From NCBI RefSeq assembly GCF_000337515.1, contig NZ_AOIQ01000021.1, positions 310,251 to 374,250 on the forward strand: 64,000 nucleotides of DNA, given 5' to 3'. The DNA is from Halovivax asiaticus JCM 14624. GTDB taxonomy: Archaea > Halobacteriota > Halobacteria > Halobacteriales > Natrialbaceae. The translations under genes were made by a program, and so were the position numbers. The notes under the pieces were generated by a model that did not search any database, was not told where the DNA came from, and saw only the letters and a program-made list of their open reading frames with translations. Numbering within the stretch: position 1 is the stretch's first letter; the number at the start of each line of letters is the position of its first letter. Positions 1-64,000 of the stretch are shown here, in pieces.

Positions 1-2
1 AG

Positions 3-21
3 AGATGTGTATAAGAGACAG
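3..21 (+). other. Tn5/Nextera mosaic-end adapter at contig edge
   Basis: The 19 bases AGATGTGTATAAGAGACAG are identical to the Tn5 mosaic end used in tagmentation libraries. They sit at the extreme left end, directly against coding sequence of a gene that is cut off here. This is untrimmed library sequence, not biology. The true genome begins at about position 22. Confidence 0.95.
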
Positions 22-1577
22 GCTTCCTGCTCAACATCGGAGACGTCGTTCAAGGCCGCGATCAAGTCGTCGTAGTTGGTCTCAGAGCCGGTGAAACCAC
101 TCTGTCCCCACGTGAGTTCGTCGGTTTCGACTTTCTCCCCATTCTCATTGAACGTCCAGACGGTGATGATCTCGAACGGCTCATCCACCTGCTGAATTCC
201 ATAAGACTGCTCTCCGGCCTTGTCGACCGAGTGAGCAGCCATATAGATGTTCGTCGTCAAGTTCGCCGGATCGTAGAGTTGGCCCTCCTGGAAGCCACTC
301 GCCGGCATGGGGTTAGCGAACAACTGCCCGGTCTCAACGAGCACGTCGCCGTTCTCGTCCGTCGAGTTCGGAAATTTGACCTCGACCGTCTCGGCAGATG
401 TGGGAACGCCCATTGAGGCCAGTGCACCGGTTGCGTACGGGAACGTGTTCTCTTCGCTCGCGGTCAACGCCAACATCGTCGGCGTCATGAACTGGGACGG
501 GTCCGTATCGTCCGCCTGGAGATCGGACCAGATGTTCGAAAGGAAGGTCTCGAACTCAGACTCGGCGTTCGAGATCGCAGTGTATACGTTCGAGAGTGCG
601 TTGCCATACACCTCGTAGACGACCGGGACACTCGCCGTCGGCTCCTTCGGCGGGTCGATGTTCTCTTTCGACTGCTCATCGAGAGACTCGTACTCGTCCT
701 GTGGCCACGGAGCCGTGTTGAGTGACCCGTGCTGCGAGATCGGGTTAACGTCGCGACCACCGTACGTCGCTGTCGAGTGGTCGACTCCGTCGAGAGTGAA
801 GGCCCCAGATGTCCCCTTCTCGTTGGCAACACTCTGGGGCATCCAGTGGACAGCAAGCCCGTTCGTGTTCATCGGCCACTTGTACAAGATCACTTCAAGA
901 TCCTTCGCCCAGACCTCGCCGTTCACAAGCTCTATCTCATACTTCCGCTGTTCGCGGGAAACTTCGTCGAGGGCATCACCGTTCGATGCGAGGATCACGT
1001 CGGCCGGGGAAAGGCCAGAGACAACGGCCGCGTCGTCGAAGAAGTTCTTGACCTCTGTCGCCTGGAGTGCAGTCTCGTTGAGCAAATTCTTCTCCATCGT
1101 GGCACCCTGCTCGCGGATCACAGACTTGCCAGCAGCAAGCGCCTCACTCTGGGTCGCTCCGTTGTCGTGTTGCTGGTTCATCGCTTCGAGCGACGCCTCG
1201 GCCATCAACCGATTGACCGAGAACTCCGATAGGTCAGCGGCCGTAACGTCGAGCGTTTCGTTCGTCGCCTGGTTCGAGGCAAACGTCCGAAAGCCGTCGG
1301 CCCAGAGCGCCAGCCGTGCCAGCGTGTCGTACTCTTCGGTGCCGCGTTCAGGGGCGTTAGTCATCCCCGCCATGAACGCGGCCCCGATCGTCGCACCGAC
1401 AGCCGCGCCAGCGAGAAACGGAACGATTGCCCTTGCGCGGCCGATCGGGGAGAAGCGTGGTGCCTGCGTCGAGCCGACCGCGACGGTGGCCGCGCCGCCC
1501 GCACCCGCTGCGATCCGCTTGAGGGTCCGGCGTTTCTCCGGATCAGGGACGGGTGATTCGTCCGCGCTCACAGCCAT
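22..1577 (-). CDS. Pleolipovirus-like envelope spike protein, C-terminus cut by contig end
   Basis: About 518 codons are open from an ATG at 1577 to the contig edge, so the C-terminus, probably with its membrane anchor, is missing. The N-terminus has a twin-arginine-like KRRTLKRI stretch followed by an Ala/Gly-rich hydrophobic segment, then a second hydrophobic segment near residues 50-70 (FLAGAAVGATIGAAFMAG). The rest is a long acidic, Asn/Thr-rich extracellular-type region that includes the string SQFMTPTMLA. This layout, and the position directly after several small membrane-protein genes, fits the haloarchaeal pleomorphic-virus spike family (Viral_env_HRPV / VP4-VP5 type), which mediates attachment and fusion. 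The start overlaps the upstream gene by 10 nt, suggesting translational coupling. The family call is from memory of the pattern, not from a search. Confidence 0.7.
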
Positions 1578-2062
1578 CCCTCCCGGCGGGCGTAGACCCC
1601 GCCGCCGAGCAGCATGGCCGCCGCGCCGAACGACACCAGCGGATCAGCGTCGCCCGTCACGTCGTCGATGATCGTTCCGCCATCGTCGTCCGAGCTGAAG
1701 ACGTCGACGTGCGTGGCGTTGATGTCCGAGCTCGTCCCGTCGACGGTGACCGTGTAGTTGCCAGCCACGAGATCATCCGGGACGACCCACGTCGAGATGG
1801 TCTCGTTGCCCGGATCCGCGTCGACGGTCACATTGTCGACGGTTACTGTTTCGTTCGCGATCTCGATCGTCGACGTGTTCGCCGCGTCCGCCGTGTCGGT
1901 CCACTCGATCGCGACCTCGAGATCGTCGCCGTCCTCGAGCGTAACCGATTCGTTCGCGACCTCCGCGGCCGATGCGCCGCTAGTGATGAGTGCCGCCGTC
2001 AGGAAGACGGCGAACAGCAGTGCGATACCTCCAATCGTCTTGAGCGTGGTGTTGTGCGTCAT
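1568..2062 (-). CDS. Secreted membrane-anchored viral structural-type protein
   Basis: This 164-residue protein has a cleavable signal peptide (hydrophobic residues about 10-30, then AxA-like ASA), an Asp/Thr-rich beta-sandwich-like middle with repeated 'NETVTVDNVTV' type strands, and one C-terminal transmembrane helix ending in a short basic tail (YARREGWL). That is the layout of an exported, C-terminally anchored surface protein. It lies in a tight minus-strand string between a polytopic membrane protein and the spike-like gene, so it is probably a minor envelope or morphogenesis protein of the same element. I do not recognise a named family. Confidence 0.65.
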   Translation of the reverse strand: MTHNTTLKTIGGIALLFAVFLTAALITSGASAAEVANESVTLEDGDDLEVAIEWTDTADAANTSTIEIANETVTVDNVTVDADPGNETISTWVVPDDLVAGNYTVTVDGTSSDINATHVDVFSSDDDGGTIIDDVTGDADPLVSFGAAAMLLGGGVYARREGWL

Positions 2063-2064
2063 TG

Positions 2065-2454
2065 TTAGTTCAGGTAGCTAACGAGCGTGAAGCCCGTGGT
2101 CTGGACACCGAACGCCGCAAACGCGGCCGGCGCTTCGGCGAGCGTTCCCTGGAGTGCCGGGAACAGCGGCGGTGCGAGGATCAGCCCGATCGTTGCGTAG
2201 ACGATCCAGAGGTCTACCCCGGATGTGTCCGCGAAGCCGACGTCTCGATTGACGAAGACGGCCAGCAGACACGCCACGGCGATCCCGCGAGCAAGCGAGA
2301 ACTCGATGTTCCCGAACTCGAACAGGATTTGACCGAGATCGATGAACGGGACCAGGTCCGTCGAGAGCATCCCCAGCGAGACGGCAACGGCCATCGAGAA
2401 TGGGATGATGAGCCACACCTCTCGCTGGAAACTCATGTCTGGGTTGCCTGCCAT
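2065..2454 (-). CDS. Small polytopic membrane protein (VP3-like candidate)
   Basis: This 129-residue protein has three to four predicted transmembrane helices (about residues 13-30, 52-65, 82-98 and a weaker C-terminal one). Pleolipoviruses carry a four-helix integral membrane protein (VP3-like) of about this size next to the spike gene, and this gene is two positions upstream of the spike-like gene. The assignment therefore rests on size, topology and gene order, not on a sequence motif. It is 3 nt from each neighbour in a compact operon. Confidence 0.6.
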   Translation of the reverse strand: MAGNPDMSFQREVWLIIPFSMAVAVSLGMLSTDLVPFIDLGQILFEFGNIEFSLARGIAVACLLAVFVNRDVGFADTSGVDLWIVYATIGLILAPPLFPALQGTLAEAPAAFAAFGVQTTGFTLVSYLN

Positions 2455-2457
2455 TGT

Positions 2458-2682
2458 TCAGTCCAGGAAGGTGACCGCGGTGTTGTAGAGTTCGAGCAGC
2501 CCGGCGCCGCCGACGATCGCGCTCATGGCCTGGTACTCTGTCGTCCCCTCGGAGAACGCGAGGAGATCGCGGACCAGGTCGTAGTCGGCGAACTCGATCA
2601 GGCCGAAGTTGAGCGCCGCGACGGCGATGATAAGCGATGCGAGCAGTCGGATGGGCGGTGAGCCCACAGTATCATACGACAT
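2458..2682 (-). CDS. Two-helix small membrane protein, DUF378-like
   Basis: This 74-residue protein has two hydrophobic helices. The pattern ALNFGLIEFADYDLVRDLL, followed by a second helix, resembles the DUF378 family ('LNWGLVGLFxxDLV'). It is the first gene of the minus-strand string that leads to the spike-like gene. Its upstream region (2683-2771) is shared with the divergent AbrB-like gene at 2772. Function is unknown; it could be a virion membrane component or a holin-like factor. Confidence 0.55.
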   Translation of the reverse strand: MSYDTVGSPPIRLLASLIIAVAALNFGLIEFADYDLVRDLLAFSEGTTEYQAMSAIVGGAGLLELYNTAVTFLD

Positions 2683-2739
2683 TGCAGTTCGGCGCTCAAC
2701 CCACCCTATCTAAAACCTCAGCCAAATGGGTAGTCAATA

Positions 2740-2748
2740 AGTATAATA
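2740..2748 (+). promoter_or_regulatory. TATA box for the AbrB-like gene
   Basis: The AT-rich element AGTATAATAG stands about 27 nt upstream of the ATG at 2772, the spacing expected for a leaderless archaeal transcript. Confidence 0.5.
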
Positions 2749-2771
2749 GGTATCGGGATGCCGGGCGGTAC

Positions 2772-2954
2772 ATGGCAATCCGCAAAATCCAGCGTATCGG
2801 CGGGTCGATCGGGGTCACGATTCCGAAAGACGAGGCCAAACGCGAGGGGCTCGTCGACGAAGATGGCGAGCTCGCCGGCGAATATCACGCCCAGATCAAA
2901 CAGGAGGATGACCTTGAGTGGTCCGTCGACGTCTTCGACGAACTGGAAGGCTGA
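2772..2954 (+). CDS. AbrB/SpoVT-like small DNA-binding protein
   Basis: This 60-residue protein begins MAIRKIQRIGGSIGVTIPK, the swapped-hairpin AbrB/MazE pattern (beta strand, basic residues, 'S.GVTIPK'), and ends in an acidic tail. Such proteins dimerise and bind promoter DNA, often as antitoxins or local regulators. No toxin-like partner is adjacent, so a regulator of the divergent structural-gene operon is more likely. The start at 2772 is favoured by the TATA box 27 nt upstream and by the family N-terminus; an in-frame extension upstream has no such pattern. Confidence 0.65.
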   Translation: MAIRKIQRIGGSIGVTIPKDEAKREGLVDEDGELAGEYHAQIKQEDDLEWSVDVFDELEG

Positions 2955-3124
2955 TCTGAAACCCCGTGGAACCCGGTTTGTCCACGAGTCCCGCCACTTG
3001 CAGCGCGACAAAACGCGATCTCCGAAATTGCACATCGTTCTGAATCGGCCATGTGCAAAATCTACCGTTTTCTCAGTCGGCCGGTCACGCCGATCGGCAC
3101 GATCGAGTCGGTCGTACTGGCCTC

Positions 3125-3132
3125 TTTATATA
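3125..3132 (+). promoter_or_regulatory. TATA box upstream of the gene at 3192
   Basis: TTTATATA lies about 63 nt upstream of the preferred ATG at 3192. It is the clearest archaeal TATA element in this gap. Confidence 0.5.
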
Positions 3133-3191
3133 CTCCGCCGATTTGAGTGAGGCGAAAACACTACGGAAATCGGGTGGATGTGCAATTTGGA

Positions 3192-3464
3192 ATGCGAATC
3201 CAGAAAACGGACCGACGAGCGCGGAACTGGGAGAATTTGAAGAAAGCGACCGGTGAAAGCACCGTTTCGGGGGCACTCGATGCCGCGACGGTCTACTTTC
3301 TCCGGATGGCCGGGAGCGAAGGACATCCGACTGGTTCCATCGAGAAGCTGATGCTCGAGGCGGAGGAGCGAGGCTCGCTCACCGGCGAGGAGATCGCCGA
3401 GATTCTGGACCAGCCCCAGCTCGCCATCGAGTTCGAGACAGACTGGTCAGTCAGTGTCGAGTGA
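3192..3464 (+). CDS. Small helical haloarchaeal protein of unknown function
   Basis: This 90-residue protein starts MRIQKTDRRARNWENLKKAT. It looks all-helical: a basic N-terminal part resembling small ribbon-helix-helix-type plasmid and virus proteins, a central 'STVSGALDAATVYFLRMAG' helix, and an acidic C-terminal part. A DNA-binding role in the mobile element is possible. The reading frame also allows a GTG at 3147, but that adds 15 residues with no family look; the ATG at 3192 is preferred. Confidence 0.6.
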   Translation: MRIQKTDRRARNWENLKKATGESTVSGALDAATVYFLRMAGSEGHPTGSIEKLMLEAEERGSLTGEEIAEILDQPQLAIEFETDWSVSVE

Positions 3465-3469
3465 GTCTC

Positions 3470-3480
3470 AAAAAAAACGG
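3470..3480 (-). terminator. Poly-T terminator for the pilin gene
   Basis: A run of eight A on the plus strand (eight T on the minus strand) follows the minus-strand pilin stop by about 30 nt and is preceded by GC-rich sequence, as in archaeal intrinsic terminators. Confidence 0.5.
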
Positions 3481-3507
3481 CCCGGTAGTCAGCGTGTTTT
3501 CGGACGG

Positions 3508-3954
3508 TTATTGAAGCGTGAATTCTCCAACAACGGAATTCTCTTGGGCCTGAGTGTCGATACCGCTACCACTGGAGACGGATCCTTTGTACGCTTGGAC
3601 CGTGAAGCTGTCCCCAGAACTATAAGACCCAGAAGTGGAATACGAGGTCGAGGCGCCAGTAGAAGTCAAGGTTTCAATTACGCTACCACTGCTGTCAACG
3701 ATAGCAACCCCATCTGAGTTACCCAGGTCAGAGACTGAAACAGTGACAGTGTCCGTCCCATCGCCACTCACTGATACTCCCGCATTAACACCCGGTCCGT
3801 CAACGTTCTCACCGAAGTCCATCACGAGCGTCGCGATGACGGCTGCCAGAATGACCGTGATGGCAACCATGAGAATTACTCCTATGACAGGAGAGACCGC
3901 GCGTTCGTTGTCCGATCCGACCAATTTGTTGCGTAGTGTTTTACCGTCCAACAT
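3508..3954 (-). CDS. Type IV pilin / archaellin-like N-terminal protein
   Basis: This 148-residue protein has the haloarchaeal pilin N-terminus. A short basic leader ends near SDNERAVSPVIG, followed by an uninterrupted hydrophobic helix (VILMVAITVILAAVIATLV, residues about 26-46), the Pilin_N pattern processed by PibD-type peptidase. The rest is a Ser/Gly/Thr-rich beta domain. A good Shine-Dalgarno (GGAGGAG) stands about 10 nt upstream of the ATG at 3954. Pilins of this type build adhesion pili or anchor small surface domains. It is flanked by element-type regulators, so it may be cargo. Membrane location is certain from the helix; the exact role is not. Confidence 0.8.
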   Translation of the reverse strand: MLDGKTLRNKLVGSDNERAVSPVIGVILMVAITVILAAVIATLVMDFGENVDGPGVNAGVSVSGDGTDTVTVSVSDLGNSDGVAIVDSSGSVIETLTSTGASTSYSTSGSYSSGDSFTVQAYKGSVSSGSGIDTQAQENSVVGEFTLQ

Positions 3955-4183
3955 TGTAATCTCCTCCAGTCTCGGCAGGTTCCCATCGGCACCCGCACCG
4001 TGGGGCGCCTTCGGGTGATTCCTCCTGAACTGGATTCGATCATGACGGGGAACGGATAGCCTATAAATCTAATTGCTGGCGTGAGTTTCAAGCACGCCTA
4101 CCTGTTTGACTCGTCGTTCCAAGCCAGTCTTGAAGCCGCTGAAACCTTCGAATTCGTCCGATCTGTGGCCCAGCGTGAACGCC

Positions 4184-4190
4184 CATAACC
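4184..4190 (+). promoter_or_regulatory. Weak TATA-like element for the HTH gene at 4223
   Basis: CATAACC lies about 35 nt upstream of the ATG at 4223. It is the only AT-rich patch in a GC-rich leader. Confidence 0.35.
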
Positions 4191-4222
4191 GTTTTGGGCG
4201 ACTCGGCCCGTGAGTCCAAACG

Positions 4223-5002
4223 ATGACCGACGACGCGATCGTGACGCCTGCCGATCTCGCGCGCACCTACGACGGCGGCTACTACGACGACCCCTGGCCG
4301 ATCGTCGAGCAGTACTGGGACGTGATGGACTACAAGAGCCGCCACCCGAACAAGGGCTCGAGCGCGGTGGCGAGTGCCCTCGATCTCCCGCGAAGCCGGA
4401 TACGGACGTGGCTCGACGGCGGGGCGCCCGACGCGGCGCGAGCAATCGACGTCGCGCGTCGGCACAACTGGATCGAGATCAGTTACGGGCACGCGACTTT
4501 CGACGCGCTGAACGCGCTGGTCGCGAACGTGTTTTCGAGTGGATCGATCGCGTCGGAGACCTACGTCCCAGCGTTCGCCCTGGATCCGAACCGGCGCCAA
4601 CTGCACATCGTCGACGGGCTCGAGGCGGTCGGCATCGGCTACGAAGTCGTCGACGATCGCGAGGGGCGGACCGACGAGGCTCGCCCTACCGAGCACGGGT
4701 CGATTCTGGGGCGCGTGCTGGCCGCTCTCGGGGCGCCGGTCGGATCGAAGGGAGATCAACGCGTCACGCTCCCGGTGTATCTCGACGGCGCTCCGACTGC
4801 CGTGCGGGAGACGTTCGTGTTGTGCTATCTCGAGAATCGAGCGAACGAGCACAACGACATCCTGCGATTTCGCGAGGAGCGCGGCGATGGCTACCTCCGC
4901 GAACTGGCCGCACTGATCGAGAACGTTTCCGGTGGATCGGTTTCGGTTTCCGAAAAGAACGTGATTCTCTCTCGCGACGCGACGGACGCGATCGGCGTCT
5001 GA
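4223..5002 (+). CDS. Helix-turn-helix protein with homing-endonuclease-like C-terminal region
   Basis: The 259 residues split into an N-terminal DNA-binding part and a C-terminal domain of about 140 residues. In the first, residues about 35-75 contain GSSAVASALDLPRSRIRTWL, a good helix-turn-helix, then a basic segment. The second contains 'LPVYLDGAPTAVRETFVLCYL', which has the look of the LAGLIDADG-like haloarchaeal regulators, although no intact LAGLIDADG motif is visible. A role as a transcription factor is most likely; a nuclease role cannot be excluded. Its stop codon abuts the stop of the convergent winged-helix gene at 5003 with no spacing. Identical-family evidence would need a search. 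Confidence 0.6.
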   Translation: MTDDAIVTPADLARTYDGGYYDDPWPIVEQYWDVMDYKSRHPNKGSSAVASALDLPRSRIRTWLDGGAPDAARAIDVARRHNWIEISYGHATFDALNALVANVFSSGSIASETYVPAFALDPNRRQLHIVDGLEAVGIGYEVVDDREGRTDEARPTEHGSILGRVLAALGAPVGSKGDQRVTLPVYLDGAPTAVRETFVLCYLENRANEHNDILRFREERGDGYLRELAALIENVSGGSVSVSEKNVILSRDATDAIGV

Positions 5003-5299
5003 CTACTCGAGATCGTCGGCGTCGAGATCGCCCGCGAGGTAGGCTCGGCCCTTCTCGGTGATCTTGTACGGAGATCCCTTCCCTTCCTCGGCTTTTTCGA
5101 GATATCCGTTCTCCGCCAGACGGGCCATTTTCCGGGAGAACGTACTCAGGCTCTTATCCACCATTTCGAACTCTTCCACGAGGTTGTAGTGAACGGCCCC
5201 AGGCTTCAGTGCAATTGGCTGGTTGTCGACGTCGGCCCCATCGAGAAATTCGAGGATAGCGTCGTCAACTTCGTTCATCCACGGTACCCTGGGGCGCAT
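5003..5299 (-). CDS. Winged-helix repressor, PhiH1-repressor-like
   Basis: This 98-residue protein begins MRPRVPWMNEVDDAILEFL, the start seen in haloarchaeal PhiH1-type repressors. It contains a winged helix (residues about 10-85) ending in 'GSPYKITEKGRAYLAGDL'. Such proteins hold proviruses and plasmids silent by binding operators in their early promoters. The upstream side faces the gene-free stretch 5300-5713, which contains a strong dyad at 5565-5590 in front of the small-gene/integrase operon, a plausible operator. A later ATG (MNEVDD) is possible, but the family normally includes the upstream residues. Confidence 0.75.
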   Translation of the reverse strand: MRPRVPWMNEVDDAILEFLDGADVDNQPIALKPGAVHYNLVEEFEMVDKSLSTFSRKMARLAENGYLEKAEEGKGSPYKITEKGRAYLAGDLDADDLE

Positions 5300-5713
5300 A
5301 CCCCCGCTTTGCTATGACGCTTTCTTAGACTCTCCGATATTCTGATTGAATGCATGTTATTTGTCCCTGGTGCGAGTTCTGTTGCATAGATTTAAGTTCT
5401 TGTGATTCTCACGAGTTCGTAGAGGACACTCGGGACTCGGCGCGAGTCGAGACAGGAAGGAAGGTGATCGGATCCGCGTTGGCGCGCGGGTCTCGGGTGG
5501 TCCTCTGTTCCAAGAACCATGCGACGACGCAACCCGCGGGGTCTTGAAACCTCCGCACGACGAACCGCTTTCGGAAATTCCGGAAAGCGGACTCCGACAC
5601 TTATCGGACGACAGTACCGACCACAGGATAGCCGACGGACGCCCCGCCGGGCGCACTACCCTGGACAGGATCAGCGCCCGGCCGCGTGTCCGCGGTCCCA
5701 CAACAATGAGACC
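5300..5713. other. Control region between repressor and integrase operon
   Basis: No convincing gene is seen in these roughly 410 bases. The left part (5325-5400) is AT-rich with promoter-like patches facing both ways; the right part is GC-rich and carries the 26-bp dyad at 5565-5590. Long frames running through it on the minus strand have no coding look. Confidence 0.5.
5565..5590. promoter_or_regulatory. 26-bp dyad, candidate operator
   Basis: Outer arms CCGCTTTC (5565-5572) and GAAAGCGG (5583-5590) are perfect inverted complements. The centre contains a second small dyad, GGAA-A-TTCC (5573-5581). It lies about 150 nt upstream of the first small ORF of the integrase operon and 266 nt from the winged-helix repressor start, so it may be the repressor's binding site. 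It could also act as a hairpin in RNA. Confidence 0.5.
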
Positions 5714-5791
5714 ATGTTTCCAAATCAGCGCAAACGGTTTGAACGTACCGCTATCGACCAATTCGCGAACAATTTCGAGGTGACCCGATGA
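5714..5791 (+). CDS. Very small basic ORF leading the operon
   Basis: This 25-residue ORF (MFPNQRKRFERTAIDQFANN and five more) ends in a TGA that overlaps the ATG of the next gene in the ATGA manner used all along this operon. That overlap is the main reason to list it; it may be a real micro-protein or a leader peptide that couples translation. No homology can be claimed. Confidence 0.35.
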   Translation: MFPNQRKRFERTAIDQFANNFEVTR

Positions 5792-5943
5792 ACGATTTCG
5801 AACCCCAACAGTGCGAACTGGGCGGCTGTACGAACCCGGCGACGCAGATCTCGCCCGAGGGCCACGTCTGTTCGAGCTGCGCGGCGTCGATCGGTGTCGA
5901 CTATCGCAGAGCCGAGCGCCGCGAACGGAGGGCGCTGCGATGA
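5788..5943 (+). CDS. 51-residue zinc-finger-like micro-protein
   Basis: The protein has two Cys pairs, CELGGC near residues 9-14 and CSSC near residues 29-32, followed by a strongly basic tail (RRAERRERRALR). Four cysteines in this spacing suggest one bound zinc, and the tail suggests nucleic-acid contact. It starts at the ATG overlapping the upstream stop by 4 nt and ends overlapping the next start by 4 nt. Small zinc-binding proteins of this kind are common in haloarchaeal viruses and plasmids, with mostly unknown roles. Confidence 0.65.
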   Translation: MNDFEPQQCELGGCTNPATQISPEGHVCSSCAASIGVDYRRAERRERRALR

Positions 5944-6233
5944 GGTTCACGTACGATCCCGGCCAGGATGGTCCGGAGATGGCGAGCGCTGAAGCCCAAC
6001 AGCAGATCGCGCTCCAACTCGAGCGGATCGCGGACGCGCTCGAGGATGACGATGATCGCCTCGTCACTGACGGCGGGACCGACGAGGCCAGCCAACACGA
6101 CGTCGACACCGCGGTCGAGGACGCCGAGACCGTCCCCTGGTGTCCGTCCTGCGAGGCGTTCGCCGTCCCGGTCGCCGACGGGACCTGTGGCGAGTGCGGA
6201 TCGACTGTCGAGTTCAAGGAGGCCGACCCATGA
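5940..6233 (+). CDS. 97-residue acidic protein with C-terminal zinc ribbon
   Basis: The N-terminal half is an acidic helical region (QQQIALQLERIADALEDDDD). The C-terminal third has CPSC and CGEC separated by about 13 residues, a zinc-ribbon arrangement. It is coupled on both sides by ATGA overlaps to other Cys-pair micro-genes. Helix-plus-ribbon small proteins of this sort may bridge proteins to DNA, but the function is unknown. Start choice is fixed by the overlap and the MRFTYDPG N-terminus. Confidence 0.65.
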   Translation: MRFTYDPGQDGPEMASAEAQQQIALQLERIADALEDDDDRLVTDGGTDEASQHDVDTAVEDAETVPWCPSCEAFAVPVADGTCGECGSTVEFKEADP

Positions 6234-6394
6234 CGGTGATCGGTCAGTGTGCCGACTGTGAGACTCCGGCGCACCTGCGATTCAAGCCCGATCGCCCGGT
6301 CGACGAGCAGAGCCAGCCATCGATCTGTGACGACTGTCGCTGCGATCGCGAGCAGCAACTGGCGGACATCCGAACGGAGGAGATCGTCCGATGA
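6230..6394 (+). CDS. 54-residue double Cys-pair micro-protein
   Basis: Cys pairs CADC (residues 7-10) and CDDCRC (about 33-38) frame a short beta-hairpin-like linker; the C-terminus is a charged helix (REQQLADIRTEEIVR). It overlaps its neighbours by 4 nt at both ends, so it is read as one cistron of the relay leading to the integrase. A single zinc site is likely. No named family is recognised. Confidence 0.6.
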   Translation: MTVIGQCADCETPAHLRFKPDRPVDEQSQPSICDDCRCDREQQLADIRTEEIVR

Positions 6395-6513
6395 GCGAGG
6401 CCTGGAGTCCGGACGCCGGTTGTCAGACCTGCCACGGTCTCGGCTACGTCGGTCGCCCGCCGTCGATCGATCGCTGCCCCGACTGCGGAACCACCACGGA
6501 GGCCCGATCATGA
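6391..6513 (+). CDS. 40-residue CxxC/CxxC micro-protein
   Basis: The protein starts MSEAWSPDAGCQTCHGLGYV. It has CQTC and CPDC 18 residues apart, with a 'GLGYVG' turn as in rubredoxin/DnaJ-type knuckles. It is shorter than most automatic gene callers accept, but the Cys pairs, the ATGA overlaps on both sides and the position within the relay support a real gene. Confidence 0.55.
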   Translation: MSEAWSPDAGCQTCHGLGYVGRPPSIDRCPDCGTTTEARS

Positions 6514-6671
6514 GCGTCCAGCAGCCAGCGCAGCCGTGTTGCCAGAACTGCGGGACTACACGCGGGCGCGTTCGACAGGTTCGCGTTCGCAACCCGAACG
6601 GCACGGTCACGACGTGCGAGGACTGCGAGGACGAGCTCGCCGCGGAAATCGTCGAGGAGGTCGAACGGTGA
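6510..6671 (+). CDS. 53-residue Cys-pair micro-protein upstream of integrase
   Basis: It has CCQNC near residues 10-14 and CEDC near residues 37-40, with a basic stretch between them (RGRVRQVRVRN) and an acidic C-terminal helix (DELAAEIVEEVER). Its TGA overlaps the GTG start of the integrase (GTGA), so integrase translation is probably coupled to it. The gene might act as a recombination directionality factor, but that is only inferred from position. Confidence 0.6.
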   Translation: MSVQQPAQPCCQNCGTTRGRVRQVRVRNPNGTVTTCEDCEDELAAEIVEEVER

Positions 6672-7834
6672 GTTCGGACGATCGCCTTGACGAGCTCGCC
6701 GACGAGATCGTCGCGCGCCTCGACGACGAAGACCTCGAGCCGACGGCGCCGACGAAGGCGTTCGAACTCTGGACCGAGCAACTCGATCGGGCTGACTCGA
6801 CGATCGAGTCCTACCGGTATCGAGTGAAGCCGTTCCTCGAGTTCTGCGCCAACGAGGGCATCACGTCACTCGATCAGCTGACGACGCGCAAAATCAAGGA
6901 GTTCGAAGGAAGTCGTCGCGGCGCCGACCTCAAACGCCAGACGATCAACAACCAGTTCGGCACGCTGAAACAGTTCCTGCGCTACTGCATCGACCTCAAC
7001 GCCGTCAGTGAGGAGGTCGTTGCCTCGCTCGACGTTCCGGATCTCTCGAAAGAGGATCGGGTGAACACCGAGAAGCTGATCGCGAAGCGTGCGCACACGA
7101 TTCTCGATAACCTCGAGAGATACCGCTACGCGTCACGGGATCACGTCCTGTTCCTGTTGCTCTGGCGGACTGGCGCCCGAATCGGGACGATCTACTCGCT
7201 CGATGTTGAGGACGTCTACCGGGACGACGACGATCGCGAGCGGCTACGGACCTACCTCGAGGAAGATTACTCGCCGAGCGTCGTCGAACAGATCCTCGAG
7301 GACGCGAGCCTCCCGTTCATCTTCCCGCGACATCGTCCCGAGACCGATACGCGCCTGAAGAACGAGATCGAGGGCGAGCGCGTCATCAACGTCGCCGACT
7401 GGGTCGCCGATGTCGTTCAGGACTACATCGACGTCAACCGAGCGGACCAGCGCGATGAACACGGCCGCGAGCCCCTACTGTCGTCTCGGAAGGGCAACGG
7501 ACGGCTATCGAAGTCGGCCATGCGGAACTGGATCTACGTGATCACGCAACCCTGCGAGTTCGGCGGTCCGTGTCCCCACGATCGGGATCCGGAGACTTGC
7601 GAAGCTCGCGAGCACGGTCACGGATCGAAGTGTCCCAGCTCGCGGAGTCCCCACAAGATGCGGACCGGCTCGATCACCTGGCACCGAGATCGGGGCTGGC
7701 CCGTCTCCGACCTCTCGGACAAGGCCAACTCCGGAGAGGACCTGATTCAGGGCGTCTACGACCAGCCGGAGAAGCTGGTCCGTGGCGCCTCACGACGACA
7801 GCACCTGAACAAACTCGACGAGGACAATCAATGA
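6668..7834 (+). CDS. int: Tyrosine recombinase / integrase with a Cys-His insertion
   Basis: This 388-residue site-specific recombinase starts at a GTG overlapping the preceding stop. The N-terminal SAM-like core-binding domain (residues about 25-125) includes 'STIESYRYRVKPFLEFC'. The catalytic domain follows, with the first Arg in WRTGARIGTIYSLDVEDV, the HKMR box (His-x-x-Arg), and the nucleophile Tyr in LIQGVYDQPE near the C-terminus. A Cys/His-rich insertion (CEFGGPCPHDRDPETCEAR...HGHGSKCP) precedes the HKMR box and should bind zinc, as in other haloarchaeal viral integrases. It would catalyse integration and excision of the element, SNJ2-like. No attachment-site duplication or tRNA gene is seen in this window. 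Confidence 0.88.
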   Translation: MSSDDRLDELADEIVARLDDEDLEPTAPTKAFELWTEQLDRADSTIESYRYRVKPFLEFCANEGITSLDQLTTRKIKEFEGSRRGADLKRQTINNQFGTLKQFLRYCIDLNAVSEEVVASLDVPDLSKEDRVNTEKLIAKRAHTILDNLERYRYASRDHVLFLLLWRTGARIGTIYSLDVEDVYRDDDDRERLRTYLEEDYSPSVVEQILEDASLPFIFPRHRPETDTRLKNEIEGERVINVADWVADVVQDYIDVNRADQRDEHGREPLLSSRKGNGRLSKSAMRNWIYVITQPCEFGGPCPHDRDPETCEAREHGHGSKCPSSRSPHKMRTGSITWHRDRGWPVSDLSDKANSGEDLIQGVYDQPEKLVRGASRRQHLNKLDEDNQ

Positions 7835-8010
7835 CGACGACCATCACCCAGACGACGATCGCACAGCCTTCGACTATCACTCCAGAGATCGGTCCGCGTC
7901 GGACCGGTCTCGCTGACCTCGGCGGTCCCACTCGAACTTCTGAAAGCAGTCATCGCTACTCTCTAAGCGTCCGCTACAGGCCGAAAATCCACTTCTCGGA
8001 CCCAGGGTAA
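7831..8010 (+). CDS. 59-residue ORF overlapping the integrase end
   Basis: The ATG overlaps the integrase stop in the same ATGA manner as the upstream chain. The product (MTTTITQTTIAQPSTITPEI...) is Thr-rich at the start and has no Cys pairs. It could be the last cistron of the operon or a chance frame; the overlap is the only support. Confidence 0.4.
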   Translation: MTTTITQTTIAQPSTITPEIGPRRTGLADLGGPTRTSESSHRYSLSVRYRPKIHFSDPG

Positions 8011-8315
8011 GCAGTTGCTACTGCAGACTGAAATCGGGTGGAGATGCGGCGAAATTCTCAATCGGGCCAGTAAGCCTAACACGTGGTCGTACACACTGAA
8101 AGACGGCGAGGGAACGGAGCTGTCGGTGCCGATAGGGGGCTCGACAACCGCTGTCCGGCCCTCGCCTGCGGACTACCGTGGCTCGTGTTTCAGACACCGC
8201 TGCCGTGAGCCGAAATTGGTGCCTGTGAGGTGGGGAAATGGGACATTACCACTAACTCAGCCAGTAAATCGTAGAAACGGTTTTGTAACCAACCGAGGTG
8301 TTCTCGCGTGTCACA
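8011..8315. other. Gene-free junction between element and chromosome
   Basis: I see no gene and no tRNA in these roughly 300 bases, which run from the last element-type ORF to the first chromosomal-type small gene. The element/host junction probably lies here or just inside, but no repeat can be matched because the other end of the element is outside the window. Confidence 0.4.
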
Positions 8316-8468
8316 ATGCGACGGCTCAGTCAACTCTCCGAATCGTGTCGGACACACCTCGAACTGGCGCTGGCGACCGACGACCCGGCCGAAAAGGACT
8401 ACCACATTCGATCGGTCATGCAAGCCGGCTGCGTCGAAGAGATTCCCGACGAGTTCCCTAGCGACTGA
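8316..8468 (+). CDS. Small acidic conserved-looking protein, 50 residues
   Basis: The ORF starts MRRLSQLSESCRTHLELALA and continues as a compact helical, acidic protein with a single internal Cys pattern (SC...GC). The codon use and composition are those of a real haloarchaeal gene, and small proteins with this start are widespread in haloarchaea as far as I recall. An ATG at 8316 gives the only sensible start. Function is unknown. Confidence 0.6.
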   Translation: MRRLSQLSESCRTHLELALATDDPAEKDYHIRSVMQAGCVEEIPDEFPSD

Positions 8469-8547
8469 CTGCGGATATTGTCGTGACTGTCACGCGTAGG
8501 GACCGGTGTCCTGTTCCATTTTCACCTCGCACCGCGTACCGGTGCGT

Positions 8548-8802
8548 GTGACCGAACTCGAAATTCCGCCCGATACCGACGGGCAGACCGCGGCGTCCCT
8601 CGTTCGCGACTTCGTCGACGAAGGTGTGCTCGTCGAGGTGCACACGGCCGACACGATGGGCCATAGCGTCTCCGAATCGCCCACAGTCGAAGGCGAGGTC
8701 ACTGGCTTCGAACCCGGCTATCTGGAACTCGACGGCGAGGGACCGGCTGGCAAAGGGGTCAGGTGGGACGAGGTGTCGTTACTCACTCGAATCCAATCTT
8801 GA
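8548..8802 (+). CDS. Small acidic protein of unknown function
   Basis: An 84-residue frame starts at a GTG (8548) with VTELEIPPDTDGQTAASLVR. The first half is a helix (ASLVRDFVDEGVLVEVHTAD); the second half is beta-rich (VEGEVTGFEPGYLELDGEG), like a small barrel that might bind a ligand or RNA. An ATG at 8506 is in frame, but its extra residues are not acidic and look non-coding. The stop falls inside the first copy of a short direct repeat. Confidence 0.55.
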   Translation: MTELEIPPDTDGQTAASLVRDFVDEGVLVEVHTADTMGHSVSESPTVEGEVTGFEPGYLELDGEGPAGKGVRWDEVSLLTRIQS

Positions 8803-8829
8803 GTCCGTCTCTTCGAATCCATTCTTGAG
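8787..8829. repeat. Two near-identical 17-bp copies at a gene end
   Basis: TCGAATCCAATCTTGAG (8787-8803) recurs as TCGAATCCATTCTTGAG (8813-8829), with one mismatch and a 26-nt offset. The first copy contains the stop of the 8548 gene. It is probably a local duplication. Confidence 0.6.
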
Positions 8830-8913
8830 CCATTATCGTGTTGAACGTACCGGTGTCGATCGAATCGTCCGGCTGCGTTCTCAGATCGAATCGTAACGCT
8901 GTCCGGGTATCGG

Positions 8914-10260
8914 TCAGCGCTCGGGATGCGTGGGCGCGTCGAAGCCGCCACGGACCAGCGGCTTCGCGATGTGACGGCGTGCCCGTGGCGGCACCTCGTA
9001 CCAGCCCAGTTCGAGGTCCCGGTCGATCGATACTCGATCGCGAGTGGGCGTCGACGTCCCGCAGTCGCGACAGCGGTATCCCTGATCGCGTCCGGCGCTC
9101 TTCATTGTTCGCTCGCACGACGGGCAGGTTGGCGTGACCGTCTGCTCCCGACGGAGTTCCCGGACGGCGAACTTCTCGAGTTTGAGCGTTCCGCGCGCGA
9201 CTTCGCCGCAGACGGTCACGCGGTCGCCCGGCCGAAGTGCCCGGACGTGGTCGCGGAATCGCTTCGTCGGTTCGAACGCGACGCAGGTTCGTTCGTACTC
9301 GGGAGGATCGTGCTCGTCCGGGTCTGTTGTGTGTTCGCCGGTGGTATCCCCCGGCGATGGGTCGTCCCAGCCGGCGGCGATGGTGACGAAGACGTGCCCG
9401 CCACGTCGTGTTTCGGGCTCACTCGTCACGATTCCATCGACGGTGTAGGCGTGCCCATTTTCCAGCGATCCGAGGCGGCCGGCCTGGAGGTGGGCATCGG
9501 TTCCTTGATTGGTCAGGAATCGCTCGCTGCTCGCGATCGGTTCGCCCTCGAGACTCGCGACGACGTCGTCGACGGCGGCTGCCTCGTCGCCTCGGATGCC
9601 GGCCAGTACCGGCCCCGGCGTCCGTGGTACGCAGACGAGTTCGCCGGTCCCCCGGTCGATCGTGTCCCAGACGGCCGGGTACGCCCGTTCTGCAGCGGTT
9701 CGAAGCGATTCCGGGTGCACATCCCGTGGTGTTCCCCATCGCGTCGGCTCCCGGTAGGTGATGTGTTCGACGGTCCACTCGTCGAACGCGCGCCAGGCAC
9801 CGACGGCCGCGAGTGCACCGATGCGGCCACGGCCGTTCCCCCAGCCCCGGTGTCGGTAGCTCGTCTCGCCGAGGACCGTCCTGGCGTCGTCGATCGAGAG
9901 CTGTTCGTGAATTGCCCGTCGTGAAAACGTCGCCACCGTGTCGCTCACACCCTCGTGGGTATCCGAGGCCGTCGATTCGGTGACGACGAGCCCGGGATTC
10001 GTTCGGTCGTCGGCGGTGATCGCCAACTCGTCGAGCCGGTCTTCGGCGATTTGAAGCGCCGCCTCGGGATCGACGTCGGTGTGAATCGCGATCGCTGCGT
10101 TGCCCCGCGTTTTGTACTCGACGGCGGGATTGAGTCGGATCAGCAGGAGTCGATCGACGGTGCCGTGCTTGCGCAATTGCGACGCGATCCGACTGGCGAC
10201 GTAGGTGGTACACATCCCTCGTTCGCGGGAGTCGGTGTCGTCCAGCCCGACGATCGTCAT
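8914..10260 (-). CDS. tiaS: tRNA(Ile2) 2-agmatinylcytidine synthetase TiaS
   Basis: TiaS attaches agmatine to C34 of the AUA-decoding tRNA(Ile) using ATP, so that the tRNA reads AUA and not AUG; it is essential in archaea. The 448-residue protein begins MTIVGLDDTDSRERGMC, the signature N-terminus. It includes the kinase-like domain with SYRHRGWGNGRGRIGA, an OB-fold region (residues about 290-390) and a C-terminal zinc ribbon (CPSC...CRDC). The ATG at 10260 is chosen because all family members start there; 36 further in-frame residues upstream are not family-like. It is transcribed divergently from the HTH regulator at 10496. Confidence 0.93.
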   Translation of the reverse strand: MTIVGLDDTDSRERGMCTTYVASRIASQLRKHGTVDRLLLIRLNPAVEYKTRGNAAIAIHTDVDPEAALQIAEDRLDELAITADDRTNPGLVVTESTASDTHEGVSDTVATFSRRAIHEQLSIDDARTVLGETSYRHRGWGNGRGRIGALAAVGAWRAFDEWTVEHITYREPTRWGTPRDVHPESLRTAAERAYPAVWDTIDRGTGELVCVPRTPGPVLAGIRGDEAAAVDDVVASLEGEPIASSERFLTNQGTDAHLQAGRLGSLENGHAYTVDGIVTSEPETRRGGHVFVTIAAGWDDPSPGDTTGEHTTDPDEHDPPEYERTCVAFEPTKRFRDHVRALRPGDRVTVCGEVARGTLKLEKFAVRELRREQTVTPTCPSCERTMKSAGRDQGYRCRDCGTSTPTRDRVSIDRDLELGWYEVPPRARRHIAKPLVRGGFDAPTHPER

Positions 10261-10465
10261 ATACACCCCCTTGGTGTGGGCAGTGGTACGCGTTTCGGAC
10301 TGTGGGAATGGGGGCATCCAGATACCGTTCCGAACATCGGCGAACGGCCGTCTCTCCCTGGGGGTCACTTTCTATAAATATAGTCGGTAATATCTTTGAA
10401 TAGTAAAACCGATCCCGCTGTCTCGATCAGAAAACGCAAGCCGGGGCGGTGACATACGGGAAAAG

Positions 10466-10473
10466 CATATATA
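10466..10473 (+). promoter_or_regulatory. TATA box for the HTH regulator
   Basis: CATATATA centred about 27 nt upstream of the ATG at 10496 gives a textbook leaderless haloarchaeal promoter. Confidence 0.65.
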
Positions 10474-10495
10474 CGGTGAATAGCTAGATCACACC

Positions 10496-11464
10496 ATGTC
10501 TCGGTCTGCACTGGTTGGAAACGTCACCGCGATGCTCTCGGACGCCGGGTTCGTGGTGAGTGACCGGTGTGCGATCCGACCGAAGAGTTTCGACGTCGCA
10601 GCACGCCGTGGAAACGACCTCATCCTCGTCAAGATCCTCGGGAACATCGACGCGTTCAACGAGGCAACCGGACTCGAGATGCGCCGTCTCGGTGCCCACC
10701 TCGGCGCGACGCCGTTCGTCATCGGGCTTCGCAGCCGCGACGAGGATCTGAAACCTGACGTCGTCTACTTCCGTCACGGCGTTCCGGTCTTCAGCCCGGA
10801 CACGGCCTACAACCTCTTCATCGAAGGGGTTCCGCCGCTGATCTACGCGGCGCCCGGCGGCCTGTACGTCAATATCGACGGCGACCTACTCGCGGACGAG
10901 CGCAAGCAACGCGACTGGAGTCTCGGCCGGCTCGCGTCGGAACTCGGCGTCTCGCGCCGGACTGTCTCGAAGTACGAAGACGGGATGAACGCCTCGGTCG
11001 AGGTCGCGATGGCGCTCGAAGAACTCTTCGAAGGCGATCTGACCCACCCGGTCGACGTCCTCGACGACGAAGACGACGTTCACGACGACGAACCGACACC
11101 CGACGATCCGGAAGCCGATCCGAACGATGCCGATCTAGTCGCGACGCTCGTTCGAACCGGGTTCACCGTTCACCCGACGACCCGCTCCCCGTTCAAGGCC
11201 GTCAGTACCGAGGAAGATCGGAACGAAGAACCCGTGCTAACGGGCCACTCGACCTTTACGAAGGCCGCGAAGAAACGGGCCAAGATCATGTCCTCGATCG
11301 GTCACGTCGCCCGGACGCGCTCGGTCTACGTCGTCGACGACGCCTCCCGGGAGTCCGTCGATGGGACCGCACTTGTCGAGCGCGACGAACTCGAAGCGAT
11401 GGACGACGCCGACGAGCTTCGGGCCGTGATCCGCGAGCGCGCGGAACCGGAAGAAGCGCTCTAG
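10496..11464 (+). CDS. XRE-family HTH transcriptional regulator, COG1395 type
   Basis: The N-terminal part of this 322-residue protein (residues 1-125) is a nuclease-like fold typical of the archaeal COG1395 family, with the string '[21 protein letters not shown]'. An XRE-type helix-turn-helix follows at about 140-190 ([21 protein letters not shown]), then a very acidic linker and a C-terminal domain with [11 protein letters not shown]. The family is conserved across archaea next to translation or tRNA genes and is annotated as a putative transcriptional regulator; its targets are unknown. The TATA box at 10466 sets the start at 10496 as a leaderless ATG. Confidence 0.88.
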
Positions 11465-11790
11465 CCACTGAGGAAGCCGACCGGCCTGCACCGATTTTCG
11501 TCGGTTCCCATCCGAAACTAGGTGAGACGGCCGTCTATCGCATCTCTGCGTCCGCTCCGGTTCAGTCATGGCTGGGGCGCTCGTTCCGAGGGGGTTGTCC
11601 AGCGGACTGGGATTCGACCGGCGCCCTTTAGGGGTCGCCACCCTCGGTTCTGACGAGCACGGACGTCGGGGTCACGGATTCGATCGGCTCCCGGTCTGCG
11701 GGGGCTGATTCGGATCGGATCGACATCGATGGACCCAACCCGACCGAGTGCGAGGTATCGCCTACTGACCACCGACTGGTGACGGCCCAC
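11465..11790. other. Intergenic, no gene seen
   Basis: This stretch of about 325 bases is GC-rich without a coding pattern. A CCCTTTAGGGG patch near 11626 could be a promoter element, but it is 160 nt from the next gene. A GTG at 11779 is an alternative start for the downstream gene. Confidence 0.4.
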
Positions 11791-12345
11791 ATGACTGAAA
11801 CACCCACCGGCTGGGACCGCTGGTCCCCGTTCGCATCACGCCAGGGAGACCCCGCTCGATCGATGACCGGCGGATCAGACGAGACCGATCGGACGCCATC
11901 GCTCGAGGCCGTCCTCACGACGATCGAGGACGCGGACTGCCGCGCTCTCCTCGCGTGTCTTCACCGGCCGAAGTCAGCAGCCGAGTTGTGTGAGGAGAGC
12001 GGACTGCCCCGGTCGACGCTCTATCGCAAACTGGAGCAACTCAGTGAGGCCGCGCTGGTGACCGAGTGCACCGAGATCAGATGTGACGGCCCGAACGCCA
12101 CGCTGTACGAGCGAGACGTCACGGCGATCTCGATCGAGATCGACGACGATGACGAGTTCGCCCTGGCAATCGAGCGACCGCCCGCGGATCCGACCGATCG
12201 CATGGCGGCGTTCTGGGCCGGGATGAAATCGTCGTCCGACGGCGACGATGATGCTGTTGGTGACGAAGCGAGCGATGATGGTGCCGACGGCGGTCCCACC
12301 GACGATGCTGCCAGCACCGACACCTCTGGGGTAGATTCTCAATGA
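11791..12345 (+). CDS. Winged-helix transcriptional regulator
   Basis: The protein is about 184 residues from the ATG at 11791; a GTG at 11779 or an ATG at 11863 are alternatives. The winged helix spans about residues 45-115 and includes 'CRALLACLHRPKSAAELCEESGLPRSTLYRKLEQLSEAALV', an ArsR/TrmB-like pattern. The tail is acidic and low-complexity. Its last four bases overlap the start of a three-helix membrane protein. In haloarchaea this regulator/DUF7521 membrane pair is common, suggesting that the regulator senses or controls a membrane process; what it regulates is unknown. Confidence 0.8.
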   Translation: MTETPTGWDRWSPFASRQGDPARSMTGGSDETDRTPSLEAVLTTIEDADCRALLACLHRPKSAAELCEESGLPRSTLYRKLEQLSEAALVTECTEIRCDGPNATLYERDVTAISIEIDDDDEFALAIERPPADPTDRMAAFWAGMKSSSDGDDDAVGDEASDDGADGGPTDDAASTDTSGVDSQ

Positions 12346-12617
12346 CGATGCTCCAGTCACTCCTCGTCGTCGTAAAGGTCGGCCTGCTCGTCCTCGGCAG
12401 TACGGTCGCGCTGCTCGCCTACCGAGCGTACCGCCAGACGGGAATGGACGGCCTCCAGTACTTTGCGGTCGGGCTCCTCGTCATCACGGTGGGAACGACG
12501 CTGGTCGGCTTCTTACACCACATCGTCGGTATCGGCCTCACCGCTGGATTGCTCGTCGAGAGCCTCCTGATCGGCGCCGGGTTTCTCGTCATGATCTACG
12601 CGCTGTACGGTCGGTGA
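12342..12617 (+). CDS. Three-helix membrane protein, DUF7521 type
   Basis: This 91-residue protein is almost wholly hydrophobic, with three transmembrane helices (about 5-25, 40-60, 65-88) and the pattern 'AYRAYRQTGMDGLQYFAVGLLVITVGTTLVG', which matches what I know of DUF7521. The start overlaps the stop of the winged-helix regulator (ATGA), so the two are co-translated. Role unknown. Confidence 0.75.
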   Translation: MTMLQSLLVVVKVGLLVLGSTVALLAYRAYRQTGMDGLQYFAVGLLVITVGTTLVGFLHHIVGIGLTAGLLVESLLIGAGFLVMIYALYGR

Positions 12618-12758
12618 GGTTCCCTCCTGATTGAACAGGAATACGTTCCCCAACTGAATCCACTCAAGTTTCCCTTTCCTGCCCTCGTTGTTCTCCTCAG
12701 AGAACTGCTGCTCGTTCGTTGGCAGTAGCACCGCCAATACACGCCCCTCGCGTCGCTC

Positions 12759-13010
12759 TCACGCGTCGCCGTAGGTTTTCTCCAAGTACGCGACGATGTC
12801 GCTGCTCTCGGGCATGCCGACGACATCGTGGGCCTCGTCGGTGATCACTGGCACGCCGGTCTGGCCGCTGACCTCCTGCACGCGTGTGCGCTCGTGATGC
12901 GCGGCGGGCACTTCGATCGTCTCGTAGTCCAGTCCGAGCTCGTCAAGCTTGGTACGGACTTTCGCGCAGAACGGACAGCCGGGGAGTTCGTAGTACGTGA
13001 TGTCGGCCAT
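12759..13010 (-). CDS. Glutaredoxin / GST-N-terminal-like redox protein
   Basis: This 83-residue thioredoxin-fold protein begins MADITYYELPGCPFCAKVRT. The CPFC redox motif sits at residues 12-15, the cis-Pro is in 'TGVPVITDE', and 'ESSDIVAYLEKTYG' closes the domain, as in glutaredoxins and N-terminal GST domains. It probably reduces disulfides with low-molecular-weight thiol (gamma-glutamylcysteine in haloarchaea). A longer in-frame extension upstream reads as non-coding. It lies after, and on the same strand as, the NCS2 permease, 86 nt away. Confidence 0.85.
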   Translation of the reverse strand: MADITYYELPGCPFCAKVRTKLDELGLDYETIEVPAAHHERTRVQEVSGQTGVPVITDEAHDVVGMPESSDIVAYLEKTYGDA

Positions 13011-13096
13011 ACGTGACCCAGGACCGCGACGGGAAAGAGCGCGTCGGTTATCCATCCGAAATAATTCGAAAACGTCATCGTAGAGCGTTGCTTCGC

Positions 13097-14581
13097 CTAC
13101 AGCGTGAAGGTAACGTCGCCGGCTTGCACCGCGAAATAGACACCGTAGTAGGCGACGACTGCAACCGCGAGTATCCACTGTCCGATCGAGACGTCACGGG
13201 CCTCACCTTTTGCAGATTTCACGAGCGGGTAGCTGATAATCCCGGCGGCGAGTCCGTTGGCGATCGACGTCGTCAGTGGCATGACGGTGATCGTGAGGCC
13301 GGCGGGGATTGCCCAAGCTGAGTCCTGCCAGTCGATGTCGGCGACGCCCTGGAGCATGATGATCCCGACGACGACGAGAGCGATGTACGTGGCGAACGTA
13401 GGAATTGCCGTGACGACTGGGACTAGAACCAACGAGAGTGCGAATAGTGCGCCGACAACGAGTGCGGTGAAGCCGGTCCGGCCGCCTTCCTCGACTCCCG
13501 CCGAGGATTCGATGTATGTTGTCACGGTCGAGGTTCCCATAGCGGCGCCGGCAGTCGTTCCCACGGCGTCCGCCATCAGCGGTTTGTCGATGTCCGGAAG
13601 ATCTCCCTCCTCGTCGAGGAAGCCACCGATCTGCGAGACGCCGATAAGCGTCCCGGCGGTGTCAAAGAAGTCGACGAAGAAGAAGGTGAAAACGACGAGT
13701 GCGAAGACGAGCGGGTCCTCGGAAATCATCCCGAGGCCGTCGACGAACTCGTAGACGAGCGGCGTGAAGTCGTACTGCACGCTCGTCACGACCTCCTCCT
13801 CGGTCGGCGTGATGGTCCCGCGCTCGACGAGGCCGGCGAAGGTCGCGAGCCAGGCGCCCACGGTAGTTAGCAGGATGCCGATAACGATCGACCCGGTGAT
13901 CCCGCGAGCGTACAGCAATAGTGTCAGAACGAGGCCAGCGAGACCTGCCGCGGCAACTGGCGACTGGAGCACGTTCCCGAGCGTGACGAGTGTCTCGGGA
14001 TCACCGGTGACGACCTGTATCTCCTGGAATCCGAGAAAGAGGAGGAAAACCCCGATCCCGGCACCGACTGCGAATTTCACTGGTTCCGGGAACAGTTCGA
14101 TAATGTACCGACGGGCGCCGACGGCAGTGAGGACGATGAAGACGATCCCTTCGACGAACACCGCAGCCAGCGCAACTTGCCACGGAACGCCCAGCAAGAG
14201 TACGACAGTAAACGTAAAGAAGGCGTTCAGCCCCATCCCCGGCGCAAGGCCGAACGGCCGGTTGGCGTACAACGCCATTACGAGTATCGCGATCACCGAC
14301 GCGAGGATAGTCACGACAGTGAGCATCTGCACCACCTCGCCGTAGGCGAAGGTCTCTCCGTTGATAGTCGTCGTCATCCCGGGCTCGATTGCATCGGGAT
14401 ACTCGCCCATTATTGCCGGCGCGATGATCGACGGATTAACGACGATTATGTAGGCCATCGCGAGGAACGTCGTCAACCCGGCGATGGTCTCGGTCCGCAA
14501 GTCAGTTCCGTACTCGTCGAAGTCGAAGTACGCGGCGATTCCACCCGTGTCGCCCTGCCCATCTGTCGACCCTGATGACAT
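13097..14581 (-). CDS. NCS2-family purine (hypoxanthine/guanine/adenine) permease
   Basis: This 494-residue integral membrane protein has about 13-14 transmembrane helices. The AzgA-type features are visible: 'TTFLAMAYIIVVNPSII' in helix 1, 'GLAPGMGLNAFFTFTV' in helix 3, 'FVDFFDTAGTLIGVSQ' and 'GTSTVTTYIESSAGVEEGGRTG' in the substrate-binding helices. AzgA members import hypoxanthine, guanine or adenine with protons; the exact base cannot be read from sequence. The length equals the family's. Confidence 0.9.
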   Translation of the reverse strand: MSSGSTDGQGDTGGIAAYFDFDEYGTDLRTETIAGLTTFLAMAYIIVVNPSIIAPAIMGEYPDAIEPGMTTTINGETFAYGEVVQMLTVVTILASVIAILVMALYANRPFGLAPGMGLNAFFTFTVVLLLGVPWQVALAAVFVEGIVFIVLTAVGARRYIIELFPEPVKFAVGAGIGVFLLFLGFQEIQVVTGDPETLVTLGNVLQSPVAAAGLAGLVLTLLLYARGITGSIVIGILLTTVGAWLATFAGLVERGTITPTEEEVVTSVQYDFTPLVYEFVDGLGMISEDPLVFALVVFTFFFVDFFDTAGTLIGVSQIGGFLDEEGDLPDIDKPLMADAVGTTAGAAMGTSTVTTYIESSAGVEEGGRTGFTALVVGALFALSLVLVPVVTAIPTFATYIALVVVGIIMLQGVADIDWQDSAWAIPAGLTITVMPLTTSIANGLAAGIISYPLVKSAKGEARDVSIGQWILAVAVVAYYGVYFAVQAGDVTFTL

Positions 14582-14793
14582 CGTGGTCAGGCGCGGCTAC
14601 TCAGAGAGGAGAGTAAAGGTTTCCCATCTGATTTGCCCAGTTTTGAAAATATTGCGATCGAACGGCGTGACGTGTAGTGTTTTGTTCCAGTACCTCTCGA
14701 CAAATTCATCGTTTCTAACAGCAGGTGGCCACTTTCTCCGATGGCAGCGCGCGTCGGCTCGTCTGGACGGAGCGACACATAAGTAGCTCCACG

Positions 14794-15534
14794 ATGAGTA
14801 TCGACCCAGCAGCCGTGACTTCGCTCAGAGACGTTGGTGTGACGCGCTTGCTCCGCGAGTCGGCCCCCGAGTGGCTCGTGCCGCTCGCCGACGCGGTGAC
14901 GCTGCTCGGCGACCTCGCGGTCATCGTCGGTGGGCTCGCCGTCGCGGTGCTCGTCGACATCCGGCGGGGACGACGCGATTCACGCGAGCGCCTCGTCTCC
15001 GATCGGACGGCGTTCCTCGTCGGCGTCGTTCTCGGTGGCCTCGCGTTCACCCTGATCCTGAAGACCGTCGTGGCTGCCGATCGTCCTCCCACCGAGTTGC
15101 AGGCGATCGGTCGGCACGGGCACGGCTTCCCGAGCGGACACACGATGGCTGCGGCGCTGCTGTGGGGGGCGCTGGCGATCTGGGGTCGAACCGGGTCGCG
15201 CCGGATGCGCCTCCTCGTCGCGTCGACGATCGTCGGGCTGGTCGCCGTCTCCCGACTCGTCCTCGGCGTGCACTATCTGGCCGACGTGGTCGCGTCGGTC
15301 GCCATCGCGGTCGGATTCCTCGTCGTCGCCGGCGTCACCTTAGCGGGTGAACCGCGACGGGCGCTCGGAACGGCTGCCGTCCTCGGGGTCGCCGCACTGA
15401 TCGTAACGGGCGGAAACGTCGACGGCGTGGTCGCGTTCGGCGGCTGTCTGGGCGCCGCGGCTGGCTGGTGGCTGTCCCGAATCGGGACGGACCGACTCGT
15501 CCGACGAGTGTATAGACAGGCTGCGGATCGGTAG
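14794..15534 (+). CDS. PAP2-family phosphatase, membrane-bound
   Basis: This 246-residue protein has the three PAP2 signatures: K-x6-RP as LKTVVAADRPP, PSGHT as GHGFPSGHTMAAA, and SRLVLGVHYLADV with the catalytic His. Six transmembrane helices surround them. Such enzymes remove phosphate from lipid phosphates or polyprenyl pyrophosphate at the outer face. The C-terminal helices add a Gly/Val-rich segment. The ATG at 14794 (MSIDPAAVTS) is preferred; the in-frame ATG at 14725 adds 23 residues that would not be expected before the first helix. Confidence 0.88.
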   Translation: MSIDPAAVTSLRDVGVTRLLRESAPEWLVPLADAVTLLGDLAVIVGGLAVAVLVDIRRGRRDSRERLVSDRTAFLVGVVLGGLAFTLILKTVVAADRPPTELQAIGRHGHGFPSGHTMAAALLWGALAIWGRTGSRRMRLLVASTIVGLVAVSRLVLGVHYLADVVASVAIAVGFLVVAGVTLAGEPRRALGTAAVLGVAALIVTGGNVDGVVAFGGCLGAAAGWWLSRIGTDRLVRRVYRQAADR

Positions 15535-15599
15535 GTCACCGGGCCCTTCGACGTCACTCGCTATCCGGCCGGAGTGAGTGTGCTTATTTTTGTTGCAGC

Positions 15600-15771
15600 C
15601 ATCCGACGAAATACCCGTGTGTTTGACCGATAGCGATCGGAGTGTGCCCCGGTATCGTGCGGTCGGTCGATACGAGTGTAGCGGGACGTACTCGAACGCC
15701 CGTACGACGTTCTCGATCGTCGATGCCCGGCTACACCGTGGGCAGCTTTCACGATACTCGGTGGCTTGCAC
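15600..15771 (-). pseudogene. Possible remnant of a Cys-pair protein
   Basis: On the minus strand, from a GTG at 15771, the frame reads VQATEYRESCPRCSRASTIE and then NVVRAFEYVPLHSYRP, with a CPRC pair and an ordered hydrophobic pattern that looks like a real small protein. After about 55 codons the frame loses this look, although no stop comes before the neighbouring PAP2 gene. A truncated or frameshifted small zinc-binding gene is the best reading; chance cannot be ruled out. Confidence 0.3.
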
Positions 15772-15858
15772 GATGGTGTCCTCGGCGACTGCCCTACTCG
15801 ATCTCGACCGCGTGGACGTGTTTCGATCCGTTCGAATCCAATACTGCGAGGCAATCCG

Positions 15859-16866
15859 ATGACTGACGCCGGTCGCATCGACCGCGAGTTTTTCGAGGCC
15901 ACGATCGCCTCGTCGCTCGGCGCCGACCGTCAGTCCACCAGCATCGGTCCTGCGTATGGGATGGATTTCGGCCTGATCGACGGTGACCGAGGGCAGCTCG
16001 TCGTCGCCAGTGACCCCCTCTCGGTCCTGCCGGCGCTGGGATTCGAACGTGCTGGTCGACTCGGGATCCACGGCGCACTCTCGGACGTGGCAGTCAGCGG
16101 TCTCGCTCCGTCCCACTTGGTCGTGACGCTCACGCTCCCGCCGTCGATGACCGAGACCGAGTTTGTCCGCTTCTGGACGGGTATCAGCGACGAGTGTGAA
16201 CGCCTCAACGTCGATATCGTCTCGGGACACACCCACCGCGATGGCGGAAGCTATCCCCTGATCGGCGGCGCCACGGCGCTGGGACTGGGTTCGGCGGCGG
16301 ACGTCGTTCGACCCGATGGTGCCCAGCCCGGCGATCGGATCCTCCTGACGAAGGGGCTGGCTCGTGAGGTGACGGGATTGTTCGCGACCCTGTTTCCGGA
16401 CGCGCTGGACGTTTCATCGGACGGACTTCGGCGGGCCCAGTCGCACCTGGATCGGACGACCCTCGTCCGGGACGCGCTGGCTGCGAGTGAGGCGGCCGCC
16501 GTCTCTGCGATGCACGACGCGACCGAATGCGGCGTTCAGGGCGCCCTGGTCGAGATGGCGACGACGGCTGATGTCGGGATGACGATCTCGACCGACCGGT
16601 TCGTCGTGGACGCGGCCGTCGAGGCGGTCTGTGACGTCGTCGATCTCGATCCCTGGCAGGTCTCCTCACGCGGGACGCTCCTTCTTTCCGTTCCGTCTGC
16701 GAGCGTCGACTCCGTGCGCTCGGCACTGACGTCGCGAAACACACCCGTGACCGATATCGGTGTCGTGACAGGCGATAGCGTCGTCACGATCGACGGGACG
16801 CCGGTCTCGCACCCAGGAACGGACCCGGCGTGGGGCGTTCTACAGGAGCTATCGGACGCGAACTGA
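15859..16866 (+). CDS. AIR synthase-related protein (PurM/HypE-like fold)
   Basis: The 335 residues have the two-domain AIR-synthase layout. The N-terminal half has the nucleotide-binding pattern 'GMDFGLIDGDRGQLVVASDPLSVLP' and 'GRLGIHGALSDVAVSGLAPSHLVVTLTLP'. The C-terminal half follows 'DRILLTKGLAREVTGLFATL' and 'SAMHDATECGVQGALVEMA'. Classical PurM and HypE have different active-site signatures; this subgroup is annotated only as AIR synthase-related in archaea. A second, more HypE-like paralogue lies at 45699. Start from the ATG at 15859 (MTDAGRIDREFF). Confidence 0.8.
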   Translation: MTDAGRIDREFFEATIASSLGADRQSTSIGPAYGMDFGLIDGDRGQLVVASDPLSVLPALGFERAGRLGIHGALSDVAVSGLAPSHLVVTLTLPPSMTETEFVRFWTGISDECERLNVDIVSGHTHRDGGSYPLIGGATALGLGSAADVVRPDGAQPGDRILLTKGLAREVTGLFATLFPDALDVSSDGLRRAQSHLDRTTLVRDALAASEAAAVSAMHDATECGVQGALVEMATTADVGMTISTDRFVVDAAVEAVCDVVDLDPWQVSSRGTLLLSVPSASVDSVRSALTSRNTPVTDIGVVTGDSVVTIDGTPVSHPGTDPAWGVLQELSDAN

Positions 16867-16984
16867 CGATCGTTGGGGAACCGTGTGTTCGATCGTTACG
16901 AGCCGCTGGCAACCGTTTTTGTCGGACCGACGGTGGCGACGGCCGGAATCGTTGCACCGGTCGTCGCGAGTAAATCGATATCCG

Positions 16985-17608
16985 CTATCGACTCACGTTT
17001 CGGTTCGCACGTGACGGCGGGAGGTAGCCGTTCGTCGTCGACTCGACGGGATCCGGGCGAACGCAGCGAAGCGGTTCGCGGTTGACGTGGCGGTACTGGT
17101 CGGGGGCGTTGGCGAGCGGGTGGGCCGGGTTGTCGTCGCTATCGATGCGAGCGGCTCTGACGTCGCCGAACCCGGTGAGTCTGGCCCGAATGCCGCGCCA
17201 GTGATTCCGGCTCGCGGCTGGAACGGAGAACGGTCGCGGTGCGCGTCCGTCCGGGTGCCGCGCGGCGAGGATGGCGCTGTTGACGTTGCTCGCGAGTTCG
17301 TCGTGGTCGACGAGGATACCGACGCTCGCGTTCGGTGGCGCTCTGGCGGCGAGTACGTCCAGGCCGAGGTGAAGCGCCCGGAACTCGGCGACGTTGTTGT
17401 CCGGCGGGGAGTCCGGTCGCGAGACCCGGGCCACGCGGGCACCGTCTCGCGTCTCGATCACCGCGCCGAGCCCGCCGCGGTCGCTCCGGAACGATCCGTC
17501 GGAGGCGACGTAGAAGTCCCGGTGGTGGGTCCGGGGATGGTGGGCGATGTGCGGTGTCGGCGACTCGTCGAAGAGATCCCGTAGGGCGGGACGGCCGTGA
17601 GCGGCCAT
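16985..17608 (-). CDS. Ribonuclease HI-family protein
   Basis: This 207-residue protein has an RNase H fold: the first catalytic Asp in 'FYVASDGSFRSDRGGLGAVIE', the Glu in 'NNVAEFRALHLGLDVLAA', and the next Asp in 'VGILVDHDELASN'. A fourth acidic residue falls in 'ARIDSDDNPAHPLAN'. Haloarchaeal RNase HI removes the RNA strand of RNA-DNA hybrids. The gene is convergent with the AIR-like gene upstream. An N-terminal extension of about 30 His-rich residues (TPHIAHHPRTHHRDF) precedes the domain. Confidence 0.82.
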   Translation of the reverse strand: MAAHGRPALRDLFDESPTPHIAHHPRTHHRDFYVASDGSFRSDRGGLGAVIETRDGARVARVSRPDSPPDNNVAEFRALHLGLDVLAARAPPNASVGILVDHDELASNVNSAILAARHPDGRAPRPFSVPAASRNHWRGIRARLTGFGDVRAARIDSDDNPAHPLANAPDQYRHVNREPLRCVRPDPVESTTNGYLPPSRANRNVSR

Positions 17609-17716
17609 ATTGCTGGATCAGGCCCGGATTGCCTTAACTGTACGGGCGTGTTGCACGGCGAGAAGGTGTTCGAAACGGACTGATCCGGCGTCGCGTCGCG
17701 GCCCTGCACGCGGGCC

Positions 17717-18112
17717 TTATCCGACACCGAGGGCGATCGAGGTAAGCGCCGCGGTGAGCACCCACCCTGCGCCCGTCCACGAGAGGACGAAAAACGCCTC
17801 CCGAGCGCCGCGTTCGGTCCAGCCCGAGTCGCCGCCGAGGTGCCGTCGGACGCCGTTGATCGTCTCGCCGAGACCGACCGCCATCGACCAGGCCATGACG
17901 CCGAATCCGAGGAGGAGCGCGCCGAGGGCGAACGACGTATCGGTCGCCCCTTTCGGCGTCGTGACGAGCAGGAGACCGACCGAGCTCACGGCACCGATAC
18001 CTGCGCCGACGGCGATCCAGCGCGTGGCGGCTTTTGTGAGATACCGCAGATGCGCGGGATCGAAGATGCCCGGGTCGGCGGTGTCGGTCGGGGTTGAACG
18101 ATCTTCGGCCAT
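17717..18112 (-). CDS. Four-helix membrane protein, DUF7268 type
   Basis: This 131-residue protein has an acidic N-terminus and about four transmembrane helices. Conserved-looking features are 'GVMAWSMAVGLGETINGVRRHLGGDSGWTERGAREAFFVL' in the middle. The pattern matches what I recall of the haloarchaeal DUF7268 family. It follows the ABC permease gene by 8 nt and might be the last gene of that operon, although a link in function is not evident. Confidence 0.7.
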   Translation of the reverse strand: MAEDRSTPTDTADPGIFDPAHLRYLTKAATRWIAVGAGIGAVSSVGLLLVTTPKGATDTSFALGALLLGFGVMAWSMAVGLGETINGVRRHLGGDSGWTERGAREAFFVLSWTGAGWVLTAALTSIALGVG

Positions 18113-18120
18113 TCGTCGTC

Positions 18121-19047
18121 TCAGACCGTCTCTCGCATACGGGGGTCGAGCGCGTCACGCATGCCGTCGCCGAGCAGGTTGAAGCCGAGGACCGTCAGCG
18201 CCAGGAACAGGCCGGGGAAAAACGACCACCACCAGGCGCTGGGATCGAGATAGAGGCCATCTTTCACCCCTTCGTTCAGCATCATCCCCCACGACGGATC
18301 GCCGGGGCTCGCACCGAAGCCGAGGAACGAGAGCGCGGCGATGTCGATGATCGCCAGTCCGAAGTTGAGCGTCGACTGGACCGTGATGGGTGCGAGACAG
18401 TTCGGGATAACGTGACGCACGAGCACGCGGGCGTCGTTCGCGCCGAGGGCCTCCGTCGCATCGATGTACTCGTCTTCGAGGACCTTCAGCGCGGCGCCGC
18501 GGACGACCCGTGCGAACCGGGGCGTGTAGACCAGCGTGAGCGCCGCGACCGCCCGCCAGAGACCCCACGACTCCGGGAAGATGGTGATCAGGGCGAGCGC
18601 CAGCAGCAACGCCGGGAACGAGAGCAGGATGTCCATCGTTCGCATGATGACGTTGTCCGTGATGTCGCTGTAGTATGCGGCGACCGTTCCGGCGGCGATA
18701 CCGAGGACGGTGGACGCGAGCACGGCGACCGTCCCGTACTTCAGGGCGAACCAGGCTCCGTAGAGGACGCGCGGGAAGATGTCCCGGCCAAGCTTGTCGG
18801 TCCCGAACCAGAACTCCGCGGTCGGCGATTCTAATGTCGGGTTCGTACTCAGTTGCGTCCGGGTGAGCGCATCGAGGTCGTACGTCAATCGGGCAAAGAT
18901 CGCGATGAGGACCATTCCGACGATCAGCGAGAGCCCGAAGACGGCGAGCCGGTTCGCGAACAGCTCGGTGAGGAACTTGCTGGCTCGTAATCGGTCGATA
19001 AAACTCCGCTCTGCGGCCGACGATTGGGTGGTTGTTGTCGTGCTCAT
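18121..19047 (-). CDS. dppC: Peptide-type ABC transporter permease, DppC class
   Basis: This 308-residue inner subunit of a dipeptide/oligopeptide importer has an N-terminal OppC-type helix ('FGLSIVGMVLIAIFA'-like), five further helices, and the EAA loop that contacts the ATPase ('DATEALGANDARVLVRHVIPNCLAP', with the typical G near 'GAN'). DppC is always paired with DppB; here its ATG overlaps the DppB stop by 4 nt, so the two are co-translated. It imports peptides or related small solutes using the fused ATPase encoded at 22012. Confidence 0.9.
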   Translation of the reverse strand: MSTTTTTQSSAAERSFIDRLRASKFLTELFANRLAVFGLSLIVGMVLIAIFARLTYDLDALTRTQLSTNPTLESPTAEFWFGTDKLGRDIFPRVLYGAWFALKYGTVAVLASTVLGIAAGTVAAYYSDITDNVIMRTMDILLSFPALLLALALITIFPESWGLWRAVAALTLVYTPRFARVVRGAALKVLEDEYIDATEALGANDARVLVRHVIPNCLAPITVQSTLNFGLAIIDIAALSFLGFGASPGDPSWGMMLNEGVKDGLYLDPSAWWWSFFPGLFLALTVLGFNLLGDGMRDALDPRMRETV

Positions 19048-20054
19048 TGGTTGATTCGTGGGTCGAGCATCGAGTACGTGATGTCGACGACGAGGTTGAC
19101 GATGGTGTACATCGCGGCGAAGACGAGTACCGTCGCCTGGACGACGGGGTAATCACTCTTGTTGATCGCCTCGACGAGGAGCGTTCCGATTCCGTTGATG
19201 CTGAAGACGGTCTCCGTGAGGACGGAGCCACCGAGCATGGACCCGAACTGGATACCGATGATGGTGATGACGGGGATGAAGGCGTTCCGGAGGCCGTGTT
19301 TCAGGATCGTGATCTTCGAGCCTTGCCCCTTGGCGCGGGCAGTTCGCATGTAGTCCTGTCGGATGACTTCGAGCATCGACGAGCGCATCATGCGGGAGAT
19401 AAACGCCATCGAGTAGATGCCGAGCACCACGACCGGCAGGAACAGGTGCTTCACGGCCGAGAGGAACGCGTCGAACCGACCGACGAGGAGCGTATCGATC
19501 AGGATCATGCCCGTTCGCGCTTGGATATCGAAATCCCCGATCCGGCCGCTTATCGGGAAGATACCCAGATAGATCGAGAAGAACATGATGAGCAGCGGGC
19601 CACTCCAGTAAATCGGCACGCTGATGCCGCCGAGCGCCCCGATCCGCGAGAGGTGATCGGTCCAGGTGTCCTGTTTGACGGCGCTCAGGATGCCGATGGG
19701 GAGGCCGAACAGGAGTCCGGAGAACAGTCCGAGGAACGCCAGTTCGATGGTGATCGGCAGTCGGTCTGCCAGAATATCCGTCACAGGCGTCCCTGGCTGG
19801 ATTTTGAACGATTCGCCGAAGTCCAGATTGACCGTATCCCAGAGGAACTGCACGTACTGTTCCCAGAGCGGTTCGTTCAGGCCGAGTCGGTGTCTGATCT
19901 CGATGATGTCCGCTCGATCGGCCCGTTCTCCGGCGATGGTGACCGCCGGATCGCCGGGTGAGAGTTGCAAAATCGCGAAGACGAGCGTTGCCACGCCGAA
20001 CAGCACCGGCACGAGCAACAGGAGTCGCTTCGCGACGAAGCGCTTCGATATCAT
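19044..20054 (-). CDS. dppB: Peptide-type ABC transporter permease, DppB class
   Basis: This 336-residue protein starts MISKRFVAKRLLLLVPVLFGVATLVF, a typical DppB/OppB first helix. The pattern 'LSPGDPA' follows and five more helices are spread to the C-terminus. The EAA loop is 'DYMRTARAKGQGSKITILKHGLRNAFIPVITIIG' with the conserved Gly. It forms a heterodimeric channel with DppC. It lies 87 nt after the substrate-binding protein gene in the same operon. Confidence 0.92.
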   Translation of the reverse strand: MISKRFVAKRLLLLVPVLFGVATLVFAILQLSPGDPAVTIAGERADRADIIEIRHRLGLNEPLWEQYVQFLWDTVNLDFGESFKIQPGTPVTDILADRLPITIELAFLGLFSGLLFGLPIGILSAVKQDTWTDHLSRIGALGGISVPIYWSGPLLIMFFSIYLGIFPISGRIGDFDIQARTGMILIDTLLVGRFDAFLSAVKHLFLPVVVLGIYSMAFISRMMRSSMLEVIRQDYMRTARAKGQGSKITILKHGLRNAFIPVITIIGIQFGSMLGGSVLTETVFSINGIGTLLVEAINKSDYPVVQATVLVFAAMYTIVNLVVDITYSMLDPRINQ

Positions 20055-20141
20055 TACACATACGGCAGAGTTGGAAACGCTAAAATGTTCCTATCCCGGA
20101 ACCGTACGACGCGCCCCGAAAAAGCAGTCGTCGATCGAGAC

Positions 20142-21797
20142 TTACTCGACCGAGACCAGGTGGAGGTGCGGGCCGCCGATGGCCGACACGGTGTAGCCGC
20201 TTACCCGCGTACTGACGCCGCGGATCTCCTGTGCGTAGTCGATGTACATCCACGGCGCCTCGTCGTGAGCGATCTGTGCGGCCTCGTGATAGAGGCTCTG
20301 GCGCTCCGACTCCTCGCTGGTCTGCTGGCCTTCTTCGACGAGGTCCATGAAGTCCTGGTTGGCCCAGGCGCTCCGGTTCGAGGTGTTGAATCCTTCGGTG
20401 CCCCAGTCGACCCAATCCTGCCCGTCCGGCGACTCCACCTGCGGGTGGAGGAGGGCGTAGTAGAAGTTGTCCGGGTCGGCGTTGTCGGTGTACCAGCCGG
20501 CGAGCGAGGCGTCGTGTTTGCCTTCGCTGGTGTAGGTAAGGTAGTCGTCGAACGGTCGATCGTCGATCTCCACCTCGACACCGATGTCGCTGAGGTTCGT
20601 TCGAATCGTCTGGGCCGTCCCAGACGGATCGGGGTTGTACCCGCGGGAGTTCTGGAACGTCGTCAGTTCGAACGAGAGTCCGTCGCCGTAGCCGGCGTCC
20701 TCGAGCAGCGATTGGGCCTCGTCGGGGTCGTGGGCGTACGGATCGATGCCGTCGTCGTGTCCGAAGAGGGCCGGCGGGCACGGCTGGCTGGCCTGGTCGG
20801 CGATCCCGGAGTAGACTTCCTCGACGATGGACTGCGTGTCGACGGCGAGGCTGATGGCCCGGCGGACGCGCCGGTCGCGGAACGCCTCGACCCGGGACAT
20901 GTTGAACGACATGTACCCGATGTTGATCCCGGTCTCGGTGACGACGTCGGCCGCGTCCGAGCCCTCGACGATATCGATGCTGCTCGGATTGAGCGTGTCG
21001 ATGATCTCCAGTTCGTCCTGGGTCAGTGACTGTGCACGCTGTGCGTTCTCACCGATCGTCTGGAACTGCAGTTCGTCGACCTTGGGTGCGTCTCCCCAGT
21101 AGTTGTCGTTCGGCGTAAGATGGACGACTTTGGCAGCGTCGTCGAGATTGTCGAGCTGGAACGGACCGGTTCCGTTCGCGTCCTTGTTGAAGTCGAACCC
21201 GCTCTCGATGTCGTCCTTCGAGAGGACGGCGACGCAGAACATCGCGAGGTTCCGGAAGAACGGTGCGTACGGCTGTGTGAGCGTAATGTTCAGCCCGTAG
21301 TCGCCGTCGGCTTCGATCGAGTCGATCCAGCTCCCCAGCGTGATGCCGGCGTACACCGAGGCGTTCTCGAAGTAGTATTCGTAGTCTTCATCGACGAACC
21401 GACGGTACGTCGCGACGAAGTCATCCGCGGTGAAGTCCGTTCCGTCGTCGAACTTGGCGTTCTCGCGGAGGGTGAGCGTCACGCTTTCCCCGTCCATCGA
21501 CCAGTCCGTCGCGAGCGACTTTTGCAACGTCGCCTCGCCCGGCGCGAAGTTGAGCAACCCGTCGTAAATTTGGTTCGTGACCTTCGCGACTTCCCCGCTC
21601 GTGGTGTTCTGCGGATCGAGCGTCCCGGAGTGGGCACTTCGACCGTAGCGAAGCGTGCCATCGCCGCTACCGTCTCCATCGGAGTTGTTGCTGAGACAGC
21701 CAGCGAGTGATCCCATCGACGTTGCCGCAACAGTTGCAGCCCCGGTCGCCTTCAGGAAACTGCGCCTGGAAGCATCGTGGTTGTTAGCACCTTCCAT
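20142..21797 (-). CDS. dppA: Peptide/nickel-type ABC substrate-binding lipoprotein
   Basis: This 551-residue extracytoplasmic binding protein has a Tat-type signal with a lipobox (RRSFLKATGAATVAATSMGS then LAGC). It is exported by Tat and held by a lipid on Cys. The family-5 solute-binding domain covers the rest; typical strings include 'LRYGRSAHSGTLDPQNT', 'DFTADDFVATYRRF' and 'RAISLAVDTQSIVEEV'. It delivers dipeptides or oligopeptides to the DppBC channel. A TATA-like CTTATCT about 27 nt upstream and a small hairpin at 21840-21856 suggest that it also has its own promoter, useful because binding proteins are needed in excess. Confidence 0.9.
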   Translation of the reverse strand: MEGANNHDASRRSFLKATGAATVAATSMGSLAGCLSNNSDGDGSGDGTLRYGRSAHSGTLDPQNTTSGEVAKVTNQIYDGLLNFAPGEATLQKSLATDWSMDGESVTLTLRENAKFDDGTDFTADDFVATYRRFVDEDYEYYFENASVYAGITLGSWIDSIEADGDYGLNITLTQPYAPFFRNLAMFCVAVLSKDDIESGFDFNKDANGTGPFQLDNLDDAAKVVHLTPNDNYWGDAPKVDELQFQTIGENAQRAQSLTQDELEIIDTLNPSSIDIVEGSDAADVVTETGINIGYMSFNMSRVEAFRDRRVRRAISLAVDTQSIVEEVYSGIADQASQPCPPALFGHDDGIDPYAHDPDEAQSLLEDAGYGDGLSFELTTFQNSRGYNPDPSGTAQTIRTNLSDIGVEVEIDDRPFDDYLTYTSEGKHDASLAGWYTDNADPDNFYYALLHPQVESPDGQDWVDWGTEGFNTSNRSAWANQDFMDLVEEGQQTSEESERQSLYHEAAQIAHDEAPWMYIDYAQEIRGVSTRVSGYTVSAIGGPHLHLVSVE

Positions 21798-21839
21798 ATT
21801 CAGCCCAGATTAGTGCGACATAGATAAGGCTACCGATGC

Positions 21840-21856
21840 GTGGGATTGTGTCCCAC
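21840..21856. promoter_or_regulatory. Small hairpin upstream of the binding-protein gene
   Basis: GTGGGA (21840-21845), a 5-nt spacer and TCCCAC (21851-21856) make a perfect 6-bp stem about 43 nt upstream of the SBP start and downstream of the ATPase stop. It could be a terminator, a processing site or an operator. Confidence 0.4.
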
Positions 21857-22011
21857 TCCGGTAAGGCTGTCTGTGGCTGCTGTCTTCGTTGAATTTCGCC
21901 GGCACTTGATGCGGACTTTTCACGATGGACTCGATTTCCGGCGAGCCCGAGACTGCTGGTGTGCAGAGTGCAACAGTGTGGAGGCGATTGGGAGGCGCCC
22001 GGAGCCTCGTC

Positions 22012-25000
22012 CTACTGCGGCCCGACGAGATGGCACGCGACCGGGTGCGCTTCCTCGCCCGTCTTCGGCTTCTCGCGTTCACAGACGCTCTCGAAGGTCT
22101 CGCGAAGGACTGATTCGGCGTCGACCCACTCGTCGTTCTCGAGGTGGTCGAACGACGCTTCGACCGCGGTCTTGGCACGGCCCGAGAGCGGTCCGGAGAA
22201 GAACTCGGTGGCGAGCGCATCGTGGAATTCGTTGCCGCCGTCGGCGACGGCAGTCGCTTCCGCCGACTTCCGCGGCCCTTCCATCCGAATCGCCTCCAAA
22301 TCGATGTCGCGTTCCTCGACGCGTTGGCGATAGAACATCACCTCGCGATATCGCTCCTGCTCGATGTCCAGGTCGTCCGGTGGGATCACGGCCGGACAGC
22401 GCGTCCGGAAGTGACAGCCAGAGGGTGGATCGATCGGCGACGGCACGTCACCCTCGAGAATCGTCCGGTCGCTCGTGTCGGCGAGCGGATCCGGCTCTGG
22501 GATCGCCGAGAGCAAGGCGTTAGTGTAGGGGTGTTGGGGATCGGCGAACAGTTCCTTCGTCTCGGCGACCTCGACGATCTCGCCGAGGTACATCACGGCT
22601 ACCCGGTCGGAGATGTGGCGGACGACGGAGAGGTCGTGAGCGATGAAGAGGTACGTGAGGCCGAACTCCTCTTGCAGGTCCTCCATGAGGTTGATGATCT
22701 GGGCCTGCACGGAGACGTCGAGTGCCGACACCGGTTCGTCGGCTACGATGAAATCGGGATCGACCGCGAGCGCGCGGGCGATGCCGACGCGCTGGCGCTG
22801 GCCACCGGAGAGTTCGTGTGGGTACCGGTCGTACTGACTCGGATCGAGACCGACTTCTTCGAGCAATTGGACGACGCGGTTCCGTCGACGTCGGCGTTTC
22901 GAACTGCCAGCCGTTACCGCGACGTGAACACTCGTAATCTCCGTCCCCTCGCGGGTGACGTCCGTCGAGACGTCGAGTTTACCGGCGGCGTTGACGTGAA
23001 CCTCGTCGTTCTCGATCGTAACGGCCACGGGAACGACGCAGTGGCCGCCGTCGCTCCCGAGCAGCCCGTCGACGTTATCGGCGACTTCGACGGTGACTGC
23101 GTCGGGCGACAGGCCGGAGACCGTCAGGTCGGCACTGGTCTCGACGTCCGGATCGCTTTCGGGAAGACCGTGGATCTTCAGCGGTTCCATGACGGTCTGT
23201 CCGACGGTCATCCGCGGGTCCAGACTCGACATCGGGTCCTGGAAGACCATCTGCATGTCCTTGCGGGTCTCCCGGAGTTCAGATTTCGAGAGGCTGCCGA
23301 GGTCCTCACCAGCGAAGACGACGGTCCCGTCGGTCGGCGGATCGAGATGCAACAGCGCGCGCCCGGCGGTCGACTTTCCACACCCCGACTCGCCGACGAG
23401 CCCGAGTGTTTCTCCCTCGCGAACGTCGAAACTCACGCCGTCGACGGCTTTGACACTCGGTTGTTCCCCGGGGAAGAACCGATCGAGGAGGCCGTCTTCC
23501 TGCTCGTAATACTTGCGCATGTCGTCGATCTCGACGAGAGGCTCGCCGATATCGGTCGTCGAGTCCGCAGTCGTCCCCGCGGTTCCGTACTCGCTCTCGT
23601 CGAAGTCTTCGAGAATACACTTCGACCGGTGGTCGACGTCTGCGGGACCGTGGTCCATGAACGGGATTTCGCCCTCGCGACACTCGGGCTGGGCCCAAGG
23701 ACAGCGATCGGCGAAGTGACACCCCTCGGGCATGTCGATGAGGTCGGGGACGTTCCCCTCGATCGGGGTCAATCGATCTTTCTCCTCGGTCGGGATAGAC
23801 TCGAGTAACGTGTAGGTGTATGGATGACTCGGGTTGTGGAAGATCTCTTCGACCGGGCCCTCCTCGACGATCTCGCCTGCGTACATGACCGCGACGCGAT
23901 CACAGGTTTCGGCGACGACGCCCAGGTCGTGGGTGATCATCAGGACCGACGTGCCCAACTCGGCCTGCAAGTCGTCGATCAGATCGAGGATCTGCGCCTG
24001 GATCGTCACGTCGAGTGCGGTCGTTGGTTCGTCGGCGATGAGGAGGCTCGGCCGGCACGCGAGCGCGATCGCGATGAGGACGCGCTGGCGCATGCCGCCG
24101 GAGAATTCGTGGGGGTACTCTTCGAGTCTCGTCGTCGCCTCCGGAATACCGACCTCGGTCAGGATCTCGACGACGTCTTCGGTGATCTCCTCGTCGATAT
24201 CTCGACCGCCGATCTTGGGGAGAATTTCGCGGATCGCGTTCAGCCAGGAGTCCTTTTTTTGGCCGCCGTACTGGTGCATCCGGAGCGACTCGGCGACCTG
24301 CTCGCCGACGGATACGGCGGGGTTCAGGGAGGTCATCGGGTCCTGGAAGATCATCCCCATCGACCCGCCGCGAGCTCGTCGCATCGCCTCTTCGGGGGCT
24401 TCGGTCAGATTGACGATGGCGTCGTCGAGTTCGATTCGGTCGACATCGGCGTCGACGCTGTCGTCAGGGCCGATTTCGTCGGTCCCAGCAGCTCGTGACT
24501 CGCCGACGAGCGTCCCAGTGGCGCCCGCTTCGGTGTAGCGTTCGAGTGCGTCGGTGTCGATGTAGACGTATCCGTCAGTCGCCTCGCTGACGGCGTTTTC
24601 GACCGCATCAGCGGCGTCTTCGTGGCCGTCGGCTGCGAGTGAGGCGGCGTTCTCGAGCGCCGAAGCGAAGTCAGTCGAATCCGTACTCGCAGCGGTTCCG
24701 TCGGTCAGATCGTCGGCGATAGCGCGCAACTCCTCTGGGGCGGTTCCCGAGTCGCGCTCGCTCCTGAGATCGTCGGAAACGGCCCAGACCGCTTCGATCA
24801 GCTCGACCGGATAGGAGGAGACGACATCGTCGAACTCGTCGGCCAGTTCGGCTGCCAGGGCCGGCTCCCGGAACGTGACGCGCCCGTCGACGATTTCACC
24901 TGGCTCGTCGACGAGATCCATCGCCGAGAGTGCCGTGACGCTCTTGCCCGACCCGGATTCTCCGACGAGGCCAACCGTTTCGCCCTCCGCGATCGTGAGG

Positions 25001-25089
25001 TCGATGCCGTCGACGGCTTTTACGTCACCTCGATTCGTTCTGAACTGTGTCCGCACGTTCGAAAGGGATAGGAGATCAGTCACTGGCAC
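22012..25089 (-). CDS. dppDF: Fused DppD-DppF ATPase of a peptide ABC transporter
   Basis: This 1025-residue protein holds two complete ABC ATPase domains. The first has Walker A GESGSGKS at residues 43-50 and signature '[12 protein letters not shown]' near 325. The second has Walker A '[11 protein letters not shown]' near 565 and signature '[12 protein letters not shown]' near 758. Each domain has an OppD/F-type C-terminal motif with a conserved Cys-containing '[15 protein letters not shown]' or '[11 protein letters not shown]' region, likely an iron-sulfur or metal site. Both carry large acidic insertions (about residues 70-245 and 625-725), unusual for bacterial homologues. It drives the DppABC importer. 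Promoter: a TATA-like AAAAGGTATT at 25111-25120 on the minus strand gives a near-leaderless start. Confidence 0.9.
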
Positions 25090-25110
25090 GGTATCGCAGG
25101 GCAGTCAAGA

Positions 25111-25120
25111 AATACCTTTT
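25111..25120 (-). promoter_or_regulatory. TATA-like promoter of the ABC operon
   Basis: On the minus strand AAAAGGTATT is centred about 26 nt upstream of the ATG at 25089, the leaderless spacing. Confidence 0.5.
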
Positions 25121-25221
25121 GGAGCCTGTACTGAAATCACTTGGTTCGGTCCACTCGTCACGCCATCCGTCGTCTCACTGTGTGAGTAACGTTTATCCCT
25201 GCAGCGGGCCGGGAGGGAGAC

Positions 25222-25713
25222 ATGAACGATAACCCGGGACAGGGTGTTCCCGAGGCCATTCGAGAGACCGACGGCTGGCAATCGGTTCTCGACGACATGA
25301 CGTCGACCGCCGAGGCGTATCGCGACGACGGGTGGCAGACACTCGAACTCCACCCGGGTGATTCCGTCCTCGTCGATAGTGACCGTCGGACCGGACTCGA
25401 CGTGTTGCTCTCCGGTCCCGAGTACGAACAACTCGAGTCGCTCGCGTCGTCGCACACCTTTTCGACGAGCGAGGTGTTCGCCGCCGAATCAGCCGGCCTG
25501 TACTATCTGCTGATCGTCGAACGAGATCCAGACGCCGAAACCGCCGTTTTCGTTCCGGCGTACTACGAACTGGCCCGGTCACGAGAGGCCCTCGATACCA
25601 TCGTCGACGACGGCGCCTTGCGCGTGTTCTGTCGCCGACTGAACAACGACTACGTCGCCTTCGATCACGACGACATTGCTCCGTTCGTCCCAACGGGGCT
25701 CCTGGAGAGATAA
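25222..25713 (+). CDS. Small soluble haloarchaeal protein, DUF7529 type
   Basis: The 163 residues have the composition of a cytosolic haloarchaeal protein. The pattern 'TAEAYRDDGWQTLELHPGDSVLVDSDRRTGLDVLLSGPEYEQLE' matches what I recall of the DUF7529 family. A strong Shine-Dalgarno GGGAGGGAGA stands immediately upstream, and a TATA-like GTTTATCC lies at about 25189. It is divergent from the ABC operon. Function is unknown. Confidence 0.72.
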   Translation: MNDNPGQGVPEAIRETDGWQSVLDDMTSTAEAYRDDGWQTLELHPGDSVLVDSDRRTGLDVLLSGPEYEQLESLASSHTFSTSEVFAAESAGLYYLLIVERDPDAETAVFVPAYYELARSREALDTIVDDGALRVFCRRLNNDYVAFDHDDIAPFVPTGLLER

Positions 25714-25902
25714 CAGCAGTTCCGCCGGTCTGCTTCTCGATTCGTCAGCCCGCACAATTGTCACACCGTGGCCGATCCGGTCGGCCTGCTCCGTCGGTCC
25801 GCGATCCCTCTCACCATTCGCACGGACTCGGCCAGCTATCGTGACAACCTCGTCGGGCTTCGAATCGAAACTTCTACGTCCCGTTGCTGCGCACGCTCAG
25901 GC

Positions 25903-26814
25903 GTGAGTCAGTACCGTACGACAACCCTGTTTCTCGTTCTCGCGTTCGCCTGGGGGTCCGCGTTCGTGGCTATCGACGCCGGACTGACCTACCTGCCACC
26001 CGTCCTCTTCGCTGCAGTCAGGTACGACGTTGCGGGGGTCATCATGCTCGCGTACGCGCTCGTCGTCGCCGACGACCCGCTCCCCCGCGGACGGCAAGCG
26101 TGGCTAACCGTGGGTGCCGGGGCCGTGTTGATGATCGCGGTGTACCACGCCTTTCTCTTCGTCGGCCAGCTCAACACGACGGCGGCGGCCGCTGCCGTCC
26201 TCGTCAGTCTGTCGCCGGTTCTCACAACCGGGTTCGCGCGCGCACTCGTTCCCCAGGACGCGCTGTCCCGGATCGGCGTGGTCGGCGTCGGGCTTGGGCT
26301 CGTCGGTGTGCTCGTCATCTCCCGGCCGGACCCGTCGAACGTGGTGACGACGGATACGGTCGCGAACCTCCTCGTCTTCGGTGCCGCCGCAGCGTTCGCA
26401 CTCGGAAGCGTCCTCACCCGCCGGCTCGATGCCGACCTCGAGATCGAGGCGATGGAAGCCTGGTCGATGCTCGGTGGCGCCGCGATCTTACACGTGCTGA
26501 GCGCCGGGCTCGGCGAGTCCTTTGCTATCGCCGACTGGGCGCATCTGGAAGCAATCGGCGCACTCGCGTATCTCTCGATCTTCTCGAGTGCGATCGGGTT
26601 TCTCATCTACTTCGACCTGCTCGACCGCCTCGGCGCCGTCGAGATCAACATGGTCTCCTACGTCGCCCCGATCGTGGCCGCCGTCGTCGGCTGGTTCTAC
26701 CTCGACCAGCCGGTGGATGCGGCCACGGTCGTCGGGTTCGTCTTCATCTTCTGTGGATTCTTACTGGTGAAACGGCGAGCGATCACCCGCGAACTCGCCA
26801 AGTTGCGAGCCTGA
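25903..26814 (+). CDS. EamA/RhaT-family (DMT) transporter
   Basis: The protein is about 303 residues from a GTG at 25903 and has ten transmembrane helices in two EamA repeats. The first begins 'LFLVLAFAWGSAFVAIDAGLTYLPPVLFAAVRYDVAGVIM'; the second includes 'SAIGFLIYFDLLDRLGAVEINMVSYVAPIVAAVVGW'. Members export amino acids, nucleosides or drugs; the substrate cannot be told. In-frame residues before the GTG (from 25768) are not hydrophobic or family-like, so the GTG is taken as the start. Confidence 0.85.
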   Translation: MSQYRTTTLFLVLAFAWGSAFVAIDAGLTYLPPVLFAAVRYDVAGVIMLAYALVVADDPLPRGRQAWLTVGAGAVLMIAVYHAFLFVGQLNTTAAAAAVLVSLSPVLTTGFARALVPQDALSRIGVVGVGLGLVGVLVISRPDPSNVVTTDTVANLLVFGAAAAFALGSVLTRRLDADLEIEAMEAWSMLGGAAILHVLSAGLGESFAIADWAHLEAIGALAYLSIFSSAIGFLIYFDLLDRLGAVEINMVSYVAPIVAAVVGWFYLDQPVDAATVVGFVFIFCGFLLVKRRAITRELAKLRA

Positions 26815-26889
26815 CGCCTCCGCGAATCGCAACTCCTGGGGGTTGGTGCGAAGGAAGTGAAATGGGGAACTGGAGTTTCGACGAGAGGC

Positions 26890-26965
26890 GTAGGCTGAGA
26901 CGAACCGGGTACGCTGAGACGTATCGTGTAGCCAGAGACGTATCGAGTAGACTGAGGCGAGTCGA
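26890..26965 (+). repeat. Four tandem copies of a 19-bp repeat
   Basis: The units start at 26890, 26909, 26928 and 26947 and share the core GTAG-C-GAGACG-ATCG (consensus GTAgrCTGAGACGtatCGa). The phase is exactly 19 bp with no gaps. It occupies the intergenic space between two converging genes (EamA and cdc48). It is not a CRISPR, having no spacers. Confidence 0.85.
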
Positions 26966-27018
26966 GACCGGAGAATTCGTCGAACCGTGTGCGGCAGAAA
27001 TCGTGCCGATCGAGTGTG

Positions 27019-29247
27019 CTACTGGAAGCCGATCCGGCTGCCACGGCGACCGCTCGCCGGTCGCGTGGCGGTGCCGCCGCGGAATTGGTCTTCGATTCCC
27101 TCGTAGTACTCGAGGATGTCTTCGGTGATCGTCGGTCGGACGTTCTCGAGTGCCTGTCGGAAGTGGCGCATCTCGACGACCTCGGCCTCGTCGTCGTCGC
27201 GCAGGGCTTCGATCGCCGCCTCGCGACCGATGGACTCGAGGTCGGAACCGACGTAGCCGTCGGTGATCTCGGCGATCTCGCGCAGGCTGACGTCGGCCGC
27301 CAGCGGCATGTCCTCGGTGTGGATCTCGAGGATACGCTCGCGACCGTCCGTGTCGGGTTCGCCGATCATGACGAGGCGGTCGAAGCGGCCAGATCGAAGC
27401 AGCGCCGGGTCGATCATGTCCGGGCGATTCGTCGCCCCGATGACCATCACGTCACCCATGTCTTCGAGCCCGTCGAGTTCGGTTAGCAGCTGGTTGACGA
27501 CGCGCTCGGAGACGTTCGAGCCAACTTCGCCGCCGCGGCCCGGCGCGAGTGCGTCAAGCTCGTCGAAGAAGATGACGGTCGGGGAGACCTGCCGGGCCTT
27601 CCGGAACGTCTGGCGGATGGCCTTCTCGGACTCGCCGACCCACTTCGAGAGCAGTTGCGGGCCGCGCACAGAGATGAAGTTGGCGTTCGTCTCGTTGGCG
27701 ACGGCCTTCGCCATCAGCGTCTTCCCGGTGCCGGGCGGACCGTACAGCAGGACGCCCGCCGGCGGGTCGATGCCGAGGCGGCCGAACTTCTCGGGGTCGT
27801 TGAGCGGCCACTCGACGGACTCCTGGACCTGTTCTTTGGCCTCGTGGAGGCCGCCGACGTCGTCCCAGGAGACTTTCGGGAGCTCGACCAGAACCTCGCG
27901 CATCGCGGAGGGTTCGACCTCGTTCAGTGCGCCGCCGAAGTCGTCGCGTTTGACGATCATCCGGTCGATGAGGCTCGGCGGGATGTCCTCTTCGTCCAGA
28001 TCGATCTCCGGCAGGTAGCGACGTAGTGCCTTCATCGCAGCTTCCTTGGTGAGACTCTCGATGTCGGCGCCGACGAAGCCGTGCGTGTCGTCGGCTAGTC
28101 GAGAGAGGTTGACGTCGTCGGAAAGCGGCATGCCACGCGTGTGGATCTGGAGGATCTCCTCGCGGCCCGTCTCGTCGGGGACGCCGATCTCGATCTCACG
28201 GTCGAACCGGCCCGGGCGTCTGAGGGCGGGGTCGACGCTGTCGACGCGGTTGGTCGCCGCGATGACGATGACTTGGCCACGGGATTCGAGGCCGTCCATC
28301 ATCGTCAGCAACTGGGCGACGACGCGGCGTTCGACCTCGCCGGTGACGTCCTCGCGCTTGGGCGCGATGGAGTCGAGTTCGTCGATGAAGATGATCGCCG
28401 GAGACTCCTCGCTGGCGTCCTCGAAGATTTCCCTGAGTTGCTGTTCGGACTCGCCGTAGTACTTCGAGATGATCTCGGGGCCAGCGATCGAGAAGAACGA
28501 GGCCGACGTCTCGTTGGCGACGGCCTTCGCGAGCAGCGTCTTCCCGGTGCCGGGCGGGCCGTGTAAGAGGACGCCCTGGGGCGGCTCGATGCCTAGTTTC
28601 TTGAAGATCTGCGGGTGCTTCATCGGGAGTTCCACCATCTCCCGGACCCGCTGGATCTCGTTCTGTAAGCCGCCGATGTCCTCGTAGGTGATGCCGCCGC
28701 CGGTCTTCTCGAAGCCGGAGATCGGCTCTTCGCGGAGTTCGACGTCCGTGTCCTCGGTGATGAGGACGACGCCGTCGGGTTCGGTCTCGACGGAGATGAG
28801 CGGGATCGCCTGCCCCGGCGAGCGCATGAACGGGTGGTTCGTCGAGCTCATCACCGGGACGATGTCTCGTTCGACGACCGGCCGTTTCAGGATCTGGCGC
28901 TTGACCATCCCTGCGGCGTCCGAACCGAACTGGACGGACGCCTCTTCCGGCGGGGCGAGGACGAGCGACTCGGCTTTCGTGGCCTCGGCCTTGCGGATCG
29001 TGACGCGCTCGCCGATACCGACCTCCGCATTCTGGCGCGTGAAGCCGTCGATCCGGACTGTGTCCGTGTTCCAGTCCTGTCGATCGGCTCGCCAGACCTT
29101 GGCAGCGGTGGTGTTCGCCCCTTCGATCTCGATGATATCTCCCGGACTCAGCTTCAGGTGCAGCAGCGTATCGGGGTCGAGCCGGGCGATGCCACGGCCC
29201 GAGTCGTTGGGATACGCCTTCGCGACCTCCAGTTGCACTTCATTCAT
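27019..29247 (-). CDS. cdc48: Cdc48/VCP-type AAA+ ATPase
   Basis: This 742-residue hexameric unfoldase has an N-terminal double-psi barrel and swivelling domain (about 1-185) followed by two AAA+ modules. Walker A motifs GPPGTGKT lie near residues 230 and 505; Walker B '[14 protein letters not shown]' and '[14 protein letters not shown]' and the Arg-finger and sensor motifs are intact. It extracts and unfolds proteins for proteasomal degradation and works with the archaeal proteasome and SAMP conjugates. The start at 29247 ([15 protein letters not shown]) is the family start. Confidence 0.95.
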
Positions 29248-30443
29248 AGGTTGTGGTGGACGACGTTGACGGTACTCCGGTTGCTCGCCGGATAGCTCTT
29301 TTGCTCACGGTACTGCACTCACACTCACGTGTGCTACTGGTACTCGAACGCCCTTAGGGTTACTGCCCTCGTGTGCCCTGACCGGGTTGCCCTGTCAGTG
29401 CCGGGGAATTGGTTCAACGCGTACACGCATGCCGAAGATCGTACGAAGGCGATCGATCTCGTTCTACTGCCCTGGACATCTTGCTATCCTCGTACCGTCT
29501 GGGCGTAGCGCTGTCGGAGAATACTCCCGTTCGGTTGCTCGGGCTGCTCGATTGGAACTGCCCGACATCGAACGATCGGGTCGGCTACTCCGATCGACTC
29601 GATCGGCTGCGTGAGCAGTTTTGCCACCCATCGGACGAACGATACGATATTGTCGCCTCGATATGCTGTTCCGACCGGATCGTTCGATAGTGGCCGTCGA
29701 GTGCTCGATCGGGTTTTGCGTTCGGCGCATATCCTCGCGCTCGCCCCTTCTCGTCTTCTGATTAGTCTCCGTCGTCCACCAATTTTCCCTCTTTTCCCCG
29801 ATTTCGATTGTTACTACTTTCGCCCCCTGCCGAAACGGGGCGCTATCGGACGGTTCGTGCTGGCTCGACGAGAGCCCTCGATTCTATAAGTGGGGTCGGA
29901 TATCGCCGACAAATAAACTTTATAATGCTATACCAAAATCTGTTGTTGCAGTTCTCGATACAATATTTAAATGGGTGCCTAATTCACCCGATTTAAGGGC
30001 GCTACCCGGCTTTCTGTGCTCTCCATGTCCATCTCTCTGGCTGATTGGTGGCTATGCTGTCATTTTTGGCTGCGTAGATACCTGTCCAATCCAAATGCTT
30101 GCCCACCGTGTCGCTCACCGCTTTCACCGTGAACCGCCGGCTCCGTCGGGATGGGGCGATCCGAATACCCGGTCATCTGGCGGCTCCCAGCACTGACGAA
30201 TCCAGTTCGCTGTTACTGTCTGTGGAACCGTGTGCCTCGCTGTTCTCTGTACCGAGCCGTGCACGACAACTGTCTGTCCCGTTGAGTGTCGGCCCGCTGT
30301 TTCCCTGAAATAGTCCCGACAGGCGTACTGCGGTGCGGGAACGCTGGTAGTGCAAGACTGGGCTCTGTGAGCCGATCACCCGATCGCTCACTCGTGGGTT
30401 CGAACGTACACTTGCCGGGCAGAAACTTACAGGTCAGCACTGA
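29248..30443. other. 1.2 kb without a recognisable gene
   Basis: No frame in these 1,196 bases has both a plausible start and haloarchaeal coding composition. The sequence becomes AT-rich at 29760-30000 (for instance AAATAAACTTTATAATGC near 29912 and ATACAATATTTAAATGGG near 29958), unlike its neighbours, which could mark a promoter of an untranslated RNA or a decayed insertion. I could not match rnpB, SRP RNA or a tRNA. Confidence 0.4.
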
Positions 30444-31049
30444 TCACTCGGCCAGCAGACACTCGCGGACGTACCGTTCGAACTCGGCGCGTGCATCTTC
30501 GAGGACGTCGTCGTCACTCGTCACGCGCTGAGTCATCGTCCCGACAAATGTGAGTTGAAACAGTGCCGCCGTCTCCTGTGGATCGACGTCCCGGAAGATT
30601 CCCTGCTCGATGCCGGATCGAATCGTGTGGGCCACGTGTTTTCGGACGAACTGATCGCTGCGGGTGAAGTACGAACGGAACGCGTCGTCGTTGGCTCCCT
30701 GTGTACGCAGTTCGAGGATCGCGCGAGCGAAGTCGTCGCTAGTGTGAGTTCCGCCGAAGACGAAGGTCTGATCGACGATATCCTGAATGTGGTCGTCGGC
30801 GCCGCTATCCTTGTACACCGGCAACTGCTCTTCGAGCTGGGTCAGCATAAACTCGAGAAAGTCGAGCAGTAGATCGTCTTTGCTGTCGTAGTGGTGGTAC
30901 AGCAACGACTTGCTCTTCGAGAATTCGTCACCGATTCGCTGGATCGTCAGATCCGAGTAGCCGTGCTTTCCGAGTGCGACGTAGGTTGCGCGCATGATCG
31001 CTTCCCGGGTATCGTCCGGATCGTCGAGAAACGAAGTTCCCTGGTTCAT
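30444..31049 (-). CDS. TetR/AcrR-family transcriptional regulator
   Basis: This 201-residue repressor has a TetR-type helix-turn-helix at residues about 15-60 ('EAIMRATYVALGKHGYSDLTIQRIGDEFSKSKSLLYHHYDSKDDLL'). The rest is an all-helical ligand-binding and dimerisation domain. It is divergent from a large RND-type exporter (31413), and each of the two genes has a copy of the same 18-bp near-palindrome in its upstream region (31139-31156 and 31332-31349). The regulator therefore probably binds both sites, repressing itself and the exporter until a lipophilic ligand releases it. Confidence 0.88.
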   Translation of the reverse strand: MNQGTSFLDDPDDTREAIMRATYVALGKHGYSDLTIQRIGDEFSKSKSLLYHHYDSKDDLLLDFLEFMLTQLEEQLPVYKDSGADDHIQDIVDQTFVFGGTHTSDDFARAILELRTQGANDDAFRSYFTRSDQFVRKHVAHTIRSGIEQGIFRDVDPQETAALFQLTFVGTMTQRVTSDDDVLEDARAEFERYVRECLLAE

Positions 31050-31138
31050 CGCAACTCACGGCGGTTTGCGTGCCGGAGGGTGAGCGAACACGTCCTACAG
31101 TCCATGATAGGTCCCCTATCAGCGCTGGCTATAAAAAT

Positions 31139-31156
31139 TGATTGAATAGTCAGTCA
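31139..31156. promoter_or_regulatory. Operator copy 1 (TetR site candidate)
   Basis: TGATTGAATAGTCAGTCA; differs at one position from copy 2 (31332-31349) and lies about 90 nt upstream of tetR, next to its TATA-like element. Confidence 0.6.
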
Positions 31157-31254
31157 CCACGTTGGGTCGGGCCACAGACGGGTTGGGTAAAGACGATCGT
31201 CGAGATTGGCTGCAAGCCGGGTATCGGCGCCGAGCTGTCCAGGGTGTGCCGTAG

Positions 31255-31277
31255 TGATGATGGTGGTGGTGGTGGTG
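31255..31277 (+). repeat. Short TGG/TGA triplet repeat
   Basis: TGATGATGGTGGTGGTGGTGG and the next few bases form a simple triplet repeat inside the divergent control region. Confidence 0.7.
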
Positions 31278-31331
31278 AGTTACCACTCCACACTTCTGGT
31301 GAGCACGTGAAGTGAGAAAGTTCTTAAGTGC

Positions 31332-31349
31332 TGATTGAATATTCAGTCA
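31332..31349. promoter_or_regulatory. Operator copy 2 (TetR site candidate)
   Basis: TGATTGAATATTCAGTCA is a near-perfect palindrome around GAATATTC. It overlaps the presumed start point of exporter transcription, 63 nt before the ATG at 31413, where a bound repressor would block transcription. Confidence 0.65.
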
Positions 31350-31412
31350 CAAGATGACTGCCGACCAACGACGGGTAATCGAAGCGACGACCACTGGAGG
31401 GGCGGTTCTCCC

Positions 31413-34382
31413 ATGAGCTGGATGGACCGTCTCGCCGGAACGATTATGGATCACTCCAGAGCGGTGATCGCGGTTATGCTGGTCCTCACCGTGATCATGG
31501 GTGCGGGCGCTGGGATGGTGGACCAGACGTCCTCGCTCGATACCTTCCAGGGTGACTCGGAGCAATCGAAGGCGCTCTCCTACGCGCAGAACAATTTCGA
31601 TAGTGGAAACGAGAACGGAACCTCGGCGCAGGTGATCGTCAGGGGGGACAACGTTCTCACGAAGGACGCTTTCGTCTCGCAGCTCGAACTCCAGCAGTCC
31701 TTCAGAGACGAACCGACGATCAATCGGACGCTCTCCGACGAGCAGCCCTCGGTCGGCGTCGCGAATCTCGTCGCCATCGCGGCGATCTCTGGCGAACAAC
31801 AGCGCGAGTTACAGGAAGAAGCTGCCGCCGTCAGACAGCGCCAGGCCGAACTGAACGCGACTGCGGAGGCGTTGCGCGCGTCGCTCGATTCGATCCGGGA
31901 CGGGGAGTCGTCGGCGCGTGATGCGTTCGAATCGGCGAACCAGAATTCGCCCGTCACCTTGACCGACTCGCACTACCAGACGTTCGAGCAGGCCGCCGGG
32001 ATGCTCCAGAGCGCCGAAAACGAGTCGCAGGTCGAGTCGGCCTACCAGCTCGGTACGCAGGGCGTCCTCGAGGACGAGTACGCACAACTGACCGAACGCA
32101 GCGAGCGGCTGCAGGAACGACAGGCTGCCTTGCAGAACGGTTCGGCACCGCCGATCACCGACCAGATCGCGGCGATCGAGGCGATGAATGAGACGACGTT
32201 CGACCGAGCGCTCGGAACCGTCCTCAGCGAAGAGGGAGCGGGCCAGTTGAACGGTCTCGCCTTCATGCCGGTCGATTACGACGTCGGTTCGACGAGCGCG
32301 AACGCGACGATGATGCTCGTCACCCACCAGATGGAGGGTGGAGGCGGTGGTTCACAGCCGGGTTCGATGCCGCAGTCGATCGTCGACGCCCAGCTCGAGA
32401 TGCGGTCGATCGCGAACGCGGACGACGCCCCCGGAACCGAGGTCATGATCTTCGGCGGCGGCGTCATGACCGAGGAGATCAACAACTCGATGGGCGACAG
32501 CTTGGCCATCGTCGGGCCGCTCGCGTTGTTGTTCGTCGTCCTCGCGCTGATCGTCGCCTACCGTGACGTTCTCGACATCCTGCTGGGGCTCTTCGGTATC
32601 ATCGCCGTCCTCGTCTGGACGTTCGGCTTCATGGGTTGGCTGGGGATCAGTTTCAACCAGATCTTCATCGCCGTTCCCGTCCTATTGATCGGGCTCTCGA
32701 TCGACTACGCGATCCACATCTTCATGCGCCACCGCGAGCAGCGCCACGACGGTGGGGCGTACGACGAGGAGGACTCTCGCGGCTCGATGCGGACCGCGCT
32801 CGTCGGTGTCGGGATCGCCCTCGTCTGGGTGACCGCGACGACCGTGATCGGGTTCCTCTCGAACCTCACCAGTCCCGTCCCGCCGATTCAGGACTTCGGT
32901 GTGGTGAGCGCGGCCGGGATCACGGCCGCGCTGTTGATCTTCGGCGCGCTGATCCCGGCGATCAAAGTCGAACTCGACGAGTTCCTCGAGAATCGCGGGT
33001 TCGATCGCAAGAAGCGGGCGTTCGGGACCGGCGGCGGCAGATTCAGTCAGGTACTCGGTGTCGGTTCGGCGGCTGCACGACGCGCCCCAATCGCCGTCAT
33101 CCTCATCGCACTGCTCGTGAGCGCCGGCGGTGCCTACGGCGCGACGCAGGTCGACACGACCTTCGATCAGGAGGACTTCATCGCCGAGGACCCACCGGAG
33201 TGGACGAAGAACCTGCCGGAACCGTTCAAACCGGCCGAGTACACGATGAAGGAGAACCTGGACTACGTCAACCAGCACTTCGTCCGCGAGGACGCTCAGG
33301 CCCAGATCGTCGTGCAGGGTGACGGCGTCACGGATCCACAGACGCTTAAGCGGATCCACGACGCCGAGGGCGAAGCCGCGAACAACAGCGTCGTCGCGAC
33401 GCTCGGGAGCGGTGACGCCGACCTCGAGAGTCCGATTCGAACGATGCAGGCGGTCGCCGCGGAGAACGAGTCGTTCAACGCGACGCTCACCGCGGCAGAC
33501 ACCAACGGCGACATGGTGCCAGACCAGAACGTCGAGGGAGTCTACGATGCCCTGTTCGCGACGGCGCCCACCGAAGCGTCCAACGTGATTCATCGGACCG
33601 ACGGTGGCGAGTACCAGGGTGTCAGGATGGTCATCTCCACGCAGGGGACGGCGGCGATGAGCGACGTCACGGACGAGATGCAGACCATCGCCGCGGGTAT
33701 CGACGGGACGGCTGGCGTCTCCGCCACCGCGACCGGCCAGACGATCCTGTTCGACATCATCTCCGACCAGCTGATGGATACGGTCATCGAGAGTCTGTTG
33801 ATCACGCTCGTGGCCGTCTTCGCCTTCCTCATGCTCACCTACCGGCTCACGGAAGGCAGTGCGACCCTCGGCGCGGTCACGCTGATGCCCGTCGTCTTCA
33901 GCGTCTCGTGGATTCTGGGGACGATGTACCTCACCGGCATTCCGTTCAACGTGATGACGGGGATGATCACGAGCCTCACGGTCGGGCTCGGCGTGGCCTA
34001 CAGCATCCACATCAGTGAACGCTACAATCTGGAACTCGAACGGACGGGATCGGTCTGGGAGGCGATGTCCCGGACGATCACCGGCACGGGCGGTGCACTG
34101 CTCGGGAGCGCTGCCACGACCGTCGGCGGGTTCGGCGTCCTCGCGTTCGCCATCCTCCCCCCGCTCCAGCAGTTCGGTATCATCACGGGCATGACGATTA
34201 TCTATGCGTTCCTCGCGAGCGTGCTCGTCCTGCCGAGCCTGCTCGTGCTCTGGACGAAGTACATGGGGCCGGACGATGTCTCGTTCGCCATCCCGGGCGC
34301 ACAGGCCGCCGCCAGTGATGGTGGGAAGACCGGTCCTGCCGGCGAGTCCGCCGACACGCTCCCGTCGGACGAAGACGACTGA
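31413..34382 (+). CDS. RND-superfamily exporter (MMPL/HpnN-like)
   Basis: The protein is about 989 residues with two repeats of one plus five transmembrane helices and two large extracellular loops. Family motifs include 'LIGLSIDYAIHIFMRHREQ' in helix 4 and 'TVGLGVAYSIHISERYNLELE' in the second half. The first loop contains a long Gln/Glu/Ala coiled-coil stretch (QQRELQEEAAAVRQRQAELN) at about residues 130-160. It is a lipid or hydrophobic-molecule exporter of the archaeal RND type, powered by ion flow. The start ATG 31413 (MSWMDRLAG) is chosen over an in-frame ATG at 31335 whose codons overlap operator 2. Regulated, by inference, by the divergent TetR. Confidence 0.9.
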   Translation: MSWMDRLAGTIMDHSRAVIAVMLVLTVIMGAGAGMVDQTSSLDTFQGDSEQSKALSYAQNNFDSGNENGTSAQVIVRGDNVLTKDAFVSQLELQQSFRDEPTINRTLSDEQPSVGVANLVAIAAISGEQQRELQEEAAAVRQRQAELNATAEALRASLDSIRDGESSARDAFESANQNSPVTLTDSHYQTFEQAAGMLQSAENESQVESAYQLGTQGVLEDEYAQLTERSERLQERQAALQNGSAPPITDQIAAIEAMNETTFDRALGTVLSEEGAGQLNGLAFMPVDYDVGSTSANATMMLVTHQMEGGGGGSQPGSMPQSIVDAQLEMRSIANADDAPGTEVMIFGGGVMTEEINNSMGDSLAIVGPLALLFVVLALIVAYRDVLDILLGLFGIIAVLVWTFGFMGWLGISFNQIFIAVPVLLIGLSIDYAIHIFMRHREQRHDGGAYDEEDSRGSMRTALVGVGIALVWVTATTVIGFLSNLTSPVPPIQDFGVVSAAGITAALLIFGALIPAIKVELDEFLENRGFDRKKRAFGTGGGRFSQVLGVGSAAARRAPIAVILIALLVSAGGAYGATQVDTTFDQEDFIAEDPPEWTKNLPEPFKPAEYTMKENLDYVNQHFVREDAQAQIVVQGDGVTDPQTLKRIHDAEGEAANNSVVATLGSGDADLESPIRTMQAVAAENESFNATLTAADTNGDMVPDQNVEGVYDALFATAPTEASNVIHRTDGGEYQGVRMVISTQGTAAMSDVTDEMQTIAAGIDGTAGVSATATGQTILFDIISDQLMDTVIESLLITLVAVFAFLMLTYRLTEGSATLGAVTLMPVVFSVSWILGTMYLTGIPFNVMTGMITSLTVGLGVAYSIHISERYNLELERTGSVWEAMSRTITGTGGALLGSAATTVGGFGVLAFAILPPLQQFGIITGMTIIYAFLASVLVLPSLLVLWTKYMGPDDVSFAIPGAQAAASDGGKTGPAGESADTLPSDEDD

Positions 34383-34466
34383 CGGCGGACCGCTCGCCTC
34401 GTCCTGATCGATTCGACCCCGCTGTTGCGGACGCGATTTTTGATCGAGAAGCGTTCGACAGGCGTC

Positions 34467-35219
34467 TTATTCGCCGTCGTTCGTCTCCCTTCGATGCGCG
34501 GCGAGTGCCTCGGCGATCGTCAACTCGCCGGCGGCGACCTGCCGCGCGAATCGGTCGTCGATCGCCCGGTTCGTCTCGCCGGCGTCCCGGGAGCGATCTT
34601 TGATAGCTTGCAACTCGCCGGCGGTCGGCTCGAACTCGCGTTCGGTGATCGATTCGCCCTCGATCCGGGCGATGTTGGCCGCGGCGAGGACGTCGCCCAT
34701 GCCGCGAGCGCCAGTCCCCAGATATGGCGTGGTCCCGGTTTCGTCGACCAGTTCGACCCGGAGGTCGTCGGCAAGGTCGTTCACGATCGTGGTCCCTTGT
34801 AGCCGGGCGCCGTCTCCGATTCGGACGATCGGATCGTCGGCCGTCTCGAGTTCTGCCTCGATCGTTTCGACGGTATCCGCGAGTGGCACCTGAAAGGCCG
34901 CGACGACGACATCGTCGACGAGGACGGCGACCCCTGGTTTTCGGCCGGGATCGACGCCGACGATGGTCCGCCCGCTATCGCCGCGGGTGAGCGTGAGCGC
35001 GCGATCGACGGCGTGACGGGGCGAGTCCGGGTCACCCGGTACGATCGGGAGGTCCGCGTCGATGTCGGTCGTCTCGGTCGCGGCGTCCGTGATCACGACC
35101 GTCGTCTCGTCGGGAAGTGGCTGCGCCGGTTCGATCGTGGTGAACGTCACGTCGCGGTCGCGAAGCTCCGTGACCACCCCGTGATAGAGTTCGAAGTCGG
35201 TCGTGCGGACGACGATCAC
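34467..35219 (-). CDS. Archaeal protein with RNase H-like (RuvC-type) domain
   Basis: In this 250-residue protein the centre reads 'GRTIVGVDPGRKPGVAVLVDDVVVAAFQVPLADT', the first strand of a RuvC/RNase H-like fold with the acidic residue in GVDPG. A later 'PIVRIGDGARLQGTTIVNDL' and 'DETGTT' could supply the other acidic sites. The C-terminal tail is helical. Relatives occur in archaea as conserved proteins without known activity. It is divergent from mptG. Confidence 0.65.
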   Translation of the reverse strand: MIVVRTTDFELYHGVVTELRDRDVTFTTIEPAQPLPDETTVVITDAATETTDIDADLPIVPGDPDSPRHAVDRALTLTRGDSGRTIVGVDPGRKPGVAVLVDDVVVAAFQVPLADTVETIEAELETADDPIVRIGDGARLQGTTIVNDLADDLRVELVDETGTTPYLGTGARGMGDVLAAANIARIEGESITEREFEPTAGELQAIKDRSRDAGETNRAIDDRFARQVAAGELTIAEALAAHRRETNDGE

Positions 35220-35358
35220 GGGCTGAGTTCTGCCCCGACGGGAATAAGTATACCCTCGTCGTCCTGCTGTCGTTCCGCGGACCGACGGAGGACGTGGATG
35301 CCTGCAGACGTTGACGCGGGCGAAATCCCCTTGAATCGATCTGGCCTAGGAGCCATCG

Positions 35359-36324
35359 ATGGTCACCGTCAGCGCCGGCGCCCGCCTCCACGTCGGGTTT
35401 CAGAACCTCTCGCTCGCACACGACCGCCTGTACGGCGGCGTTGGCGTCGGCCTCGCCGAGCCGCGGACCCGAATCAGTGCCGAACCGGCCGACGGTGTCT
35501 CGGCTTCGGGCCAGCCAGTTCGCCGGTACGCCACCCGGGCGGTCGAACGCCTCGGCGTGTCCGGCGTCGAGATCGAGGTGGAGTCGTCGATCCCTCGCCA
35601 CGTCGGCCTCGGAAGCGGAACGCAACTTGCACTGGCCGTCTACGCGGCGACCGCACTCGCCCACGATCGACCACTCGCGATCCGGTCCGACGCCCCCGAA
35701 CTGGGACGCGGTGGGCGAAGCGGGGTGGGTGTGGCGACGTTCGAGGCGGGAGGGTTCGTCGTCGATGCCGGCCACCCGACGACAAGATTCACGACGGCGC
35801 CGCCGGAACGCGGCGAGTGGACCGTCCCGCCGGTGGTCGCTCGTCACGACCTCCCGGAGGCGTGGCGGTTCGTCGTGGTCGTTCCGGACGCGACGCCGGG
35901 TCGAAGCGGCGACGCCGAGGACGCGAGCATCCGGACCGTCATCGAGGACGCGTCGCCGGGTGTTGCCGACGAGATTGCTGGTGTCCTCACCAGACGACTG
36001 CTTCCGGCAGCCGCGGCTGGCCAGCTGGACGACTTCGGCGACGCAGTCGAGCGAATCGGCCGCCTGAACGGGACCTGGTACACCGAGACCCAGGGCGGCG
36101 TCTTTCGCCCACCAGCCGGTCGCCTCGTCGAGCACCTCGACGAGGCCCCGGTCCTCACCGGAATCGGCCAGTCGTCGTGGGGCCCGGCGGTCTACGGCGT
36201 GACCGACCGAATCCACCGTGACGAGGCCGAGAATCTTGCCCGTGACAGTCTCGACGAACTCGGACTGGACGGGTCGGTGTACGTCACCCGTCCGGCTGCG
36301 GACGGGTTTCAGGTACACGAGTAA
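35359..36324 (+). CDS. mptG: Beta-ribofuranosylaminobenzene 5'-phosphate synthase (MptG)
   Basis: The enzyme condenses p-hydroxybenzoate or p-aminobenzoate with phosphoribosyl pyrophosphate, an early step to methanopterin-type folates used as C1 carriers. The 321-residue protein has a GHMP-kinase-like fold: 'GARLHVGFQNLSLAHDRLYGGVGVGL' at the start, the Gly-rich loop 'SSIPRHVGLGSGTQLALAVYAATALA', and the C-terminal 'GIGQSSWGPAVYGVT'. Length and motifs agree with the family. Start at ATG 35359. Confidence 0.9.
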   Translation: MVTVSAGARLHVGFQNLSLAHDRLYGGVGVGLAEPRTRISAEPADGVSASGQPVRRYATRAVERLGVSGVEIEVESSIPRHVGLGSGTQLALAVYAATALAHDRPLAIRSDAPELGRGGRSGVGVATFEAGGFVVDAGHPTTRFTTAPPERGEWTVPPVVARHDLPEAWRFVVVVPDATPGRSGDAEDASIRTVIEDASPGVADEIAGVLTRRLLPAAAAGQLDDFGDAVERIGRLNGTWYTETQGGVFRPPAGRLVEHLDEAPVLTGIGQSSWGPAVYGVTDRIHRDEAENLARDSLDELGLDGSVYVTRPAADGFQVHE

Positions 36325-36428
36325 GGTGGCTACCCGCTCAGGGGCAGCCGAATCCTGGTCCACGGTTACGGTCACCCGCTCCTGCGGGGTGCCACAACAG
36401 CTAACCCGGCGCCGTTCGATGGACGGCT

Positions 36429-37265
36429 ATGGAGCGGATTCCCTTCGGCGTCTCCCGCCTCGACGCGATGATCGGTGGTGGCGCCCCGGCGGGGAGCGTG
36501 GTTCTGCTCGCCGGCGAATCCGGCGCGGGTGCCAGGGAGTTCTGTTACACGAGTGCGGCGATGAACGCGCTCGCGACGGCGGATTCGGCAACCTTCGACC
36601 TCTACTACGGCGATCTTGAGGGATCGGCGTCACCGCCGGCGGACGCTCACTACGTTACGTTCACGGACGAGTCTGCGGCGGTCGTCGACGAGATGCGCTT
36701 CGCCCTCGCGGACGACCTCGTCGACGCGGCGGCCCCGGAGCTCACGATCGCCGACTTCTCACAGGAGTACTTTCAGCTCTCGCCCGTCCCGACGGAGTGG
36801 TACTCGGATCGGACGCCCGATATCAGGGCGCTCGGCGAGTCCACCGACAGGCGGGACGTACTGGCGGCCGTCAGCGAGTATCTCACGGCGAACGCGCCGG
36901 GAAACCTGGTCGTGATCGACTCCGTGACGGATCTCATCGCGGCCTCGACCGACCGGTTCGATCCGGCCGACCTCACCTTCCTTCTCAAGGGGCTCGCGCG
37001 GGCGACCTACCGATGGGGCGGGCTCGTCCTCTTGCTGGTCAACGTCGAACCGCTCGATACGCGCACGCTCGGCCGGCTCAAGGAAGCGGCGGACGGGACC
37101 TTGTTATTCGAGTGGGAGACGGGCGGCTCCGAACGCGCCCGCACGCTCGTCGTCGAGGAGTTCCGCGGCGTCCTCTCCCGGCTCGAGGACGAGAACATCG
37201 TCCGATTCGAGACCGAGATCGGCGACACCGGGTTCGACGTGAGCAACGTCCGGAAGATTCGATAA
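36429..37265 (+). CDS. RecA/KaiC-superfamily (RAD55, HTR-like) protein
   Basis: The 278 residues start MERIPFGVSRLDAMIGGGAPAGSVVLLAGESGAGAREFCY, a RecA/KaiC-type N-terminus whose P-loop is degenerate (GESGAGA where GxxGxGK[ST] is expected, so the Lys is missing). A Walker B-like 'NLVVIDSVTDLIAAS' follows. Haloarchaeal HTR-like proteins of this kind are scattered near signalling genes; the missing P-loop Lys suggests a non-catalytic sensor or scaffold. A function cannot be assigned. Confidence 0.8.
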   Translation: MERIPFGVSRLDAMIGGGAPAGSVVLLAGESGAGAREFCYTSAAMNALATADSATFDLYYGDLEGSASPPADAHYVTFTDESAAVVDEMRFALADDLVDAAAPELTIADFSQEYFQLSPVPTEWYSDRTPDIRALGESTDRRDVLAAVSEYLTANAPGNLVVIDSVTDLIAASTDRFDPADLTFLLKGLARATYRWGGLVLLLVNVEPLDTRTLGRLKEAADGTLLFEWETGGSERARTLVVEEFRGVLSRLEDENIVRFETEIGDTGFDVSNVRKIR

Positions 37266-37397
37266 CGCTGTCACTGTCGTCGCGTCCGTGATTCGTCGTG
37301 GAGGCAGTCAACTGGCGCTTCCCTCGGCGGCCAGTGCTCGACTCGAACGCTGAGTCGAGACCAACGGTTAAGGATTTCACTGCCCAATGCACGGTAA

Positions 37398-38258
37398 ATG
37401 GCCAGCGACGGGCGCGAAAACGATACCATGACGGTTTCGGTGCCGCCCGAGGTCGGCGACTGGCTCGACGAACAGGCGACGCGGCACGGATCGTCCCGTG
37501 AGGCGATCTGTCGGCAACTGCTTCAGGGGGTTCGAGATGTCTCAGCGGATGAGGACCTCGCCGACGCCGAGGAACTGGCGTCGCTTCGAGCCCACGTCGA
37601 GGCCCAGCGCGAGGAGTTCATCGATCACGTCGAGGACGTCCGCGACCGCGTCGTGCAGGTCAAACACGAGGTAGACGGTCGGGCTCCACTCGAACACGAC
37701 CACGAGCGCTACGCCGACGCGGAGACGGTCGACGCGCTAGAGTCGACGATCGACGCCGTCACGGCCGACGTCGAGGCGATCGACGCGAGCCTCCAGACGC
37801 TCGCAGACCGAGTCGACGAGGGGTTCGACAATTACGAGACGATCCTCGACGAGCTCGCTGCGGACCTCGAACTGGTGTCCGACCGATCGACCGTGCTGGC
37901 GAACGCCGTTCTCGATCTCCGCGACACGCGAACGGCGATGCAGGCGCGAGCGAACCGCCGAGCCGCCGCTGACGAATTGAAACTGGCGGCGAACCGACTC
38001 GACGTCCGGAGCGCCTCGTGTGCCGACTGTGGATCGAGCGTCGACATTTCGTTGCTCACGAACCCGACCTGTCCACACTGCGGGGCGTCGATCGCCGACG
38101 TCGAGCGCCGATCGTCGATCCTCGGGTCGCACACGCTGGTTACGGGGGAGCCACCAGCGCTACCCGGTGATTCGGATCCCGGCGGTCCTCAGCGAGAACG
38201 ACTCGAGGAAGCGGCCGATGCTGACGCCAGCTCCTCGAACGAGGGAACCCATGACTGA
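37398..38258 (+). CDS. Ribbon-helix-helix, coiled-coil and zinc-ribbon protein
   Basis: The 286 residues combine three parts. An N-terminal CopG-like ribbon-helix-helix (residues about 10-45: 'TMTVSVPPEVGDWLDEQATRHGSSREAICRQLLQG') is followed by a long acidic helical region (about 50-200) likely to form a coiled coil. The third part is a Cys-pair zinc ribbon (CADC...CPHC) near residues 213-235. DNA-binding via the RHH end and a separate zinc module suggest a chromosome- or DNA-linked adaptor. The last eight bases overlap the start of the next gene. No named family is recognised. Confidence 0.75.
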   Translation: MASDGRENDTMTVSVPPEVGDWLDEQATRHGSSREAICRQLLQGVRDVSADEDLADAEELASLRAHVEAQREEFIDHVEDVRDRVVQVKHEVDGRAPLEHDHERYADAETVDALESTIDAVTADVEAIDASLQTLADRVDEGFDNYETILDELAADLELVSDRSTVLANAVLDLRDTRTAMQARANRRAAADELKLAANRLDVRSASCADCGSSVDISLLTNPTCPHCGASIADVERRSSILGSHTLVTGEPPALPGDSDPGGPQRERLEEAADADASSSNEGTHD

Positions 38259-38958
38259 CGACGCATCGGATACGTCGAGCGAGGCTACTGGCGAGGCGGC
38301 GGCGGTCGATGATGCCGACTCAGCGGAAAACGCCTCGGAACCGACGGGAACGGAGGCGAACGAGCCCGCGGCGGGCAAGACGGCGGGGACCGAATCCGAG
38401 TCGGACACCACGGAGCCGAACGGAACGTCCATGACGTACGGTGACGTCGACGCGACCGAACCGACGGCGCCCGAGAGCGCTGGCGAGACGAGCCCGCTGG
38501 GTGAACTCGCCGACGACCTGTCGCCTGGTCCGGACGCCGACGGGAACGTGGATGGATCCGCCGCCAACGGAAACGTAGATGGGTCAGCCGCCGACGACCA
38601 CGAGATCGACAGCCCCGACGATCTCACAGCGCCGTCCCAGACCGAGTCTGCGACCAGTTCGGACGGCGCCGAGGTACGGGCACTGTTCGACGAGATGGAC
38701 GTCGCGACACTCGACGGCGACCGGGTCTGGGCCCAGCTCGAAGCGGCGGACGAGGCTCCGACGGGGGAGATTCACGAGCGAGAGATCCGAGACATCGACA
38801 AGCGGCGGTACTGCCATCAGTGCGTTCACTTTGCCGACCCACCGGCCGTCCGCTGTGAACACGAGGGCACGTCGATCCTCGAACTCGTCGACGTCCAGAC
38901 GGTGAAAGTCGCGAACTGTCCGGTCGTTCTCGAAGAGGAGTCGATCGAAGATCGGTGA
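38251..38958 (+). CDS. Disordered acidic protein with C-terminal Cys/His module
   Basis: The 235 residues begin with about 150 low-complexity Glu/Asp/Thr/Ser/Ala residues, including the short internal repeat GNVDGSAA, and end with a structured module: 'RRYCHQCVHFADPPAVRCEHEGTSILELVDVQTVKVANCPVV'. The Cys/His pattern (CxxC, CxH, C) suggests metal binding. Translational overlap with the RHH-coiled-coil-zinc gene points to a joint complex. Function is unknown. Confidence 0.7.
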   Translation: MTDDASDTSSEATGEAAAVDDADSAENASEPTGTEANEPAAGKTAGTESESDTTEPNGTSMTYGDVDATEPTAPESAGETSPLGELADDLSPGPDADGNVDGSAANGNVDGSAADDHEIDSPDDLTAPSQTESATSSDGAEVRALFDEMDVATLDGDRVWAQLEAADEAPTGEIHEREIRDIDKRRYCHQCVHFADPPAVRCEHEGTSILELVDVQTVKVANCPVVLEEESIEDR

Positions 38959-39103
38959 CGCAGGTCCGCTGTCCGAAGCTGGCTCGGTCCCGTCTTGGCC
39001 GCGTTCGGGTCGATGGTGTCGATGGCAGCTCTGCTGTCGAGCATCGGCCGTCCCGTCGCTCGAGACGAGGGGACTTTTCACGCGTCGACGCCTACTACCA
39101 CGC

Positions 39104-39427
39104 ATGCAGTTTTGCGACGAGTGCGGTTCGATGATGAAGCCCGAGGGCGACCAGTTGGTCTGTGCTGCCTGCGGCGCGGCGATCGATCGCGATCGCGAGC
39201 GGGAGGCCGACTTCGTCACGACGGAGACGCAGACGGGCGACGAGCTGATCGAGACCGAGGAAAACGCCGACTTCGAGGGAAAGCCGAAGGCGACCGATGT
39301 CCGCTGTGACCAGTGTGGCACAGAAGAGGCGTGGTACTACATCCAGCAGACGGCATCGGCCGACGAACCCCCGACGCGATTCTTCAAGTGCACCGAGTGT
39401 GGCCACAAGTGGCGCGGGTACAACTGA
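39104..39427 (+). CDS. tfs: Transcription factor S (TFS)
   Basis: TFS rescues stalled RNA polymerase by stimulating transcript cleavage. The 107-residue protein has the N-terminal zinc ribbon (CDEC...CAAC, residues 4-21) and the C-terminal TFIIS ribbon (CDQC...CTEC). The conserved acidic loop is 'ASADEPPTRFFKC', where the Asp-Glu pair inserts into the polymerase active site. Length and spacing are typical. Confidence 0.94.
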   Translation: MQFCDECGSMMKPEGDQLVCAACGAAIDRDREREADFVTTETQTGDELIETEENADFEGKPKATDVRCDQCGTEEAWYYIQQTASADEPPTRFFKCTECGHKWRGYN

Positions 39428-39525
39428 GTCCCAGTGAGGCTCATCGGTACCGGTGACCGTCATTTGAGACCATTCTCTGGAACAGCCGGTTCGAACCCGC
39501 ACGCCGGACCCGGGTGTTCGCGCAC

Positions 39526-40090
39526 CTACAACGGCTTGTCTGTCGAGACACGCGTCCGAAGGAACGGTCCCGACGCCGTACCTGTTCGCTTCCGCGGGTT
39601 GCCCGGTCGGTCGTCCACCGCCGTCGCGTCCAAATTGTCCACGGCCAAGAAATCGTACACCTGAGAGTCGGAGGCCGAGAGTCTGTACGGGAAGTCACGA
39701 CGCTTTCGCTTCAGGTCGGCGTGGCGGTCGGCCATAACAACGCTGTTTCAACCAATTCACAGACCCGTATTGTCTCCGCGAGAGGGTGCCGTGAGCGCGT
39801 TCCAACTGCTCACGTTCGTCGGGCAGGTCAGGCGATTCGACTGCCAAGCCGTCGGTGTCGCGGGTGGACGTGAGAATTTCCACGTCGATGCCGCCCCACC
39901 ACGTGGGAATTCCGGTTTTTCCAGTGACCTTGGATGTTTCGACGGTGAGAACCGTGCGGCGGTACCGAGACTGTGTCCCGTTCGCACACCAGAACGCGAC
40001 GATTTCGGGGGACGTCCTCAGAAACGTGTGCGTTTCTGATTTCGAGGCGAATTCTTTGATTCGCCGACCATTGGAGAGCAAAGCTCTCCA
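39526..40090 (-). pseudogene. tnpB: Decayed IS1341-type (IS200/IS605) TnpB
   Basis: Two minus-strand frames give consecutive TnpB pieces. Positions about 39740-39910 read 'GGIDVEILTSTRDTDGLAV', then 'ESPDLPDEREQLERAHGTLS' and 'RRQYGSVNWLKQR' (RuvC-I region). After a frameshift near 39735 the text continues 'MADRHADLKRKRRDFPYRL', then 'YDFLAVDNLDATAVDDRPGN' (RuvC-II region). The catalytic Glu of the usual 'AVEDLD' is changed (AVDNLD), and the zinc finger and last RuvC motif are missing. It is a dead, truncated RNA-guided nuclease-type gene. No transposon ends could be proven. Confidence 0.75.
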
Positions 40091-40116
40091 AGAGGCTACT
40101 CAAGAGCTTGCTCTTG
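40018..40116. repeat. Array of four perfect hairpins
   Basis: Four unrelated but perfect inverted repeats occur in a row: TCAGAAACG/CGTTTCTGA (40018-40039), GGCGAAT/ATTCGCC (40046-40065), TTGGAGAGC/GCTCTCCAA (40071-40091), CAAGAGC/GCTCTTG (40101-40116). Stems are 7-9 bp with 2-6 nt loops, and starts are 25-30 nt apart. They sit at the 5' side of the dead tnpB. Such stems could be subterminal structures of an IS200/IS605-type element or RNA hairpins. Confidence 0.85.
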
Positions 40117-40213
40117 TGAACGCTGTATCCGTTCCCTGCTCGTCCGTTTCACTCGCCCCTTGAGGAAGGTCTTTTGCTTCAATTCAGGAAAATACCATAG
40201 ATCAAAACCAAAT

Positions 40214-41449
40214 CTAGCTTTCCAGTTCGGGTACGTCGCCGAGAACTCCGAGACCGTCGTCGGTGTGAGTGGCTGTAACAAACACGGCCCCGTCGACCAG
40301 AACCGGTTGTGAGGTCAGACCGGAGTGAGGCTTCGACTCTAAACCGTAGTGCCAGCGCCGCGCTCCAGATTCACGATCGAACGCGCTGATCGTCTCCTTC
40401 TCGGGTGCGTATTCGGGCTCGTAGATCGGGAACAGGACCGTTTCAGTTCCAACACAGATACCCCCCGGCGCGGAGTCAACTGGAATGTCGAGGCGCCATC
40501 GTTCCGTGCCGGTTTCGCTGTTGAGCGCGACGGCGTCGCCCCTATCGCTGGTGACGAACACGGTCCCATTGTCGACGGCAACCAACTCAATGTCGTATTT
40601 GCCGTCGTCGTGCGAGAACGTGTAGAGTTCGCGGAGCCGGTCGCCGGTTTCTCTGTCGTGGACGACGAGCGTTTCGCCGTCGGAGACGAACACGCCCTCC
40701 TGAGTCGCGACGGGCGCGGCAGATTCTGGTGCGGACGTGAGTTCACTCCGCCAGCATTCCGAGCTATCGTCCAGCGAGAGGGCGACGAGAGACGGCACAT
40801 CATCCACCTTCCCGACGGCGAACACGCGCTCGTCGTACACAGCAGGCGTATGGACGAGTGGGTGTAACATGTCGGTTTCCCATAGTTTCTCGCCGTTTGC
40901 AGCTCCGAATGCCTCGATACCAGCACTGGTATCAACCAGCACGGTTCCGGTGGTTTCGTCTGCGACGAGTGGGTCCGAAGAGAACCGACCGCGTATCGGT
41001 TGTGTCCAGATCCGATCGCCAGATCGGGAGCCGAGTGCAACGACTTTTGTGCCGTACGCCACGATACATCGGTCGTCGGCGACGACGATTCCCTCGGGTT
41101 CGCTTGCATCGAAAGTGGTTTGCCACTGCTCAGCGCCGTCCTGCGCATCTAGTGCGATTACACTTCCGCCAGCGCTGGTGTCGGAGCTTATCATGTACAC
41201 TGTCCCGTCGGAAACAGCGGGTTGCCAGCGTGTGTAGGCCTCCGACGTCCACGCCAAATTCGCCCGCGAGGGTGCGGAGACGTTCGGAGCGAACGAATTT
41301 GCCCCATCGGCTCCGTATTGTGTCCACGAACCCGTGGGAACCTCCGGCAGCGGCCTGTCCGGCCTATCCGACTCCAGGAGCGTCGACAGACACCCCGAGA
41401 GGGCACTTGCGCCGACGACCGCTGCCGATAGGTACGCTCTCCGCTTCAT
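40214..41449 (-). CDS. PQQ-binding-like beta-propeller lipoprotein
   Basis: The 411-residue protein has a lipoprotein signal (MKRRAYLSAAVVGASALSGC, lipobox Cys at residue 20), so it is exported and lipid-anchored. The mature part is a PQQ-like eight-bladed propeller with repeats such as 'VIALDAQDGAEQWQTTFDAS', 'TKVVALGSRSGDRIWTQPI' and 'GDAVALNSETGTERWRLDI'. Such propellers in haloarchaea mostly act as surface sensor or assembly proteins and lack the residues of true quinoprotein dehydrogenases. Promoter: a TATA-like CATATGAAATT about 26 nt upstream of the ATG at 41449. Confidence 0.85.
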   Translation of the reverse strand: MKRRAYLSAAVVGASALSGCLSTLLESDRPDRPLPEVPTGSWTQYGADGANSFAPNVSAPSRANLAWTSEAYTRWQPAVSDGTVYMISSDTSAGGSVIALDAQDGAEQWQTTFDASEPEGIVVADDRCIVAYGTKVVALGSRSGDRIWTQPIRGRFSSDPLVADETTGTVLVDTSAGIEAFGAANGEKLWETDMLHPLVHTPAVYDERVFAVGKVDDVPSLVALSLDDSSECWRSELTSAPESAAPVATQEGVFVSDGETLVVHDRETGDRLRELYTFSHDDGKYDIELVAVDNGTVFVTSDRGDAVALNSETGTERWRLDIPVDSAPGGICVGTETVLFPIYEPEYAPEKETISAFDRESGARRWHYGLESKPHSGLTSQPVLVDGAVFVTATHTDDGLGVLGDVPELES

Positions 41450-41469
41450 AATAAATGCATAGGGGATAA

Positions 41470-41480
41470 TTTCATATGCT
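41470..41480 (-). promoter_or_regulatory. TATA box of the propeller lipoprotein gene
   Basis: On the minus strand CATATGAAATT is centred about 26 nt upstream of the start at 41449. Confidence 0.5.
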
Positions 41481-41703
41481 CTTTTTGGTACAGATATCCT
41501 CGGTGACCCGAGTCGTCGGCGCTTCTCATTCGGCAACACCCACCGATTATGGCTAATTCTGTATCCAACGATGACTGTGTAATCGGCGGACGACCGTGGC
41601 AGTGGTCTTATAATAACTGTTATCGCCTTAAACCGGTACTCATCGTAATCAGTATTGAGGCCATCGGCGATCGGTGAAAGCAGCCATTATTAGTTCCTGT
41701 TTC

Positions 41704-42055
41704 TTAGGTCCGTAGATACAATTGGTAGACCGAACCGCGAGAATAAGTTCCCATGTACCACGCGCAATTATACGCCGTATTTCTGACGACGGTGTCCCAA
41801 TCATCACGGTTTTCGGTGCCGTTGTTGACGATTGTCTCGTAGATATGGTCGGAATAATTCGACGAATAATCTGCCATCGCCTCACAAGTTTCTTTCATCG
41901 AACCAACCCATTCTGGTTCTATCTGTCCATCGTTGACACATCGTCTGTATCGTCCCAGTTGTCCGCTACGAGGATGAACTGTGCGCCCACTGCGAGAGAA
42001 CCCAGTAAGTTGCAGCCAACCCGCTCGAATCGGAATTGGAACCGGGACCGATAGC
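41704..42055 (-). pseudogene. Frameshifted remnant of a small membrane-type protein
   Basis: Two minus-strand frames read like consecutive parts of one protein: 'GSLAVGAQFILVADNWDD' (42010-41919), then after a one-frame shift 'GSMKETCEAMADYSSNY' and 'NRDDWDTVVRNTAYN' (41930-41704). Both have natural composition with no good start. This suggests a gene broken by a frameshift and cut by the neighbouring nuclease-helicase gene. It could also be coincidence. Confidence 0.35.
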
Positions 42056-42085
42056 GTTTTTCGGGTTCCGGCGCAGGTATCCTGC

Positions 42086-44848
42086 GTGAAGGTACGTGGA
42101 ACGGTCGTCGGCGAGGTGACGATGCGAACGGTCTCGACGAGCGCCGGCGAACGGGAGTTGGCCGAGGTGCCGGTACGGCTGGCGGACGGGACGACGGCGG
42201 CGGATGGATCCGCAGACGGAACTGCGACTCACGACCACGACACGGATGCAGCTACGTCGACTCGATCAGCCGTCGAAGCGGACCGGCCGGACGTCGATGC
42301 CACGACGGTCACGCTGTGGGGCAAGTGGACGGAATCCGCCGACGTGCTCGAACCGGGGATGGAACTCGTGGTGACCGAGGCCGAACGCGACGAGTTCCGC
42401 GGCGAGACCCAGTACGCGACCACGACCGACTCCTACGTCGTCGTCGAACCGTCCTACCTCGTCGACGTGACCGACGTCCGCAACTGGGTGCAGTGCCCGC
42501 GACTGTATTACCTCAACAAGCTCTCCGGCGTTCCGCTCAACTACCCCGTCGTGACGGGGACGCTCGTCCACGAGGTCTTCGGCGATCTCCTCCGCGGTCG
42601 CGACCTCGACGCCTCGATCGACGAGCGCATCGAGGAGCGGGCGCTGGAACTCGGTCTGCTCGGCGAGTCGGCCGAGTCGGCCGCCGAGGACGTTCGACAG
42701 AACGCGGCGGCGATCGAGGGCTGGCTCGAACAGGGCCGGTTGAGCGAGGAAGACGACTGGCGCTCCGAGCAGCTACTCATCAGTGAGACGTTCGGGCTCA
42801 AGGGCCGGGCCGACGCGATCCGCCGCGGCGCGCCGGTCGAACTCAAGACCGGCAAGAACCTGCGCAAGGAGCCCCGATTCAAGGACAAGGTGCAGGCGGC
42901 GCTGTACGCGCTCGTCCTCGAGGAACACGGCGGCTCGATCGACACCGGCACGTTGCTCTACACGAAGAACTCGGCGCTCGACCGGAACGAGGAGACGGGC
43001 GATCTCACCCCGGCGAAGGACTTCTCGATGGGTCGTGGCCTCCTCGAGTACGTCCTCCGGCTCCGGAACGAGATCGCGGCGATGGAGGCGTCGGGGACGG
43101 TCCCGACGGGGAAGGAAGCCGACGCGAAGTGTGAGTACTGCTTCGAACGGGACACCTGTATGGTCGTCTCCGGCCGCCTCGATCAGGAGTCGAAGGCCGG
43201 ACAGGTCGGCCAGGCGCTGCCCGAGGCGGAACTCGACCACTTCGAGCGCTTCTATCGCGCGATCGAGGAGGAACGACGCGAGGTCCATCGCGAGTACGGA
43301 AAACTCTGGGAACAGACCCCCGAGGAGCGAGCGGACGACGATCGCGCCATCGTCGATCTCGAGTTCGTCGAGGCGCGCGAACTCGACGGCGGCCGGTGGG
43401 AACTGCGGGCCCGACGCGGCTCGTCGGGAACTGCCAAGTTCCGCGAGGGCGATCTGGTCCTCGCGAGCGACGGCGAACCAGTCGGGGGCGACGCGGAACT
43501 GGCCCGGATCGAACGATTGGACGAGGACGTGGTCCTGACGGCCGACGAACCCGTCGAGGTCGCTCGCATCGATATCTACCCGAGCGAGTTGACGACCGAT
43601 CGGCTCCTCGTGGCGCTCCACGACGCGCTCCTCAAGGGCGACGAGCGTCGCAAGGACATCCTCTTCGAACGCGCCGAACCAGAATTCGAGTCACTCGACG
43701 AGACGTTCGTCGGCAACAACGCCGCCCAGGACGAAGCGGTTCGCAAGGCCGTCGGTGCCCGTGACTGTGCGCTGATTCACGGCCCGCCGGGGACCGGCAA
43801 AACGTACACGATCGCTCGCTCCGTCGACGCGATGGTCGAGCGGGGCGAGCGAATCCTGCTGTCGGCGTTTACCAACCGGGCGGTCGACAACGCGCTCGAA
43901 GCGCTCCTGGATGCGGGTATCGATCCGGACCGAATCGCCCGGGTCGGGACAGAGAGTGGCGTCAGATCGGACCTCCAGCACTTGCGTCTCGAACGCGAAG
44001 GTGATCCGGACGAACGGGTTCGAGCGCTCGAGGACGCCCAGATCGTCGCGGCGACGACGGCGACGTGTGGCTCCCGGATCATGAAAGAGCAGTCGTTCGA
44101 CGTGGCACTCGTCGACGAGGCCGCCCAGCTCACGGAACCGGGAACGTACGCCGCGATCAACTTAGCCGAGCGATTCGTGCTGGTCGGCGACCACCACCAG
44201 CTGCCGCCGGTGGTGCAGGCCGAGAACGAACTCGTCGAGTCGCTGTTCGAGCGACTGGTCGAGACCTACCCCGACGCGGGCGTCATGCTCGACCGACAGT
44301 ATCGGATGAACCAGCGCATCCAGGCGTTTCCGTCGCGCGAGTTCTACGACGGCCGCCTTCGTCCGGCGACGCCGGCCGTGGCGAGTCGGACGCTCGACGA
44401 TCTCGACGGCGTCTCCCGGTCGGCGCTGCCGGCCGACCGGCGCGACCCGGTCACGTTCGTCGACGTCCCTGGCGACGGGGAACGCCACACCGACGCCGAG
44501 GAAGCGGCTCGAATCGCCGACCTGATAGAGACCTACGAGGCTGCCGGACTCGACCGGGAGGACATCGGCGTCATCGCGCCGTTTCGGGCGCAGGTCTCCG
44601 AGATCGAGCGACGGGTTCCCGCCGACGTGACCGTCGACACGGTCGATCGCTTCCAGGGATCCAGTCAGGAAGTGATCGTCGTCTCGTTCGTCGCGAGCGG
44701 CGACCTCGACGGCCCGATCTTCGAGGACTACCGACGGATCAACGTCGGGCTCACGCGGCCAAAGAGAGCCCTCGTGCTGGTGGGTGACGCCGAAGCCCTC
44801 GAGAGTGACCCGGTCTATCGACGGATGCTCGACTGGGCGCGAAGCTGA
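42086..44848 (+). CDS. Dna2-like Fe-S nuclease and superfamily 1 helicase
   Basis: The 920 residues start at a GTG (42086, VKVRGTVVGEV). Domain order: an N-terminal OB-like strand region; a RecB/Cas4-type nuclease with Fe-S cysteines ('NWVQCPRLYYLNKLSG' and 'CEYCFERDTC') and the catalytic 'GLKGRADAIRRGAPVELKTGKN' (Asp and Glu-x-Lys); then a superfamily 1 helicase with Walker A GPPGTGKT, 'VALVDEAAQL', 'LDRQYRMNQRIQAF', 'TVDRFQGSSQEVIVVSFV' and 'INVGLTRPKRALVLVG'. This is the arrangement of Dna2, which processes flaps and broken ends in replication and repair. An in-frame ATG at 41981 is possible, but the extra residues look non-coding. Confidence 0.92.
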   Translation: MKVRGTVVGEVTMRTVSTSAGERELAEVPVRLADGTTAADGSADGTATHDHDTDAATSTRSAVEADRPDVDATTVTLWGKWTESADVLEPGMELVVTEAERDEFRGETQYATTTDSYVVVEPSYLVDVTDVRNWVQCPRLYYLNKLSGVPLNYPVVTGTLVHEVFGDLLRGRDLDASIDERIEERALELGLLGESAESAAEDVRQNAAAIEGWLEQGRLSEEDDWRSEQLLISETFGLKGRADAIRRGAPVELKTGKNLRKEPRFKDKVQAALYALVLEEHGGSIDTGTLLYTKNSALDRNEETGDLTPAKDFSMGRGLLEYVLRLRNEIAAMEASGTVPTGKEADAKCEYCFERDTCMVVSGRLDQESKAGQVGQALPEAELDHFERFYRAIEEERREVHREYGKLWEQTPEERADDDRAIVDLEFVEARELDGGRWELRARRGSSGTAKFREGDLVLASDGEPVGGDAELARIERLDEDVVLTADEPVEVARIDIYPSELTTDRLLVALHDALLKGDERRKDILFERAEPEFESLDETFVGNNAAQDEAVRKAVGARDCALIHGPPGTGKTYTIARSVDAMVERGERILLSAFTNRAVDNALEALLDAGIDPDRIARVGTESGVRSDLQHLRLEREGDPDERVRALEDAQIVAATTATCGSRIMKEQSFDVALVDEAAQLTEPGTYAAINLAERFVLVGDHHQLPPVVQAENELVESLFERLVETYPDAGVMLDRQYRMNQRIQAFPSREFYDGRLRPATPAVASRTLDDLDGVSRSALPADRRDPVTFVDVPGDGERHTDAEEAARIADLIETYEAAGLDREDIGVIAPFRAQVSEIERRVPADVTVDTVDRFQGSSQEVIVVSFVASGDLDGPIFEDYRRINVGLTRPKRALVLVGDAEALESDPVYRRMLDWARS

Positions 44849-44877
44849 GCGCGTTCGGGAGCGGGATGGAATCTCTC

Positions 44878-45489
44878 TTATTCGACGAGGTGTTCGTCGA
44901 GTGTCGTCTCTCCCCACGACCCGTCCCAGACGAGTTCCAGCGACCGGAGGTCGGTCGCGGTGACGTCGACGATTTCCCCATCACGCATCGAACTGGCCAG
45001 GACCGTCCCCTGTTCCAGCGGGGTTCCTTCGACGGCGACCGCCAGTACGTCGACGCCGGTTTCGCTATCGGTCCCGTCGATAGAGCGACCTTCGAGCTGG
45101 ACGTCGGATCGGTACGGCTGCCTGGTGGCCACGTCGGCGTCGGCGACGAAGCCGACGGTGAGCGTACTGCCGTTCCTGATCGTTCCCCAGTCGGCCAGCG
45201 ACGTATTGCCGTCGAAGCCGCGGATGCCGGCCGCCTTGAGTGTCAACTCGCCCCCGTCGATCACGTCGCCGCCGGTGTGTTCGAGCGTGACCTGTCGGTC
45301 CATTCCCTCTCCGGACTCACGCCACTCGAAGTCGGCGTCGGGTTCCGGATCCTCCGTGATCGTCCCGACGAGGACGCCCACGCCGACGGCGAGGACGACC
45401 GTGACGATCAGTGCCAGCGCGAACCCGATCGCCGGCGAGATCGCTCGCTCGTCGTCAGTTTGCGGGTCGAAATCGCCGCTCGATATCAT
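44878..45489 (-). CDS. Type IV pilin-type surface protein
   Basis: The 203-residue protein has the haloarchaeal Pilin_N start: 'DPQTDDERAISPAIGFALALIVTVVLAVGVGVLV', with a cleavable short leader before AISPAIG. The remaining region is an acidic beta-rich ectodomain ('FEWRESGEGMDRQVTLEHTGGDVIDGGELTLKAAG'). It should be membrane-anchored or assembled into a pilus. The start ATG 45489 (MISSGDFDPQ) is supported by the leader; a longer frame upstream lacks coding look. It is a second pilin next to unrelated genes. Confidence 0.82.
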   Translation of the reverse strand: MISSGDFDPQTDDERAISPAIGFALALIVTVVLAVGVGVLVGTITEDPEPDADFEWRESGEGMDRQVTLEHTGGDVIDGGELTLKAAGIRGFDGNTSLADWGTIRNGSTLTVGFVADADVATRQPYRSDVQLEGRSIDGTDSETGVDVLAVAVEGTPLEQGTVLASSMRDGEIVDVTATDLRSLELVWDGSWGETTLDEHLVE

Positions 45490-45698
45490 CTGAGTGTGTC
45501 CCTCGTTCGTGCGCTCGCCCGGGACCGGCCGTCCAGCCGGAATCGCCACGCGCAAATCAGGGCCGATACCGACACGGATCCGATCTTCGAGGCGAACGCC
45601 GTCGTTCGAATGTTCGGAGGAGGGTGCGACCCAAGAACGTTCGTTCCGTATCGAACGGTGAGTCGGCGCTCGATCCGTAGGTGTTTCGGCGACTCGAA

Positions 45699-46688
45699 TC
45701 AGGACTCGGTCCGCTCGTCCGCCTCGGCCCACAGCGGATAGAGATCGTCGGCGATCGGTCCGGTGATCTCCTCGTCGTCGAGCGTGAGGCGTCCCGAACG
45801 ATCGTCGCCAGTCACGGATCCGATACTCGCCGCCTGGATTCCCGCCTCATCGAGCGCGGCGACCGCATCGTCGGCGTCCTCGTCAGGGACGGTCGCGAGG
45901 AGCGCCCCGGAGCCGAAGATGCGGAGCGGATCGACGTCGGCTGCTGCACAGAGCGTCTCGGTCTCCGCGCGGACGGGAATCGCCTCACGCTCGATCGTGA
46001 GTTCGACGCCCGAGGCACCGGCGAGTTCGACGAGCCCGGCGAGGACGCCACCTTCGGTGGGATCGTGCATGGCTGTCGCCCGATCTCTGAGGAGGCGAGC
46101 GGCGGGCACGACCGATATCTCCTCGAAGAACGCCGTCGCCGCCTCGATGGTCGCTGGGGGGACGGCCAGCGAGTCGGCGAAGTCGCTCGCCAGGATCGCT
46201 GTTCCTTCGAGGCCGGCGGGGCCCGCGATGACGACGCGGTTGCCGATCGTCGCGCCGCCCGTCGGCACGAACGGATCGGCAAAGCCCATTGCCGTCAACG
46301 AGAGCGTGGGTCTGGTGAGCGCGTCGACGTACTCGGTGTGGCCGCCGACGATCGACACGCCGAGTTCGCGAGCTGCGTCGTCTAAGTCACCGGTGACGGT
46401 CGCGAGCGTCTCGGGGGCGTCGGTCGGGAGGAGACAGACGGCCGTGAGCCACGCCGGGTCGGCGCCGGAGGCGGCCACGTCGTTGGTGGCGACGGCGACG
46501 CCGAGCCGGCCGGCCTGACTGGCGGCGAGCGAGATCGGATCGGAACTTACGACGAGCGTCCCCGCAGGAACGTCGATCGCCGCGGCGTCTTCGCCGAATC
46601 CCGGGCCCTGCCTGACGCGATCGTCGTGGGCACCGGAACGCTCGAAGACGTGTTCGGCCAGCTCGTCGGGACCTACCTTCCCGGGCAT
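45699..46688 (-). CDS. AIR synthase/HypE-related protein
   Basis: The 329 residues have the PurM/HypE two-domain fold: 'GPGFGEDAAAIDVPAGTLVVSSDPISLAASQAGRLGVAVATNDVAASGADPAWLTAVCLLP' at the N-terminus, 'IGNRVVIAGPAGLEGTAILA' and 'AMHDPTEGGVLAGLVELAGASGV' further on. The 'GGHTEY' and 'DPTEGG' strings are those of the HypE-like AIR group. No hydrogenase genes are nearby, so a hydrogenase-maturation role is unlikely; it is annotated only as AIR synthase-related in archaea. Compare the paralogue at 15859. Confidence 0.82.
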   Translation of the reverse strand: MPGKVGPDELAEHVFERSGAHDDRVRQGPGFGEDAAAIDVPAGTLVVSSDPISLAASQAGRLGVAVATNDVAASGADPAWLTAVCLLPTDAPETLATVTGDLDDAARELGVSIVGGHTEYVDALTRPTLSLTAMGFADPFVPTGGATIGNRVVIAGPAGLEGTAILASDFADSLAVPPATIEAATAFFEEISVVPAARLLRDRATAMHDPTEGGVLAGLVELAGASGVELTIEREAIPVRAETETLCAAADVDPLRIFGSGALLATVPDEDADDAVAALDEAGIQAASIGSVTGDDRSGRLTLDDEEITGPIADDLYPLWAEADERTES

Positions 46689-46797
46689 GGACGAGACTGG
46701 AACGACTCGGGGCTTGTAGCTGTCGCTCGCGGCACGAGCGTGGTCGAAAGACGAGTCGCTGAAACGAGCCCCTCTATGGCCGGTCAGCCGACTGCCA

Positions 46798-47265
46798 TCA
46801 GGACGACTGCCGGTCGACGATGGCCTGGCGCATCTCCGCCGGGACCGGTGCGGACTCGGCGGTCTCTGTATCGACGACGACCTGCGTGACCGTCCCCTCG
46901 GCGAGCAGTTCGCCGTCCGCCTTTCGACGGATGCGGTGGTCGTAGGTCACGCTCGTTCGCCCGATTCGACTGACGCGCACTTCGTTCTCCAGGACGTCTT
47001 CGAACCGTGCCGAGGCATAGTACTCGAGTTCGGTCGCGACGACGCGCGTCGTCAGGTCTGGCTCACGGACGTACTCGCCGCCGTAGCCGAGTTGCCGGCG
47101 GTAGGCCGCGACGGCCGCGTCCTGGTAGGTGACGTACTCGCCGTAGAAGACGACGCCGCCGAGATCCGTCTCTGCGAGCCGAACCCGGTTCTCGCTGACC
47201 GTCTCGAACGCGTCGTCGCTGCCATCGTACGGGATGTCGACACTCGTCTCGCTGGAGTCGCTCAT
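46798..47265 (-). CDS. Hotdog-fold acyl-CoA thioesterase
   Basis: This 155-residue hotdog-fold protein shows 'VRLAETDLGGVVFYGEYVTYQDAAVAAYRRQLGYGG', the 4-hydroxybenzoyl-CoA thioesterase-type loop whose acidic residue (ETDLGG; Asp in most members) is catalytic, and 'VTYDHRIRRKADGELLAEGTVTQVVVD' for the central strands. It hydrolyses an acyl-CoA thioester; the acyl group is not known. The start at 47265 (MSDSSETS) is favoured over an in-frame ATG at 47343. Confidence 0.85.
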   Translation of the reverse strand: MSDSSETSVDIPYDGSDDAFETVSENRVRLAETDLGGVVFYGEYVTYQDAAVAAYRRQLGYGGEYVREPDLTTRVVATELEYYASARFEDVLENEVRVSRIGRTSVTYDHRIRRKADGELLAEGTVTQVVVDTETAESAPVPAEMRQAIVDRQSS

Positions 47266-47302
47266 AGCGGTCGTGGGTGAACTAAGCGCAAAGACCTGTT
47301 GG

Positions 47303-47398
47303 CGCCGGCAACGTACTGGGAGTCTACCCCCGGACGCCGGCAACGTTCCGGGTGTCTATCTACGGACGCCGGCAACGTACCTCAACGCTGCCTACTGG
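47303..47398. repeat. 32-bp tandem repeat, three copies
   Basis: Units start exactly at 47303, 47335 and 47367, each beginning CGCCGGCAACGT. The first two are similar over the full length and the third mainly over its first 13 bases. The array fills most of the gap between the thioesterase and the helicase genes. It is not a CRISPR. Confidence 0.85.
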
Positions 47399-47429
47399 GC
47401 CACCGCTTCCGTGTCCCGCCTTCTGCGTC

Positions 47430-50360
47430 TCAATCGTCAGTCACGACGCCGGTCGGTGACGAGTCGTCGATCTCGGCGAGCACGCGGTCGTGGAACGACT
47501 GGAGCGCCGCGCTCTCGTCTTCGGCGAGGACGACGTCGCTGGCCGAGAGCGTCGCGAGGCCGAACGCTCGGGGCGTCGGCGAGTCGAACAGCGCCCGTTC
47601 GACGGTCAGGTCGTCGGTCGCGATGGCGCCGACGATGGATTCGATCTCGTCGACCGCGAGTTTGTCTTCCAGTATCTCGCGGTAGGTCTCTTCGACGACG
47701 GCGAAGTCTTCGAGGCCCTCCGCGAAACCGAGCAACATCTCGCTCGAGACCTGCTGTTCGCTGGCGGACTTCTCGTACCCCTTGTAGCGTTTGAGGATCA
47801 TCAGCGAGCGCGTGGCATTGATCCGGAAGTATCGCTGGAGGAGGTCGGTCCCGGAGAGGGCGGATCGCAGATCCTCGCGGACGGCATCGGGATCGAGGTC
47901 GGCGAGGATTCCGGGGACGTCGACCTTGCGGTTCAACGGCATCGACAGGACGAAGCCGTTGTCCGCGACCGCGACCCGAACGTTGGCGGTCGCCTCCTGG
48001 GCGCAGTGGTAGGCGAGTAATCGCGAGAGACCGTCGTTGACCTGCCGGCCGTAGTTGGAGTGGACGTAGTAGTGACGTTCGTACTCATCGCGATTGCGTT
48101 CGACCTCGATCGCGAGTCGATCGTCAGTCGAGACGCTCTCGATCCCGCCGTACTGGCACTGGTGGTCGTACAGGCGCGCGAGCGCCCGGACGCTGTTGTC
48201 GTCGAGCGGAAACTCCCTGAGCCAGGCCCGGACCCGGGCGGCGCCGCCAGCCTCGTAGTGCGACAGGAGTTCCCGCTGGAAGTCGATGATTTCACGACCG
48301 AGGTCCGTCGAGAGCGGGAGTCGTTCGGAGTACCAGGAGGGCACCGTCGGTCTCGCATGAGTGTGGTCGACGTATACCTTCGACCCGCGGCGGTAGCGGT
48401 ACTCGAAGTGGTTGCCGCCGAGGACGAAGACGTCACCCTTCTCCAGGGTGTCGAGGTAGTCCTCGTCGAGTTGGCCGACCCACTCGTCGCTCGCGCGGGT
48501 GTGGACGCTGCAGGTAAAGGAGTCGGGGATCGTCCCGATGTTCGTCATGTAGATCACTCGCGCGAGGCGACCGCGCTTGCCGATCAACGTCTCGCCGACT
48601 GGGTGGTCCTCGTAGTGGTGCTCGCCGTCGGGCGGATCGTTCTCGTCGCGCCAGATCTTGGCGTAGACGTTGCGATCCTCGAGGCCGGCGTAGTCGGCGG
48701 TGAGGTACCGAATCAGCCGTTCGTAGCGCTTGGCGTCGTACTCGCGGAACGGGTAGGCTCGACGGAGGATGGCTTTCACCTCGCGTTCGGGTCGAACCTC
48801 GGCGATGGCCATCCCGTAGACGTGTTGGGCGGCTACGTCGTGGGCGTTTTCCGGGATCGATACGGAGTCGACGAAGCCCTCTTCGGCCCTCGCGAGCATG
48901 ACCGCGCACTCGACGAGTTCGTCGCGGTCGAGCGCGATCACGCGGCCGGTGACGGTCTGGCCCACGCGGTGACCGGCTCGCCCGACGCGCTGGAGCAACG
49001 CCGCGACGCTCTTCGGGGAGCCGACCTGCACGACGAGGTCGACGTGGGGCATGTCGATCCCGAGTTCGAGGGAGGTCGAGGAGGTAACGACGTCTAGCTC
49101 GCCCGACTTCAACTTCTCCTCGACGTCCTGTCGGACCTCCTTCGAGAGGCTGCCGTGGTGACAGGCGGAGTTCGACTCGTCGTAGCCGGCCCCGGGTGTG
49201 TCAGGCGCTGCAGCCTCGGCCGTCGCATCCGTGTTGGTGCCAGCGCCGGGTTCGCCGTCGTCCGAAAACCGTTCGCGTAACTCGTGGAGCACCCGTTCTG
49301 CGCCCGACCGGGTGTTCGTGAACACGAGCGTGTTGGTGTGGTCCCCGATCAGGTCGTGTAGTCGCCGGTAGAACTGGTCCTGGACGATGTCGCGGCGCGT
49401 GTTGATCAGGTCGTCCGTCGGACACTCGAGTTCGAGGTCGAAGTCGCGGGCGAACCTGGCGTCGACGATTTCGTAGTCGCGGGGCTGGCCGGCGGGTTCC
49501 AGGGGCGCGTCGGCTGTGTCACAGGATTCGTCGTCGGTGTCGGAAGCATCACTGGTACCGCTCGATGTCGCCTGAGACGATTCGTCGGGGTCCGCAGGAT
49601 ACTCCCGGCCGACGAGAAACTCGGCGACGTCTTCGAGCGGGTCGATCGTCGCCGAACAGCCGATCCGCGTGATGTCGCCCTCGGCCATCGCTTCGAGGCG
49701 TTCCAAACTCACGGAGAGGTGCGTGCCGCGTTTGCCCTCCGCCAGCGAGTGGATCTCGTCGACGACGACGTACTCGACGGTCCGGAGCTTCTCGCGGAAT
49801 TTCGGCGAATTGAGCAGGATGGCGAGCGTCTCGGGCGTCGTGTTGAGGACGTGTGGCGTCTCGTCCAGCATTTTCTGACGCTCGCTCGAAGGCGTGTCGC
49901 CGTGGCGGATCGCGTGGCGAATCTCGCCGACGTCGTCGCCGCGTTCCTCGATGATCGACTCGATTCCGGAGAGCGGCCGGGTGAGATTACGGTGGATGTC
50001 GTTGGCAAGCGACTTCAGCGGTGAGACGTACAGACAGTAGACCGAATTTGCCAGTCCGTCATCCTGCTCGCGATCACGGCAAAAGAGCTCGTTGATGATC
50101 GCACTGAAACTGGCCAACGTCTTCCCAGACCCCGTCGGCGCGCACACGAGCGTGTTAGTCCCGTCGTGGATCTTCGGAATCGCTCCGCGCTGGGGCGGTG
50201 TAAAGAAGCCGTCGTTCTCGGGAACGTATTCGCCGAACTCGCGGATCCACCACTCCTGGACCGCGGGTTCGAACAGGTCCAGGACGTCGCGGTCGGCGAT
50301 GTCCGCGTCGGCGTCGAGCGACAGGCGCTCGTGGAAGTCGACCGACTCGGCGGGTTCCAT
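47430..50360 (-). CDS. lhr: Lhr-type DEAD/DEAH-box helicase
   Basis: The protein is 976 residues from the ATG at 50360. Superfamily 2 motifs: Q/Walker A region 'TPPQRGAIPKIHDGTNTLVCAPTGSGKTLASF', Walker B 'VVDEIHSLAEGKRG', motif III 'CSATIDP', 'CHHGSLSKEVRQDVEEKLKSG' and motif VI 'QRVGRAGHRVG'. The long C-terminal part contains the Lhr winged-helix and core domain. An Asp/Ser/Thr-rich insertion occurs around residues 280-310. Lhr proteins remodel branched DNA or RNA during repair. The in-frame ATG at 50387 is an alternative start. Confidence 0.92.
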   Translation of the reverse strand: MEPAESVDFHERLSLDADADIADRDVLDLFEPAVQEWWIREFGEYVPENDGFFTPPQRGAIPKIHDGTNTLVCAPTGSGKTLASFSAIINELFCRDREQDDGLANSVYCLYVSPLKSLANDIHRNLTRPLSGIESIIEERGDDVGEIRHAIRHGDTPSSERQKMLDETPHVLNTTPETLAILLNSPKFREKLRTVEYVVVDEIHSLAEGKRGTHLSVSLERLEAMAEGDITRIGCSATIDPLEDVAEFLVGREYPADPDESSQATSSGTSDASDTDDESCDTADAPLEPAGQPRDYEIVDARFARDFDLELECPTDDLINTRRDIVQDQFYRRLHDLIGDHTNTLVFTNTRSGAERVLHELRERFSDDGEPGAGTNTDATAEAAAPDTPGAGYDESNSACHHGSLSKEVRQDVEEKLKSGELDVVTSSTSLELGIDMPHVDLVVQVGSPKSVAALLQRVGRAGHRVGQTVTGRVIALDRDELVECAVMLARAEEGFVDSVSIPENAHDVAAQHVYGMAIAEVRPEREVKAILRRAYPFREYDAKRYERLIRYLTADYAGLEDRNVYAKIWRDENDPPDGEHHYEDHPVGETLIGKRGRLARVIYMTNIGTIPDSFTCSVHTRASDEWVGQLDEDYLDTLEKGDVFVLGGNHFEYRYRRGSKVYVDHTHARPTVPSWYSERLPLSTDLGREIIDFQRELLSHYEAGGAARVRAWLREFPLDDNSVRALARLYDHQCQYGGIESVSTDDRLAIEVERNRDEYERHYYVHSNYGRQVNDGLSRLLAYHCAQEATANVRVAVADNGFVLSMPLNRKVDVPGILADLDPDAVREDLRSALSGTDLLQRYFRINATRSLMILKRYKGYEKSASEQQVSSEMLLGFAEGLEDFAVVEETYREILEDKLAVDEIESIVGAIATDDLTVERALFDSPTPRAFGLATLSASDVVLAEDESAALQSFHDRVLAEIDDSSPTGVVTDD

Positions 50361-50634
50361 CGGGGTATCCTGGGACGCGAGCGCCAAAGAGGGTTGGGTC
50401 GGCGGAGTGAAAGTGAATATGTGCGGGCTTGACGTTCCGTGGGTCGATGCGAACCTGCCGCTGTTGCCAATCTACTAACTGAAATTCTGGGCCGCAATAA
50501 CCACATATTATATGGTTGAATGGCCATGTGCCTTTGAAAACCCTCCAAGGTCCTTCTTGGTTTTTAATTTATTAAAATCAATAATTGGGTGGAAGTATTT
50601 ATCATCATCTCGTTCTCACTTTCGCTGGGACGCA
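50361..50634. promoter_or_regulatory. AT-rich promoter region of the DUF2589 operon
   Basis: The stretch 50490-50605 is much richer in A/T than the surrounding 65% GC sequence (for example GTTTTTAATTTATTAAAATC at 50560-50579). GTATTTATC at 50595-50603 lies about 36 nt upstream of the ATG at 50635 and is the likely TATA box. An inverted AACCA...TGGTT pair around 50498-50516 is also seen. No gene is seen. Confidence 0.55.
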
Positions 50635-51249
50635 ATGTCAGACCCAGACTTCCCGAACGAACTCGGTAACATTCCGTATAGCAAGATCCTCGGCGCGCCG
50701 CTCAACGCGGCCGTCGAGGCGAACGCCGAAGCGTCCGAGACGGCGGCGGCGTTCATTCAGGATGTCGGTTTCACGGAGACCGATAGTTTCGGCTCGTTCA
50801 ACGCCCAGCGCGAACCGGTGTACGTCAACTTCCATTACAAGAAACAGGCGACGAACGAGCAGGGAACCGTCGAGACCCAGGAGTTCGAGATGAAGATCCC
50901 GCTCCTGTTGTTACTCCACGTGCCGTACTTCGAGGTCGACAATGTCACCGTCGACTTCAACGTCTCGCTCAACTCGACGCACATGCGACAGGTCGAGGAG
51001 GAAGGTGGCGGTGGTGGCAGCGTCGGCGGCCTCGTCGGCGGGATCATCGGCTTCAACGTCGGGGCGAGCTACCAGAAGACCGATAAGCGACAGCAGAAGA
51101 TCGAACGCAGCTACGATCAATCCGTCCACATCGAGGCCGGCTCGATCGAATCTCCGCAGGGGGTCACTCGACTGCTCGACGTTCTCGAACAGACGATCAC
51201 TGAAACGTCCGAAGACGAGGTCTCCAACGGCGATACCGACGACACATAA
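50635..51249 (+). CDS. DUF2589-family protein, first paralogue
   Basis: The 204 residues begin MSDPDFPNELGNIPYSKILG. The layout is a short N-terminal helical segment ('GAPLNAAVEANAEASETAAAFIQDVGF'), a beta-rich middle with the string 'EMKIPLLLLLHVPYFEVDNVTVDFNVSLN' that is the DUF2589 hallmark (hydrophobic 'IPLL' strand followed by a beta-rich sandwich), a Gly-rich loop (EEGGGGGSVGGLVGGIIG), and a C-terminal basic/acidic region. No catalytic motif is visible. It is the first gene of a four-gene plus-strand operon with short gaps to the next genes. The family is of unknown function. Confidence 0.8.
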   Translation: MSDPDFPNELGNIPYSKILGAPLNAAVEANAEASETAAAFIQDVGFTETDSFGSFNAQREPVYVNFHYKKQATNEQGTVETQEFEMKIPLLLLLHVPYFEVDNVTVDFNVSLNSTHMRQVEEEGGGGGSVGGLVGGIIGFNVGASYQKTDKRQQKIERSYDQSVHIEAGSIESPQGVTRLLDVLEQTITETSEDEVSNGDTDDT

Positions 51250-51271
51250 TGGGACTCGGATGTGATCATCG

Positions 51272-52081
51272 GTGACTGACGAATTACAGAACCTGCCCCT
51301 CTCGTCGCTGTTCTCGGGGCCGCTGATCGCGGCCATCGACGCGAGCGTCGAGGCGCAGACGGAATCTGTCGCACTACTCCGCGAGTATGGCTACGACGAG
51401 GACGGACAACTGGTCACCGTGACATTCGGGTACACGACGACCGAATCCGATCCGGCGGGCGGTACGCGTCGAGTGGCCAGAGAGATCGAGATCCCGCTCT
51501 TGCTCTTTCTCTCGCTGCCCAATCTGGTGATCCACCAGATCGAAGAGGAGTTCTCCGCGAAGATCACCGAGGTCGAGACGGTAGAGAACGAGCCAGCGGC
51601 AGCCAGTCCCGCGATGGTCCCCTATCGACCGCCGCGACTGCGCGTCACGCCGTCGGATCGGGAGACCACGATGGATCGAAAGACCCGTTCGACGTACGAT
51701 CTGAACGTCAGGATGGTCGCCGAACTGCAGAACCAGTCTGCGGGAATGGACGTCCTCGACCGGGTGACACAGACTGCGACGTCCGACCGGCTCGACGAGG
51801 AGCGAACGGCGACGCTGTCCGCTACCGAGGGGCACTCCGATAGTGGCGGCCCCGCTAGCGCACCGGGTACCGACGACGGACCCCGGGACGGTCTGTCGAC
51901 CCCGGATCCATCGGCGTTCACCGTCTCCGAACTGCAAACGGCGATCGACGACATCGACGATGCGTCCACGCTCCGGGCGATGTTGGCGGCCGAACGCGAG
52001 AACCACGACCGAAAGACCGCCCGACAAGCTATCGAACGCCGCCTCGACGACGTGCGAGGCGGGGAGGACTCGGCCGAATGA
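51272..52081 (+). CDS. DUF2589-family protein, second paralogue
   Basis: The 269 residues start at GTG 51272. The N-terminal part (LPLSSLFSGPLIAAIDASVEAQTESVALL) and the 'VAREIEIPLLLFLSLPNLVIHQIEEEFSAKI' strand are the same design as in the upstream gene. The C-terminal half is Asp/Ser-rich and ends with a helical 'SELQTAIDDIDDASTLRAMLAAERENHDRKTARQAIERRLDD'. The last four bases overlap the next gene's ATG. Two DUF2589 genes together are common in bacteria and point to a hetero-oligomer. Confidence 0.78.
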   Translation: MTDELQNLPLSSLFSGPLIAAIDASVEAQTESVALLREYGYDEDGQLVTVTFGYTTTESDPAGGTRRVAREIEIPLLLFLSLPNLVIHQIEEEFSAKITEVETVENEPAAASPAMVPYRPPRLRVTPSDRETTMDRKTRSTYDLNVRMVAELQNQSAGMDVLDRVTQTATSDRLDEERTATLSATEGHSDSGGPASAPGTDDGPRDGLSTPDPSAFTVSELQTAIDDIDDASTLRAMLAAERENHDRKTARQAIERRLDDVRGGEDSAE

Positions 52082-52965
52082 CCGAACTCAAACGGTTTCT
52101 GACGGCGCTGTACGATTCGTTCTCCGAAGCGGAACTACAGGCGTTACAACACGGCCGCGAACGCTACCTGAAACTCGTAGAGAATGGCGCGATCCCGAAG
52201 GACGGAGCCGTCCCCGTCTACCACGCGGCGAACGCCGACGTGACTCTCGACGTTGGACTCGAAGCCGAGGAGACCGAGCGCGGCATGGAGATCTACATCA
52301 CTGGCTCCCGCGACGGTGATGAATCCGGACTCGCGTTCACCGTCGATCTGTTCGACCTCGTCGACATCGACGACTTCGACGAGCTCGACTACGAGGACAT
52401 TCTCGGAGCCGGAACCGGGCCGGGCCGATCCGTTCCTCGAAAACCTGGCGACGACGTGGCTGCCGGTGACGAGTTACGGGACGCTGGCGGTCTCTCGGTC
52501 GATGCCGTCCACGGTATCGGCATCCAATTTTCGAACGACCTCGCTGACGCGGGCATCGAGACGGTCGTCGATCTGGTCGCCCACACGCCAGAAGAGCTCG
52601 CCACCATCGTCAGCTCGGAAGGGGCGACCGTCTCTCCTGGCCGTGCGAACGACTGGATCGAACAGGCTCGCGGCATGATTACCGTCCTTTCGGGTGGCCA
52701 ACCGATCGAGTTCGTCGACGATATCGGCCCGACGATCGGTGGGCGTCTGCGAGAACACGGCATCGATACGCTAGAGCAACTCGTCGAGACGGACCCGTCC
52801 GAAATCGCAGAGTCGGTGAGTACGGACTCGCGGTCCGTTTCGCCGGATCGCACCGCTCGTTGGCTCGACGAAGCCGACGCGTTACTCGCGGAACTCGAAT
52901 CGGCGGAGAATGCGGCGGCCGACGACCGGCCGCCGTCAGAAACCGACGCAACTGATGACACCTAG
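52078..52965 (+). CDS. Helix-hairpin-helix protein of the DUF2589 operon
   Basis: The 295 residues have an N-terminal part of about 110 residues with strands 'AVPVYHAANADVTLDVGLEAEET', resembling the beta layer of DUF2589 partners. Two helix-hairpin-helix units follow: 'GGLSVDAVHGIGIQFSNDLADAGIETVVDLVAHTPEELATIV' (about 139-180) and 'VDDIGPTIGGRLREHGIDTLEQLVETDPSEIAESV' (about 213-248). HhH pairs bind DNA backbone or proteins. The gene's start overlaps the stop of the second DUF2589 gene. Function unknown. Confidence 0.75.
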   Translation: MTELKRFLTALYDSFSEAELQALQHGRERYLKLVENGAIPKDGAVPVYHAANADVTLDVGLEAEETERGMEIYITGSRDGDESGLAFTVDLFDLVDIDDFDELDYEDILGAGTGPGRSVPRKPGDDVAAGDELRDAGGLSVDAVHGIGIQFSNDLADAGIETVVDLVAHTPEELATIVSSEGATVSPGRANDWIEQARGMITVLSGGQPIEFVDDIGPTIGGRLREHGIDTLEQLVETDPSEIAESVSTDSRSVSPDRTARWLDEADALLAELESAENAAADDRPPSETDATDDT

Positions 52966-52969
52966 ATAG

Positions 52970-53299
52970 ATGACAGGGAACCTTGGAACGTACTTCGAGA
53001 CGCTGACGATGAGTGATCGAGCCGACCTCGAGACGCGGCTCGAGCGGTATCGTGACCAACTGGCGGACCAGGGCTACGAGGCGACGATCGCTGAAGGGGA
53101 AGACGGCTTCTTCGCCGGCGTCCTCGTGATCGACGACGACGATGGTGGCCGATTCGGCTTTCTCGAACCCGACGGGAGCGTTAGCTGGATCGGGGGCGAA
53201 AACGGCGGTATCGGCTCGCTGGGGACGGCCGTCGCACAGAACCCGACCGAGGAACTCGAACCGGAGACCGACGGGCTAGACAACGTCGACGTGGAATAG
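52970..53299 (+). CDS. Small acidic protein closing the DUF2589 operon
   Basis: The 109 residues are beta-rich ('GYEATIAEGEDGFFAGVLVIDDDDGGRFGFLEPDGSVSWIG') with a disordered acidic tail. The start is only 4 nt after the upstream stop, so the gene is likely co-transcribed. No family is recognised. Confidence 0.6.
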   Translation: MTGNLGTYFETLTMSDRADLETRLERYRDQLADQGYEATIAEGEDGFFAGVLVIDDDDGGRFGFLEPDGSVSWIGGENGGIGSLGTAVAQNPTEELEPETDGLDNVDVE

Positions 53300-53503
53300 C
53301 CGGTCGCTGGGACTTCGTCGTGTCGCACGCGGGCCGCCGGACCACTCGTGGTCTCGAAGAGAATCCGATGCGGGTCTGCGAGTCGGGTGTCGGTGTTGGC
53401 TGCCGTCCATCGATGACGTTCACGTCCCCCGATTGCCGCATCGTTCCCGGTCGAAACCCGCGTCGTCGCAACGTTTTTCCTCGGTCCACGCCCACGTCCG
53501 CGT

Positions 53504-54244
53504 ATGCAGGTGACCTTCCTCGGAACCGGTGCCGCCATGCCCACGGGCGATCGGTACCAGACGGGGATTCTCGTCCAGGAGGACGACAGGACCGTCCTGA
53601 TCGACTGTGGAGCCGGCGTGTTACAGCGGCTGGAACAGTCTGGCGTGGGCTACGAGGCCGTGTCGACGGTCCTTCTGACACATCACCATCTGGATCACGT
53701 CGCCGACCTCCTCCCCTTGATGAAGGCCCGCTGGCTCGCGGGCGAGGAGCACCTGGAGATCGTCGGCCCGCAAGGAACGAAGGCGCTGGTGGACGACCTC
53801 CTCTCCGTGTTCGAGTATCTGGACGGCCGCCTCGAGCTCCAGATCCGCGAGGTGGTCCCGGACGACGAGTTTACCGTCGCCGGATTCGACGTCACCTCCT
53901 ACGAGACGCGCCACTCGGTACCCTGTCTGGCCTACCGGTTCGACGACCGCTTTACCTTCGCCGGCGACAGCGAAGCCTTCGCTGGCCTCGCGAACTTCGC
54001 CGACGGCTGTGCGATCCTGGCTCACGACTGTTCGTTTCCCGACGACGTCGACGTGTCGAACCACCCGACGCCGGACTCACTTGGGAAGACACTTTCGGGC
54101 GTGGAGATCGGCCGACTCTACCTCACGCACCTGTACCCGCACACGCAGGGGCGCCACGAGGAGATGCGTCGATCGATCGCCGAACACTTCGATGGCGACG
54201 TCAGGTTCGCCGAGGATCTCCAGCGAGTGACGATCGAATCCTGA
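53504..54244 (+). CDS. RNase Z-like metallo-beta-lactamase-fold hydrolase
   Basis: The 246 residues begin MQVTFLGTGAAMPTGDRYQT, with the zinc motif HHHLDH (TVLLTHHHLDHVADLLP), 'FTFAGDS' and 'YLTHLYPHT' as the later zinc ligands. tRNase Z proper has about 300 residues with an arm for tRNA binding; this one is shorter, so it may be an RNase BN-like nuclease or a general phosphodiesterase. The assignment of tRNA 3' processing is therefore not certain. Confidence 0.82.
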   Translation: MQVTFLGTGAAMPTGDRYQTGILVQEDDRTVLIDCGAGVLQRLEQSGVGYEAVSTVLLTHHHLDHVADLLPLMKARWLAGEEHLEIVGPQGTKALVDDLLSVFEYLDGRLELQIREVVPDDEFTVAGFDVTSYETRHSVPCLAYRFDDRFTFAGDSEAFAGLANFADGCAILAHDCSFPDDVDVSNHPTPDSLGKTLSGVEIGRLYLTHLYPHTQGRHEEMRRSIAEHFDGDVRFAEDLQRVTIES

Positions 54245-54265
54245 TCGGCTCCCGCCAGTCGGCCC

Positions 54266-55333
54266 TCACTCGATCCGATAGCGAAGTAACGCCGCGATCC
54301 CGCCGAGATTCGAGAGTTGCTGGCCCGGCGGGAACTCGCTCGAGAACACGGTCACTTCGCCGCCTTTCTGTTCGGCCGTCCGGACGAGGCCGTCGATGTC
54401 GACGGCCCACTCGCCGTCGGGGCCGCGCTCTTTTCGGAGGCGGTCGTCGAGAATCAGCAGTCGCTCGACCGCACCGAACTCGGCCGCTTTTTCGACTTCG
54501 TCGGGTCCGTAGGCGGCCTTGGCTCCCTCGGCGATCCGGCGGGTCAGTTCGTCGATCGCCTCGGCCTCGGTCTCGATCCGGGTCTCCTGCTGGACGTCTG
54601 CCACGGCGCCGCGTTTGAGCACCTCGTGGACGCCACGGTCGCCGACGCTCGCCGTGTCGACCATCGTGATCAGTTCGGCGACGTCGGGCGCCTCGTCTTC
54701 GACGTACTTGTAGGCGTCCTGCTTGGTGAAGCCGGGCCCGGCGAGGATGATCGCGTCCACGTCGAGCCGGCGGAGGACGTCGGTCAACTCCGAGAAGAGC
54801 GCCGTGCGATCCTGCGCGTCTTCGTTCTTTCCCGTGGAGCCGGTGATCGTCGCGCGTTCTTCGGTGCCGTACTGGGCGACGCTGTGGACGTGCGCCCGGC
54901 CTTCCTCGACCGTGGCGATGGCGACGTCGGGGTTCTCGGTCGCTTCCTCGGCCTCTTCGAGGCGCCGCTCCTGATCGGGTTTCCAGTACTTCTCGATCGA
55001 GAGCTCGTCGCGCTCTTCGACGTTCAGTGTATGCTGAAACCCCAGTTGATCCTCGCGGGAGCAGGCGACGATCTCGCCGCCGACGCGCAGCCGGTTCGCA
55101 AAGCGGTGGAACTCGATGTCCTCGACCGCCAGCGCGACCCACATGGGCTCGCGTTCGCCGCCCGTATCGCGCATCTTGTCGTCGTTGCGCTGGATCCGCC
55201 GGGTCGTATCGCCGGCGACGCGGTCGCCGGGTTCCAGAACGTACTGGAGGTGCCAGAGGTCGTCGACGTTCTCCGGGACGACGGTCAGTCGCTCCCGACC
55301 GCCATCGAGTCGCTCCCGGTCTCTGACCTGCAT
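54266..55333 (-). CDS. pelA: mRNA surveillance protein Pelota (Dom34)
   Basis: The 355-residue protein is homologous to eRF1 and splits ribosomes stalled on mRNAs with ABCE1. The N-terminal domain reads '[36 protein letters not shown]', the central one '[25 protein letters not shown]', and the C-terminal one '[32 protein letters not shown]'. The catalytic GGQ of eRF1 is absent, as expected for Pelota. It is convergent with the RNase Z-like gene. Compare rqcH about 3.7 kb away. Confidence 0.92.
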
Positions 55334-55622
55334 GGGTCACCGTCGAACCGGCGCGGTGAAAGGTGCTGTTATTCGGCCCCACCGCGGCGATCGATTAGCA
55401 GTGTACCAGAGGATGTGTTCTCGGTCTGTCGAGACAAAGCGGACGACGGTTCCGGAGTCACGATAGTCCGTCCGGCGTGATCGCCCCGATTCGCTGGTCC
55501 ACGTAGCGTCCAGGCTCGATCGAGAGGGTGCTCCACCTTCGACGCAGTGATGTCGACCGTTCTCATAGCATACGGCCACGACATATTTTTATACGATTGT
55601 GGTGGCTAATACTTACAGACGA
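55334..55622. other. Intergenic, promoter of the DUF4129 cluster
   Basis: There is no gene. TTTTTATAC (55586-55594) stands about 33 nt upstream of the DUF4129 start and is the likely TATA box. The rest is GC-rich without coding pattern. Confidence 0.5.
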
Positions 55623-56336
55623 ATGCGACACGGACGGGTCCTGCTGCTGGCGGCGACGCTGCTTTCGATTCTCTCGCTGGGGATCGCCGGGTCAGCGCTC
55701 GAAGCGGTGTCGATCTCGTCGCCGTACGAGCCGCCCTCTGCTGAGGGACCCGACTCGGGTGTCTCGCTGTTCGGGATGCTGTTTATGCTCCTGGCCGCGT
55801 TGTTCGAGTTGTTTGGCATCGAGTTGACGGAGCCAGCGGTCCCTGCCGGCACTGGCGATATGACCGAGATCGTCGTCGCGGTGCTCGAGTTCCTGTACCC
55901 GAACGTATTGGTCTTGCTTGCGCTCGGTTTGGGTGCGGTCCTCCTGGCTCTCGCTGGGCACCGACTTCCGGATTCGAGCGGCGTCTCGCTGGTTCGGATG
56001 GTGGTCAAATGGGGTGCGTCCGCGCTGGACGGGTGGCGGTACGAGGCGGGCGCGACGCCACGACACACCGACGCGGGCCGCGAGTGGCCGCCCGCCGACC
56101 CGACGGACGAGGTGTCACGGGCCTGGGTGGCCATGACCACGGAGCTAAATGTCGACAATCCACGTTGTCGAACGCCCACGGAGTGGCGGCGTGCAGCCGT
56201 CGACGCAGGGATCGATCCGGCTGTCGCTCGCGAGGTGACCGACCTGTTCAGGAAGGTCAGGTACGGGCGTTCGACGGCGTCTTCGGACGACCGGCACCGA
56301 GCGAACGATCAGCTGCGACGGATCGAGGGGGAGTGA
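55623..56336 (+). CDS. DUF4129 membrane protein
   Basis: The 237 residues start MRHGRVLLLAATLLSILS: two to three transmembrane helices (about 5-25, 50-65, 95-115) and a C-terminal cytosolic DUF4129 domain with 'EVSRAWVAMTTELNVDNPRCRTPTEWRRAAVDAGIDPAVAREVTDLFRKVRYG'. In bacteria the same domain is linked to DUF58 proteins and transglutaminases in cell-envelope systems. It is the first gene of a four-gene envelope cluster. Confidence 0.82.
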   Translation: MRHGRVLLLAATLLSILSLGIAGSALEAVSISSPYEPPSAEGPDSGVSLFGMLFMLLAALFELFGIELTEPAVPAGTGDMTEIVVAVLEFLYPNVLVLLALGLGAVLLALAGHRLPDSSGVSLVRMVVKWGASALDGWRYEAGATPRHTDAGREWPPADPTDEVSRAWVAMTTELNVDNPRCRTPTEWRRAAVDAGIDPAVAREVTDLFRKVRYGRSTASSDDRHRANDQLRRIEGE

Positions 56337-56339
56337 GCG

Positions 56340-56924
56340 ATGGATCCCATCTCGATCGGTCGCCGTTCGTTGACCGCGATCGGGGTCCTCTCGCTTTGTC
56401 TGGGGCTTGCGGTGGTGCTGTTCGGTCCGATCGTCCCACCAGTTCCGTGGCCTCGAGACGACGAGGTCGTCCTGATCCTGTTCTTCACGGGAGTCCTGAC
56501 GATCGTGTGTTTCTACGTGCCGCTCGTCCTGGTGGGAGTGAACCGACCGGGTGACTCGAACGGACCGCCGCCCGAACGAGTTGTGTCGACGCCAACGCCT
56601 CACTCTCGGCTCGAACGGCGCCTCCAGAGTCGGTGGTCGATGACGCTGCCGCGCCGGACACGCCGGCGTATTCGGGCGGAAATCCGTCAGGCGGCCGTTC
56701 GAGCGATCCGCAGGCGATCGAACTGTACGTCTCGGACCGCACGTGAAACGATCGAACGAGGGGACTGGACGAGCGATCCAGTCGCCGAATCGTTCGTTCG
56801 AAGCGATCGGGGGTCGGAACGGTCGCGCGTCCGGGCTGTGGTCGATCGGGTGCGGTTCAGCACTCGTGCGCTGCGAGCCGTCCGGGCGATCGTACGCCTC
56901 GAACGGGAGGGCCACCGCCGATGA
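56340..56924 (+). CDS. DUF7269-type membrane protein
   Basis: The 194 residues have two N-terminal transmembrane helices (about 12-32, 44-66) and a strongly Arg-rich, helical cytosolic C-terminus ('SMTLPRRTRRRIRAEIRQAAVRAIRRR'). It resembles the second gene of the haloarchaeal DUF4129-DUF58 clusters. It overlaps the next gene's ATG by 4 nt. Function is unknown; the basic tail may contact lipids or nucleic acid. Confidence 0.7.
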   Translation: MDPISIGRRSLTAIGVLSLCLGLAVVLFGPIVPPVPWPRDDEVVLILFFTGVLTIVCFYVPLVLVGVNRPGDSNGPPPERVVSTPTPHSRLERRLQSRWSMTLPRRTRRRIRAEIRQAAVRAIRRRSNCTSRTARETIERGDWTSDPVAESFVRSDRGSERSRVRAVVDRVRFSTRALRAVRAIVRLEREGHRR

Positions 56925-58180
56925 TCCGTCGACGGACTGGTCGATGGAACGTCACCGTCATCGTCGCGTTGTCGGCGATCGCCGTCGGCGTCCTGCTGGC
57001 GAAGCCGGTGGTGGCGCTCCTGGCGATCCCTGCGATCGTTTTCACGGGGTATTCACACGTTACGCGGGAGCCTGTCGTGTCGCTCTCCGCCGACCACCAG
57101 GTAGCCCCCACGGACCCGGCCCACGGGGAGTCCGTCGAGGTCACCGTGACGGTTCGCAACGAGGGCCCACAGCCGCTCGCAGACGTTCGAATGCTCGATG
57201 GGGTCCCGCCGATGCTCTCCGTCCGGGACGGTTCGCCTCGCCACGGAGCCGTTCTCGGGCCCGGTGAGTCGACGACCTTTTCCTATCGCGTCGAAGCGAA
57301 ACACGGCGTCCACCGGTTCGAACCGGTGACGGCGGTCGTCAGAGAGGTCAGCGGCCGGCTGGTGATGGTGACGACGCTCTCGACGTCGGCGGCGATTTCG
57401 TGCCGGTCGCCGATCCGGACGATTCCGCTCGAACGGGCCGTCGGGAATCGTCCTGGCGCCACGGCTGGCGCGACGACCGGGAGCGGGGTCGAGTTCTCCA
57501 AGGTCCGATCCTATCGATTCGGCGATCCACCGGGACGGATCGACTGGAATCGATACGCACGATCCGGTGCGTTATCGACGGTCAGCTATCGCGAGGAGCG
57601 AACCGAGTCGGTGGTCCTCTGCGTGGATGCGAGGCGCGAGTGCTATCTCTCGGCGGGTCCGGCCGAACCACACGCAGTGCTGTACGAACGCGTTGCAGCC
57701 AGAGAAGTACTCGACGCGGTGACAGCCGCCGGGACACCCGTCGGGTTGTCGATTCTGTCGGCCGAGTCGACGTGGCTCGCGCCTGGAACGTGTTCTCACC
57801 ACGTCGGGACCGTCGAACGGACGCTCGAAGACGACACCACGCTGTCGCTCGAGCCACCGGACCGTCGGACGGAAGACGGGTGTGTCGACGCCCACGTCAG
57901 CACGCTCCAGCCGGCCGTTCGCGCGGACTGGGACGTCGTCTTGTTCTCACCCCTCTGCGACGACGTTCCGGTCGAGATCTCGCGTCGACTCCGCGAACGA
58001 GGCTGTTCCGTCGCGGTCGTTTCACCGGACGTCACGAGTGGGCACTCCCTCGCCACCGCGTTCTCGCAGCTCCGGCGCAGAAATCGGATGGCCACCCTTC
58101 GGCGGGCCGACGTTCCCGTCGTCGACTGGGACCCCGAAACGCCTCTCGAGCCGACGATCCGGCGGAGCGTGCAGCGATGA
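56921..58180 (+). CDS. DUF58-family protein
   Basis: The 419 residues have two N-terminal transmembrane helices, a beta-rich segment ('VEVTVTVRNEGPQPLADVRMLDGVPPMLSV', a CARDB-like domain) and the DUF58 core: 'KVRSYRFGDPPGRIDWNRYARSGALSTVSYREERTESVVLCVDARREC', where YRxGD and the later DxxR/DxS-like acidic residues are typical. DUF58 proteins usually work with a MoxR-type AAA ATPase; none is seen here. Confidence 0.85.
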   Translation: MIRRRTGRWNVTVIVALSAIAVGVLLAKPVVALLAIPAIVFTGYSHVTREPVVSLSADHQVAPTDPAHGESVEVTVTVRNEGPQPLADVRMLDGVPPMLSVRDGSPRHGAVLGPGESTTFSYRVEAKHGVHRFEPVTAVVREVSGRLVMVTTLSTSAAISCRSPIRTIPLERAVGNRPGATAGATTGSGVEFSKVRSYRFGDPPGRIDWNRYARSGALSTVSYREERTESVVLCVDARRECYLSAGPAEPHAVLYERVAAREVLDAVTAAGTPVGLSILSAESTWLAPGTCSHHVGTVERTLEDDTTLSLEPPDRRTEDGCVDAHVSTLQPAVRADWDVVLFSPLCDDVPVEISRRLRERGCSVAVVSPDVTSGHSLATAFSQLRRRNRMATLRRADVPVVDWDPETPLEPTIRRSVQR

Positions 58181-58899
58181 GTCGTATTCCTGACCACCCG
58201 ACCGACCCGCGACCGGCGGTCTTGAGCGCCACAGTCGCCTGTCTCGCCGCCTTCGGCGCCGCCATCGTCGGTTCGACCGGTCCCGTTCAGCGGGCACCGT
58301 TGCTCCTCGCAGGCATTGGCTCGGGACTCTATGCGTGTGGGATCGTCCTTCGGCGCCGTCGCTACCGGTTCGTCGGCCGCGGGGCCACGATCGTCGGCCC
58401 GCTCGTCGTCGGCGGTGCGCTCGTCGGGATCATCGCGTTGTCGCCACCGCTGCCGACGATGCTGCCGGTTATCGCGTGCGGTCTCGGCGTCGCGTTTCTC
58501 ACCGCCGGGCTGTTTCCGATAGTCGTTCGATGGGCGCGTCAGTGTGCCGTGTTCGGCGTCGTCCTGCTGCTCGGTGGCGTGCTCGCGAATGTGGTGATCG
58601 CTGCCCCGTCGATCTGGCGATCGGCGACTGCGGCCACCTTGGTCGTGCTGTCCTGGGACGCCGCCGACCGTGCGGTATCGGTGGGCCGAGAGCTCGGTGC
58701 TGGCGCGACGACGGCGCCGGTGGAAGTGGTCCGGACGGTGCCGAGCGTTCTCGTCGGTGGGATGGCCGTCGTTCTCACCGTCGGCGCCTCGAGGATTCCG
58801 ACCGCTGGTGGAACGGTTTTCGGCGTTCTGCTCGTGCTCGTGGCGACGGTCGCGTTTACGCTCGTACTCTCACACATCCCTCACACGTCGGAATCGTGA
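58177..58899 (+). CDS. DUF7519-type multi-helix membrane protein
   Basis: The 240 residues start MSRIPDHPTDPRPAVLSATV. About seven transmembrane helices fill nearly the whole protein ('LLLAGIGSGLYACGIVL', 'GPLVVGGALVGIIALSPPLPTMLPVIACGLGVAFL', 'FGVLLVLVATVAFTLVLSHI'). It matches the last gene of the haloarchaeal DUF58 clusters, annotated DUF7519. The ATG overlaps the DUF58 stop by 4 nt. Confidence 0.75.
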   Translation: MSRIPDHPTDPRPAVLSATVACLAAFGAAIVGSTGPVQRAPLLLAGIGSGLYACGIVLRRRRYRFVGRGATIVGPLVVGGALVGIIALSPPLPTMLPVIACGLGVAFLTAGLFPIVVRWARQCAVFGVVLLLGGVLANVVIAAPSIWRSATAATLVVLSWDAADRAVSVGRELGAGATTAPVEVVRTVPSVLVGGMAVVLTVGASRIPTAGGTVFGVLLVLVATVAFTLVLSHIPHTSES

Positions 58900-58982
58900 T
58901 GTGGCGGCCGACGGTTCCGGTCCCGTCCGTCGTTCGCACGTGCGACCGGTCCCCGGAACCCGATCGAGTCGATCGAGCGCGC

Positions 58983-61193
58983 TCACTCGTCTTTGATCCG
59001 GCTGCCGCCCGGCGGCAAGAAGTGCTGGAGCTGGTCCGGACTGGCGATCTTGCGGACGAACGACTCGTCCGCAAAGCGTTCGCGCAATTCGCGGTAGATC
59101 CGCTTTGCCACGTCGCCCTGGGCGAACTGGCCCGGTTCGACTTCGATCGTCGTCACCGCCCGGTCTGCGATCGCGGCCGGCGGCCCACCGATGACGCGGG
59201 TCCAGGGTTCACACTGGATGCCGACCGCGACGTCGACCGGCGTATCCCGGTGGTAGGTTCGGTCGCCCCGAATCGCGAAGCCGCCCTTCTCCAGGTATTC
59301 GCCGCTCTCGGGCGTCTTGGTCACCTGATCGGCGTCGACGGCGTAGACGTCGCCGGCGTAGCGACCGTCCTTCCAGACCGAGGCGTAGGAGACGGCGAAC
59401 TGGGCGGCCTGCTCGATGCTCGCCTCCGGGAACTCCATGTCGGGGCGGGACGATTCGCTCGGATCCGTGGCCTTCAGGACCGTGACGGGGCCGCCGTGGG
59501 CCTGCGTGTGGAAGACGCGATCGCCTGGTTCCAAATACTTGTTCACGAGCTCTTCGTTCTGGTCGGCGTTCCGGCCACCGATGACGAGGAAGCCGTCACT
59601 GGTCTGGACCCACCGGAACCGGTCGAACCAGGGTTCGTTCTCGCGGATCGGGATGGAGGAGCGAGCCAGCCAGTCGATGTCCGGCTCGTCCTCGTCCGAG
59701 TCGTCGCCTCCGGTCTCGTCGCTACCCTCGTCGTCGGCCTCCCAGGCGGCCTTGCGTTCGCGGACGTCGGCGAGTTCCTCGCGGGTGTTCTCGATCGCCT
59801 GCTGGGCGCCTTCCTTCTTCTCGGCGATGCGCTTCCCCTCGGTGTAGAGTCGGTCGGCGTTCTTCTCGACGCCGTCGTCGGCGTCGAGCCCGATTCGCTC
59901 GCCGTCGAGTTCGATCGTCACGCGACCGTTCGCACCGTCGACGTCGACGACCGCTTCGGCCGCGTCGATCCCCTGTTCGGCACCGGCTTCGAATCGCTCC
60001 TCGATCTCCGCCCAGGGGGTGCCCTCGGTTCTGGCATCCCGGACCGTCGAGAGAATCTCGTCGACGAAGCCGTAGTTCGCGTAGAGCAACTCGGCGCGCT
60101 CGCGTTCGGCCTCGGCCTCGCGCTCGAACTCCTCGATCGCACCCTCTTGCTGTTCGATGATGCGCTGTTGTTTCGCGATCTCGGCCTCGAAGTCCGGGCG
60201 CTGGCTGGCCGCGTCTGCAGGCTCCTCGTCGGCGAGTTCGAGTCGGTAGAAGTACTCGTCGAGTGCGTCGGTGAACGAGTCGAACGCCTCGGGTTCGAGC
60301 CCCGCTTGCTGGTGTTCGTCGAGCGGGAACGGCGTCACGTCGACAGGTGTGCCGGAGGCCTCGGTCTCGTCGTCAGTCTCCGCTGTTGGGCCAGCCTCGT
60401 CGTCGGTCCCGCTGTCGCCTTCGGTTTCGCCCTCCTCGTCCTCGTGTTCCAGATAGAGCCGCGGGTCGAAGGCCCCGTTCCTGACGTCGATCGCCAGCCG
60501 CTCGATAGCGCCGTAGAGCCGCTCGTATTCGGACTCGCCGGCGTCCTCGATGTCGATCGTCTTTTCGACGCCGGCGCGCGTACAGAGTTCTTCGGCGTAG
60601 AGGCCGCCGAAGTTGAGCTGTGTCGCGAGCGTTCGGACGACGTCCGTATCGGACTCGTCCATCTGCCGGTCGAAGGCCTCGCGGGAGACGGTTAGCGGAT
60701 TCACCCGCGACTCGGGGAACTCGTAGCGAGCGCCGGGAGCCACGGTTCGCGATTTCAGTCGGATCGTCTCGAGCGAGTCCACGACTTCGTACTCGCCGTC
60801 GGTGACGGCCACGTTGCCCTCGCCGAACAGTTCGACGATGAGCCGCGTGTTGGCGTCCTCGCGCTCGAAGACGAACTCGAGGATGCGATCGAACTCGTAC
60901 TGCGAGACGCCGGCGAAGTCGGCCCCCGAGAGCCGGTTCCGCAGCATTTTCGCGAAGTGTGGCGGCCGACCCGGCGCGTCCGGCACGCGCTCCTGGGCGA
61001 CCGTGTGGACGCGCTTCGTCTCGCTAACCTCGATGAAGAGTTCGACCCGTCCGCGATCGAAGTCTCGCAGCTTGAGGCGCACGAGATCGTCGCCGTAGAG
61101 ATAGGCCTTGTCGACCTTCGCCCCCTCCAGGTCGGAGAGTTCGCCGACGACGGCGGCGAGGTCGACGCTCGAGAGTTCCCGCTTGGGATCCAT
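58983..61193 (-). CDS. rqcH: Ribosome quality control factor RqcH (NFACT)
   Basis: The 736-residue protein starts MDPKRELSSVDLAAVVGELS. The NFACT-N domain (1-about 250) leads to a long helical coiled-coil middle region ('QQRIIEQQEGAIEEFEREAEAERE'-type, about 350-480), an acidic low-complexity stretch (around 400-430 and 570-600) and the NFACT-R domain ('FRWVQTSDGFLVIGGRNADQNEELVNKYLEPGDRVFHTQAHGGPVTVLKA'). RqcH binds split large subunits with peptidyl-tRNA and adds C-terminal tails to mark stalled products. It lies 3.7 kb from pelota, the ribosome splitter. Confidence 0.93.
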   Translation of the reverse strand: MDPKRELSSVDLAAVVGELSDLEGAKVDKAYLYGDDLVRLKLRDFDRGRVELFIEVSETKRVHTVAQERVPDAPGRPPHFAKMLRNRLSGADFAGVSQYEFDRILEFVFEREDANTRLIVELFGEGNVAVTDGEYEVVDSLETIRLKSRTVAPGARYEFPESRVNPLTVSREAFDRQMDESDTDVVRTLATQLNFGGLYAEELCTRAGVEKTIDIEDAGESEYERLYGAIERLAIDVRNGAFDPRLYLEHEDEEGETEGDSGTDDEAGPTAETDDETEASGTPVDVTPFPLDEHQQAGLEPEAFDSFTDALDEYFYRLELADEEPADAASQRPDFEAEIAKQQRIIEQQEGAIEEFEREAEAERERAELLYANYGFVDEILSTVRDARTEGTPWAEIEERFEAGAEQGIDAAEAVVDVDGANGRVTIELDGERIGLDADDGVEKNADRLYTEGKRIAEKKEGAQQAIENTREELADVRERKAAWEADDEGSDETGGDDSDEDEPDIDWLARSSIPIRENEPWFDRFRWVQTSDGFLVIGGRNADQNEELVNKYLEPGDRVFHTQAHGGPVTVLKATDPSESSRPDMEFPEASIEQAAQFAVSYASVWKDGRYAGDVYAVDADQVTKTPESGEYLEKGGFAIRGDRTYHRDTPVDVAVGIQCEPWTRVIGGPPAAIADRAVTTIEVEPGQFAQGDVAKRIYRELRERFADESFVRKIASPDQLQHFLPPGGSRIKDE

Positions 61194-61278
61194 ACTGTTC
61201 ACTGTTCCTCCGGACCAAAAAGGGGTGTCGCTCTTCACACGTGCAAAGCGCTCCCGATACGCGCACCGATGAGATAGA

Positions 61279-61294
61279 AAGTGTTTCAACACTT
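61279..61294. promoter_or_regulatory. Perfect 7-bp inverted repeat at the lipoprotein gene start
   Basis: AAGTGTT (61279-61285), TC, AACACTT (61288-61294) overlaps the GTG at 61281 that is one candidate start, and lies 22 nt before the next candidate GTG. It could be an operator or a start-masking stem. Confidence 0.5.
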
Positions 61295-61859
61295 GGGGAT
61301 CTATTTTATCGCAGACGTGGAAGAATACGACAGCGGCCGATCGATCCGTCGGCGACGACTCCTCGCGGCGGTGTGCACCGGTCCGGTTGCCGCCGGCTGT
61401 CTCAGCCGGGAGGAGCGTCCGACCTTCGCCCTCGGCCGCGTCGAGATCCAGAACCGGAGCACGCAACCGGTCGACGTCGTCGTCACGATCACGAGAGACG
61501 GGGAGGAACGGTACCGCGAACGGAGATCGTACGAGGCGGCCGAGTTTGGCGTCGAGCACCCGACCTTCGGTGGTGAGGTGCTGGCCAAGGAGTGGTTCGG
61601 CACGACGGACGAGTACGAAATTTCGGTCGCGACGGTCGACGGCCGGTTCGAAGCGACGGCTTCGACGGCCGATGCCCAGGAAAAACACGGGCATCCCGTC
61701 GAGGGAGACGCGCCCGACGGACTGTGTTTCTCGTTCTACGTCATGATGGGAGTGTGGGGCGAGGACGAACTCGGCGCCATCCGTATCGGAACGACACTCA
61801 TCCGGCAGAACTCGACCCACATGCCCTACGCCGACGGCTGTCAGGTAGTGGACGCCTGA
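61281..61859 (+). CDS. Lipoprotein of unknown function
   Basis: The protein is 192 residues from GTG 61281, or 180 from a GTG at 61317 (VEEYDSGRSIRRRRLLAAV). The latter would begin directly before a Tat-like RRRR and hydrophobic stretch ending in lipobox AAGC. The mature part is a beta-rich domain ('LGRVEIQNRSTQPVDVVVTITRDGEERY') with a late 'GLCFSFYVMMGVWGEDELGAIRIGT'. It is exported and lipid-anchored on this reading. The start is ambiguous because of the overlapping inverted repeat. Confidence 0.65.
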   Translation: MFQHLGIYFIADVEEYDSGRSIRRRRLLAAVCTGPVAAGCLSREERPTFALGRVEIQNRSTQPVDVVVTITRDGEERYRERRSYEAAEFGVEHPTFGGEVLAKEWFGTTDEYEISVATVDGRFEATASTADAQEKHGHPVEGDAPDGLCFSFYVMMGVWGEDELGAIRIGTTLIRQNSTHMPYADGCQVVDA

Positions 61860-61960
61860 TCGCGACGGCGTCGTCGCACCCTCCGCGCCGCGCGGTGTGT
61901 GCCGGACCGTCTCACTATTCCGGCGACGGAGTTACGTCGCTCGATTCCCTTCCCACCTCC

Positions 61961-62197
61961 GTGTCGAACGAACCCGACCGACGGCCCGACGACCACGCCC
62001 GAATCGGCCCGTATCGCGTCGAGCCGCTGGCCGACCCCGAGCGCGGACTGCGCGTCGGCTGCGAGCGCCACGACGAGTGGACCGAGTTCGATCCCAGTCG
62101 CCGATCGGTGGCGTTCTACTGTCCCGACTGCAGCATGGAGATCGAGGTGACACTCCACGACGACCTGGACTGGCGAGACTGGGGCGAGCGGTGTTAG
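61961..62197 (+). CDS. Small zinc-ribbon-like protein
   Basis: The 78 residues start at GTG 61961 (VSNEPDRRPDDHARIGPYRV). CERHDEW, then CPDC, then a final C make a partial zinc-binding pattern in a protein with 'DPERGLRVGCERHDEWTEFDPSRRSVAFYCPDCSMEIEVTL'. Small CPxC proteins in haloarchaea are usual but unassigned. Confidence 0.6.
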   Translation: MSNEPDRRPDDHARIGPYRVEPLADPERGLRVGCERHDEWTEFDPSRRSVAFYCPDCSMEIEVTLHDDLDWRDWGERC

Positions 62198-62250
62198 GGG
62201 CGGGCTAGCAGCGGTCGTCCGTCGGCCGCCCGAAACACGAGGGAGCCTGC

Positions 62251-63966
62251 CTAGAGCCGCTTGCTCACGTACGGGCCGTCCTGGTGATAGTCGAGTTTCT
62301 CGCGGTAGTACTCCCGGGCGCCGATGCCGGAGATGACCGAGAGCTTGGAAAACCCGGCGTCGGTGGCGAGTTCCTCGGCTCGTTCCATCAGCCGACGGCC
62401 GTAGCCGCGGTGCTGGTGCTGGCCGCCGTCGTTGCCGGCGTCACTCGCCAGCGTGCCCTGCCCGTTGGCGGATTCAGCGCCACTTTGCGGCTCGCTCCCG
62501 ACGCTCACCTCGCTGCCGTAGACGTGGAGCTCACGGATCAACGCGGCGTCTTCGAGTTCTGGGCGAACGGGGTCGTTCGGGAAGCGAAGCCGGCAGAAAC
62601 CGATCAGGAGGTCCTGATCGAAGTCTTCGATGGAGATGAAGTGCTCCGTGCCGCCGCAGGCCTCGTAGGTCATCACGTCCAGGTCGACGGTTTGGGGCTC
62701 CGCGTCGTTCATCCCCACTTCACGACAGCGGATACAGTCACACGACCAACCGTGTTCGTCCATGCGCTGTCTGGCGAGCTGGCGCAGGTTCGACTTCCAG
62801 ACGCCGGCGTCGATGAAGTCCGCGGGGATGTCCCGCTGGACGCGCTGGAGGCGCGTGTAGCGCGGGATCATGTCCTTGATCTCGGCGACCAGGTCGGCCG
62901 CCTCGTCGTTCGTCAGGGGGTCGTACTCGTCTCGGTGCCACCAGTCGTAGGTGGCGGTGCCGCGGACGACGAGCGTCGGGTAGATCTTCAGGTAATCGGG
63001 CTTCCAGTCGTCGTTCGCGAAGAGTTCGCGGAAGTCCTCGAGACACATCTCTTTGCTCATTCCCGGCTGTCCTGGCATCATGTGGAAGCCGACCTTGAAC
63101 GCCGCGTCGCGCAGGCGGCGGTTGGCGTCGATCGACTCCTGGATGCCGTGGCCGCGGTGCATCTCGCGGTTGATGCGCTCGTAGGTGGTCTGGACGCCCA
63201 CCTCAACCTTCGTCCCCCCGAGATCGAGCATGCGATCGATCTGTTCCGGGTCGCACCAGTCGGGCTTGGTCTCGAACGTGGTTCCGATATTCCGGATCTC
63301 GTTCGTCTCGTTTTCGGTAATCACGTCTTCTGTGTACCGCCACTCGTACTCGTCGGGATCCTGCGCGAAGCTCACGCCCTCGGCGGGCTCGGGCGTTTTC
63401 TCGACGTCGTAGTCGTTCATCGCTTCGAGCGCCCGCTTGACGAACCACTCCTGGTAGTCGTGGCTCCGCGCGGTCATCGTGCCGCCCATCAGAATGAGTT
63501 CGACCTTGTCGACGGGGTGGCCGATCTGTCGCAACTGCTCCAGCCGGAGGGTGACCTGCCCGTACGGATCGTAGTCGTTCTGGACCCCGCGAGCGGCCGC
63601 CGGTTCCTGGCCGGTGTAACTCTGCGAGGAGGAGAACTCCGAGTCGGGGCCACCGGGGCAGTACAGACACTTCCCGTGCGGACAGCGCTCGGGTGAAGTC
63701 ATGATCGCAACGGGCGAGACGCCCGAGGCCGTCCTGACCGGCTTTCGTCGCAGGACCGTTTCGAGCGTCTCGCGATGCTCGTCCGGGGCGTACTCCAGCA
63801 ACTCCGCGTTCTTCGGCACCTTCGGCGCGGAGTGCTCGGAACACGCCTGTAGTTTCGCCGACTCGACGTCGTCGCGCTCGACCTCGCCCGACAAAATCCG
63901 CTCGACCAGCGTCTCACAGACGCGCTCGAACGCCTCCGTCTCGGTCGGATCCACCCCGGTACTCAT
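62251..63966 (-). CDS. elp3: tRNA uridine(34) carboxymethylating enzyme Elp3
   Basis: Elp3 adds the carboxymethyl group to U34 of tRNAs using acetyl-CoA and radical SAM chemistry. The 571-residue protein has the radical-SAM cluster motif CPHGKCLYC (residues about 95-105), then 'ELILMGGTMTARSHDYQEWFVKRALEAMNDYD' and 'HRGHGIQESIDANRRLRDAAFKVGFHMMPGQPGMS'. The C-terminal GNAT acetyltransferase part is 'HRGYGRRLMERAEELATDAGFSKLSVISGIGAREYYREKL'. Length and motifs match archaeal Elp3; the single-subunit form is usual in archaea. The window ends 34 nt upstream of its start. Confidence 0.93.
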   Translation of the reverse strand: MSTGVDPTETEAFERVCETLVERILSGEVERDDVESAKLQACSEHSAPKVPKNAELLEYAPDEHRETLETVLRRKPVRTASGVSPVAIMTSPERCPHGKCLYCPGGPDSEFSSSQSYTGQEPAAARGVQNDYDPYGQVTLRLEQLRQIGHPVDKVELILMGGTMTARSHDYQEWFVKRALEAMNDYDVEKTPEPAEGVSFAQDPDEYEWRYTEDVITENETNEIRNIGTTFETKPDWCDPEQIDRMLDLGGTKVEVGVQTTYERINREMHRGHGIQESIDANRRLRDAAFKVGFHMMPGQPGMSKEMCLEDFRELFANDDWKPDYLKIYPTLVVRGTATYDWWHRDEYDPLTNDEAADLVAEIKDMIPRYTRLQRVQRDIPADFIDAGVWKSNLRQLARQRMDEHGWSCDCIRCREVGMNDAEPQTVDLDVMTYEACGGTEHFISIEDFDQDLLIGFCRLRFPNDPVRPELEDAALIRELHVYGSEVSVGSEPQSGAESANGQGTLASDAGNDGGQHQHRGYGRRLMERAEELATDAGFSKLSVISGIGAREYYREKLDYHQDGPYVSKRL

Positions 63967-64000
63967 CGGGACGTATTCACCGCGGACGCCGGTTAAGCGT

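Follow-up and report, generated by a model that had tools for sequence, protein, structure and literature searches.

DUF2589 (PF11655) is a protein family to which no function has been assigned. Growth of Archaeoglobus fulgidus on lactate is accompanied by a joint rise in the expression of AF0414-AF0417, genes described as related to DUF2589 (PMC3949148), and this lactate expression is the only functional data found for the cassette discussed below. The literature searched held no paper on partner families or an operon of DUF2589, and the databases, structures and literature searched gave no function for the cassette. Two other described protein groups resemble single parts of the present locus. 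HhH_5 proteins (RadA N-terminus, NusA C-terminus, Y-family polymerases) are similar to the tandem helix-hairpin-helix (HhH) half of one product, B-HhH; unlike them, B-HhH has no ATPase, polymerase or RNA-polymerase-binding part, and the HhH is optional in its orthologues. In the same genome, an EtfA-like protein has an N-terminal extension (G000:C23:74-244, L168) similar to the C-terminal module of another product, A2 (49% over 57 aa, E 3.8e-12); in A2 the module sits on DUF2589 and the flavoprotein domain of the EtfA-like protein is missing.

The window, the whole 64,000-nucleotide stretch of Halovivax asiaticus DNA analysed here, contains four open reading frames on the plus strand at 50635-53299, forming one tight operon in the order A, A2, B-HhH and D (Table 1). 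A and A2 are separated by 22 bp, A2 and B-HhH overlap by 4 bp (ATGA), and B-HhH is followed by D after a 4 bp gap. Membership of DUF2589 was defined as a PF11655 score above the Pfam gathering cut-off (23 bits) over most of the domain, and both A and A2 scored well above it. The C-terminal 66 aa of A2 form a separate module. The library searches gave no match for the first ~130 residues of B-HhH, and the second half of the protein holds two HhH_5 stretches. D showed no match in library searches (families, PDB sequences); D+E make up 23.9% of its residues, and most of its copies have VDVE or VDIE at the C-terminal end. All four products are acidic and lack membrane-like segments (the highest Kyte-Doolittle mean over 19 residues is 1.58). 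The preliminary description had recognised two DUF2589 paralogues, a small acidic protein and a tight operon, and all three points agree with these data.

Table 1. Positions of the operon, its upstream signals, its borders and the related Archaeoglobus region.
Feature	Position	Strand	Basis or remark
Lhr-like DEAD/H helicase, left border, outside the system	47430-50387	-	adjoins the MBL gene in operon-free relatives
AT-rich upstream region with promoter	50505-50634	+	36.9% GC
TTATTA-N4-CAATAA near-palindrome	50569-50584	+	kept in four congeners, surroundings diverged
TATTTATC, likely TATA box	50596-50603	+	identical in all four congeners; distance to ATG
A, DUF2589 protein, 204 aa	50635-51249	+	Pfam PF11655, 73.6 bits
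A2, second DUF2589 paralogue, 269 aa, GTG start	51272-52081	+	PF11655, 53.1 bits
C-terminal module of A2	51881-52078		similar to extension of EtfA-like protein
B-HhH, 295 aa: B-type domain aa 1-~100, tandem HhH aa ~140-280	52078-52965	+	hhalign of N-terminus with family B; HHH_5 37.9 bits; helix 2-35 then strands (model)
D, small acidic protein, 109 aa	52970-53299	+	no library match; in 11/11 operon genomes
MBL-fold hydrolase, right border, outside the system	53504-54244	+	adjoins the helicase in operon-free relatives
Archaeoglobus DUF2589 region	AF0414-AF0417 (literature); loci L042-L049, L133, L137, L138, L142, L143

The GC content of the 130 bp before A is far below the window mean of 63.6%, and this is the only 130-bp stretch that low within the window, in line with the unusually AT-rich promoter noted earlier. 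The near-palindrome reads TTATTA-N4-TAATAA in two congeners, so the window copy has one mismatch, and it is a putative regulator site. From the position of the likely TATA box relative to the ATG, the transcript would have a very short leader or none. With a TATA promoter and a palindromic site, expression of the operon would probably be conditional.

Within the order, DUF2589 was found in 11 of 394 genomes, across four genera. The N-terminal 110 residues of B-HhH are present in exactly the same 11 genomes, as is D, which showed further weak matches at E about 5e-4 and is known from haloarchaea only. The four genes are adjacent in every one of these genomes and their order is identical; the preliminary description had proposed looking for the genes together elsewhere, and they are so found. 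Between congeners, all four genes are under purifying selection (dN/dS 0.03-0.30), with the lowest values for A (0.03-0.17) and D (0.09-0.13) and higher values for A2 and B-HhH (0.14-0.30). As the arrangement is conserved in 11 genomes and purifying selection acts on all four genes, the operon is not a product of chance. Another genome (G485) has only a truncated remnant of D (G485:C1:2160841-2161029; L164:5743-6033; 62% over 63 aa), with A, A2 and B absent beside it, which is apparently a decayed copy of the operon.

A, A2, B-HhH and D behave as a single block in both inheritance and movement. In the window they occupy the gap between the helicase and MBL-fold hydrolase genes, and in operon-free relatives this gap measures 165 bp (the congener G543) or 111 bp (G272, of another genus) with nothing between the two genes. 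Since the operon fills the 111-165 bp gap of its relatives, it was gained or lost as a unit. In other genera it sits at different genomic places. The spacers flanking the insertion point have already diverged, no tRNA was found near the operon, and a plasmid search with the operon at the DNA level gave no match.

Scanning 84,980 genomes with the A alignment, we obtained 87 relatives and kept 80, eight of them haloarchaeal and 72 belonging to other archaea or to many bacterial phyla. The sampling relied on a conserved motif of A and therefore under-represents distant DUF2589 loci. A single-protein A query gave no match in viral and genome contigs, and the alignment query was required. Statements on family A rest on an alignment profile and not on a cluster that the over-long ORF L073 had contaminated. 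Only two families recur around A in all non-haloarchaeal lineages, and both are always on the strand of A: B (~227 aa), which follows A at a median distance of 69 bp, and C (~190 aa, helical), which follows B at a median of 4 bp. B is downstream of A in 71 of the 72 non-haloarchaeal loci; the one exception is on a contig with only 174 bases left beyond A. The A-B linkage is complete wherever it is testable in this sample (71 of 71 loci on long enough contigs), and the gene-neighbourhood check suggested earlier has thus returned a conserved order there as well as in 11 of 11 haloarchaeal genomes. Nine non-haloarchaeal loci lack C; five are from Archaeoglobi, and in the other four the contig stops too soon. 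Neither B nor C has a convincing Pfam family or an NCBIfam family. The B profile gave no match at the plasmid DUF2589 copies of the Deltaproteobacteria (Smac51) and of Vibrio tubiashii (pFP31). The cassette is spread over Chloroflexota, Bacteroidota, Pseudomonadota, Planctomycetota, Bathyarchaeota, Archaeoglobi and haloarchaea.

Compared with this A-B-C cassette, which is defined here, the window operon shows the same sequence of A and then B on one strand with short joints. It differs in having two A genes, in having D where C stands, and in a B that is cut to the helix-plus-strand domain and carries HhH or a charged tail. The N-terminus of B-HhH is B-like and lies directly 3' of A2 on the same strand, which places the operon with the A-B cassettes; it falls outside the A-B-C form, as the C profile matched no haloarchaeal ORF and D is a familyless protein. 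The Archaeoglobus region likewise has A, A2 and then a short B of ~145-160 aa; in contrast to the window operon, it has neither HhH nor D, and its B has a short charged N-terminal extension. This archaeoglobal B has no helical middle part and is a bridge toward the haloarchaeal form. We take the window operon to represent, in its haloarchaeal form, a widespread cassette with a core of A and a downstream partner, B, distantly related to A.

The relation of B-HhH to family B was examined by profile comparison. The hhalign alignment of the B-HhH N-terminus with family B starts at residue 1 and spans 68 columns, interrupted by one gap (E 3.2e-4, against 0.086 for the reversed control), and A matched B with E 1.4e-4 (reversed control 0.41); both E-values are from single comparisons and are not overwhelming. 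A and B have the segment PLLxxxPVPxxRIxExTID in common, and a direct profile comparison of A with the B-HhH N-terminus gave no match. The profile match, together with the same operon position as B, indicates that the B-HhH N-terminus is a distant B, so that the unit is A + A2 + B(-HhH) + D. The DUF2589-partner-like N-terminus proposed for the HhH protein in the preliminary description is upheld by this result.

The AlphaFold2 models of A (mean pLDDT 62, pTM 0.42, good only at residues ~31-100) and B-HhH (mean pLDDT 62.9, pTM 0.46) are weak single-chain models and were used for the order of elements only. The A model has a long N-terminal helix (15-45), four strands, a Gly-rich loop of no confident structure and a C-terminal helix (175-189). 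The B-HhH model has a helix (2-35), three strands and then the tandem HhH. The element order is therefore the same in both, a long helix followed by strands. Neither model matched a solved structure at E<=0.001, and the best Foldseek match of the A model in the PDB (Bcs1, E 0.42) is noise. When A, B, C, B-HhH and D were compared with PDB sequences, any matches were at chance level. The CIS12 and phasin PhaH matches of B-HhH are confined to its HhH part, and the T6SS_VasJ match (1 of 19 C members, E 0.009) and the major-head-protein match (1 of 40 A members, E 0.0097) are chance matches. No enzyme family was found for A, B, C or D in the Pfam, NCBIfam, PHROGs and PDB sequence searches, as far as each was run, which agrees with the earlier remark that no catalytic motif is visible; a missing catalytic match does not prove missing activity of A or B.

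Our best guess, for which the balance is about even, is that related A- and B-type subunits form a non-enzymatic hetero-oligomer. The structural hetero-oligomer of the preliminary description is compatible with the data, given the motif and the helix-then-strands order common to A and B. We infer that the long N-terminal helices and the beta strands of A, A2 and the B domain would hold these subunits together in a cytoplasmic hetero-oligomer predicted to have no enzymatic activity, and that the tight or overlapping gene joints would allow the subunits to be translated in a fixed ratio. The C-termini of A2 and B would face outward and carry lineage-specific tails (the EtfA-type module and the tandem HhH, or charged tails in Halorubrum), which may bind a partner or tune solubility. 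D may be a small accessory or capping subunit. A bolder version, which we consider rather doubtful, is that A and B are building blocks of an undescribed self-assembling particle, ring or filament common to archaea and bacteria, with lineage-swapped outward tails. If this were true, HhH, the EtfA-type module and the charged tails would have been exchanged to recruit different cargo or partners.

The tails also bear on the part played by the HhH. In Halorubrum and Halobellus the B domain carries a charged low-complexity tail in place of HhH, and the A2 C-terminus, an EtfA-type module in the window, is charged in Halorubrum. In two Natrialbaceae MAGs (L067:4560-6176, L068:4477-5994), the B part and the HhH are separated by an additional domain of ~150 aa. 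The variable B and A2 tails point to a conserved scaffold with exchanged tails, and mainly because of this exchange, HhH-DNA contact as the core function is unsupported.

The HhH is thus not core to the cassette, and its reading as a system-defining, DNA-contacting part is not supported, as it is missing in Halorubrum, Halobellus, Archaeoglobi and bacterial B. The same absence makes it unlikely that the operon encodes a DNA-associated complex in which the tandem HhH binds DNA and A/A2 serve as scaffold in repair or nucleoid organisation, even though B-HhH has two HhH_5 domains with GIG hairpins and shows profile and weak fold matches to the HhH of RadA, NusA and a Y-family polymerase. HhH serves protein contacts too, and its half of the protein has a marked excess of acidic residues (34 D+E against 8 K+R in 158 aa), although acidic proteins are usual in halophiles. 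A cell-envelope or lysis-linked device, in which bacterial A-B-C works with peptidoglycan peptidases, is quite unlikely. M15/VanY or peptidoglycan-binding proteins adjoin A-B-C in Chryseobacterium, and five further bacterial loci show the same (L085, L139 and L145, with L083 and L135 included by similarity to L145), while a muramidase lies close to the plasmid copy of Smac51; such a neighbour is missing, however, from most of the bacterial loci examined, and haloarchaea and Archaeoglobi, which have no peptidoglycan, keep A and B. The neighbours in these unrelated bacteria, which are peptidoglycan-binding, VanY-like or related, lie at L083:12038-12601, L135:12024-12587, L145:2814-3683, L085:8805-9740 and L139:8973-9965, and the 187-aa family of L083 and L135 has no Pfam match of its own.

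We regard an anti-phage defence or toxin-like system, with the Chryseobacterium patatin and M15 peptidase as effectors, as very unlikely. Gain and loss are patchy and block-wise, and patatin and M15 genes lie upstream of A on the strand of A-B-C in 17 Chryseobacterium loci, but patatin was found in Chryseobacterium only and the cassette core has no effector. The four proteins had no PADLOC match (E<=1), and each PADLOC match among their haloarchaeal neighbours involved one protein only, mostly through helicase and nuclease models. In the haloarchaeal loci sampled, the neighbours are housekeeping genes and no defence island was found. In the Chryseobacterium loci (L076-L121), the M15 D-Ala-D-Ala peptidase and patatin-like phospholipase genes are ~2.1 and 1.4 kb upstream of A. 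A structural module domesticated from a phage or virus is least probable; the long helix plus strands, one 4-kb scaffold labelled as phage that carries two copies of A and a B-like ORF, and one BFVD structure match of the A model (E 2.7e-6, an unnamed 178-aa viral protein) can be cited in its favour. The BFVD match is probably another DUF2589, the search of 2.9 million viral contigs gave 1 match, at the edge of a Chryseobacterium prophage, and A and B members showed no PHROG match beyond single chance-level ones. On viral contig L147 (2063-4004), tail sheath and tail tube look-alikes, recognised by eye, lie shortly before a Chryseobacterium DUF2589 locus, on the opposite strand.

Returning to the cassette, its core parts match no described system, as the preliminary description had suggested for the operon as a whole; the novelty lies in this, and no new mechanism is claimed. 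The linked families occur in very different cells and must serve a useful role there. The named parts (A, B and C; haloarchaeal A2, B-HhH and D) make the cassette testable, for example in its Halorubrum and Chryseobacterium carriers.

The tree, built from 64 rows, shows four groups that each fall on one side of a branch, namely the A and the A2 proteins of haloarchaea and the A and the A2 proteins of Archaeoglobi; long branches blur whether the two A2 lines had a common or a separate origin. Bathyarchaeota are placed among Chloroflexota and Armatimonadota, and Methanoperedens beside Limnobacter, positions that suggest transfer between domains. Nearly all full-length proteins of family B (alignment A3) end in a conserved PE or a similar acidic residue, which suggests a bound terminal peptide.
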